Origin: Lucifuga dentata
Taxonomy: Eukaryota > Chordata > Actinopteri > Ophidiiformes > Bythitidae
Length of the DNA stretch: 64,000 nucleotides
Reading direction: 5' to 3'
Assembly: GCA_014773175.1 (NCBI GenBank)
Contig: VXCM01002143.1
Span: 60,696 to 124,695, forward strand
Each line of letters begins with the position of its first letter. Position 1 is the stretch's first letter. The notes beneath the pieces were generated by a model. It was not told where the DNA came from, did not search any database, and saw nothing but the letters and a program-made list of their open reading frames with translations. A program made the translations under genes and the position numbers. This document shows, piece by piece, positions 1 to 64,000 of the stretch.

Positions 1-208
1 CACACATGAATGTTATTATTTCATTAGATATTTTTCTCGCTCCCCTGACTGTAAGTAATGTGTATGTGTCTTGGGTGAAAGTTGTCGCATGCATGACATT
101 ACGTTATTCTATTATTCTACTATGCTGTGTACCAATTGAAATATTGATTTGAAAATGACCATATCTACATGTGTGTGTATATATACAGTATATAAAACAA
201 AAAATGTA

Positions 209-1592
209 TTAATCATAGACAACAGTTGCAGCAAGAAGCAGGTTTTTATACCGTGCAGCTCTTTTCAGCCCCATGGGCATGGGAAGGGTCCTTAAGTCCC
301 GGGATGGCATGGCGTCAACCCCTTCATCCCTCTTTGCAGGGGTCAAGTTCCAGTTGAACTGAGGATAATTCTGATCGGATGTCCCAGATAGAACCCGTCG
401 TAACCTTACTGGTTGCTGGTCACCGAGGTAACCGTTTCCTGTGACAAGTGAAAGACAGAAAATCAGAAAAGGAAATCATCAATCAAGTGCAAACAGTCAG
501 ACTGAGAGGTAGCTGACTAATTTTGATTAGAAACAATTACATACATTTTAAATGAATTCATTAGAATGGATGTCTGACTAATATGGACACATATACATAA
601 TTGTGATTAGAAGAAACAGCACAACCACACAGCTTACCTGAGCTTTGTCTCTGTAATTCACTGGCCATTACTCTGATTCAGCTTTAAAGACTTTTCTCTG
701 TAATCACATTTAATTTTTCCAACAATTTTACAAAAGAAAATGAACAAGCATGTCATAAGGAATTTTTACATACAGGAATATCTGTTTCCTGTTGCCCTCC
801 TTCTCTCACGGACTTTGCTCCCGTTGTAAATGACCACACAGGTACTTCCTTGTATGCTTAACTCTTTATTACCAAGGAGACAGTCACCATCCACCCTCCA
901 ATAATCAGCCATGAGCAACACTTTGCTGAACAAGACAAGAAAAGGTTTAACTCTCAGTCATTTTAAATAATTCACACTGTTGAGGGAAACAAACAAATAA
1001 CTTTGTGCTGAAAATGTATTTGATGAGTTTTGATTTTGGGCAGAAGTGAACAAATGATGTATATCAAACGTGTGTGAGTTAAACTTAAGTAATACAATGC
1101 AATTTTTTCTGCAAGCTTTATATTAATACATTATGTAATTATGTATCTCACAGTAAACAAATCATTCACAGATCCTCATAGTAAATAAAAGATCACACAA
1201 TGTTCGATTAAGGAAATGCTGATATGTATTCAATGTGTAACACTGATACAGAACAGGGAGTGTTACAGTACTTGTGATGCCATTTCAAGAAAAACACAAA
1301 AACACAGAGGTATATGAAAAATAAAATTGTGGAGCAAAGAAGTCAACAGTGTTTGGTGACAGAAGGACTCAAATTCACAGTGATCACTGAACAAAAATTT
1401 TAAAAAATTAAAAAAAAGGCAGAAATGACCTCGAGGACTGGGGGTTTGGCACAAAGAATGTCAAAGATAACGGGGGCAGAGATGTACCTTCCACTCCCGC
1501 AGTCAGTCATGTTCATATAAAACCACAACACAGTTAGTGCAGTTTCAGAGGGGAAAACGTTGTTCTCTAAGGCTTTTGATAAAATTCTAGAT
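209..1592 (-). CDS. Unidentified gene, putative 3' exons (partial)
   Basis: I do not recognise this protein. Three minus-strand segments have acceptor/donor signals and matching phase: 1488..1592 (donor AG|GTACAT), 873..925 (donor TTG|GTAATA) and a terminal exon 209..438 (acceptor GTCACAG) ending in TAA. Joined, they give about 128 residues without an internal stop. The terminal exon encodes 75 residues, including NGYLGDQQPVRLRRV near its start and GLKRAARYKNLL near its end, and is clearly more GC-rich than the surrounding DNA. A further upstream candidate exon (1698..1756) is also phase-compatible but weaker. The gene lies downstream of mboat7 on the same strand. No signal peptide or catalytic motif is visible. 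Alternatives are a pseudogene or chance ORFs; phase agreement across two junctions is only moderate evidence. Confidence 0.33.
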
Positions 1593-2821
1593 CTGATGTG
1601 AAACTTGAGATGTTTTGTATCACATGTTTGGTCCCAACACAGAATGGTGCATGATGGCAGTATACACATTTTGACAGTGAATACTCTTATGTTTCACGTG
1701 ACGCCCTCTTCTCTGGTCATTACACTAGACAGAAGACAGTTCATACGTCCCAAGGGCTGAACAACAAGGATGCACAACGGTTAAAACAAATATCCAGAAA
1801 AATATTTTAACTCACGATAAAGCCAAAACACAGAAAGGTTAAGACAGAATAAAATGAGGAACATCTGATCGCCTGAAAAGATATTTAAACCAAATCAGAA
1901 GTACTTTAAAGAGATCTTTATGTTTTTAATAAATCATAAATATAATCTAGTCTTTGAATGAAATTTCACTATGTAGCCCATTTCTGTTTCTATTTCTGCT
2001 TTAACGGATATAATGTCCATTAATAATAAAGGCTACACAATTATTTGTGAATTGTTTTCCAAAATTAACATATAATTTTATTGAGTATGGTTTTTGTAGT
2101 TGAAAACAGTCAAGATGCTGATTTAAAATGCCAAATGGCAGTAAAATACTTAAGCTTGTACAATTACTAAACTGGAAATTGTGATTAAGGATTGTCATCA
2201 AATGGCAATATTATTGTGTTTTTCTGACCCAGACTGAGAGGATCACAATCTACTCATTCCAGTTCAGCCTCACGTCTCAAACATACATAAAAATATGTAT
2301 CCATCATCCGTTGCTGGAATGTTTGGTGATACTGTATTAGAAGCCAAGTGAATTTCCATCACGTTTTTTTTTTTTAAACTATGTATGAGATGTTTGAGGA
2401 CTCAGCTGCTTGTAGTTTATTCACCCTTTCACTTTCAGAATCTGTTTTCTATGTAAAAACAATTTGTTCTGACCAGTAAGACGGTCCACAGACATTTAAA
2501 ATGGGTTTGGTATCTTGAAATAGCCTCATGCATGCTGCACAGGCAGATGAATATCTATTTACAACCCATTCACCACTATTCATTGTTCTCAAACCTTCCT
2601 CCACTAACGTTCACAGTACTTTTACGTACCCATGATTTGTAATAAAATATCTCCAGCAGCAACCTTACTGGGTTTTATATGTCACATTCATTTCTGACAA
2701 TAGTCCAAATCATCTTTCTAATAAAGGAGAGAACAACTTTGACCTCCAATCATGAAACAACTAGACCATCCGATACGACTCCTAATGCTCCATAAATATC
2801 TTATTGCTTCAATGCCTCCAT

Positions 2822-5800
2822 TCAGTCTGTCTTTTCTCCAGATTTTTCTTTCATATCTGTCTTCTCTCCCTCTTGTTTCTCCTCTTTGCTCCCTCTCCTC
2901 CCTTCCCTCTTCTCTCTCTTCAGTATCCTGCCCAGTATTATGCAGCAGATGGCGATGATGTGCATGATAAAGTAGACGGACATCCAGTAGTTGATGGTGT
3001 CAGAGGCCTTCAGCAGGACGAAGCCCATGCACATGTAGTCATAGGCTCTCATCTTCAAGAACCAGTGAACCCAGTCGAAGACGTTCTGTCCCTGAGGACC
3101 CAGTTTGGCTCGGACAGAGGCCTCCATGGCAGACTCAGCTGCAATGCACAGCGGGATGGTGAGGAAGGACAGGTAGTAGCCAGCATGGAGTCCATGCCAG
3201 TAGGCACTGATGAACATGGTCCAGCCAGCTCTGAGGGGTTACAAGAAGATCAATGAGAGGATGAAAGGTGATTCTGAGGGTGTCTGTCTTCTGAAATTGG
3301 GCTTATTTCATGTAAAACTACGATACTGAGGCAGTACTTCAGTACTTCAGCCACTGGCACTGGTGTCTCAGGGAATACTGGTTTTTGGGGTGAATGCCAA
3401 AAAAAAAAGCATTGCTGAAACCTCAGATGTGATATGATAGGAGCAGCAAAAATCCAACCCCAAGAAGTAAAACAATGGATTGTGTTTTACAATTTTGCTT
3501 TTTAAGTTACACACTTAAAGAAAAGTCTAATTGTGCAAAAAAAAAAAAAAAAAAAACTAATTTATGAGTGATTCAATGTTGATTCTTTAGTGATTCTTTC
3601 CTTTAATTCATCATTAAATCTAATATTCTCTTCTCAATTGAATTCTGTTTAACAGGTCAGCAATGCAAATTATTAAAAGTAAGTAAACCAACAATTTAAC
3701 GCATATAAAAAACTTAAACCAAGACTGTAGTTCAAAGAATGACAATCATTTTTAAGACAAAATTTTTGCTTCAAAATAACTGTTGATTGTGTGGTTAATT
3801 CATTCTAATAGATCCCAGCTTTTCAGGTCAATGCAGGTTTCCATTCTCTAATTGATGCTTGACTAATTACCATGCATTGATGTTTTCATACCCTAAAAAA
3901 AGACAAAGTAAGCTTTCATTTTTTATTTAACTGTGGCTTGAAATATTTAATTTAAGATGCAAGTTGTGGACTAACAGCAGGGAACAACCTACAAAATGAC
4001 TCTTAAAGTTAGAGTAACCTGCTCTTAACTCGCAACTGAGCTCCATATGAATATGTTAAGGTTTTATGTTAAAGTTCCCTACGCACATTTTAGAAGAGTT
4101 TAGTGTTGAACATATGGATTCATGCCTATAACATATCAACACAGCATATTGCACACAAAGCCTACCTGAGCGCATAGGTTTTGAATGGGGCGTTGGGGTA
4201 GATGTAGTGATGCAACCACCACTGAACTGTCATGTTCCAGTAACGCATTCCATGTCGGACCTTCACACAGAAGTCAGTGTTGTAGCAGTCAATGTTTTGG
4301 ATGGTTTTGAAGTCGTACACCTCTTCAGCGCTGGGATCGGTGCTGCTCACAAGAAAAACAATGATAAGAAAGACAAAACCGACATGTATATCAGCTTTCA
4401 ACGCAAATAGAATTGCTACGGAAATGAAGTTGTCAATACGTAATGCAGTCATGATCCTAAATATTTCTTCTTTGACTTCATGGAGATGTTCTCTGTAGAA
4501 ACGTGACTCATGTTGTACCTGTAGTTGACGGTTGGTCCTCCTCCAGGTTTGGAAAGCGACTTCTCTGGATAGCAGCCCAGACCTGCACTGATACAAGCAG
4601 CCTCAGCTCCACACCAGGCCGCATAGAAACGCATCCTAAATACGAAGAACACTGCAATCATGTAGAACAACCTGGTGCGAGAGAGAGAGAGAGAATATTA
4701 TTCATCTCTCTTACCTCCTATGCTTCATTTAATTCCTTTTCACTTCATTCCTTTTGAGAAATAAATGAACATCGTAATAATTCAGCAAAGTACACGAGTT
4801 AATCCAGCTGCAGCCAAAGAAGTTCAGTCAAGTCAATGTCCAAAGTATGCGTTTTGCTTTTTAGGGCAAAAATATAACAGAAAATAGTCTAAGCTGCGCC
4901 ATCTTCAGGGCGTTTCCTTTGCGTCCATCCATTCACACGTCTGACAGAAAGTCCAACAACACAGAACTTCTCACCTCTGTTTACTTTTATACATTGTGGT
5001 TACATCACATTTAAGTGTTGGGGGATCTAATTGGTTGAACAATGAACATGATGTCTCTAAGAGTAAAACTTTCACACACACACACTCGTACTTGCTTGCT
5101 TTCTGTTTCTCACACTGCGATGAATTGATGTTGGGTTATTTTTTATTTCAGCAGAGTCTGGGGTCATTTTGTCCATCACTGATCTGTCAGCAGCAGCTTT
5201 CAGTAGGTCACCATTATCTGCTTCAACTGTATTTAGTCAAACATCACAGTACTGTCAGAAGAGGAAGCTCATTTTCTCACTGAATGAGAAAATAAAAGAG
5301 GAAGAGGGAAATGCTGTAGGGAGGATGTGTGAAAACCCCTCTATACATGCATTTATAAACCAATATAAATTATGCCTACCCTATGTTGGGTATTGGAAAT
5401 CCAACACCATGCAAGTAGCACAATCTGAGAATAGAGAATGCCAACCCTAATATCTAGCTATATCTGAGAATTTAAGCCCCTCTTCCCCCACAGCAGTCTT
5501 TTGTTTATTCTGTGAGTCTGAGATGAAAATTAAAGATCCTCCATTTCCCAAGAAGAAGTACCTGAACAAAAAGTAGTGATCCAAAAACTCATCTGTGCGG
5601 ACGTAAGCCAGGGGAAAGACAGAGTTGATAGATAGGAACAGAGCAGCATAGACAGGAACAAGCTTCAGACATTGCAGACACGGCACCCAGCCAGGCATCG
5701 CCTGTGGGTTGGGCTGCCTCAACCAGTCGATGTATGTTTGGAAGCGAAAAAACGGGCCTTTAGGGAAACAAAGGGATGAGATTGGATAAAGGCAGGATTG

Positions 5801-7306
5801 TTAGACAAAAATGGATTGTCAGGATTATACAACACAAAATGAACACAAAAGGACACTGTGAAGGGCAAAATGGTTCAACAAAGGGAAAAACAAAAACAAT
5901 CAGGAGATGAATTATAAAATCTATCAATTAATTTTAAATAAAACTAAAAATAAATGTGGACTCACAATATTGGACAAGTAGCAGAGAGTGAGACAAAGAG
6001 AGACAAGAGTTAAAATGGATGCAAAAGCAAAGTAACATCTAACAACACACAGCTCACAAAAAGCATCATGTTTGAATTTTATTATATCCACTTGAAAATC
6101 TAGATTGTAAACCTTGCCTTCCCAAACTTATTTCATTTTAAAAACTTGTAGCTACGGGAGAGAGAAGTTGCTGGGAAGACTTACCGGTCATTATACCGAC
6201 ATAGCAGTAGCTATAGGACAGCATATCGTAGAGAGACGGCTCCTGAGACAGACCACCAATCACAGGAGACTTGGCAAAAGAGCTCACTTCCTTTTTCTTC
6301 TCCAGGTGGAAACTTTGCACATCATTGGCAAGACTCACCATCTGAGGGGACAGTAGAAAGGTACACCAAAATTCAACAGATGTGTAGTGTAAAAAGTGTG
6401 TTGCTGCAACAGATTTTCATCATGCTGCACAGATTTAGTTGTTTTCCATACCTTGAGTGTAAGAAGTAGCTGGATGGCATTGGCAAACGGTATTGGTGGT
6501 GGAAGACCGAACCAAGTGACCAGCCGGAAGAAGAGGAGGTATAGAAAGGTCCATCCCAGACCCAATGCAGGAGCATGCCTTGAAGCCAGAAACCATACAA
6601 AAATATTACATGTGTCTGTCTGTATGTATGTATAGTATGATGTCTAATTTCTAAGAGGAATTTGTAATAGTATGTTCATCTCTCACCGCCAGCTGCTCTT
6701 TATAATGATCCATGTTCCAAGCACTGTCACCAGTGAGTGAAGTGTGTGGATCTGACAGGTTGTAATGGTAACAGAAAGGCCCAAGAGCAGTGCTGCCCCC
6801 TGTTTCACTGGAGGACCTAAAGTGAAATTATCAAAACTAAGCAAAATTATCCATTAAAGCCAGATATACAGTCATATATCAAGGAGTTAAAAGTAGCACA
6901 ACAAACATGGATTTTAAATCTGACATCCAGGACTTTACAAATGTTATTGTCCTCTCAAACAAAGGGAGCTAAATGAAATTGTGAAATAAAATAATGTTAA
7001 TATTTACTATTTATTGGTGTGGGTTCATTATGTGTGGAGACACCTCTAAGAACGGCAAGTGAGCTAATACACAATGGTGTCTTTTTGTAATGCATCCAGC
7101 CCGTATTCATGAATAACTTTTCACTTTACCATCCACTTGAGTGCCGGAACTGGATTTTGTGTCACATCTTACCAATCGAAATATGTGGCTATAAGTTCGG
7201 TTGCAAGCCTGATCTGACCCAAATACTCACTGAGGTAACGGAAAAGGAATCCGACTGGGATGGAGGCAGCAAGAACTCCCAAGTACACTAGCTCATCAGG
7301 AGACAT
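2822..7306 (-). CDS. mboat7: Lysophospholipid acyltransferase 7 (MBOAT7/LPIAT1)
   Basis: Membrane-bound O-acyltransferase that transfers arachidonoyl-CoA to lysophosphatidylinositol in ER-type membranes (family knowledge). Exons: join(2822..3230,4166..4342,4519..4671,5562..5757,6185..6341,6452..6578,6687..6816,7231..7306), complement. All introns are GT-AG and phases chain exactly, giving 474 aa, close to the vertebrate length. It starts MSPDELVYLGVLAASIP, with many hydrophobic segments throughout. The MBOAT active-site residues are visible: Asn316 in GMRYWNMTVQWW and His351 in SAYWHGLHAGYY, 35 residues apart. The C-terminus is a short basic/acidic charged tail. The ATG at 7306 matches the family N-terminus. 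Exon 7 has two adjacent acceptor AGs, allowing one extra Ser. The 3' UTR probably ends near an AATAAA at 2416-2421 (minus). A 5' untranslated exon is likely farther upstream but was not resolved. Confidence 0.97.
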
Positions 7307-9131
7307 CGCTCTGCTACATCAGAAATACAAGTCACCTCCTGGGTCCAACACACACAGAAAGCTACACACGCTGTAAAGGTTAGATATGAATGAACTCCTA
7401 CCAAAGAGCAAAGGAGGAGGAGGGCTATGATATACAGGTATTGTATAGGCTACACAATAAAAGCAACATCTATCAAATGCAAATCAATACAGAAACTCTG
7501 CAGGACATTATTTTTGGAATTTTTGTGTTCAGTTGTAGTTGATACTGTGTCAGTAGATGTTGATTGGACTCTGTATTGGATTACATGGACCTAATTTTAA
7601 CTATAAACTACATTATGACACCGTTATTAACTCGGTAAAGGTTATATTTGGCAGTAGTATTCTAAACGTGTCCACCTCATGTATAGTTTTTCCTTACTCC
7701 CTGGGGGTTTGCAAGGGTGGAACACATTACCTCCAGTTTATCAAACAGTTCTAGTTTAGCCAAGTTTTGGTTTATCAGAGAAAACAATCACTTCTTTGTA
7801 AATGTGAGAAGTCTGTCTAGAAGTGCTAAAAGTGTTTATTCATGTTATTGTAAGACTAGATTTATTTTTTTGTGACTCTGAGTTTGTTTTATTTTTCTTT
7901 GAATTTATATACAAAAGGAATATATGTCATTTTAATGTTTGTGTTGCATTTATGAAGGGACTAGGTATTTGCCCATGAAGACGGTTGTTTGAGAGTGATG
8001 GGTTGGCGGAGTGATTTTTAGAGAGAGAGAGAGAGAGAGAGAGAGGGATGGAGTAACGGGGGAAGCGGAACGGAAGATTGTGAGGTAGAAGTGACGGGCT
8101 GAGAAAATAAATAAATAAATAAATAAAAAATAACTAAAACAGGAGAAATCGTCCCTGTGCTGTACTTGACACACAACCCGAAGAGTAAGTGACTGAGAGG
8201 AATATCTCGGTATTACACTATGAACCGGCAAACTGACTTTCAACTCTACAGTTTCACAATACCTCCCCCCAACAGACAAGATCTTCATATAAAGGCTTTT
8301 CCAGTCAAGTATATGAATAATTTTAGCAAAAGCACAAACAGGATCAGCTATTTAATTTTAGTATGTATCCTTTTGTTTGTATGTATTGATACACTATTGA
8401 TATTCGCGGTTTACATTCTAAAATTACTTATGGCACAAAAAAAGCCATTCAGTAATATGATCCATACTAACATCGAGTTTACAGTGTCAGGGAGTAGACG
8501 TTATAGCGAGCTATCTCTAATATAGTATACTGGAAGTGTTGCCATTAACAACTTCCAAAGTATGTTCAAATAACCATATGGATATAGCAAAATGTGTCTT
8601 CTGAAACAGTCAATGCTAATATTAGCAATGTGATAGCTTAGCTAAAAGGCTACTGGCTGTCACGTTGTACCTTCAACTTGAGTTTTAAGTAAAAATTTTT
8701 AATGACTTACATTTATGATGCGTAGGTTACCACAGACCGATAGCCTGCAAGTCTCGGGCCGTACAGATCACAACTAAAAACCACAAATGTATTGCTAAAA
8801 CTAAACTACACCGTAGATGTATCACAAACTGTACAACTTCTGGGGTGGGAGGTAACCTCGCCCACTAGCGCCGGCGTGTGCCATTCTGACTGCAGGGGTG
8901 TACACTGTACCACTGTGTTCAGTAAGATGCTAGGACACATTGCTATACTGTACTGCTGTAGCATTTCATTACTTACATTAAGTGAATTAATATTATGGTT
9001 CTTCATTATATTACTTCATATAAACTAAGATTCTGCACCAGCAAAGTGACTTCAGAATAAACCTGTTGTCACTACATGTAGTATTTCAACTAAATAAACA
9101 AGGACAACAATTCTCTGGTCAGAACAAATAT
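7307..9131. other. Intergenic region and probable mboat7 promoter side
   Basis: No coding exon was found. It contains a (GA)n tract at about 8021-8045 and an AATA-rich run at about 8103-8135. A cluster of TTAGCTTAGC-like hexamers near 8625-8655, where composition becomes less AT-rich, may mark the start region of the minus-strand mboat7 transcript. This placement is inference. Confidence 0.4.
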
Positions 9132-9137
9132 TTTATT
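9132..9137 (-). terminator. rps9: rps9 polyadenylation signal
   Basis: TTTATT on the plus strand reads AATAAA on the minus strand, 53 bases past the rps9 stop codon. That fits the short 3' UTR typical of ribosomal protein mRNAs. Confidence 0.7.
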
Positions 9138-9189
9138 GTATATTAGAGTGAACAGTAAGTATCATAACACTCCCCGGATGACACCCTTC

Positions 9190-10772
<1,583 letters not shown>

Positions 10773-11705
10773 TTAGTAGTGCCTGCAATATAAGGATGCA
10801 AGACATTAAAGTCATTATTGTTAACTAAAACATCAATGCATTGAGTTTCACAACACAACCTAACTTTAAAACAGGAATTAATCTCCAAAAAAACATGATC
10901 TGCAATTGCAACAATTTTAGATTTGGGTAGAGACATACAACAGTCTCTCTAAAACTTAAACAATGAGATTATCAAGACTTTATATAATGAAGTTGACACT
11001 TTTCTTCTTGGTCACTCAACTAAGTGCAGTTTAGAGATATTGTTTCCAAATGAGTTTTGAGAGCTTACAGCCATAAACTTGTATTTTAGTATTAAATAAA
11101 ATAAACAAAAAACAAACAAACCCTGAGTTTTTAAGAAGTCCTAACTCAGGACATCAGGGCTATAATTGTTTTTGCTTTTCAATTTAAGGACTAACTTCAA
11201 CTCAGCCTGAAATTAAGCATTAAAATACTGAAAGGGCATTACTGATATATTATAGCCATTTTCCATTTACTTTGAGCTGGCAACAGTTTAACACTTACAT
11301 TTACTTTTCTTCCTGTAAAACTGCAGTGGTAATATTCATTACTAGTCCAAGTGTTTAATCTGATGACCGTGATCATAAAATTTGAACGCAACAACACAAA
11401 GTCTATTAAAATGTTTGAATGTGTTAAAGATAATATGAAAAATTTGTTTATACACCGGCAATTTCACAATAATGCGACTAGGCCGCAGCCACACTGGGCG
11501 CACCACGTTTTCAGTGACTAGCTAGCGTTAGCTTAGCCATGTTAGCTATTCCCTTTATATTAGTGAAATTGATAGGTTGGGAATTTTAAACATATACTCA
11601 CTGGTATAGTGACGTTTTAATGCAATACCCACAAACCTTACAGCACATAAAACCTCAGTTGTAGGGTATATATGTAGTAAAATATCACATGTGATGTGCT
11701 CATAC

Positions 11706-11740
11706 CTGTCTCGCTCAGGCTCGCGCAGTAAAGAGGAAGT
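11706..11740 (-). promoter_or_regulatory. rps9: rps9 non-coding first exon with TOP-like tract
   Basis: On the minus strand a pyrimidine run, CTTCCTCTTT, is followed by ACTGCGCGAGCC and ends in a donor (ACAG|GTATGA). A 5' terminal oligopyrimidine tract plus a short untranslated first exon is the standard arrangement for ribosomal protein genes and places translation under mTOR control (family knowledge). The exact transcription start within about 11731-11745 is inferred. Confidence 0.65.
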
Positions 11741-11777
11741 TGTAGGAAGTGCATATGAATTTATAGCGAGCATACAA

Positions 11778-11797
11778 ACTACATATCCCATCATGCC
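11778..11797 (+). promoter_or_regulatory. ZNF143/Staf-like promoter motif upstream of rps9
   Basis: ACTACATATCCCATCATGCC closely matches the known ZNF143 promoter consensus ACTACAnnTCCCAnnATGC. It lies about 40-55 bp upstream of the inferred rps9 start, and an ETS-type CGGAAGTG follows at 11812-11819. Binding is inferred from sequence only. Confidence 0.6.
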
Positions 11798-12231
11798 TCT
11801 GTCCGCTAGAACGGAAGTGTGAATATTAGCTTTGTCTCCCTCTGTCGATCCAACACGAAACATCACTTTTAAAAAGTAAAAGGAAGTAAAAGGATAAAAA
11901 AATGTGTTCCTTTTCAAATTCATTTTAAATATTCATTATTTTATACATATTTTATATGTAATATATATAATGTAAAGTTATCTTTCAGTTTATTTTATTC
12001 TAATAAATACCCTTTGTCATTCCTCCTACTTTTTGTAATTATGCAGATTTTCTCATTCAGCACTTTAAGTTTTATGTTTGGTTTTTATTTTCTGTATTGT
12101 CTTGCATGACATGTAACACTTAGTTCTTCTGTTGTTATTGTTTTTAATACAATATTGCTTATTCTTTCAAGAGTTTGCACATTCAGTTTGCAATACAAAG
12201 TTGTTTGTGTGCATCTGTGTATGTATAAATG

Positions 12232-12640
12232 TACATCCATCCATCCATCCATCCATCCATCCATCCATCCATCCATCCATCCCCCCCTCTTATCCTATTC
12301 AGGATATGGGGGGCTGGAGTCTATCTCAGTATTCATTGAGTGTGGGGCAGGGTGCACCCTGCCCCACGCTCTGACTTTGTTCCTGTTTGCTGCATTTGGA
12401 CAGGTTGCCACCCTATGACAGGGCTGACACACACACTGACAAGACAAACTCATTTACACCCATCTTAGTGTCCAACTCACCTAACTTGCATGTCTTTGGA
12501 GGTGGGAGGAAACCCACCCAAACAGACAAGGGGAGAACATGCAAACTCCACACAGAAAGGACCTATGTCTGCTGGCAATCAAACCCAGGACCTTGTTGCT
12601 GTGAGGCAACAGTGCTAACCACTAAGCCACTGTGCCACAC
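12232..12640 (-). mobile_element. Teleost retroelement 3'-tail repeat with (GGAT)n end
   Basis: Read on the minus strand, this has the widespread fish repeat layout. It opens with GGCACAGTGGCTTAGTGGTT, then a section containing CTTTCTGTGTGGAGTTTGCA and CCTCCAAAGACATGCA, then CCTGTCCAAATGC and CTCCAGCCCCCCA, and finishes in a (GGAT)n tail (plus-strand ATCC repeats at 12233-12281). I recognise the family from other fish genomes as an L2-like LINE tail or LINE-mobilised SINE; the exact class is not certain. No ORF of its own. Confidence 0.7.
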
Positions 12641-13252
12641 CATGTGTAAATATGTGTGCATTAAAAATGTGAACGATGTAGTGATCTCTGATAACACACT
12701 TTCAGCTGTTGGTCTAAATGGTGCAGCTTATACATGCAGTAAAATGCTGCTGTGTTCCTTATAATCTGTGAAATAAATGAGTATGCATAATGTAAAAATG
12801 TGTAACGAGGAGATGGAAAACTTATGTGACAAAGTGTGTAAGAGAGAGTGTGTTAAGGTGGTAAACTCAAAGAGAAGGACATGGGTGACTATTTATATAA
12901 CTCTGAAATGGGAGCCTGAGCATGTGTTTCTGTCTGTCAGGCTGATCAACTGATGGACACACAGAAGCTCTCCTGCTTTCTCTTTCGCTGGTCTATATCC
13001 TGTCTTTTCCAGACAGGATCGGTTGTTTTGTGGAATTTCTTTGTGTTTTCTTTGACTCATCTGGAAGCTTAAGAGAGTCTTAACACCTTCTCATTCTTTC
13101 TCTCGCTCTGTTGGATCTGCCATTTCCTTCTGTTGGATTCTTTTTTCCAGCCAGACTACTTGCTTTCCTGTGTGTACATCAACCTTTCCTTTTCCCCCGT
13201 TCTCCTCCCATCTTCCACCGTTCCCTGTCTCCTCGTGGTTTGTTTTTGGGCT

Positions 13253-13805
13253 ATGCTTTCCTCTCCCACTGTGATCCTCCAGCCTTATGGACTGCCTGTC
13301 TACCCACAGACAACTACATGCTACCCAAGCCTAGTTCAGGTAAACTCTCTGCTACCTTCTGTCCAATGTAAATGTCCCCACCTCTCTGTTATTTGCCTGC
13401 TAAGATGCCAACATCAAATGGCATAGTTGGCAGTTTTTGAGTCATGGTGATTCTGGATTTAAGGGTAGTAGAGTAAAAATGTGTTATTTTATGAAAAAAA
13501 ATTAATAAAATCCATAATCAAATGGGTTTTGTGTTGAAAGGGGTGGTAATCTCAGTGAAGACACAACCAAGAAATATAAGATTCAGCAGAAGACAGCAAA
13601 GGGTGTTTGTCAAATATTATGTCTAATTAGTTTATTAATCTCTTGGATGTCTGTAATGGTGCCTAAATAGCACAGGAGAGGTTATAGTAATGACAAAGAA
13701 GGCCTGACGGCAGCTGGCTGACAAACACAGATTGCAAAACATTTTATATATTTAATATTAAGGACACATTAGGAGTTATCTTTAGTTCAGTAGTGTGAAC
13801 GTTGC

Positions 13806-13844
<39 letters not shown>

Positions 13845-16800
13845 CTAAGTGTCCCTGACATACTATAACTGCCACAATGCATCTGGTATCTGTCTACCTT
13901 GTCTCTGTGCTTCACACCAGCAGTATTTTTAGCTCTCCTTTCCTTAGCAGATAATCACAGCAGGAGATCCTGTCGCCTATCTTGTTGTCTGTGGTCACCC
14001 CACTCAAAACAGGCGTGAAAACAGCCTGTTATGCACTTATTTTGTACACTTAAATTTCAGCTTTTGAGAATCTGAACACAGGAGTATTCAGAAAATATAA
14101 TGGAATATTTAGCTGAATGAGCTGATTGGAACCAAAAAAGGATTTATTAATTTGCTAATATATAATAGAACAATAATAATATGTTGTTAATAATAACAAC
14201 ATATTTCAGTCACAGACTGGCTTCTCAGACATGGACCATGCTCTGTATTGTCTAATACAGAATTGGTTGTTGTTCATGTTAGTCCACACTCTCTCTCTCA
14301 CTCTTCACTACTGATTATATATAAAGTAATTGGAATACAAATAATAAGACATAGAAAATGTATTGATGGATGAAAAATAATATGTTTAATGTCATATCAT
14401 ACATCTTGCCAAGATTTGTAAGTTGACAACAACTACAAGGCTACATCTCCAGAGTGTGTGTCAATCCTGCAGCTGTCTTAGGAGGCATCTGGCCCAGAGC
14501 TGTTAACCTCTGACCTCGAGCAGACAGCTGAGGAGGAAGTAGAAAGAAAGAAGGAACAAATGGGAATCAAAAAAAGCCCACAGGGAGGAGAAGGAGACAC
14601 GGACGCTGTGATTCTCTATAAGTCACAGTTGCTAGTAGATATAGTGAAAGTGATATCTAATAGATTCTGTTATCTTCCCTGTTCTGCCATTTTCTGTCTG
14701 TGAGGCAGTTTGACAGCCACATATTTGGCTTTCTCAAGATAAATGGGACACAGTGCAGGTACAAGTTAGTGTTGACATGGTTGGAAATGTTCCAGTCATA
14801 TTTTGGGTCTCTTAATGATATCTTGGGCTTCCACTGATGCTAATTTCAGATGTAATGTAAATCTTAATCTTGGACCAACCCTCCCTCAAAGAAATATGAC
14901 ATTAATAAGCTTGTTAGCAGATGACTCAGTGGAGTTTTAATGCCCCTTCAGCTATACTTCCTCCTTATGCCTTTATCTGGATCTGTTTGTAATTCCACCC
15001 TCCTCTTAAGTGATTAACACTTGACAGAGTGATACACGCTGAGAAGGCAACACTGAATCTGTAATTATAATAGAAAGCTGGTTGAATAACTTATGGAATT
15101 TCATATGGAGGGAAAATCTTTGACATAAGTGTAATAGTGTGGTCATAGAGGTAAAAATAAGTATCATATTATCATATCTGTTGTTGTTTATTACTCTATA
15201 CTGTCACCAAAGCACTGTTTAGGATTCTTAAGTATTTGATCAAGAAGTCAGAAACATTACTTATGACTAATGTTCATTATTGATTAATCTGGGGATGTTT
15301 TTGTAAAATCAATTAATCACTTAGGATATAAAATGCTACAAAAAGTCTTTGCTAGAGGCACTCAGAGCCCAAAGAGATGTCTTAAAATTATGTAATTTGT
15401 GTCACCAACAATCAAAAAAAATCAAAAGTTATTTAATTAACAATGATATGAAATAGAAACAACAAATATTTGATCAATGAATTATTGATTAGTTTTCTAT
15501 CAATTGATTATTGTACTCAACTAATTATTTCAATTCTGATATACGGACATATATGAATATATGGACTTTGGAATCTTTTCCATCAGGATTTCAGCTGTTT
15601 TTTGTTTTTTTTAATAAGAAAATTTCTCTTATTTTTCAATAATAAACTATCACTCTGAAGAAAAACCCCAAATATGAATTTAATAAATGAATTTGTAGAT
15701 AAAATCCCATTTGGAAGTAACATGCATACGCCACAGAATATTTCAAGGTAGCAGTGTCATGGAGAAGTTGGATAGCTTGTTTGAAAAATGCATCAGTACA
15801 GTAATGAAACTATGCTGACCTCTAAAATGTGATATTCTTGGAGGTGACCTTTAGCGTGAAACACTGTCTAGCAACTGAAGGAGCATCTACATTCATAAAT
15901 ACTTCAACTTGTGTATGTATGGGTGTAAAGTGAAGGCAAAGTGGTGGGTGGGGGGGGTATGATTGACAGTTAACAGATGAGCACAGCTGGAGTGACTCCC
16001 TTTCACTCTGGCACTGATTAGATTTGATTGGTGGATGAGTAGAACTTATGGTGAGGTGGGCAGTGGTCAGCTGGCATTAAAACATGCAGCAGTTGTTGGA
16101 CAATGCATCAGAGACAGAGGAGTAAAAGGGTAAGACAACACTTTTACTCATCAAATGATTCATTCTCTTGCATTAGGAACGGATGATTGTTCACATTTGT
16201 TTTGTTGCATTTTGACAGTTGCGAGAATAGCACCTGACTATAACTAATACTAGTAATAACACAATGGAAAAAATACAATGAAAAATACTCAATTACAAAG
16301 AAAAGTCCTGCTTTCAAAAAATTAATTTTGTAAAGTAAAAAAAATAAAAAATGCTAAAGCATTAAAATTGAAAGTATTTAGAGTATTTTGAAAATTATTT
16401 CAAAAGTTGTGGCAGTCCTCTTTAAATCAGTTTAAGGATTAAATGTTCCTCTACATGATGAATAAATTTTGTAAAACTTTTTTTGTAATATCTAGAAATC
16501 AATGTGTTATCAGGCCAAAACAAGGCCATGTTCAGAGTTCCAGAAAAGCAGAATTTCTGAAGATAAATGATTTTTACCTGGCAAAAGTAATATTTTCTGA
16601 GCTTATCTCCTGTTGAAATTATAATCTGTATCTGCAAAATAACTGGTAACTATAGCCATTAGATAAAGTTAATTGAGTAAAAAAATAAAATATTTCCCTG
16701 TAAAAATTAGTGGAGGAAAATCTCAGAAAATGGAAAAATTTATTTAAGTACACTACTTTAAATTTTAGCTCAATTTTCATGTATGCCAATATGTAAATTT

Positions 16801-19601
16801 CTCACTTTAATGATCGCTCTTTCTTCAAAGCTGAATGAGTCTAAACCTGGTTTCATGTGGAGTTTTTAGGTGATTTACTTGATAAAAACTGTCTTAAGCA
16901 GATTTTTCTATACATCAGCAAACCTGAACTTCATGACAGCTGTAGGAGATTCTTTTCACCTTTGTCTTTGTTCTACAAAAATAAATACATAAATAAAATT
17001 TTTTGTGAAATGGCACAATCAGTGATCCAAACATAAATCCCACCATCACAACCAAAAAGGAAAATAGGACTGGAAGCTATCACTCAAAAGTGATCTTCAA
17101 CAGCAACACAAAGTTCTTTATATTTTCCGGTGCTGTAAAAATAGTGATGTTGGTAAACACATCACTGTAACAGGCCAGAATTTTCAGCTTCGATGATATG
17201 ATCAGCTGAGAAACAGTGATTATTATTTTTCAACAAGAAGTCAGTCTCTTGATTTATATCTAATTGAATTTAAGTGGTCAAAAAAAAAAAAAAAAAAAAA
17301 AAAAAAAGACAGACAGACCTGAAGTCAGAATTAGTGATCAGATGTGCTTTTACCATTCATGATATTTACCTTTTAGTCATTGTCATTGTGATCCAATGGA
17401 AATATTTGTTTCCTGTTTTTAAATATGCATCATAAACTGAAACCAACAGAAATCCAGCACATAATCACATCCGATGCTCTGTTTGTTTACGCCTCTGACT
17501 CCTGATGTTTTCTCTGATATCACCTTTCTTGTCCCGCTCTCTTGCTCAGGGAGGCCCCGCTCAGGAGGCCGGCCCCAGCAGTGGTGACCCCTCCCTGCCT
17601 CAGGTCTATGCCCCGCCTCCGTCTTATCCCCCACCATGTCAAGGTCCTCCAACATCTGCAGGCAGACTACCGCCTCTGGATTTCAGCTCCACCCTTCCCA
17701 GCTCAGAGTACCCCGAACATCCTCAGCTCAGAGTTTATCAGGGGCCACAGCTGGAGGGGGTCGAGGCTCTGGCATCCAGTAACACGGTAAGGACAGTTTG
17801 AGATTTTATGACTTTTACATTATGATAAATGACGAGACAAAAATAGGATCAATATGACCTGCATCAGTGAGGTAACCCAGTGACAGTAACTCATCATATC
17901 TCCTATCACACAAACAGATTGGGTTTCCAAGTCCTTCTACATTTAGATTTTAGAGCCTTAGACACCCACCCTCCTCCCCATCCCACCCCCTCCATGGCTG
18001 TATCCATATATGGGAATGCTGTGACACTCAAACTGGTGGTGGTGGAGGGGAGGGGGACGGCTGAGAGTCAGTTTATTAAACTTAAATCCCACTTTTCCTT
18101 CTTTCCTTTGTTTTATTTAGCTGGAGAAACACAGATTATCTGCCACAATAATCTGTGAAGTTGTACTGAAATTTACAGTTAATTAATTTGGAAGTGTAAA
18201 TTATTTTTTCCAGTTCAGAAAATATATAGACTTGTGGGGCAGTAAAAAAAAACAATTAATGTTACAAAAGTGGAATTACTGTTAACTAGTGTTATTGTGT
18301 ACATTTAAAGTCCTAATCTTTATTTTTTACACCATGAAATTTTAGCTAAATTCATATACAGAATGTTAAGCTTCTCTTAAAGAAGAAAATCAGCATTCTG
18401 GGTACAAACTAATCCCATTAGAAATTACAGGTCTGCTTTCCTGTGTTTACTAACAATATGTAAATTTGTTTACATGTATACAAATATTTAACAGCATCAG
18501 AAAATACTGATAACTTAGATCTAGAAGTCCAGCATCTGTGTATTATACACCCTTGCACCAATATAACAGTGATTTCAGGTTTGTGTTCCCTGTTTTATTT
18601 TGTTGATGGGGCTGCATATATTTCTATTTGTATGACAGATTGCAGGATGTTTTTTACTACGTGCTGTAAACAGAGCACATTTTATGAGTAAATATATGTC
18701 GTACGCACTAATGAAATGTCCTTCAGGCATGAAATTGTCCACTGTGTGGATGATTTGTGTGGCAGCTCAGCTCTGCTTCTCTCTTCCTCCTCTCATAACT
18801 GGTCTTTGTGGCCTCATCTATATCCAGTATTCTACTAGAGCCCCTGACTTACAAGGTCCGTGCTGATTTTCGGGGAAAGTTGAGACGGCGCCACGGAGGG
18901 GGGGGTCAAAGGGGGAGGCTGACCAGATGACCCCTTCCCCCTCTGAAATATCGCTCAGGTCCAGAACACAACTTTGCATCGTGACATGACACCACCACCC
19001 AACTCCACCCTGTCCCTGTCCCTGTCCCTGTCCTCCCCACCCCCTCCACCCCACCCCACGCCACCCCACTGTAGCCTGTCTGTTCTGTGTGGGCGGATGT
19101 GATGCTGTGACCTCTGCTGTCTACTGTAGTTAGCCATGGCAAGTCGATGTAGCGTCAAACAGTGGCCTGCGTACGTTTATGTGTTTGTTAAAGGCTCCCC
19201 TGCGTGAATGTGTCCCCCCCCCTCTGCGTCTCATCTCTTTTCTCTGNNNNNNNNNNNNNNNNNNNNNNNNNNNNNNNNNNNNNNNNNNNNNNNNNNNNNN
19301 NNNNNNNNNNNNNNNNNNNNNNNNNNNNNNNNNNNNNNNNNNNNCCCCCCCCACACCATTTGCCTTCTCCCACCCTGTTCTGCCTTCTCCCACCTTCCTG
19401 TTCCAGCTTTTTGCACACCTTCTTTGCCTTGTTTCCGTTGTACTTTGGTTTCGTTTCTCCTTCACTGCTGCACTGAGGCCTTTTCCACTGTTTCCCTGCC
19501 TCTTGGTACTAGAATGCTAATATCAAAGTGTTTGCCTTTACAGTTTTGATTTTCATTAGAATCCACTTTTTCATATGTCATTACTTCTGCAGTTTTCTTT
19601 G

Positions 19602-19656
<55 letters not shown>

Positions 19657-21891
19657 NNACTTTTTTTTTTTTTTTTGCAATGGTTGATGATGCTGGTTGA
19701 CCTACACACATACACTGTACACACGCATACACACACACTAGCATCGTGGTGCATTGTGGGATAGTGAATGTTTTGGTTTTGGCACATTAGTCCTTGAAAT
19801 GTTCTGCATGAGGCAACTGTAATCAGTTTAATATTAGATTACCACAGATTCCTATTTCAGCTGTTCAGATAATATTATAATAAATCCATATAATATTTGC
19901 AATCAGGAAACTTGGAACTGAGTTACAGTCTTTCCAGAGTTTTCAGGGGAACATAAAACTTTATTTTGCCACAGGTGAAGTGAGCATATTTTACTGTGTA
20001 GCAATATGTAATATTTAGATTGGTAAGGTGTGATATATTAGTGGTTAAACTCTTCAAAAGGCATGTATTCAGAGACGCCTCACTAAAACAGAGCCCTTTT
20101 TCACGCCTCCTCACATTTGCCTGAGAAGGATCACTGGTTGCTGAATGCTCTTTGAACTTGGTTTGGATCACTTGACCTCATGAACATGTTTAGTGTTTTG
20201 TCTAATGTGATGTGATGCTTTATGCAACTGAGTTTTACACATAAAAATTCTGAAAGATTTGGTGAATCTGCTGAATTGACTTCTTGATTTTTTCTTTCTT
20301 TCTTTGCCTTTCTACTGATGTCCTCTCCCCATTTTCTTCACACCCACTCTCATCTTTTTTCCATTTTGTTCTCCATCTTTCCTTATTTCCCTGTCTGTTT
20401 TTGTTTGTTTTTCGCCTTCTTTCCTGTGCCTGCTTCCTCTTCTGCTCCTCCTTCTCCTCCTTTTTCATACTTTTGCATTATCAGGATGACACCTTGGCCC
20501 CTGTGACCTCTGACCCCCAGCCTCTGAGTGTATCAGTGTCATCAGGGGGTGGAGCTGGAAGTGGAAGTGAGGAGGAAGGGTCAGGTAAGGCCCAACCCAA
20601 ACGCCTCCATGTCTCCAACATCCCTTTCCGTTTCAGAGACCCAGACCTCCGGCAGATGTTTGGGGTATGTTTGGAATCTCTATTCTGACCTAAAATCCAT
20701 ATGATCATACGGCATCACAAAATATTTATGTAATTTTGGTGTAGTAAATCAGTCCTATTGTGCTGACAAAAAATTCTGACACTTTCAGCAATTTGGCAAG
20801 ATTCTTGATGTAGAAATCATCTTCAATGAGAGGGGGTCAAAGGTCAGTATCACTCAACAGAGACAGAAATGTTATCTGAGCTGAAACTAATTTGAAAAAA
20901 AAAAGTTTTTGAGACCAGCATCATAAATGAATTAGGAGTACGACTGTGTGAACATGCAGGGCTTTGGCTTTGTGACCTTCGAGAGTGCGACAGAAGCTGA
21001 TCGTGCACGAGAAAAGCTGAATGGAACAATTGTAGAAGGAAGGAAGATTGAGGTAAGAGAGAACTTCTAGTCATTTTATAAGCTCATTATGTATTATCAT
21101 TGTCTTAGTGCTGGTCTTTGTTTCCCCAGGTTAATAATGCCACTGCAAGAGTGGTTACCAAAAAGCCTCAGACGCCTCTTGTGAACGGTGAGATTTCAAG
21201 TAAGTCACACCTCATCGATCACCACACATTCTGTACGGGAGTCTTGGGATGTTTTATCATATAGTTTGCTGTAGAAAAGAAAAGCTTCTATTCATTTATC
21301 CTTTCTGTGCAGCTTCTGGATGGAAGATCAACCCTGTCATGGGGGCGATGTACGCACCTGAGCTCTACACAGGTAAGAAACATTCCTCTCTGAAATAATG
21401 TTTTATAATGTTATCAGATCATGTTCATCATACAGTCTTCTTCTGTTTTGTTCATTTAGTTGCCAGTTTTCCGTATCCTGTAGCAACTCCTACCCTGGCC
21501 TATCGGGGCTCTGCACTCCGGGGGCGAGGTCGAGCTGTCTACAACACCATCCGCTCTGCTGCAACCACACCTGCCGCTGTACCCGCCTACCCTGGGTAAG
21601 CCCCACCACCCCAACACCATGCTCCACACCCCATTTATTCAAGGCAAAACATTTCAAGTTTTCACTCATTTTGTTTTTATCAGAGTGGTGTATCAGGATG
21701 GACTGTATGGAACAGAAGTTTATGTATGTATCCACAAACTTTCACACATTTCTTTTGCGAAATCAATAAATTAATTTCAGTTTCCTGGTAATGTTGCTGT
21801 ATTTCTGTTATTTTCTCTGTCAGGGTGGATATCCTGCAGCTTACAGAGTGGCTCAATCAGCATCTGCTGCCACAGCGACCTACAGCGATGG

Positions 21892-21944
<53 letters not shown>

Positions 21945-22862
21945 ACACACAATAATGAATGTTTTCTGACATAAGGAATCAGTGTAAACCTCTGATGTGA
22001 ACATTTTATAGAACAGAAATGGGAAGAGGAATGCATAAGTTCATTTTCATCTGCTATTAGAAATCAATATCTCCTACAAGTAGACGTTTCACAGACAGGC
22101 AAACTTCCAGAAAAGATAAAGGATAAATGAAAAAGCTTTGCACTTCCCTAGAACTTTTTTGGTGTAATTTATCAATATTTCATTTTTTTTTTTTTTTTTT
22201 TTTTACCATTAGCACATGCTGAGCTAACAGTTTTTAATTCCAAGTACATTCAGTGAACATTTATAAGAATATTCCCAGAAGGTTTCCCTGGAGAGTTTTC
22301 ATAGCAGAGGGTAAAAGATGTGGTTCCCTGAAGGATAACATCAAGATCTTATAAGAAAACTTTACTGGGAAACCTTCAGGGAACCTCCCCAAGGTTCTGT
22401 AAATGTTCCATTTTATTATATTACCAAACTAGAACATTCCTTGAGGTACAACCATGAAGGAACATCTCACAGAAACATTCTTGGACCGACATATCAAATT
22501 TTAACAGGTTGTTCAGAGACTAAAATAAATGTTACCACAGAGTAACTCTTAGGGAACATTATGGGAATGCAGAAAGTGGGAATCAAACCCCTAAAAGTAA
22601 AGCAAATGTGCTGTCATGACATGTGTGATGCTTTTACCAGATATGGACGTGTTTACGCCGCGGCAGCAGATCCTTATCACCACTCGGTTGGACCAACAAC
22701 AACATATGGAGTTGGTACAATGGTGAGTTCAAATCCTACAAAACCTCTACTGAGATCTATCTGGTCACACTTGGGTCCAAAACCTGGAGCTTTTCTGTGC
22801 TCTGCTTCTATTTACAGGCCAGTTTGTACAGAGGAGGATACAACCGCTTCACCCCGTACTGA
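13253..22862 (+). CDS. rbfox1l: RNA-binding protein Fox-1 homolog 1-like
   Basis: Splicing regulator that binds (U)GCAUG next to alternative exons, mainly in muscle and neurons (family knowledge). Exons: join(13253..13339,17550..17786,20485..20664,20789..20842,20960..21052,21130..21187,21313..21372,21460..21595,21684..21723,21824..21891,22641..22722,22818..22862). Total 379 aa, GT-AG throughout, with consistent phase. The N-terminus [20 protein letters not shown] is the fish rbfox1l type and fixes the start. The RRM spans about residues 147-223, with RNP2 LHVSNI (149-154) and RNP1 GFGFVTF (187-193). A Calcitonin-gene-type Ala/Tyr/Gly-rich C-terminal region follows and ends [14 protein letters not shown]. 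Intron 1 is 4.2 kb and intron 2 contains the assembly gap. Exon 6 has a second in-frame donor 12 nt downstream, and a (CA)n run abuts the exon 10 donor. Confidence 0.95.
13340..17549 (+). other. rbfox1l intron 1, no gene seen
   Basis: A 4.2-kb AT-rich intron. It contains a (GT)n microsatellite at 13809-13842 and a poly-A run at 17281-17307. No coding exon or RNA gene was recognised on either strand. Confidence 0.6.
19247..19344. other. Assembly gap in rbfox1l intron 2
   Basis: A run of 98 N bases flanked by C-rich sequence (CCCCCCCC on both sides), followed by a poly-T tract at about 19604-19676 with two more Ns at 19657-19658. ORFs across it are meaningless. The true missing length is unknown. 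Confidence 0.95.
21893..21942 (+). repeat. (CA)n microsatellite at the rbfox1l exon 10 donor
   Basis: About 24 CA units begin inside the 5' splice site itself: exon ...GATGG|GTACACACA. CA repeats close to donors are known binding sites for hnRNP L, so length variation here could influence exon inclusion (inference). Confidence 0.85.
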
Positions 22863-25800
<2,938 letters not shown>

Positions 25801-25809
25801 TATACTCCA

Positions 25810-28390
25810 ATTTTATTAGATTTTTTCCAAAAGAGTATTTGCACAATATTTACAAAATGGCAGTTTATCATATGAAATCTGTAGAGAAAGGGAATGGGGG
25901 TAGGGAGGGGACATTGCAGTTAAACCTTCAGCTTCAGTTGTTAGTCAGCTGCAACATAAACTATTATAAAGCAGAGCAGACACAATACAATACTTACTAG
26001 AGTGACCAGATGCAAAAATCAAACGATCACTAACATACTTAACACAAAAGAAAAAAAGAATGAGAAGACAACAGATAGTGTTAGAGATTTCTAGGAGAGA
26101 GAGAATGAGGATGAGGCAAAGGAGAAGGGGAGAGGAGGATGGCATGCAGGGAGAAGGAGAAAAGAGGATGAAGAAATAGAATGAGACAAACTGAAATGAA
26201 GAAAGTTCAAAAGTAAATGACCAGAAAAGAGAAGTGAGGGAGTTCTTATAGTGTCAAATGTCAAGCAAGGAGTTACAGACTGATGGAGCCTACAGTACAT
26301 GGGAGATTAAAAAAAAAAGAAAAAAAAACAAAACACTAAAAACACAAATCACATCAGAAGAAAAAATTATCAAAAAATAAAAATTATATTGTTAGTTATC
26401 TGGAGGTGAATTTTCTATTTAAAAAAAGCAAACATCCTGAAAAGGTGAGATTTGAGATGTACACAATGTAAGCCTGTGTAAAAATAAAATAACATTTACA
26501 CAAAGCAACTGTATCCATCATGAAGAAAACAAGTTATTCTATCATGGGAGCAAACACCAATGTGACAATCTGCCTGAATAAGAACACATATGAGCAAAAA
26601 AAAAACAAAACAAAAAAAAAACCTTTTTTTTTTTTTTTTTCAAGTTTACTAAGTAAAGGTTTTAGTCTGAGGATACAATGTTCTGTATGTCCAGACCCAT
26701 TCTGTCTCTAAGGCTTAAAAAACAAAAAAAAGGTCTGTCATCTCAAGTCTAACAAATGCAAGAACATTCCAGAAGATAAACTATCAATAACCTGAAAAAT
26801 GCTACTCCTCATCAGTAATGGCTGCTCTATTATTTAAAAAAAAAAAGGGAAAAAGAAGCAAATGCATCTGGACAAACAGAAAAGTACAAAAACATGGCGA
26901 GTTAAAATCAAACAGTTGAAAATCAGGCAAATATAATGTCACAGGGAAAAACATTTTACGATGTAGGTTAGCAGTAGTTAACATGATACAGATTTCAACA
27001 TGTCAGGCTCCCACGTGTTTTATCAGCTGTATGCCTTGAAGCTGAGTGGGTCAAACCAAGACTTGGATTGCTCACAATTTGCTCTCCAGATGGCGTCTGT
27101 AGGAGGCAGCAGAGGAGGTTCGCCCACTTATCAGCACTCCATTTACTCCTGCAATGCAGCACTACAAGCTGAAGAATGAGGAGTCTCGTGGTGCGAGAGA
27201 GAAACGTGTAGGCAGCGAGGGAAGGGAATAGCAAAGAGGACAGGGGGTAAAAATAAATGGAGGGGAGGGGGAGGGAGACAGAAAACATGTTATTTCACAA
27301 ACTTTGAACCAAGTTTACAAGAGTGATTTATCAACCTTTCCTGAAGCAATTTAGTCCTTTTGCGTAAAGTTTTATGTTACATGTGATTGCCAGCGCTGAT
27401 GACACTCATCACTGACTTAATAGTTTAGTCAGGAATGTAAATCTGCTCTGCATGGACCAAACATGTACCTGCCAACACTAATTGGTCAAAAACAGACATG
27501 GGACAATCTTTTTTGTGATTTCATATGATGATTTGGTTTGAGACAGCCTGTGTTGTCTCTTCTGGAGGCTGCACTAAGAAATCAGAACAAGAGACTGGAA
27601 ATGCAAGCTCCTCTACTGTGCAATCACAAAAACAATAAAGATGATCCTAAGACAGCACCAAAAAAAAGAAAAAAAAAGAAAAAAAAAAGCCTGAATTCTG
27701 AATTTAAATGTACATATTTACATAAATGGCCTAAGAATAGTTTTGTTAACCAGGGATGGAGGGAGGAAGGGAAAAAAAACTATTCTTAGGCCATTTATGT
27801 AAATATGTANAAAAAAAAAAAAAAAAAAAAAATCACACTTACCGGTGTGAACCAAAATACCTAAACTACACACTAACTAAAAAGAAATCACAGCAATATC
27901 AAAAATTATTTACAAAAATATACTCTGAAGTACAGATTTTACAACAAGCCTGTATCCACTCAGATCATATACACCACATTCATAAGCATATCAGTCTTAA
28001 AATTTCTGCATTAGTTACCAATACTGTTTATAGGAGAAAGAAGAAACCATGGGGGGAAAAATATCAGCCTGTAATTTCAATTTATGCTCTCATTCTGCAG
28101 AAGAGACTAATATAAGAAATTGTAGCAAGATAGATTCATCCCACAGTGAAAACTTCTACTGGCTCAGTATGTGGGATGTATCTTCCACTCAACTCCCAAT
28201 CAGCCAGGCAACGATAATGAAGTCTGAAAAGCATGGACCTCTAGAAGAAGCGTTTTTAATGAGGGCGACCAGGTTCTGTGTGCTGCAGTACAGCTACAGC
28301 TGCCAATTTGAAAAATATTTCATGAGATCAACAAAAAAGATGCACATTAAAGTACTTCTCTATTCTCAACGTCCCTTTATTTGTCTACAA

Positions 28391-28421
<31 letters not shown>

Positions 28422-30052
28422 AAAATCATTGGTTTTATTTTAAATACTTTCATCATGTGACAGACAGCAGCATGGATTTGTAAGATCCCTGGGATCTTAC
28501 AGACTGCTTCTAGCAGGAGACACTGTTTAAAATTTGTATTATACTTTATCATTTGTCCAATATCAACCTGTAAATTTTCATTAAAAGCTGAATAATTCTT
28601 TCTCCTGTCGCTATTATTCCAATGACAATGGCCAATACTGTTCTAATACTGTCCACAGAAAAGCACTAGTCACCTATGAATGAAAGCCGACTAGCATGTT
28701 AATCACATATAGCAGAAATGTGAGGTGACATCTGTGTGTCATCCAGCTCCTTCCACACAAGTCCTTCATTCTTTCTTACCATTCTTACAAACGGCTCCAG
28801 CACAGCCGGACGTAGCATACAAACCGCTCACGCTTTGCGAAGAATCAACAGGGTTTCCACCATTGCTGCATGATACTCTGATTCACCCTCTGCTGTGTAT
28901 GAAGACGGCAGCTTCACTGCTCCCATTTCAATGATATTTATGTGGATGACGGAGGAAAGACCTGCTTCACCACCGTATTTCTCTGTCAAGGAAGATGCTG
29001 AGTAGGATAGCCTGGATTCCATGTGCTGGCAGGAACTTGTACCTGAGAATGATGGAAGCTGACTCCCTCTGTGGCTGGTGGGTCTCTGTTTCCAGGGAAT
29101 GGAGGAGTGGGGACATCACCTTGATAAAGAACACTTGCTTGTACCCATTAAAGTCAATGCTCATTAGACTGAGGTGTCTTCCCAATGCTGGCCAACAACT
29201 TCAGAAGTGGGAGTGAAAGGACAAACAAATGCTACATTAATAAAAATCAGGAACCAGACTGTAAATTTATCAGTCCACAGCTTTCAAGGGCCCATGTCGT
29301 TTGAGAACTGGAACAAGAAGGACAGCCAACTGTAGAAACTTGAAGTAGGGGAGGGGGGGGCAGGGTAGGACATACAAACCACATCTCCAAGATCAATTTC
29401 TGGCTTCTTCTTCTTGCGTCAGGCTCACAGTCTCTCAACAAAAATGTGTCGATCTGTATCTCCAAGTTTGGCATTGTAGCTGGGAGGGAGGGATGAATGA
29501 CGTGAATAGCTTTCTTCATCTCTCTTTTGGTTGGTAAAGGCTTGAATCTTCAGGCTTTGGAGCTGCTGACTTGAGGAAGGAAAAACACAACAGAACACTG
29601 TTAGCGGTGACATCTGCAGGTGGTAATGGTATGGGAACCATGGCGGTGAGCTCCTCCCTGATCTAGCTCTGCTACTTCTTGGCCTTAGAATGTTGGATTT
29701 ACAGGAACGGCCCAATCTTAACTGTTTGCTCATCTTTGTGGCATCACAAATATATTGAGCTAATCTGGACATCTGGCTAACTACAGTATTTGAGGGGGAA
29801 TGTGGGCAGATGCTCTAACTCATGTTTAAAACGGTTCTTATCTAAATTGAACCTGCATTCATATGTCTACCCTTACTGCTTTCAGCAGAATTGATTCATG
29901 TGTATCTTTCTACATGGGTCTGTACTGTTGTTATTATAACCAATACTCTATGTCATCTGGATGAGGTGTCTGAAATGCAGTGCATTCAATATTTAAGGTT
30001 CCCTGCTAGTCTCTAAGCTTCTCCCCTCGTTGTGTTCCCCCCTCCCCTCCCC
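25810..30052 (-). other. leng8: Probable long leng8 3' UTR
   Basis: 4.2 kb of AT-rich sequence after the leng8 stop with no convincing gene. A minus-strand AATAAA lies near 25811-25816. The region contains poly-A stretches, a 34-bp perfect inverted repeat beside a single N (27711-27744 and 27776-27809), and one open segment at 29425-29570 noted under findings. An unannotated non-coding transcript cannot be excluded. Confidence 0.4.
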
Positions 30053-33000
30053 TCAGGACGCAGCCATAGAAGCTGAGCTGGTTTTGCAGTCTATCTTTTG
30101 GGGGTCAGAGGGGGTGAAGGTGACACCTAGCCCATTAAGAAAGGCCATACAGGAGTCTAAACAAGGGAAGCCCAGAGTGGACTGCACATACTGCACTGGC
30201 AAGTCGGGTCGAAACCTGCAGACAGAGAAAACAGGGACACTCTGGTCAGCATCTGGTTATGGAGACCTCAGATTTTCACACGCGTTGTTTTGGAACATGA
30301 CTCACGTTTTGAGTATGGCCCGAAGTGCAATCTTTCTTTCCCTCTCAACAAACTTATCAATGAGGTAAGAGGCCATGCGCGGTGCTTCTAGGTACAGCTT
30401 AAAGAAACGGTGATAGTTTCCTAAGGCCCAGGCTGCACGCAGTGCAAGAGCATGAGCCACACACACATCCGCCCGCAGCGCCGGAGTCAAGTACACCAAC
30501 TCAGTGGTCAGATCTGCATGGTGAGAAAAACAGCCACGGTCACACTGAGGATATTACAATCAAACATTAAAAGCAATTTTAAAAAGTTATATTTTATGTT
30601 ATTTTTATGGTTGAGTGTGATAAATGTCTTTACAAAAAACAAAAGAAAAAATAAAAGAGCATACCTCCAGAGTTTTTAGTGAAGATATAATATAGCAATC
30701 TATAAGCTGTAAACTCCCCGATATTCTCTGATGGATTGTCCTTATATAGAGCCTTTAGCTGCGTCTGGCATTGGTTGAACTCTTCATGGTCACCCTGAAA
30801 AATGTGGAAATTCAGTATTATTAAAAAAAAAAAAAACAACAACTTTTTAACATGGACAGCAACCAAAGCTTAGAGGAAAGCAGACTCACCTTTTCCAGAG
30901 CGATACGTGCATGACACTCATAAACTTCCACTGTGAACTCAGTGCGAACTCCTTGAACCTGAAACGTTGAGAGAAAGCAGGGGAATAAATCAATCAATTA
31001 ATCAAAACTGGTTGTTTTATAAAATGGCTAAAACATCAATCATAAATGAAATATGGCTAAATATCACCAACCGTGAGGTCCTGTCGTATGGACTTCATCT
31101 GTTCACAGGCATAGGCGTAATCCTGGTGTGTTTTCCAATGGGTTTTCACAGCCTGCATCGATTTTCTCAGCACCTTTGTGAAGAAAAAAAAAAAATCAGA
31201 TCTAGTAATTTTAAAATAGCCAAACCATCTGCTACTGNCCTTTGTGAAGAAAAAAAAAAAATCAGATCTAGTAATTTTAAAATAGCCAAACCATCTGCTA
31301 CTGTCTTCTAGACTGATTTTCATAAGAGTGTAGAGCTTGCATCTCTGTAAAAGCAAATTAACAGGCAACATTTTCTTAGGCCTTCACTTCAGAAACTAGA
31401 ATACATGAACAAAGCAAACACAGTAACACTCACATGTACAGGGCGCACTGTGGAGGGGTCAGGGGCGCAAGTCAGCCTCAGGTAAGCCTTGGTAATGTCC
31501 TGGCATGTTCCCACAATGGGGCAGTCTTCCCAGCTGAGGTTCTCTTGGTTACCGTCGGGTAAGTCCAGGGCCGTGATGGAGAGCACCAGCGGCTCTGAGC
31601 GAAGCTGTTTGTGGAAGCGAGCGGCTCTGCTCTGCTTTTTGGCTTCTCGGTTGGGGTCGTGGAAATCCATGCCGGCAGAGCCACTTTTTCTCTTCTTTCC
31701 AATGCTTGAACCAGAATCGTCCATGTTTCTGAGAGTACAGGTAAAGGGTTACTCATAAACACACCGATATAGGAGGGAAAATGTTCCTCTCAGTTTTTAA
31801 CACATGAAAAAATGGGTGACCACAACATAGAGGTTTCATTAGTCAATTCAAAGCGAATTTTTAAGAACATGTTAATTTACCTCCGCCCTCTGTTTGCTTT
31901 TCCTCCTCTTCCACGCCCCCTCTCTCCACCTCCACGTCCCCGATCCCTGTCATTACCACGACCACGGGCTCCTTTCTGATTTCGTCGAGACAGCTGCGGT
32001 CGGAGGTCAGTGGACATGCTGCTGTCTGACTGTGAGCCAGAATCACTGGTAGCAGAGGAAGAGACCATTTAGAAATACACTGTGTATCCACAGTTATTAA
32101 AGAAAACCTGGGAAACTGTACCTCACCTGCGCCTGTGCCTCTGGCTGCTACGCTCCCTGTGTCGGCTATGAGAAGGGGATGGTGAGCGAGAGGAAGAGCG
32201 GGAAGAACCTGAGGATGGACTCCTTTGAGAAAAGATATTCCTGTAGTGGCCCAATCTGTGTGCACCACCTCTGCCTCTTGAAGCATCCATAGTATTTCCA
32301 CCACGACTGACTGAGCAATCTGACATTCTCTGGGACGTCACAGACTGCCAACGAGACTGCTTCGCTTTCAGTCTAGAAGAAAATAAAGCACCAAATGATA
32401 ACAATGAATGCTTAGCTGATGTGTGACGATGCCAACCAGCTTGTCCACTGTAAACTAAAGTAAAATTAATTTATGTGTTCAACTAAAACTACAGTAAAAT
32501 AAACTTTGTTTAACCAGATTGAACCACAAAACATGTGCAATTGAAGAAAAAAAAAGTGAAGAAGCTTACACATCACTTACATTACATACCACACAAACAC
32601 TAATCTACTTCTGAACTCACTCTGGCAATGGCTCATGGGTCCAGTCAATAGTGTAAGCAGAGCCATCCTTTAGTCTGTCCTGCAGAACTTCCTTCAGCAC
32701 CTTTTCTGTACGATCTTTGTCTTCTTCTGTCTCACAGGCTGTGAAGCAGCGCTGCACGTACTCCTTCATGGCTTGGGGCCAGTCCTGAGGACTGAAGAGA
32801 AAGCATCAAAGGTCAGGACATCATTCGCAGAGGGAAACAAAGACAACCAATGAAGACAGCCCAGTTCTCACCGTGTCTGAGCAGCTCCAGGTGCAGCGCT
32901 GGCAGCAGCAGAGGAGGAAGGAGTTGCAGCATTCAGTCCTGAGGGCTGCTGCTCCCCAGGAGGGAAGACCTGAGTAGAAACTGGGGAGCACTGAACCTGA

Positions 33001-36000
33001 TAGGGCCTCTTGGGAATATTGAACTTCACAGCAGCTGTTCCAGGTGACTCTGTGGACGCAAACAATGTTCAAAAAAAATGCACAGAATGAACAATAAAAA
33101 CAGACTGATACTTTTTTCTGATGTATCACATTAAGATCCAACTTAAGCTGCCCTGTGTATTGCTTCTCCTATTCCTCCCTCCTTCAAAACTCTAAACGTA
33201 CAGTACATTGCTCCTCTAAATAGTGCAGTAATTTACAGTGTTGATATAATGCACTTCCAAACTGTCTGCAGCAAGCTTATTGCTTCAAAAAACTACAATG
33301 ACAAAGTAATAGAAACAACACACTTGCAAGTAACACCAGATTTAAAACACCAGTGTACAGTAATTCACTTCAGAAAACATCAGACATGATAGCGATATAA
33401 CAAAATTTCCATCTCACGTTTCATGCGGTGCCAGAGTTGCTGTCCTTGTTTCTGATTTTTGTTTCTGGTGGCATCTCCTCTGCCCAATCCTGGTACATAC
33501 TGGCCTGGCTGCTGTTGCTGCTGGGAGTTATTCTGAGAAGGTTGATACGTGTTCTGGCCCGGGTATCCCTGTCCATAGTTAGGTCTTCCCTGGGTATGAT
33601 TGTAAACTTGCATTTGGTTGGGGTCACCTGGATGGTATGGCATGGAATTGTTGGCGTTGTAAGCACTTTGTGATGGAGGAGGGGGGTACTGTGAATTGGG
33701 TGGGGGAGGAATAGGTGGAGGTGGTGGAGGAGGGGGTTTCTCTGAGGTGGTTGGGCTTTGGGGTGGCTGGGGAGTAGCAGGGGGAGGAGGCTGGGGCTGA
33801 GAGGGGTAGGTGGGGGATTGGTCTTCCATTCCAGGCACCGGAGGAGGCTATGAGAAGAAAACATAAGTAAAAATAAATACTATTCATCAGTCTAGGAAAC
33901 AATTAACAGATGTGAAGCAGAAGCTAGATAAATGTCTGGAGAGGGCAAAAATTAGACAAAACAATTTTAAATGTGTCATACTATTACTAAACCCTTATAA
34001 TACAGCTAAAGAGATTTAAATAGGTCAATTATCATATTCAGTGGTTCAACAATTACTTTGTCAGGTACTGATACTTATGGCTTTTCCAAAACCCAAAAGG
34101 TTACTGAGAATGTCTGCAATTTCACTGTTCTGTAACGGGCTTACGAGTACATACAGAATGGTAGAATTATTTTTATTGCAATAATTAGTGTGTACCTGTC
34201 CATTCCGTGTTGGAGGTCCCGGGTAAGGCCCTGGAGGTACACCATACTGACTTGGTGGATAAGCAGCTCCGTACTGGAAATTCCAAGAAAGCCAGACAAA
34301 TATTGACAATTTTGTCACATTCAGTTCACTATTAGTACTCAGTTCAAGTATAGAGCCTTTTCCATCCTGGTCCCTCACCAACAGACGGTATTGGTGAAAC
34401 AATACGTCAAATCTTGAAAACATGCCACTGTGTGTGTTTAGTTTCTAAGTCACTTAATTATTTCCTGTACACATTCAGTCATTTGTTGAGCAGCTGAGAG
34501 CACAGGATGCAATACATGCTCTATATTTGTGTTAAATGTTGGAAGGCTAACACATTGAAAAACAAAAAACAAATAAAATATTTTGTGTACTTACTGGGCC
34601 CATGGGATAGTAGTAGTTATATGGATATGGGTAACCAGGATACTGCTGCTGATTTTGTTGGTACCACTGATAGTACTGTTGCTGCTGCTGAATGGCAGCA
34701 GCATCAGTCACTGTTGGCTGAAACTGACCAGCCTGAAATGACAAAATTGAAGAAACAGCATTGGGTGTTATGATCAGTCATGGAGCAGAAATTATCTGTA
34801 AGTAATGACAAGAACATGTAAAAAATAAATATGTGAATGATATCCACATTTAGTTACACTGTCCTATAGACATTTTTGCCACTTTTTATAATAAAGGAAT
34901 AATATATTTGTGATAATCAACCTTTGCAATGATATTCCACTGATGGCGAACTGTTTGATTACATGGACAATGTGCTAATGTAAAAGAATTTCCAATTATA
35001 CTGATGCATAATGTGGTTTGTTGTGGTCACAAAACACTTCTGCTTTTATATTACATTAACAATGTAATATAAAACAATGTAATCTTAACAATGTGGTCAC
35101 ATACTGTACATCTGACCACCACTGAATAAGATTTAGTTATCATACAGTCCATTTGTTTGGGATATCTTATTTTTCTGCCTGTATTTTTAACTGTCTGGTT
35201 GTGATCATATCACCAGAGACAAATTAATACAAGGAACTACACAGGGATGGACACACACACACACACACAGATACACACATAGTGGTATAATAGCATACCT
35301 CTGTTGTGGTCCGGTTGGCTTGTGTAGTCTTAGCAGAGCTCTGGCTTTTACTAATAGAAGCTAGGGCTTGTCTTGCTTTCTCCCATTCGGGGTTTTCGTG
35401 GACTTGGCCTTCTGGAGCAGCACCGTAAGACCTGCCATCAACACAAGATCAAGAATTGAAGCTGTGTGTACAATGACTGTAGTTCAGGTAATTCAAATCA
35501 ATCAAGCTCGAAAACAAAAACTTTCAAAATTAAAGGGGTCTTGGGTCTGGGTCACAGAAATATCACCTTTTAATTTGACATCGACTACACAGTCTGACAT
35601 AGAATAAGTGGGACTTTTTCATGACTGTAGGTTATCATCACACAGTGGACATTCGTTGAATTTAATCTTGTATGTCGCAACATTATAAGCGGTAAGGGCA
35701 ACAAATATGTCCAATGTTTATTTAAATGTTTTTGATGCGTTTACCCTCGACACGCCCGACATTGTGACTTGCCATTGCAAGAAGGTATACGTCACAAAAT
35801 ATTAACGTGGCTCATTCCATTTGGGAATGTCAGCGCTATGGTCTTTCTTGGTTTTGTGAATGCTGGCTCACTGGCAAGTTATAGTTCGTGTAGTAAAAAT
35901 GTGACTAAGCTTAGCTGTCCGAGCTAAAGTTAGCTTGAAAGGGTAAAGTCAGCTCGGTATTCCACTTTGACTGCATACATAGCGTGCACTAATGTTAAGC

Positions 36001-36306
36001 GTTTAACTATCATAAACATTACGCCAAACTCCATAGGCAATGAAGTATAACTAGACAAGTATTTGGAATACAGTTAATTTACGAATTAGCTAACCTTAAC
36101 AGCGGTCTCTACCACCGTACCTGTTAACTAACGCTAATCAACAATGTGATCTAAATACGGTTAAGAGTTAACACAGACTAAACCGTTGGCTAAGAGCCAG
36201 TACAGATTTTATAACAATGATCAACCTTATCTATACCTCTGTTATTGCTAGAAAACACGACCTACCAGTTAGCTGTAGGGGTGGTTTGTGCCGTGTTGGC
36301 CGCCAT
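30053..36306 (-). CDS. leng8: LENG8, SAC3/GANP-domain nuclear protein
   Basis: Nuclear protein of the SAC3/GANP/THP3 family linked to mRNA processing and export (family knowledge). Exons (complement): join(30053..30215,30306..30513,30665..30794,30890..30958,31072..31173,31434..31728,31881..32045,32127..32372,32621..32791,32872..33049,33418..33847,34196..34273,34595..34732,35299..35431,36266..36306), total 848 aa. The N-terminal half is low complexity: Q/Y-rich around [12 protein letters not shown], then a proline-rich block, then [10 protein letters not shown] middle SR/RG-rich region (exons 8-9) has Arg-Ser pairs and RGRGG repeats. The SAC3-type helical domain lies in exons 10-15, with [44 protein letters not shown] and [20 protein letters not shown]. 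Intron 11 uses the weaker donor GTTGGT. A 65-bp assembly duplication sits at the exon 11 acceptor (31173-31303). Confidence 0.96.
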
Positions 36307-36310
36307 TTCG
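36299..36310 (-). promoter_or_regulatory. leng8: YY1-like motif overlapping the leng8 start codon
   Basis: Minus strand AAATGGCGGCC spans the ATG. YY1 sites (AAnATGGCGGC) commonly overlap the start codon of TATA-less housekeeping genes. CpG-containing sequence with repeated GCTAGC/GTTAGC hexamers surrounds it. Functional binding is inferred. Confidence 0.4.
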
Positions 36311-39255
36311 CCGCAAAATAAACGTTAGCTTGCTAGGCTAACGCTAGGGTGTACGTTCGCTGGCTGGCTAGCGACAAACTAGCTAGCTGCGTTTAGTTAG
36401 CTCTGTGCTGCGAAAGCAAAAAGGTAAACAAGATGAGGTCGACAGCTAAATGTTTGACAATAAGACCAGATCACAGATTGAGAACAAAGCTACCTATCCA
36501 ACAGGTCCCACTTTAATATACCTAGATTAAGAAAAACTACTCTACGACATAAAAAATGAGGTTAACATTGTCATATTTTGCTATTCTTCTTCATGGACGA
36601 TCAGCTTAGTCTGTCTGAACTGTGGTGACACAAAATGGCAGGCGCGTAAAACTGGCCAAGGCAATGACGCTCTCGTACACTGAGAATTCTTTGCCCTCTG
36701 GTTGGTCTGTCAGGGAGATCAGCCCTCATTTTTGTGCACCACCCTCAACAATAACCACCACAGAATTGCTTGAATTTTATTATGAGTCAAGAAGCTACAC
36801 AGGCTGTAGTTGAATGGTTAGGTTTTTATGATGGCTGGGTTTGCCAATCTCTCGATGAAGTAGGCAGAATAGAACCCAACCGGAGAGGGAATACTACTGA
36901 GAGACTGAAACCAGGACTAAAATATCTCAAACAAAACCATTTTAGGGACGGAAACGGAAGGAAAACTTTCTTACCTTGTTGGATACTGGCGTTGTGTTGT
37001 TACAACGTCACCATTACACACACACACACACAAAACATCCTTTTTTAAACAGAAACTGTAATTTTTTATAGCGATGGCCTCAATTTAAGAAGCTGAGTTG
37101 TTAGCTACAGTAGCACTATCAGTTCATCCCTATAACACATCACAGACTTTTACTTGATTTTTTCGTTTTCATCAGACATAACAGATTGGATATATTTTAT
37201 TGTTCTTCCTCTCAGCCTTTCTGTGAAGCACACACAGCTGGGGTTTGGGTGTCTGTGCCATTTCCTGTCAGACCTGAGGCCCAGAGTCATTAATGTCTTT
37301 TGAAACAAATAATGGCTGCACAAGATGAACAGATTTATATGTGCACTGTAGGGCAATGAACTGCTGTGGCTGTTTATTTAAAGACAGACTGTTCTCATAG
37401 ACTGTTTTCTAAAGGTAAAATGAAGAGGTCAGCACGTTTTTTAACAACTTTATTAATTAAGTGAGGCAGACGCCAGTGGCATTTTATATATTGGCTTAAA
37501 CAACACAGCTGAGCAACATGACCAAAATACATAAAAATAAGTGCAGAAAATTAAATGGAAGCATAACCTAAACAAGCTAGACTGGAGATTAATTAAAATG
37601 CTTCTTTTTTTTTTTTCATTTTTCCTACTGATATTCCTTAAAGATATTTAGAATTTCAACCAGATCATTTTAAATGCTTCAAATACTCAAGGCAATTTGT
37701 GAAATATAAATTTGTTTTTTGACTTTGTTTTCTGCCATTAAGGATATACTGTAGTCAAAGATGTGACATAATCATGTACCCTGCTAATATGCAATTCACC
37801 GGTACGGTCAGGTTGATATTGTTTCCTCAAAAGAGAGCTTTTTAAAAAGAGATTTATTCTGTTGTGCATTTGTACTCTCTGTGAGGGCATCACTTATCTC
37901 TGCTTACAACTTTCTTTGTTATTCTTATTTTCTGGGGAGTGAGACTATAAATTTATTACCTCTTAATGCTATTATAGTATACAGTAATTGTTATATTGCT
38001 TGGAGGAGTCATTGTCTTATTCTTCAGTTTATATAAAGAGCAATAAAATCATACTTTTGTGGGCACTATCTTATTTCAGGATATGTAGCTGGCACACACA
38101 TAATCATTTATGGTAAATTTCTCAGTGTATAATACCATGTGGCTGCTGAGTGTATCTCATTTGTTCCCATTGTAGTCTTGTTGGCTACATCATCACACAA
38201 ATATGTCAAGCATGTCTGACAAAATGCCACAAACAATGAGTCAGTCGCAGGCTCATTGTGTGAATACCTGGGGTTGGGTGTCAGTTGTCCTGTTCCTCTA
38301 ACTTATGGAAGGAAGTTGGATGACATCGTCCCCTGAAAACAGCTCTGTTCTCCTGCTAGAAACCCTGATTCTGGTTTTGATCTTTCAAGCGGAATTCTGA
38401 CTTACTAGCTGTCTGAGTTAATGAATGAGTGTTTAATATATGAGTTAATAATTCTCCAGGGTGATATCCAAAAAAAAAAAACAAAAAAAAAAACATAGTT
38501 GTCAACTGTGGTGCAACAAATGAGAGTTGACTGCACTGACTGCATTCCTTTATAGACAGACAACCTAACTGTAGTGAAATTCGTCAGGCCCTTCATAGTA
38601 AAGTCAGTGTGATGCACAGAGTTTTCTGGTTTCCTGCCATAACATTATGCTTCACCACAACCTGAAAAGAAAAAGAAAAAATGTTGAGGATTTAACATAA
38701 AGGATGTGAATTCAGCCCAACGAGGCTTTAATTTTTTCAATTGAAACATAAAATTTGAGACAGAGAATATCTTTAAATTATTTAAAGATAAAAATCATGA
38801 AAGTTACAAATTGATAAATGTTTGAAATGAATATAGCAGTATTTCTGAAACTTCTTTTTAACCTCTTAGCAAACTAAAACATCTATCACCTCAAATCCCA
38901 CCCAAAACAAAACAAACAAACAAACAAACAAAACCTCATGCAAGTGTGTGTTCTGAACTGAAATTGAGAATTTTACTATATGAGCTGAGAAACATTATTG
39001 ACAACCATCTAATATGCACACGGGATGAACTTTTCCAACAAATTCTTAATTAAAAGAGAATGATAATGAATCAAAAAAATCTTAATGAAACCCATTTTCC
39101 ACAATAAACAAACTATCAATAAATTTTAGTTTTGTTTTTCTGCAAAAAAATTTCCAGAATCATCTGGTGTACCACAAGGGGCGTTTCAAGTACCACAAAT
39201 GGTATACATACCACAGTTTGTGAACCACTGTGATATAGCAGTCTAATATATATAT

Positions 39256-39287
<32 letters not shown>

Positions 39288-39481
39288 TGAGAGAGAGAGA
39301 GAGNTTTTTTTTTTTTTTTTATTCTTTTGGGTTTAACATTTGTTGTTTCTAACATCCATTTATGTATTTGGTCAGTGCCCAACTCTGCATCCTCAGCTGG
39401 TGAAGCAGGTGAAGTTTGTATATTGGAGATTTTACTATTTTTAATGTCAAACAATAATCAAAACATATTAAAATAATAATA

Positions 39482-39517
<36 letters not shown>

Positions 39518-39800
39518 TGACAGATTTAATGCACAGACCGGATTATTAAATTTAAAAAAAAGATGAACCCAAAAAGAAGAAGAAGAACATGATCCTGCTT
39601 GGTAAAAACTAATGCTTGAAAGGTCAGAATCTGGACTTTGCTCAGAAGTTGACGAGTCATTTTAATAACGAGTAATTCATAAAATATGAGTTTTTACGCA
39701 AAACAGTAACTTCAGAGAGTTAATGGACTCTGATAATCCAAAATCCATGTCTATAAGATATTTTCTGTATTTAAACTCAAATCTGTAGTTTGTTTACTGA
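36307..39800. other. Intergenic region between leng8 and cdc42ep5
   Basis: These genes are divergently transcribed. No coding exon was found. The leng8 promoter side (36310-36420) is rich in GCTAGC/GTTAGC words. Farther right are (GA)n at 39246-39303 with an N at 39304, (TAA)n at about 39474-39515, and the hAT-like fragment listed separately. Confidence 0.5.
39160..39234 (-). mobile_element. hAT-type transposon terminal fragment
   Basis: Minus strand begins CACAGTGGTTCACAAACTGT and continues with several GTGGTA words. That is the common CAGTGGTTC-type end of vertebrate hAT elements (family knowledge). No partner terminus or transposase was found, so it is a relic. Confidence 0.45.
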
Positions 39801-39819
39801 GAGGCTAGCTACTTGTGTT

Positions 39820-40069
39820 TAACGCTGCGGTTTCCCTCTGTAACTTTGATCCAACGCTCCCTAGTAAAGCGTCGCGTCACTTCCTCGCCGCGTGCCCTTC
39901 CCTTTGGAAAAAAAAAAAAAAGAAAAAAAAAAAGAATATTCACACGGACAAACGACGGCGAGAAAAGGAGCGGGGGAAAAGTCGAGAGGCAAAAGAAAAC
40001 AGAAATCCAGATGAAAAAAGTTGGATACTGAGGAGGAAGACAGTCACGCACCAAAATTGACTTTTTAAA
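39820..40069 (+). other. cdc42ep5: Putative 5' untranslated exon of cdc42ep5
   Basis: A GC-richer stretch (CGCTGCGG, AGCGTCGCGTCAC, CGACGGCGAG) ends in a consensus donor, TTTAAA|GTAAGT, at 40070. The next acceptor in the plus direction leads directly to the coding exon at 40932. The start boundary is approximate. Confidence 0.45.
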
Positions 40070-40931
40070 GTAAGTTTTCCGCACTTTCGGGCTTTTGTAC
40101 GGCTCATCATGTTTATTGATCCGCAGCTTCAGACATTGATCCACCCTTTGACCTCACTGCTCAGTTAGCCCTTCTTCTTATAAGTTATAGATTATGTAAT
40201 TACTCAATATAATATTTACTTAAATACTTGCGGAATGTCTTGAGGGTTGGGGATAGGCCTGTATAGTGACACCCTTTCCCAGACGTAACACACACTCACT
40301 CACATACACACATTAACACACTTAAAGTATGTTTCTAACACATTTATAAACTGAGCTGTATGTATAACGACCGTTAATGACTTTTTTCAAATGATTTAGG
40401 CTGTGACTCAGTGTTAAAAGATTAACAGAGTTAACAAAGCTGCCATCTACAGCAATGATTATTTAATAAATGTTGCAATGAAAACTGCAGCTATGGGCCT
40501 CAGCAGGAACAATCTGCTCCTGCTGATAGAAAAATTTCTTGCCCACCATGACAGCTGAGCACAGGGGCTTTGGTGTGATAGAATAAGTTCTAGGAAGAGA
40601 AAGTTAGGGTCTTGTTTTCCTTTTCTTACAGCCTCAGGGAAGAGAAAAGTATGTGCTAGCGTTGCATGAGTGTTTCAAGTACAAGTCCCAGCATGGTCTT
40701 CACAGCAGCACCAGCGTCAGATAGCTTGCTGCTTTCCCACAATATTGCACAACATCGACGTGTCTTATCAGGCAATTAATAGGAACTTATCTTTCCTAGC
40801 TTTCTGTACATTTTTGCTTCGGTTATCTCCCTGACTTTCAGTATTAGCCCTCTTCTTCATCTGTGCTAGATTAAATAAATGATCATTCATCTTCTCCTTA
40901 TCTTGCTCTCTGCGCTCCTCTGTTGCCAGTC

Positions 40932-41914
40932 ATGCCACTCCACAAGTCGTCCCGGGCCCCTCGCCTGGACCCCACAATGATCTCAGCCCCACTGGGTGAC
41001 TTCCGCCACACCATGCACATTGGGAGGGGAGGCGACGCTTTTGGTGACACCTCCTTCCTGTCCACTCTTGGCCCGAGCTCAGCCAGCTCTGATGACACTC
41101 CAGGGGTCGTGCTTGATGCTGACCCTCAGGTGCAAACCGACCACTCAGATCTCAGTACAGATGGTTTGGGAAGCCCACCGAACGATGAGCTTCAGCACTC
41201 TGAGTCGGTGTCTTCATTCGATCTGGACCTGGATCTGGGCCCGTCCATGCTGGGGGATGTTCTAGGAGTGATGGATGGACTGGGACTTGAGGAGGAGGAG
41301 GAGGTGTTCAGTCCCGACAGCACTGCAGCCACAGTGGAAACAAAGCAGGGAAAAGGAGCCGCTGAGGAGAAGTCTGTGCATGTACAGAATGAGCTGAATG
41401 GGAAGAACTCGGTTGGTATGGATGGAAACCAGATGGAAGATGGCAGGACACCAGATGGGAATGGTATTAAGCCAAAGGGGTTACGACCAAAAGTCAGATT
41501 CAGTGATAAACGAGAGGAAATCATTCGCCAGGCATCGGAGGAGGAAGAGGGTCAAGGGTTTGATTTCCAGGATGAGGATGAGCTGGCGTGTCACAGTCCA
41601 ACAACGGGAGAGGGTGAGAGTGGCAGTAACCCGGTCGGTGGAGGAGGAGGAGCCGAATTCACCAACCACAGACTAGACACGCCGCCTAGTNTAACCCGGT
41701 CGGTGGAGGAGGAGGAGCCGAATTCACCAACCACAGACTAGACACGCCGCCTAGTCCCGCCTCGTCACACAGCTCAGAGCATGAAGAAGTCACTCCACTG
41801 GACCGGAGGAGGGTCGACAACTGTCACTCAGGGACTGATTCAGAGGAGGAAGTGGAAGATTGTGGAAGGGGATACACATTTGAAGATGAGTTTGATGATG
41901 AAATTGGTCTATAG
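40932..41914 (+). CDS. cdc42ep5: Cdc42 effector protein (Borg family), probably CDC42EP5
   Basis: Binds GTP-loaded Cdc42/TC10 and organises septins and actin (family knowledge). Single coding exon after an acceptor (GTTGCCAG|TC-ATG). The CRIB motif is intact: I17-S-A-P20-LGD-F24-R-H26-TM-H29-I-G31, followed by GGDAFGDTSFL. The Borg homology segment LGPSMLGDVLGVMDGL lies at about residues 102-117. The C-terminal half is acidic and Glu-rich. The assembled frame stops early at 41741 because a 64-bp segment is repeated on both sides of an N (41627-41690 and 41692-41755). Counting that segment once, the frame stays open to TAG at 41914, about 305 aa. Synteny with leng8 favours cdc42ep5 over other Borgs, although mammalian CDC42EP5 is much shorter. 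It converges on grwd1. Confidence 0.78.
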
Positions 41915-42858
41915 GGGATAGGTATGGTTTTTTCCCCCTTAAAAACACATCTTTGCTGTCAAGTATATCACATATACTGTATTTTCCTTAATTTGTCATT
42001 CATGTACATTCAAAGGGAGGCGTAAATAGAATATTTCTGCACCCAAACTGGACGTTTCAAGACTTAAGTGAAAGCCATACAGTTTGTTGACGAAATTCCT
42101 CAACTGGAAAAGACATCTTTGTTTTATTGTAAAAGGGTAAAAGAAATCCAAAGACTTTGTCATATTGATCAGAAAGATTGTGTTTTTTAGGTTATTATAA
42201 AGAAAGGTTTGTAGCACTTTGAGTAATTTCATTCACCTGGAAGCTTTGCTGTCAAACTGATGCTCAGTGGAAAGTTGAATTCAGACTAAATGAATGATGC
42301 TTGTATCGGTATTTTTGTTGCTGTTATGTTACTGTGGAGTGTCGTCATAAAACCACGCAACAGGTGTTGTGTTTATTGAGCTTTTAGTGCCTTAAAGGGA
42401 GCTGTAGGCTTACATTATTTTACCCTGTGCTGTATCAATGTCTTAATAGTTATTGCTCATATTGCATGTTTATTACAATCTCCATGCATTTCTTGATGTT
42501 TAATAACTAGCTCTACAAACAAACCAGAGATATTGTTAGCAGATAAAGGTATCCTATGTGTTATAAATGACTGTGAACTTGTCACATTCTAAATGTAGAG
42601 TGTGTGTTTCTCTGGTTCAGAGCAAATCAAATCAATTCCATTAATGTGTTTTTCATAATGCGGTTATTTACCGTGTTTCCATAGTGACAAACCTCACTAT
42701 TTTCATCATGTTTGCGCTTTGGATTTGGACCAATATATTGCTGAGACAATCTTACATTTTAAAGGTCACTGTGAAATTGTAGATCAGTAACAACAATGTA
42801 TTTTTATATGTGCTTTTACATTGCAATGCCTCTATTTGAAAAATAATTTTATTTGACA

Positions 42859-42864
42859 AATAAA
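42859..42864 (+). terminator. cdc42ep5: cdc42ep5 polyadenylation signal
   Basis: AATAAA about 945 bases past the stop. Another AATAAA occurs near 43124. The convergent grwd1 signal (TTTATT at 43193-43198) is close, so the two 3' ends nearly meet. Nothing else was seen between 41915 and 43496. Confidence 0.5.
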
Positions 42865-43496
42865 TGCTGTAAAGGGAAGAGGTTATTATAGTGATTATCT
42901 GTTGAAAATGGAGGTATATACATGTTTGTTACCTTGTAGTTTCACAGCATAAACAGTAAAACAATGTGATTGGGAATTAATGTGTGGGAATTAAACATGA
43001 TCTCTGCAGACTCCTGGGCAAAACTGATGCATAAAGACTGAATCTGAAGATCTAAAGGCTTTTTATATATGTGATCTCCTGAAAAAGAAATTATGCTCTT
43101 CTACTCCTTTATAAATAAAAACAACAAATTCATGAATATAGTACATTGTCTTTTTAAAAAGCATAAACTCAAGAAAACTACTGTTTTAACATTTTATTTT
43201 AGCCATGCAATTAGGAATGCTGAAAAGAGTTCACACATCTGTAAACCATATGGATTTAAAGATCAGTAGGAAAGACTAAAAGCATATGGCACCTACATTG
43301 ACTATTTATGTCAAAAGAAAAACTATCACCTACAATGCTGAGTTGAAGTATTATGTACATTAATACAAGCTCCATAAGAAGTAAACGTATTTTACTGCTG
43401 AATACACATACACATTTAATGTGTACTTACTTACGTAAATTGGAAAAAAATCAGTTTCTCTGCCAGAACACACAAACACACACATACCGACACACG

Positions 43497-46400
43497 CTAC
43501 ACGGATATTGTCCTGAAAATGTTAAATCCTGACAGAGCCGTGGATATCATCACACCGGGCAGCTGTGGGTGCCAGTGAATCTCCTTGATCTCTGACTGAC
43601 CCTGGTGTAGAAAGAGCAGTTGAGGGGGCAAGTCTTTCACTCCCTCTATCTTGGCACCCACATCACATGACTCCACAGAGAGATCCCATTGGCTTACTAC
43701 ATTATCTGCTCCAGAGGCACCAAACACGCTGGAGTCCACTGGGTTCCACTCCACTGATGTGATAGGAGCGCTGTGCTGCTTGAAGTTCGCCACAGGTCGT
43801 CCAGTCTGCAGGTAAAACATCAGACTGAAATATGACAGCTGTTCATCTTGTACAATATCATGATTCTGACTGACAAAACATGACATATTCTCTCACTTTT
43901 TTTTAATCGACTAGGACCAACTTGAGGGGACGAGCTCAGAGATCGTTTTCTGTATTTCTTTTTTTTTCTTTTCTAATTTGTTTTGTATCGACTGATTCTT
44001 CAGAAATCAGACTCAGACTTTGGAGACTGGAAAAGGATTCTTCATCCATAAATGAAAATGTTATTAAGTAGTGAAGATGAATTAATTTTGGAGTCACCTG
44101 AAAAATAAAAAAAGACAGCCACCAGCTTCTTTTCATTTCAACACAAAAGCAGAAGTGCAGCAGCAGGAGTATTTTTTAAGATGTTTCCAATGGAAGTAAA
44201 AATAAAAAAGGTATCTTGTAATTAAGTGGTATTGTGTAACAGGTATAAGATAGAACAAATATTATAGGCTGTAGGGGCTTAAGAATATAGTATATAAGGA
44301 ATGAAAGTCCACTTAAGGCTGATGGTGTGCTGTCACAATAGTTTAACATAATTTTTCTTGTAACACTGAAGGAATGTTTGGACTGTTAAGATGATACAAT
44401 CCAACCAAGCCTCAAACAAGTAATAGCTCATATATGGTAACTGCTTAATTTTCTTGCAAGAATGTAATGATTACAAATGAAGCTACTGATTCCTATGCCA
44501 AGCAACCCATTTGCTGCTCAGTTTTACCTTAAACTGTCGAAGGTCCCACACTTTGAGGAGCCCATCGTCCCCTCCTGACAAGAGGAATGGTTCCCTCCTG
44601 TTCCAGCTGATCACATTGATATCTGATGAATGTGCCTCATTGGCTGAGAGCATGGAGTTGGGTGGGGCACGGATATCCCAAATACGGATAGACTGATCCA
44701 CTGAACAAGATGCAAAAACCTGAGGAGGACAAATTTGAGGTTGTAATGCTGGCCATTAGACTAAATATTTACAAATCTATTACAAGTCTAGCGGTCTTGA
44801 TAATCTTCCTTTACAAGAAACTATCATTTATGTTCTATCTATTAGGTGGGAAAAGCAACTCTGTAAGAATTATTTGTGATGCTTTATGACATCTCACTGC
44901 TTAGAAGAATTATAGTTAAAAAACCAATTTATTTCCACAGCAAAGGGCCCTACATAGGATAAACATTGTGTGTAGTAACACATGAAGCAGAACAGTAGAA
45001 TCAAACAAGCATCAGCCTAGTGTGCTGCACCTTCAGCAACTGGTTTGGCATTTTATTAACTGTAAGGCTAAGACAACATGTCACTGAAATAGTTTGGGTC
45101 TTTGATTCTTCATTACAACACAGTGCTGTGGAATTTTTATAGTTTCAAAGGCAATGTTTATTTCATTTCCCTCACTACGCCCTGCTCCTCCATCAAAGCA
45201 CCTGTAAAGCACCGCTGAGTTGGAAAGTTAAACTTTATTACGGCCAGTGGGACATTTCATCTTTTGCATTTGACCCATCATAACTATTTGGCAACAAACT
45301 CCAGACTAGAGGTCAGTGCCTAGGTCAGGGGCAATCAGTGGACACCTCACATACATTTCTAACGCCTAACATACGTGTCTTATGGTGTGGGCAGAAATAC
45401 GCAAACACAGAAAGACCCCGGTCAGCCATGGTGGGGTTTGAGCTCAGGATGTTTTTGAAGACAATAGTGGCCAATNGAAAGACCCCGGTCAGCCATGGTG
45501 GGGTTTGAGCTCAGGATGTTTTTGAAGACAATAGTGGCCAATGATCCTCCATGCCGCTCACTAAATCAACATCTATCTTGGTCTGACTAACAAAGCTATT
45601 ATTAATCTATTCAAACATACTGTAGCCTCAGTAGGAGACCACTGTAGATCTTCTACAGACTTGGTGTGAGAGCTGAAAGGTCTTTGGTCAATCTGCCACA
45701 AATTCCCCCCCTCACGTGGCTCCCACACGTGGATGTTCTTTTTGCAGTCGCCACTGATGAGACGACCTGTTAATAAAGTACAAGCCAATACTTTAGTCAT
45801 CATATACATCTCATGGTACTTTACAGAATTTTGCAGTTGCGAGTGAAACAAAGCACTCAGCTCCAATGTGTCAAGCCGGGTGCTGAATCCTCAAAAAAAC
45901 ATGTCAGGATACAATAGATAGGACAGCACTCCAATTATTTATTTGCTTTTTATTTAGCAACGGATGTTTCGGGCAGATGCCCTTTTTCAGCGTGCAGTTA
46001 ACAAAGAAAATCAACACCAACAGGATTTTTTATTGTCTTGTTTCTTGTAAATTGCAGCTCATTTTATACACTGCCATTAAACATGAATATGACATAGTCA
46101 TGGTTTGCTGACATCGGTGTTGATTTTCTTTGTTAATTGCATGCTGAAGAAGGGTGGCTGCCCAAAACATCCGTTGCTAAATAAAAAGCAAATAAATAAT
46201 CGGAGTGCTGTCCAGAGTGCTATTGTAACTTTACAGAATTTTCACAGATAATATACATATGACATAAATGTAACATGTATAACATAGCTTCTAATAAGTT
46301 TAAAATTTACAAATTAGAGTCCCATTTTACTTAAAAAAATTCTATACTAGCAGTTGCATATATTTTTTCTCCTTCATTTTTTAAAATCCTGACAGCTACT

Positions 46401-49272
46401 TCATACTCAGCCATCCTGAGGTGGGATCCTACTATCTTCCTTTTGAAGGCCCATACTGGCGATTTGCACATTTTAACCCAATGTAACTACAACTTTTGTA
46501 TTCTTTGAATTATTGCTGACCATTTTCCAAAGCATACCATATCTGTTTTGATTGAATTTCTACCTTACTGTCAGCCATCGGTAAAGTATTCAGTCTTCTA
46601 TTCATTTCAATACACAATCAATTTAAACAGACTTAAAAGTTTATTTATATTTTTTGTCATACTTTTGTATAGATATACGTAGTATCTTATATCCAGATAT
46701 ACACAGATTGTGTCTTGATTCAGCTACAGTGTAGTTCACATCAGAATGCATTAGACCCATTTAAAGTGACAACTTGTGATCAGATTTTGCCTTAGATGCA
46801 GACTGTGTCTGACATGTCAGTACTGTACATACAGTATGATTGAATCACTGTATACAGTATGACATATCATATAGGGGATTAATCAGTGCAGGCTGGGACA
46901 TATTTACATTCCCACTACATACATGGTTATTGTCCTCAAATGTCTCTGGATGTGGCCTGACAGATTGAATCAGTGTGTATCTGGTATGTTTTATGGGTAC
47001 ATTCACATCAGATCTTAGTGATCGGATCATCAAAAATGCATTTTAATGTGACTAAAGTCATGAAATGTGAGTAGAAATGGAGTGGTTGAGGACAACCACT
47101 CCATTTCTTCTGTCATGTGGCCTGAGAAGCTGAAGAGTGCTGTGGCTTCCTTCTGCTGTATAAGGTTCACTGTATAAACATTCACTTACCAGGTACTGTA
47201 GGTGACCAATCAATTGCAAAGCCTTCTGTCATGTGGCCTGAGAAGCTGAAGAGTGCTGTGGCTTCCTTCTGCTGTTTAATGAAAGCTGCCATGGCAGCAG
47301 AACTGTGAACAGCCTCTAACTGAGGATGCAGATCAAATATTTCCACCTGTCCCTTCTCTGACCAGACAGCAGCGAGTGACTGCTCTCCACGCTGCGTCAC
47401 CTGAAAAATAAAAAAAAACGAAGTCCTCAAGATTTGGAAAATAAAGTTGCTGATAGAGAAGACAGTGGATCAGAAATGGTATACGACATACTCTGACTCT
47501 ATTAATCCCTCCATAGTGAGGCATCATGGCCAGTTCCATCTGTGGCTTCTTTTCTTCATCTTCCTCATCTTCATCACTTTCTTCATCACTGCTTTCTTCG
47601 CCCTCTTTTTCTTTTTCTGTTCCATACAGGTTATGCATACGCATAACAAGAAGTCTAGAAGAAAGCAACAGAACAGTACTGAGACTAAATACTGAGTGCT
47701 TCAACTGATCTGATGTGCTGCAGTTTATGCTGTGTTTACACTTCAGCTGTTGTACAGCAGTTCCATATTGCAACACAATCACAAGTGGATGAGTAAAATT
47801 AGAAATACACTCATTATAAACACAGTAATGTAAAATTTTAATTAAGTAACGAATAGGCATGGGTTTCTTTTTTACTTTTATTGGAAATTACCTACTATAA
47901 TTTGAACTGGCCTAAATTTTGATAAGTAGGAACAATACGTGCAGCAGAAACCATACTTATTATTTGTATTTCAGTTGATGCTAACACTGTCTTAAGCGTA
48001 CACAGGGTAGATGGCTTTTTCATCTATAATAATAGAATACTCATTAACAATGCCATTAGGGAGCTTACTAATCAAGGGGCAGCGAAAAGGTCATGCCTCT
48101 GAGAAATGAAAGACTGTCACCGTGAAATTAAATACAAAGTGAAAGGTATAAATATAATCCATGATCGAAATGTGAGCAAATGGGTAGTCCCGCCACAGAA
48201 AAGAAAAAAAAAAAAAATGGAAAAATTGGAACCTGTGCTCACTTCCACATTCACACAACAACACATTCCCAATTCCATAGCTTTCTGCATTTATGTAACA
48301 ATAATGCACTGAATGACTGGAAACTGTAAGTCATCAGAACAGAAACCAAACCCCAAAGTATTTTAAAGCGGCACCACGCTACCTGAATACCAAATTTTAA
48401 CCACTGCCCTTTGGGAGGCACTTTAAGGTGCCTTTGCCATAAAATAACATCTAGAAAAAGTCATTAATTCAAACAGTAATTCGTCTACTTAAGTTGAACA
48501 TGTGGACTTTCCTGCACTTTGTATATTCATGATACTTGTTCTGTATCTTATATGTTTCAGATGATATCATTAAAGTCTTAGGTGCTGTCATCGTCAGTTT
48601 TTTTGTTTTAATGTCTTTTTGTTTCAGCATTTTATACTGATAAGTGTGGTCAAAGACAAATTTACACTAGGGTGGACAAAAAGTTTTGTTGTACATTGAC
48701 AGTACTTTCATTTGTATATTGATAGTACCTGTATATACTACAACTACTGGGGTTTTACACAAGAAATCTAGAAACTGGAATGAAAAGTGCAGTGTGTAGG
48801 GCTACAGATGGATATTCATGTTGTCAGTTTTTGAAGGTGTGTATTACCGACCTGTTGCTGAGGGCTGTTTCAGCCTGTGTACCCGCACACAGCAGCATGG
48901 ACACGGGGAACTGCTCTCTGCCGTCTCCATCTTCATCTCTCAGTATATCAAAGCTCAAACATGGAGCTCCTGAATATAAAGCAATGCTCGTTATACACTT
49001 CAATATGACCGCTCAAACCTTTATCTGTGCTAAATTTAGGACATCAACTCGCCTGTTCGGCACTCGTGGTACATGCGGTAAGCAGACCGATCCATCTCCA
49101 GTTCCTCTCCCGGCTGAAGCGGCTCAATTCCGGGGACATACACTTTGGTCTCCCCCTCTCCATTTCCTCCTTCTTCCTCCATCTCATCTTCTTCATCATC
49201 GCTACCAGCTTCATCCATCTCCTCCATCTCGCCTTCTTCCTCGGCAAACGTGTCTTCACCGGGCGCGGACAT
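43497..49272 (-). CDS. grwd1: Glutamate-rich WD repeat-containing protein 1
   Basis: Histone-binding WD40 protein (Rrb1-like) involved in ribosome biogenesis with uL3, and in chromatin and replication licensing (family knowledge). Exons (complement): join(43497..43805,44528..44719,45621..45766,47190..47400,47492..47654,48852..48969,49053..49272), 452 aa. The N-terminus is very acidic (EEEGEMEEMDEAGSDDEEDE), with a second acidic run in exon 3. CAF1C-like and WD40 repeats follow, including HMTEGFAIDWSP, SVEDLQWSPTE, SIRIWDIRAPP, LKVWDLRQF and ITSVEWNP, ending FNIFRTISV. Intron 1 appears to use a GC donor (ACAG|GCGAGT), the only junction that keeps the conserved frame TGAPCLSFDI. Intron 4 carries a 53-bp copy of exon 4 sequence; intron 5 carries an assembly duplication. 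Confidence 0.97.
45225..45475. repeat. Degraded teleost interspersed repeat, grwd1 intron 5
   Basis: Contains phrases typical of a dispersed fish repeat: GGCCAGTGGGACATTT, TTTGCATTTGACCCATC, GGTCAGGGGCA and a final GGTTTGAGCTCAGGAT. It abuts a single-N junction with a 66-bp exact duplication (45410-45475 and 45477-45542). Family assignment not attempted. Confidence 0.4.
45921..46212. mobile_element. Fold-back (inverted-repeat) element in grwd1 intron 4
   Basis: Two inverted arms of about 98 bp (45921-46018 and 46116-46212) with a loop of about 97 bp. The arms share blocks such as AGCAACGGATGTTTCGGGCA and its inverse, with scattered mismatches. Terminal sequence GGACAGCACTCC matches GGAGTGCTGTCC. 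Looks like a non-autonomous fold-back/MITE insertion. No ORF. Confidence 0.6.
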
Positions 49273-50979
49273 CTTGGATGAGGCAAAATTTGCTTACTTC
49301 CGGTATGTTGGATGACCACGTGGTTTAAACATCCTACACGGACACTCCTCCTATGCTGCTCCACACCCCCACTTCTCCCTGCTCTCTCTACCCCCGTTTA
49401 CGGGAATTCAGCAGGCCTCTTTGGCACTTGGCTCATCCAGCTTTGTTACCAGGAAACATCAGGCTCCATTTGCAAGTGTTTGTCTCGGAAATTATCACAA
49501 TTCCAAAGTCTGAACTAGAATGTAAATAACAGCTGTTATCTTGTCCCCTCATAGAGAGCAACATGTGCTTCAGAAGGCACTTTTGCATTTGGAGTTTCTT
49601 GCATATAAAAGAGGGACAGGCCTCTGTACAAGTCATGATTACATATGTTAAAAAAAGGGGAAAACGTGACAGATCTGAAGCAGCACAGACCGGCCCTGAC
49701 TTTAATAGCCTGGTAAGGAACAAGATTTTGGTGCGCAACACTGTAATCAAACATGCTCTGGTAACAGGTGAAAAAAAAGACCACATGCTTGCAGAAAGTC
49801 TATATTTTTGCTTTTTGATTCACTTCTTACTTTCCACATTTTCCAAAACCCCAGGGACAGGATAAAATAATTCTTTGTAAATGTTCAACAGAGCTCCAAA
49901 CTTCCCCTTAGCTCTGTGGTTTGTAAATTTCAACATGGTCTAAAGTATGTGGAAGAGAAGGTTAAAAGAAAACTGGAGGTTAAATCAAATGTCTGTTCCT
50001 AATAGCCTGTGTATTTTATGGGTTATGAAACGGCAAGGAGGATCCTGTGAGGACATGCACATAAACATGCACATACCTGCTTGGGTGTGTACAAGCCGGG
50101 CAAGTGCAGGCGCTAAGCAGTGCGCTTTATTCTCCCTGCTGTTCGTGATAGTTACAGGCAGAATGGGACAGGGCATCTCTGGAGCCCCTTTCCTTCCAGA
50201 GTGCATTCCTCTCTCATCTGCACTTCATCTTTCAGACATTTATCTCAGAGTTACACCATAGTAATGAATGGTTTGTTCATCTGGAACAGCAGTAATGATT
50301 TAGGGCTGAACTCATATGGCTGCACTAAAACACAAACTGATTCCTCTGTGTCTTACAAACAGTCTTCCTGCTGTAATCCTGAATCATATAAACAAAATAT
50401 CATCTGTTTAAGCAGAATGGACGAAATGTGAATTCCTCAGTCTTCTTACTGACAAACAGTGAAATTCATAAGAAGAAACATAATGACTGTTCCTACCCTG
50501 GGGACAGTATATCCTCAATCACCCTTACAACCAAAAACCAAAAAGTAACTAACAAAGCATATATCTAAACAGCTTTAATTTACAATTATTTACAAAAGTA
50601 AACATTCATAGACAACAATATCTTACATTTATATAACATTCATTGTAAACACTGATGAATTCCACATCAGATAGACAATGGCTTATGTGCATTTGCTTGC
50701 TCAGCATTTTAGTCTTAAGCATTAAGAGCAGAGCTAGTTTGAGCTTATTGCTTGCTCTAGAGAAGATGGCTATGAGTTTATAACTGTGATATCACTTGTT
50801 ACAGTTTGCTGAACAGCAAAGTCAGCTATTTAAACTAACTTTGGACATTAGATGCAACCTGTGCATGTCACTTCATATTAATAACAAAGCATACTGCAAT
50901 AAAAACAATATAAGAAACATTCAGTGCCAGAAAATTTTTTGCATTTTGTGTGCGTCATTAAAAATATCAATTTTCATAA
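49273..50979. other. Region between grwd1 and the cytokine gene
   Basis: Both flanking genes are on the minus strand. No coding exon was recognised. An ATTAAA on the minus strand (TTTAAT near 50574-50579) could end the cytokine transcript. The rest is AT-rich unique-looking sequence. Confidence 0.5.
49296..49303. promoter_or_regulatory. grwd1: ETS/GABP-like site upstream of grwd1
   Basis: ACTTCCGG (CCGGAAGT on the minus strand) lies 24 bp upstream of the grwd1 ATG, typical of TATA-less housekeeping promoters. The ATG itself lies in a YY1-like CAAGATGTCC context. Confidence 0.45.
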
Positions 50980-53288
50980 CTATGGCAACAGCCACCAATA
51001 CAGTCTAAATAGCAAGGGGCTCCAGACAGAAGCAGAATATGAGAGGGACAGTGTGCCACTGTTTGAAGGCAGCTGCGTAATGTCCATCATCATCTTCTCA
51101 CTCAGTTCTTCCTCCAAGCTGCTGATAGCTCGGGTGGTTAAGAGTCGGGCTCTGGAGGGACCATACTCCTTCTTTTCAACAAGAGAGGGGGGCAAAGTGG
51201 GGAGGGGACATGTTTGAATTGAAGCTGAGCACCCAACCTTGAGCCACCGGGTAAAAAGCTCTGAAGTTAGACTGAGGAGTTCTTCTGGAGAGGAATGGGT
51301 CAAGGAGAAGCGGGCCAGATCTGTCTCCTCCTGGAATCTCTGTGAGGCAAATTGAAACAAGAGGATTTAGAGCAAACAAACATTTGCAATAGAAAGGAAG
51401 AGAGCGGTTCCAAGATCCACTTTTCAATGATCTACAAGAAAACAACTCCGATTGAGCTCCACATAAGCTCTTCAAATGATTTTAATAAATAATTCAAAAA
51501 GTGTTATCAGTGCAGTAAGCAATTACATGTCAAGTAATCAGAGATAGTTCAGGCTACAAGTTTATTTGAGGGACTAACTCTCTTTAAAACAACCAGAAAG
51601 TTGTCTTGTGAAGACAGGACAAATTTATGAGTAATAACACACTAAAGTTGTATTTGTTATGTAACATTGCTTGAATTCTTAAGAAACTTTACCTCTGTAT
51701 GTTTGTTCTTCTTTATAATTTTTTCCAGTGTTTGCTTTATATCGAGGATTAATGAGTGATTCAGGTGCTCATGCCAGAGATTTCTGAGCAGCACATGCCA
51801 GGAGTCCAGCAAGACGACTGCAGCAGGAAACACGCAGCACTGGAGGGAACGGTAGAACAAGCACTCAAGTTACATTTAGCTCGTCTGAGTAAAACCGAGA
51901 CTGAAAGCTACAAGGAGGATAGTACATTTTGTAAAGGATGCATAAATGTCCTTAACTGATGACATAAACTGTGGTTTCATAGTTGAAAGGGTCACACTGA
52001 GTATTTACCACAGACAGCTGTAAATAATATGAAAGCTAAAGGCTATACTGTCATCAAACCCCCTAAATGTCTTATAAAACTGATGTAAAGGAAAATTGTA
52101 AGACTTATGATCCAGTTTAAATGCAGATCAAACATTGTGAACTCACCGGCTCAGTGTCACAGAGCATGCTTTTTGTATAGTGATGCACAACATTGTAATC
52201 TTTAGGAAATACCATCCGCTAGAAGAAAAATGGAGACAGAAAGAGATGAGAATAAACCCACAGATTAAGAGACAGCTCAGTGGTTCATTATATATTTCAG
52301 TTTATTAAGAAAACCTAAAGTAACTACAAAGATGAATCTACCTAGAATCCTCTTAAGGTTTATGCCATATATATATATATATATATATATGAATCAATAA
52401 TGTTTGACTATAATGAGACTAATAATGAGACTATAATGACTGTAATTCTTTGCAAGTTATCAGATGAGAAGGCAGAGCAGACACTTTGTTCATTCAGTCA
52501 GTTTATCATTTAGATATATGTCTGAAAACTAGATCTCCACCCTCTGACCATCTTCATGCATTAATTAACTAAATGCCTGAACATAATCAAGACAAGTGAT
52601 TGTGGTTTTTAAAGGACATGTGGTATCTCAGGCCTTGGTTGACAAAATATCACTCTTACAGACAGGAACACTGATGGTTTAGAAACAACTAAAGACTGAC
52701 TCACAGCAAGCTGTGTGTACACTTAGAGGACTACGCTGTATCCACAAGAAGTCTGTTAACTTACAAATCCAGTAGGATTGGAGTCGATTGTCGTTTTAAT
52801 GTTTTTCACACCTTCCCAGTCAAAGTCACATCCACCACATTGGACAGTCAAGAATGATAGCAACAACAAAACTATTAGAGACATAATGAGAAAGAGAGGG
52901 GTGGACACAGAGCACATTCAGATAATTGCTGGAAACTTTTTGTGGTTTGTACCGTGTTCAAACCGCATGCCTACTAAGAAACATTACATCATTTCCTGCT
53001 TCAATTAGCTATTTATACAAAAAAAACAAAACAAAACAAAAAAAAAAAACCAAAAAAAAAACCAACACTGTCTATTACCTACTGGAGAAAAAACTCCAAT
53101 ATGTTTTAACACACTGGAGATATATCTTTAAAATGACAAGCTAAGACAACTAATTAGTTTAAAACACAGATAATCACCTCTATACAATAGCCACTTCTGA
53201 CTATTATTTTCCAAAAGATTTTAAAAATCAAATCTGCAAAGAGCATTATTCTGCACTAAAGTTCTTGTTTCTCACCTGGCAGTGACAT
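50980..53288 (-). CDS. flt3lg: Short-chain four-helix cytokine, Flt3-ligand-like
   Basis: Predicted secreted haematopoietic cytokine of the FLT3LG/KITLG/CSF1 class. Exons (complement): join(50980..51339,51693..51839,52147..52218,52765..52871,53276..53288), all GT-AG with chained phase, 232 aa (human FLT3LG is 235). MSLPVLLLLSFLTVQC is a signal peptide. Cysteines lie at 16, 19, 60, 65, 66, 150 and 157. FPKDY (44-48) recalls the Kit-ligand helix A region; FSLTHSSPEELLSLTSEL with W145 resembles the FLT3LG helix D region, followed by C150 and C157. N91-H-S is a possible N-glycosylation site. The C-terminus is hydrophobic (SPLLFRLYWWLLP), perhaps a membrane or GPI signal. Human FLT3LG is on 19q13.33 like GRWD1, which favours FLT3LG over KITLG. 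An alternative start is ATG 52884 without the first splice. The symbol is tentative. Confidence 0.58.
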
Positions 53289-55868
53289 CCTTTTATTTTT
53301 CTAAGAATGGGCACTTCTCCATTTCTCTTGATGAGAGTAATCACTCTGCAGAGGGTTTTCAGTGTCAGTCTGTGAAAGACAAAGTTTCCTCCTCTGTGGT
53401 TTCTTGAAGTCTTTGACACAGAGAACGTTGCAGCGTTTTCTCCTTCACCACTCAGTCTTCAGTCCTCTTCTTAACATTTCTTTCAGAATTCTTCCTTTTG
53501 TCTTCCCATGGTACTTTCCAAAAAGAAAATGCCTCATTTATCCTCTCGCAATCATGCTCTCACTTTGGATTTTCCCACTTAAGACTGACTGGTTGCAGTT
53601 TTCCCCTGTCACAGCTTGTGTGGAAGTGTGTCTGTATTTTTTTTTTTGTTTTTTTTTACTGTTTCCCTTTCCTTTTCCCTGTCTGTGTCCCTGCTGACCT
53701 AGAATTGTCCTGAACACCCTAACTTGAATCACTCCTTTCTCCCTTAAAGCTGGTTAATGGATAATGCGAGAGCAACGCTGGCCTGCTCTTCCCTCCCTCT
53801 GGCACTCTGTGTATCCTCACTCAGACAGAGGCTCTGCTCAAAGTGAAAGTGCTATCAAATCTGGATTGCTTGTCTGCTCCCTTTAAGTCTCAGCCCCTCC
53901 CACTACCACACGTTTTACCTCACAATTGACTAACCCTGCACCCTCCCCCTGCTCCCCTCATACCCTGACCCCCACCCGCTACCCCGTCCTCCCCCTCTAA
54001 ACCAGGCCCGAGGAGGCTTAGTCATGCAGTTGGAGCGTATGTTTTTCATTTTGTCTCTCCCCCACACCTCTGCGCCTGTGGATCCCAATGTCTTTATCCT
54101 TCCATGGCCAATATGCAATATCCATCCTGTTTCATCATCACATGACCATGTTTAAAAAAAAAAAGACAAACAAGATTGCAACACTACATCAACAAAACTT
54201 GCAAGTCATTCAGCATGTGACAGCTACCTTTAGTCATGGCTGTTAAATTTGGCTTGACAGATGTAAATGGTTTGATGATGTCTTACTTTGTGCACAGCTG
54301 TTGCCATCCGGAGGTGTTTTGTCCTGTCCTGTCATGTTCTGTTATGCATCATCACATTGTGCGGGTTGCAGTTGGATGTTTGGAGAGAAGTTAATTAATA
54401 ACGGAAGGAAGCACACAGATGCTTCGTCATGCCACGCAGGAATCGGTCTTCAGTATGTCTTTTTTCAGCCGAGGCCAAAGGAAACAGAGCAGTCTCACAA
54501 AGCTTCATCTATGCTGAGGGAAAAAGAAACGAGAGAGCAACAGCCTCATCAGTAGCAAAGCATTTCAACTCTCCCTGAGGCATCATCAACTCCAAACCTC
54601 TTCACCTAGAATGATGGGTATAAATATCCACTCATTAAGATGTCTTCCTGTTTCATACTTTACTTAAGGGTTTGTAAAATGGCTGGTGTATTGACCAAGT
54701 AAATATGTAACTCATTTGTGTAGCCACAACAAATTGTTATGGTCTTGTGTTTGTATTTGTGCAACTTGCAACCCAGATTTAATTAAGGTACAGAAAAGCA
54801 AAAGTTTAGCTATTAGGTTTTGTTGCCACGCCAACAATGCTGGACAGTAGATTCATTTGACTCAAGAAGCTATGGTCTAATGCTATTTACAAATTTACCT
54901 TTCCTGATTATTAAACTAAATTACACATTATGGGATGATGTTTTACTACATCACTGCATAGGTATGATTTCGTACAAAAAAGGAAAGAAAAAAAATACAG
55001 GCCTCCAATTTAAACAATGCCGTATGTTGGTAAGTTTTATTGACTGAAGTCTGCAAACTTCAGCAAAGTAACAGGCTCAAATAATTTAGAAAAAATACGA
55101 CTTTAGTGGTCCAGTCTGCAAATGGCTCATTAAGAAGCGAAACCCTGCTGATGTGGTGGACAGTCCTGGAGTAAAGTCTTGTTATGCAACTATTTTGTAC
55201 AGTACTGGACACCAGAAACCCATAAGTGTTGTCTTATACCTCTTGGGATTTCTTGGCTAACAGCCACTTTGTAAAGATAAAAAAAAATGTGGGAGGAGAA
55301 GTCCTGGCCTCACTTTAACTCCCTCTTCATCCTTTCAATTCACCACAAGATGGAGCCAATTACAGAATGCAAGAGGATGTCAGACTGACCTTGGACATTC
55401 ATTTATTTATCTCAAACATCAGCAAAAGGCAAAACAAAGTGCCAAACATTTTGTAATAAGTTATATTTTACATATCAGTATGCAGAAATCTTTGATTAGA
55501 ATTCCCTGTAACAAATAAAAACCCTAATAATACATTATCCAAATTGAATTCTGTGCTGGATCATTATCAGGGTTGGCAACACAATCGATTTGTTGATTTT
55601 TAGAAGGAGAATTATGGGTGTGTCACAACTTTCCTGTCGCTCATTCACATGTGTTTTCTCTGTCATTCCACTCAAAATTCTACAGTTAACAAAAATATCA
55701 TTTTTGCTTTCACTTTTTCTTTTCAGTGTTGTCCCTGTTTTGTTGGCTCCCTTTTCTTTTTGACCCGTACCTCCTGCCTCTCTTTCTCTCTGCCTGTCTC
55801 TCTGTTACTGGCTGGGGCTCCTCTCTCCTCCTNCCTCCTGCCTCTCTTTCTCTCTGCCTGTCTCTCTG
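53289..55868. other. Region between the cytokine gene and flcn
   Basis: No gene was recognised. Pyrimidine-rich sequence near 53630-53690 and a C-rich block at 53925-54000 may belong to the cytokine promoter side. A minus-strand AATAAA (TTTATT at 55403-55408) could end the flcn transcript. A 63-bp exact duplication around an N lies at 55770-55896. Confidence 0.45.
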
Positions 55869-58800
55869 TTACTGGCTGGGGCTCCTCTCTCCTCCTCTGA
55901 CAGCTGTCATCAGGTGACTCTTGTAGGTTTTGCTTAGTCCAGTCATCCAGAACTTGAGCAGCCGCACATTGTCCTCCTCGCCCGGCCCCGAGGCACCGAG
56001 CAGGGCCAGAACCTTCTGGGTGTCCTCTCTCCCTCTCCCATCCACCTTGGAGAACTTGAACAGGACTTTGACTTTACTGGAGAGTGAGAATCAGTGAGAC
56101 GACTTACCAATGGGAAAACCTTAGTGAAGCCAAGTGTCAAGAGGTATCATTGTAAGGATTAAAGTTGAGGTTTTACTCACTTCATCCACTCTTCCTTTAG
56201 ACACAGCAGGCAGTGAGACACCACATCCACAGACAGGTTCTCATTAGAGAGAGCAACCTCAAGCTTGTTTAATAACATGGGACCTTGGAGAAAAAGACAG
56301 TCAGTGTATTCTGTTAATTAATGCGATGACAGTTTAAAGGACCATACCACCATTTTGCATGTTTGAGCCTAATATATTCAATTTTCATACATGTTACGTT
56401 ACTGACATTTCCCAAAGGATAAAACCATATTTCAGCTTTCCTGATATTTTGCAAAATCTCTTAATCTTTCAAAATCAAATATTCAATGATACACCCACCT
56501 TAAAAATCGATGTTTCAATGCTAACAGTTATGCAGCCTTATGAAGTCACGGTCGTTTAAGTTTTTTGATAAACACAGGCCGTCTTTTGGGACTATATTCC
56601 CTGGTGGAAACATCCATTCACTCCGCACTTTTTATTGAGCTTAAACGCTAAAATTACGTAACTTCAGAAAAAAACAAAAAACAAAAAAAAAACTGAATAC
56701 ACATCTTGTTTGTAATGATGGATTACCTATCCCAAGAATGTTTCAAGTATAAACAAGTTGATTTTAATAGCATACCAGAATGAACTGAAACCAATGGTGG
56801 TCTGGAAAGTAGGAAAAATTTTTTTAATGTACTGTTCCAGTAGTATACTTTGGGAAATGGGTTGTCAGTAACGTAACATGTATGAAAATTGAATATATTA
56901 GGCTCAAACATGCAAAATGGCCAGTATGGTCCTTTAGTAACCATAATCCTATCGTGGAAGTACAAACTTTTTCCTTCCAACTTTATTAAAATTTTAAGGT
57001 AAAACCAAGAGGCAGTACAAACAATATATGATATTTTCTTATGTTCAGAATGCTAGCAGAGTTAAAACTGTGATTTATAAATCCTAGCATGTATACTCAC
57101 CGCGGTCTGTGGGCTGTGTGCTGGCACTGCTGATGGTGAACTGATAACACGAGGAGATGTCATCTTCACCTACAGCAGAGTTCTGACTGCTTCTCTCTGT
57201 GCTGACATCCACCAGTACTGAAAACTCTAGGACAAAAAGGTAAAGGTAAAAGCATTTTGTGACCTGTGACATCTGCATGTACATGTACTGCATGTACTGC
57301 ATGCATCTTCAGTTTGTGAAAGCAGTTATTGGCCTTGAGGGTTTGCACTGTTATCTTTTTGATATTCTCCTTTACCTGAGGAGCTGACATGAGTTGGAAT
57401 AGGCACATCAGGACTCAGACCCAGGAAGTTGCATTTATATGCTTCCTCATAATGGGCACTGTATGGTACTGAGCGCACACAGCCGACTGGGAGCAAAGAC
57501 TGATGAGATGCAGGAGAGAGACTGAGATTATTAACATGTCAAATTAGTGTTAAAATGAGTATATCCAAGTGTGTTAATACACTCATATGACATTGGTAAA
57601 TAGCAGAATAAGTAACAGTATTACCTAATGAAATAACAAAAAAGTTATCATTTATGGTTACAACAAAACTGTGGTTAAAAAACCCACACAAAATGATGAT
57701 TACTCAAATACAGATGAAAACAGCAGAACATTATCTGAGAAATCAAAATAGATTAATACTTTGCTTCATTTTAAGATCTTTCCGACAAATGAAGTCCAAG
57801 GTATGTTTGATAATAATGATAACAGACAAAAGACTGTAAATTCAACAAAGACTTAATCTAAAAATTAAAAGAAGAAACTATTTATATGTAGAAAATACCT
57901 GAAAGAAAATCAAATATAATCAAGTTGCATTAATTTGATGAAGATATCAGAATGATAAAATTTTTTAAAGTGGGCATTATCAAGCTCTAATTGTTTAGCC
58001 AACACTTCAAGATTAACTTTCCAAATCACGTTGATTTAAGGCAAAACACTGTTAGAGGTTTGCGTTAGATGACTGTCAAAAGTACGTTTATTCTAAAATA
58101 ATGAATTTAACTGAGGACATATTTATTGCACCATGGCACTGGTAACGAGTCTTGCAGGCACAATCACAATGTTTACCCACATCATAGTCAGACTATTTCT
58201 CCTAACGAGACAAAAAGAGACACAGCAGCAGCACAATGTACCTTGAGCACTGTGAAAGCTGACTGGATGAGCCCGGGGTCAGCACCTCTCCATATAACCT
58301 GATTTCCCATGAGCACGTGCCACGCAAGCTGACGAAACTCAGTGGCTCCGAGGACCTGCAGACAAAAAAAAAAAAAGACTGTACTGTACAACAACTCACA
58401 AGTATAGTTTGAATTATCATGTCATGAGCTAACAAATAATAATAGATTTTATGTATAAAATACAATTTCTTGTAAACATTTGTATGGAATGATCTAGCTA
58501 TCTTCATTTTTGTATTAACTTGGCCAAGTATTTATTTTTTCATGCACATCAATCAAAATTACTTTCCCAAAAAGTACCAGTGTTTACCAGTCTTAAGTGT
58601 CTCAGTGACCTAAACTTTGGACCAGGTAATCCCTCTAATGTTGCATCTTCACACAGGAAGTCACTGCCCAGTTGATTTTCTGATTGGTGCCGCTGTGATC
58701 TTGAGCCTCCTCCTCCTTCTGCTCCCTCCCAGCAGCTCATTTCCTCTTCTTGCTCTTTGGGGAAGATAGAAACATAAAAACAGAAGTTATAGCTCTAACC

Positions 58801-61800
58801 ATGCCTTTCAGGCCCTGGGTCATAACTTAACTGAATGGGGGATGAAATTACTAAAACGTTGATAATCTGTCCCAGCCACCACTAATAAGAAAATCATTTT
58901 ACCACAGGAAATTATTAGAAGTCCTGACTCTACTTTACACTCTCTATATAGACTGTGGTGTGCACATGGTGTCACTGTCCTTCAATTTCCACAAATGAAA
59001 CTGTAAATTTCATTAAGTGAATAACTGAGCAAAACCTGGTCTGAAAAATTTAACTTGACTTAATGTGATTTACATTCAAAACTGTTTTAATATACAAAAG
59101 AATCACTGTTTGTAGTCAGTCCGGCTACTTTAGGCCATATAATCATGCCAGTAAAGTACTGCAATTTTGTCACATTTATTACATAAACCAGGATTGTTGC
59201 TGAAATCTGCTGGTCTAATCAATGCTCATATTTTTCCTTGCTTTTTATGTTATTTATAACATAAAAATTGAATTTGTCAAAAAACTGAATTTTATGCATT
59301 CAGACGGAATTTTATGGTTGAGCCCCNCCCCCCCCAGTCAGCTGAGTAAAAGTTAAATAATAAATAATTTAAATAAATAAATAAAATTAAACATAAAAGA
59401 CTCTTCTAACTTCAATTACCGGTAAATAAATTTAATTTTAAACTTAAATTCTAACTTAAAATGATGCAAGCACTTTCCCAAAAGTGATGAAGTCATATGT
59501 TGCATATAAAGACAATGGTTGAGTGAATCACACTGCTTTTCTCCCCACAGTGCCTCCTCTCAGTCTGACCCAGTGATTCAGTTCCACAGGAAACACACAC
59601 ACACACACACAGGCTTCTGTTTCAACCATGGCACACTGTGTGCACATGACAATTGCTGATATCATCCTCCATAAGCAAGCCAAACCTTGCATGGAAGACA
59701 AGAAATATTCAACCTTTACCCAAGTAAATTAAATTTCTGGTCAGTTTATGTCATTGAATAACCTACAGGCAAGAAGTTTGAGGCCACCTCCAGATTAAAA
59801 AAAAAAAATCATCAACACACAGTTTGTTTTATAATTTATTGCACAGGAAATGACAACAATACATAAAATAAATGTAACTGATTAGTTTTCAAGAAGAATT
59901 TGTCAACATAAAAGCACTCTGAAGTCATTTCAGGCTCAGGCTTTGGTTTTGTCAAAATAACACCCTGTGGCCAAGTCATAATTCACAAAACCTTTTGTTT
60001 GCTTCTCTTTTGAATGGAAGTAATTTTGGCATAATTTTAATGACTATTTTGGATCTTTGTCTGTTGAAGAATGAAATTTTGACCAATAATTCGTAAACCA
60101 GATGGAATCACGTGTCTTTTAAGGATGGAATGGTAATTCTCTTTCTTCATAATTCCTTTAACTTGGACCAAGTCTCCAGATCTCTCTCCCCCAAAAACAC
60201 TCCCACAATATTCCTGCAGAGCAATAGCATGAGCAGACTGTTTAGCAAATTAATCCCAAAATGATGTGGGAGAAGGCAGACAGCAGGCTATTGAATAGAA
60301 TGTCAAAACACATAAGCAGGGAGTTTGGGCAAGGGAGCTGGAACTCAGCTGGAGTGCCAGTGCACTAATACAGATTGAGCATGCCTTCATTAAAAATAAT
60401 TTCTTAAGCCATAGTGGTTACATAATGTGTTCTTGTTGACAAATTCATCTTGAAAACTAATTAGTTACATTACATTAGTTACATTTATTTTGTCATTTCC
60501 TGTGCAATAAATTGTGAAACAAACAGTGTATTGATGATTTTTTTTTTTAAATCTGGGGGTGGCCTCAAACTTCTGGCCTGTAGNACAGTGTATTGATGAT
60601 TTTTTTTTTTAAATCTGGGGGTGGCCTCAAACTTCTGGCCTGTAGTGTATTTCACACACATAGAGTTGAATGAATGCTATATGAGTAAATATATTAGTTT
60701 ACGCTGAAGTGCTATTTATTAAATATCCTGTTGTATATTTAAAAACAATGTGTCTACCTGTCTGTTTCTCTATAAGCACTAGGGTGTCCTCAGTGGGGGC
60801 CCCCTCCAGCAGCTTCTCCGTAAGACGACAGCCACACGCCTTCAGCAACCTTAAGACGAAATGCAAACACACACACATCAGCATGTCCAGATATGTGACA
60901 ACTCAGTCATGTGGAGAAAGAGACAAGTACTTGTATGCCATAGTGGAGCTGACAGTAAATCAACGCACCAGCTGAATGAGGAGTGCAGGCTGGCCCAGAG
61001 GTTGGGGTGCTGGGTAAGGGAAGTTAGTGAGCGGGCTGCGTTGCCACTCCTCTGGTGTGGAAAGACTGCAGGTGAGAACACGCTATTCATCCTCGCTGCT
61101 CGCTGGGGGCAAACTCCTTGTTCACTGTCAAACACCTGAAGGAGAAGACCAGAAGAGCCAGGAGAGGTCAGTCTGTGATGTTCTGACATATAAAATGGAA
61201 TATGTCTTCATAATTCTATCTGAGAAATAAAAATCATGTCCGTGTTTCATCCTACCTTTAGTGCTGTGCTTTGCAGACTCTGTATAGTAAGTCTAAGGTG
61301 ACGTAACAGGAAAGGCCAGGAGTTGATTAGGTAGATCCTGTCCATGGCTACCATCACAATACTGTACCAACGCTGGAAGCCCCTGGCCAGGCTGTCTTTG
61401 ATAAAGAAGGTGTGTGAGAATACAAAACCATGCTGCTCATCTCCAAAGAAAATTGGTCCTTCACGACCGGGACACACCTGAGAAAACAGAATGAGACAGA
61501 AAAGCGGAAATCACATGAGGAAACAATGGAATAAAAATAACTACATTCATTTGTGCAGGATCAAGATGAAGCTGCTGTACTATGTGACTCACAGGTACCT
61601 ACACAATGATGAATGTCATTTTTTTTACCTCACAGCTGAGGCTGCGTACACAAGCCTGACGGACCACACTGAAAAGCTGCGACTGTCTGGGATGCTGATG
61701 GCTCAGGAAGCGTATACTGGTCTCTTCATCAATGCTCACAAAACCTGGATGAGATGCTGGTAGAGATCGACAACCCTATGAGGCAAGAAAAAGAGAAAAT

Positions 61801-62176
61801 GAATATTTTGAGACAGATGGACTAAGTACTCACTTGTATACCAAAATGAAATACCTTAACTAAGGGAGACAGAGAGTTGACAAGATCAAATGGAGGCAGA
61901 GAATGTGATAAGTTCATATAGTCAATTTCCATTTTAACCTGCTGTCCTCCTTCTGCCCCCTCCACTCACCTCACACATTTCTCCTCTCTGTGTAGCTGAA
62001 CTGTTGGCCCTCATGGTCAGCCCCTCACCCTCCCGGTCCCCGTCTCGGTACCCTGGCACTTGGATCCCTGCCTGGGATGACAGGGAAGGGGATGGAGGAT
62101 GCAGTGCCTCGGTGCAGAACAATGTACGAGGGCCATGGAGCTCGCAGAAGTGACAGAGAGCAACCAAAGCGTTCAT
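55869..62176 (-). CDS. flcn: Folliculin
   Basis: Longin/DENN-domain protein that acts with FNIP at lysosomes as a GTPase-activating protein for RagC/D, controlling TFEB/TFE3 and mTORC1 signalling (family knowledge). Exons (complement): join(55869..56076,56181..56283,57101..57226,57376..57499,58242..58355,58588..58754,60758..60849,60969..61135,61256..61477,61629..61775,61970..62176), 558 aa. The N-terminus [20 protein letters not shown] and [20 protein letters not shown] belong to the longin part. Arg150 in [10 protein letters not shown] corresponds to the human Arg164 arginine finger. [20 protein letters not shown] and [12 protein letters not shown] begin the DENN part, and [18 protein letters not shown] is near the C-terminus. 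The stop lies in sequence duplicated by an assembly junction. Intron 5 of the coding order (58755..60757) carries a Tc1 relic and the intron 56284..57100 carries a MITE. Confidence 0.97.
56337..56934. mobile_element. MITE-like element with long terminal inverted repeats
   Basis: 598 bp, flanked by TA on both sides (56335-56336 and 56935-56936). Ends AAGGACCATAC and GTATGGTCCTT are inverse, and inverted similarity extends for about 75 bp, sharing TTTTGCATGTTTGAGCCTAA. No ORF. TA duplication and long inverted ends suggest a non-autonomous Tc1/mariner-type element in a flcn intron. Confidence 0.75.
59766..60642 (-). mobile_element. Internally deleted Tc1/mariner transposon relic
   Basis: Terminal inverted repeats CAGGCAAGAAGTTTGAGGCC at the left and its imperfect inverse at the right, each flanked by TA. 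The arms extend through ATCATCAACAC and GTCATTTCCTGTGCAATAAA-type sequence. On the minus strand at about 60055-60175, a transposase fragment is readable: [19 protein letters not shown] followed by PSGLRIIGQ, the Tc1 DDE-core neighbourhood, then it decays. At 877 bp it is about half a complete element and cannot be active. A 61-bp assembly duplication lies at its right end (N at 60584). Confidence 0.8.
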
Positions 62177-63171
62177 CTGGGGAGGGAGAGAGCAACTTTA
62201 TGAGATGTTTAAGGTGCTGTATGTGAGTGAGTTTGAGGTAAATATAAAAAATGAGCTCATCACAGCATCAGGTTTCTTCTAACAACTCACTGAGACCATT
62301 AGATTATTGAACTAGAGCAAAGACATGGCCATATTAGCAAATACTATTAACTTACCCTCAATTCATCAAATGACTGCTGCTCAGTGCTACTTCACGAAGA
62401 CATTGTCTGGTTGCAGTGTCCAAAAACCCATCATATGTGAAGCAGCATACACAAACGGGAATGACAAATAAAAAATACAAATCTCAATTTTGTCCGTTTT
62501 TCTAAAATCAAAAGTGTCTAAGTTTCAGACTTCATACGCTTTTCTTGCTTCTCTGTAGCAGCTGAACAGATCACGTGACGCAGAGTCACGCGCTCAATAA
62601 CAAATGACGCGTAGCCGGTAACGTTATTTTTTCTTCATTTTAATAGCGCAATTGGGGATTTTTTTGTGATTTAACCCGACTCTACCGCGTTAAATTACTT
62701 ACAATCGATTTATCTGGACACATCAAGCTTTATGTAACGGTTTCCAATTATATTTTCGACGAAAGACAACGAAATACTACATTACCCACAATGCTTTGGA
62801 GATAACAAACCCGGGGTCAAAGGGCGACAAAGTCACATTTGGTTTTCTCCATAACGGTTGGTATTATTAAAATCTAGTGTGGACATTTTTTTTAGCATAT
62901 ATATTAACTAATAACGATAAGTTTTTGTTGCAGCAACTAATTTAATTTGTTGCAACTAATTTAATTTTAATACTATATCGCTGACACTACTTCCGCAATA
63001 GTAGCTAGGCATTGGTGTGAGAACTCATTCTTCCAGTTTTCCTGTTTCATGTTTTAATTTCGGGTCGTTTATGTAGGTCAGACAAAGCTTAAACTGATCA
63101 ACAAATATCTCAGTGGCAGAACAGCATAACAACTTTAAAAATAACACGACCTGTTAAATCAAAGACTGGAG
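62177..63171. promoter_or_regulatory. Divergent flcn / right-end gene promoter region
   Basis: A donor on the minus strand (TTGAGG|GTAAGT, exon end 62356) indicates an untranslated first flcn exon extending to about 62400-62600. Between this and the plus-strand gene lies CpG-containing sequence with a ZNF143-like motif ACTACATTACCCACAATGC at 62776-62794 (three mismatches to consensus) and an ACTTCCG ETS-like site near 62989. Under 800 bp separates the two presumed starts, so a shared bidirectional promoter is likely (inference). Confidence 0.5.
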
Positions 63172-63295
63172 ATGGCTTCAGAGGGTTCAGCACATTCACA
63201 AGAGGACCAGAGAGATGAGACCCAGCTGACAGAAACTCCCAGACCAGAGGCAGGAGTCCCAGGTGACCATAAAGACATCTTAGAGGCCACAACAG
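63172..63295 (+). CDS. First coding exon of an unidentified gene (partial)
   Basis: ATG at 63172 opens a 41-codon frame ending at a donor (ACAG|GTAAAT), one base into the next codon. The peptide starts MASEGSAHSQEDQRDETQ, is hydrophilic and acidic, and contains RPEAGVPGDHKDI. No domain is visible and I do not recognise it. If unspliced, the frame runs to TAG at 63381. No further plus-strand exon was found in the remaining 700 bp, so the rest should lie outside the window. Confidence 0.4.
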
Positions 63296-63939
63296 GTAAA
63301 TCTGCAAAATGGAGCGATAAACTGACAGACATCTTTGGAGACATTGGCCCTTATACTGAGGCACATAGGGTGAAGACATAGTTTATACACTCGCTAGTAT
63401 TTTCAGAATACTGACATCAGTTTTCTCAGTAATGGATCTGACTTGGAAATTGTGTTCTTTGGCATAAGGTCAATTTCTTTGAGACTGAGTATGGTAAGTT
63501 ATGTTCTGGGAAGCTTGTTGATCTTATCAGGTCTGCCAAGCCACAGGCCCTTATGATAAGAGGGAGGGCTGTACTGTGATCACTGAATCAAAAGCCAATA
63601 TTCTCACTTTATATCAAGCTATTTCATTGGAAATGTGTTTGGAGCCAGGAAGTGACTCAAGCACAGTAACTCTTGGCTCTGAACTCCATATCCAGTATGT
63701 ACTGTAGGTAGGCATAGATTCCTCTCTCTTACTGTCTACTTCTATTCCCAATAGTCTGGGCTTAGAGCCAGAAAAATGTCTCTGGCAGTAGTGAAACACA
63801 GATAAGTCACAACACTATGTAGCCTCATACTTGGTTATGATCTGAACAATTTGTGCTGGTCAGTGCCACCTTGGTGGGAAGGTGTGACGGCCTAGACCAG
63901 AAAAAGACTCAAATGCAGGATACGAAAAACAGTCACAGA

Positions 63940-64000
63940 GTCTTCTTCTTTTCCTTTCGGCTTTCCCTTCAGGGGTCACCACAGCGAATCATCTGCCTCC
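63940..64000. repeat. Common teleost interspersed repeat, truncated by the window edge
   Basis: CTTCTTCTTTTCCTTTCGGC followed by CAGGGGTCACCACAGCGAAT and CATCTGCCTCC is a phrase I know from many fish genomes as one end of a dispersed repeat. The class cannot be set from 60 bp. Confidence 0.5.

Follow-up and report, generated by a model that had tools for sequence, protein, structure and literature searches.

The window analysed here is a 64,000-nucleotide stretch of a contig from the bythitid fish Lucifuga dentata (GCA_014773175.1, VXCM01002143.1, positions 60,696 to 124,695 of the forward strand). Its minus strand carries, at 50980-53288, a gene of five exons that encodes 232 amino acids followed by a stop. 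Exons 1 to 5 measure 13, 107, 72, 147 and 360 nt, and the introns between them (404, 546, 307 and 353 bp; phases 1, 0, 0, 0) have gt...ag borders and bring the genomic span to 2,309 bp. A first-pass annotation had proposed a gene with this place, exon number and product length, and all of these are present, with exon 1 backed by relatives in other fishes. The protein also bears the features then listed for it, namely a signal peptide, the FPKDY segment, the segment SPEELLSLTSEL, one N-glycosylation sequon and a hydrophobic C-terminus (Table 1).

Table 1. Exons and C-terminal features of the candidate cytokine gene, in window coordinates
Feature	Position	Strand	Evidence
Exon 1, coding part (MSLP and first base of V5)	53276..53288	-	Donor gtgaga after 53276; relatives read ...LRKIKRMSLPVLLLL
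Exon 2: remainder of signal peptide, Cys16, Cys19, helix A; residues 5-40	52765..52871	-	Splice sites; tblastn 100%
Exon 3, in frame: FPKDY segment, Cys60; residues 41-64	52147..52218	-	Start residue is that of zebrafish kitla/kitlb exon 3
Exon 4: Cys65-Cys66, helices B and C, sequon at Asn91; residues 65-113	51693..51839	-	
Exon 5: C-D region, helix D, Cys150, Cys157, stalk, hydrophobic C-terminus, stop; residues 114-232	50980..51339	-	
Conserved stalk motif PSRARLLTTRAI; residues 174-185	51124..51159	-	Conservation 0.91 vs 0.78 and 0.58 in the flanks
Hydrophobic C-terminal end SVWSPLLFRLYWWLLP; residues 217-232	50983..51030	-	94/94 relatives end <=9 residues past the most hydrophobic stretch

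Gene model and neighbourhood

The short first exon is best judged from the relatives. The start MSLPV is found in 62 of the 94 aligned sequences and MSL in 78. In two relatives (P0006 and P0013), an upstream leader runs into MSLPVLLLL, reading '...LRKIKRMSLPVLLLL', which fits a 13-nt exon 1 spliced to 52871. An alternative start, the ATG at 52917 inside exon 2 of a 243-aa model, was dropped because the relatives begin MSLPV and use exon 1. A tblastn search of the window for a tandem copy returned, at E<0.5, nothing but the exons of the gene itself. Scanning the window against Rfam and for tRNAs gave no matches.

A Pfam scan of ten neighbouring ORFs assigned six of them to a family. On one flank lie MBOAT7 (8ERC, E 2.6e-48), an S4/S9 ribosomal protein, a SAC3/GANP protein (its match below the cut-off for that family), a CDC42 effector and a WD40 protein with an acidic start whose best PDB matches are RBBP4. 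From their sequences we take the S4/S9 protein to be RPS9, the SAC3/GANP protein to be LENG8-like and the WD40 protein to be GRWD1. Folliculin lies on the other flank. The genes from MBOAT7 to the WD40 protein presumably correspond to the human block at 19q13.3-13.4 that is also home to FLT3LG, with FLCN placed on 17p. Direct FLT3LG neighbours such as RPL13A were not seen among the identified genes of the window. Read against this human map, the neighbourhood supports an FLT3LG identity and does not decide it.

The window contains ten N runs, of which five are single Ns (31238, 41691, 45476, 55833 and 60584) flanked by exact copies of 61-66 bp. These five look like overlaps that the assembly left unresolved and that duplicate sequence there; one falls inside the CDC42 effector ORF and none within the candidate gene. 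The ORFs at 17499-22914 on the plus strand appear by eye to encode an RBFOX-family RNA-binding protein, and the one that was scanned gave no Pfam family. Finally, the PDB chain 7qwq_O, a mammalian 'ribosomal protein L13a' of 500 aa, holds a full FLT3LG ectodomain; the adjacent genes FLT3LG and RPL13A have apparently been fused in the database entry.

Conservation of the protein in other fishes

A search of 5.8 billion proteins with the 243-aa model as query returned 163 matches at E<=10, of which the best 120 were listed. Since the best of them reaches 83% identity and E 7.1e-125, the gene stands far above chance. We aligned 94 relatives picked from the listed matches, with most fragments and 5'-extended rows excluded (alignment A2), and the window protein has local identities of 55 to 83% to them. 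Among the closest relatives listed, both at 83%, are a cusk-eel, Genypterus blacodes, and a perch, Perca flavescens; medaka is represented by LOC110016677. We take the named hosts, three of whose lineages were looked up, to be acanthomorph teleosts that range from opah and cods to percomorphs. A profile search with 20 sequences gave 176 matches (best 120 listed). A search limited to proteins of about 231 residues or longer gave 42, the weakest at E 2.3e-42, and we recognised no member from outside the acanthomorphs by name among its named rows, many others bearing no name.

What have these proteins been called? Among the best 120 of the 163 matches, the named rows are uncharacterized, hypothetical or unnamed, often zgc:174888, and none carries a Pfam domain. 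We take zgc:174888, an uncharacterized teleost protein whose name many relatives bear, to be the same gene; the listed rows attach no function, family or domain to it. The one pointer to a zebrafish counterpart is this name. The orthologue from Mugil cephalus (P0106) is named 'protein Shroom4 isoform X2', apparently a misannotation; its first exon is in another frame and is joined past exon 2.

The same matches bear on the splice junctions. Twenty-five of the 120 listed rows come only from a source labelled 'lgn', which we read as contigs assembled from sequencing runs, and their longest contigs measure 1,172-3,183 bp. These contigs resemble spliced transcripts because 20 of the 25 are shorter than the genomic span of the gene, and they thus support the junctions indirectly. 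The gene is real and conserved, its nature apparently overlooked so far.

All 94 relatives in the alignment retain C65 and C157; C19 and C60 are each found in 93, C66 and C150 each in 92, and the sequon, which we read at residue 91, in 88. We follow the usual SCF cysteine numbering and the disulfide pairs of SCF (Cys43-Cys138 and Cys4-Cys89) and FLT3LG. The profile alignment places Cys65 on SCF Cys43 and Cys157 on SCF Cys138, so that a C65-C157 bond would match the first SCF pair. The first-pass annotation had seen no obvious counterpart of the mid-protein cysteine pair of the mammalian ligands. That view gives way for Cys65 and Cys157 and holds for the Cys4-Cys89 pair, whose second member is missing: across the 94 relatives there is no cysteine column between residues 66 and 144, and Cys144 itself occurs in only 2.

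Losses and gains of cysteines, each seen in one or two rows, hint at how the others may pair. C19 and C150 are lost together in a single sequence, P0090, which suggests a C19-C150 bond that would take the place of SCF Cys4-Cys89. Against such a bond, P0022 lacks C150 while it keeps C19 and gains C23, and C60 alone is lost in P0085. Further against it, both gadid sequences (P0103 and P0110) carry Ser in place of Cys66 and have gained Cys144 in helix D, possibly a rewired disulfide.

The C-terminal region is distinctive as well. No transmembrane segment followed by a tail was found in any of the 94 aligned relatives, and the window gene stops in exon 5. The most hydrophobic 15-residue stretch of the relatives has a moderate mean hydropathy (median 1.2, range 0.7-2.4), and the last 15 residues hold no charge in 21 relatives, one in 66 and two in 7. 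The small residues SNSGT lie about 10 residues upstream of this stretch in the window protein, a layout that would suit a GPI signal. Both this moderate hydropathy and the charge that most tails carry argue against a typical GPI signal. We regard the C-terminus as a probable membrane anchor, either GPI-like or tail-less. Upstream of it, conservation of the stalk motif PSRARLLTTRAI matches that of the folded core (mean majority fraction over the 94 relatives, 0.73-0.93 by segment in the core), yet the motif has low pLDDT and is predicted to be disordered. Our guess is that it serves as a shedding site.

Fold and family resemblance

AlphaFold models of two relatives both show a short-chain four-helix bundle with strands at 50-52 and 127-129, as the first-pass annotation had expected of a cytokine. 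In Foldseek searches with the two models, SCF (KITLG) chains hold ranks 1-15 and 1-14. CSF1, IL-34 and FLT3LG also superpose on the modelled relatives; FLT3LG was not in the 50 Foldseek rows listed, which would still allow it as a match. As expected of a class III receptor kinase ligand, a secreted short-chain four-helix bundle with short crossover strands is predicted.

On its own, the window sequence matched nothing in the PDB and no cytokine family in Pfam, and the Pfam SCF model matched one of 20 relatives (E 0.024). Profiles were more informative. A profile search of the PDB at E<=10 gave five matches, three of them SCF (E 0.15-0.20), the longest alignment running from before the PKDY motif to beyond Cys138. 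The other two, a GH62 hydrolase (E 0.16) and PWT8 (E 2.3), we took as chance. We likewise took as chance, around two cysteines, a Pfam zinc-finger match in 9 of 20 members (best E 0.0021), which in the window protein covers residues 25-44 at 13.2 bits against a cut-off of 27.

Direct profile comparison with hhalign separates the candidate families. The ectodomain profile scores 33.7 against human and mouse KITLG, where the best shuffle reaches 21.4 and none of 150 shuffles does as well. Against human FLT3LG it scores 22.2, which 1 of 150 shuffles reaches, and the comparison of KITLG with FLT3LG itself gives no more than 12.6. With the 20-row alignment (A1), the hhalign probability is 67.9% for KITLG and 18.2% for FLT3LG; with the 94-row alignment it is 65.6% and 4.5%. 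Because of these scores we judge the window protein to be nearer KITLG by sequence, with a faint FLT3LG signal that KITLG itself lacks. CSF1 and IL-34 differ in having no similarity beyond shuffles (39 and 61 of 150 as good). The reading of the first-pass annotation, a divergent cytokine akin to Flt3 ligand or Kit ligand, is thus supported by both profile search and structure prediction.

The layout of the gene can be set beside that of the kit ligands. Exon 3 of zebrafish kitla and kitlb (chromosomes 25 and 4) covers residues 41-59 and can be lost without a frameshift, and exon 7 carries the transmembrane domain (PMC1781495). Exon 3 of the window gene, residues 41-64, is also in frame and begins at the same residue 41; the comparison with the kit ligands covers this exon 3 border. 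The first codon of exon 4 is the cysteine aligned with SCF Cys43. The window protein resembles KITLG (PDB 1EXZ, 1SCF, 2O26) in predicted fold, in the PKDY segment and in the positions of Cys43 and Cys138. Unlike KITLG, it has no Cys89 counterpart, it has six conserved ectodomain cysteines rather than four, its gene lacks transmembrane and cytoplasmic exons, and its neighbourhood is not known to be that of KITLG. From FLT3LG (PDB 1ETE, 3QS7, 7NBI) it differs in that the cysteine positions correspond only in part, the sequence is nearer KITLG and there is no type I transmembrane tail.

A candidate Flt3 ligand of teleosts

The gene product is very likely a ligand of the class III receptor kinase type, the family of KITLG, FLT3LG, CSF1 and IL34. 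Within that family, we lean modestly towards a teleost FLT3LG orthologue, with both orthology and receptor deduced indirectly. By sequence the protein is nearer KITLG, whereas FLT3LG is favoured by the location of the gene and by elimination. The latter runs as follows: fish have kitla, kitlb, IL-34, M-CSF and the Flt3 receptor, yet no Flt3 ligand has been reported from them. The presence of IL-34 and M-CSF genes in fish is given by the title of a cited reference.

How would such a ligand work? The protein would enter the secretory pathway and fold into a bundle that cysteines close off at one end. The hydrophobic C-terminus would probably hold it on the producing cell, either in a GPI-like manner or as a membrane segment without a tail, and cleavage at the conserved stalk motif may release it. 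Acting probably as a dimer, it would bring two receptor molecules together. Flt3 is the likeliest receptor, and the gene would then be the teleost FLT3LG. The complete picture, in which a teleost Flt3 ligand stands between mammalian KITLG and FLT3LG in sequence and exon layout and, unlike both, is GPI-tethered and released at the stalk motif, is a tentative one that we would not expect to hold in every part.

The strongest rival, which we consider possible though rather unlikely, is that the gene is an old KITLG paralogue, a further Kit-ligand-type gene whose receptor would be Kita or Kitb. KITLG is the closest family by profile and by Foldseek, and the exon 3 border is that of the zebrafish kit ligands. 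This reading must contend with the two kit ligands already known in zebrafish, fugu, medaka and stickleback (PMC1781495). Moreover, the gene goes by another zebrafish-derived database name, zgc:174888, it lacks both SCF Cys89 and the transmembrane and cytoplasmic exons, its neighbours are not known to be those of KITLG, and KITLG does not share the faint FLT3LG profile signal.

It is improbable that the protein is a different kind of helical cytokine (IL-2/IL-7/TSLP, TPO/EPO or similar), with a cytokine receptor in place of a receptor tyrosine kinase. An N-terminal CDF motif hinted at a relation to TSLP or IL-7, and the profile score was no better than shuffles. Thirteen such cytokines lack profile similarity: for TSLP, TPO, IL-15, IL-7, IL-21, IL-3, IL-5 and G-CSF, 17 to 96 of 100 shuffles were as good, and for GH, EPO, IL-2, IL-4 and GM-CSF the probability was at most 1.7%, as in four reversed controls. 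Least probable is a secreted or surface protein of another role that has the bundle fold alone in common with these ligands. In a 2025 paper, a network analysis does place zgc:174888 among the ribosome-biogenesis hub genes of heat-stressed bass brain (PMC12610153), whereas the protein, with its signal peptide, conserved cysteines and sequon, looks extracellular, and fold, profile and exon layout agree on one family. A role in ribosome biogenesis is unlike this protein and would better fit its neighbour GRWD1, so the hub assignment is perhaps a mapping error.

Flt3 ligand acts in mammals as a driver of blood progenitors and dendritic cells. Whether fish have a counterpart has been in doubt: papers of 2018-2019 call FLT3L missing from fish. 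A 2018 review describes flt3l as potentially missing in zebrafish, possibly by divergence, and as present in Latimeria and the elephant shark (PMC6306437). For the elephant shark it cites PMC3466250, whose main text holds no word that begins with 'flt3', and the claim may rest on the sequence data of that study. No title or abstract in the open-licence PMC literature was found to name the present gene as a cytokine or to report a teleost FLT3LG.

With a named candidate across acanthomorph fishes, the question of the missing fish Flt3 ligand becomes directly testable. The candidate could provide fish immunologists with a factor for the growth of dendritic cells. Moreover, a class III kinase ligand that has neither transmembrane nor cytoplasmic exons would represent an unusual mode of signal presentation.
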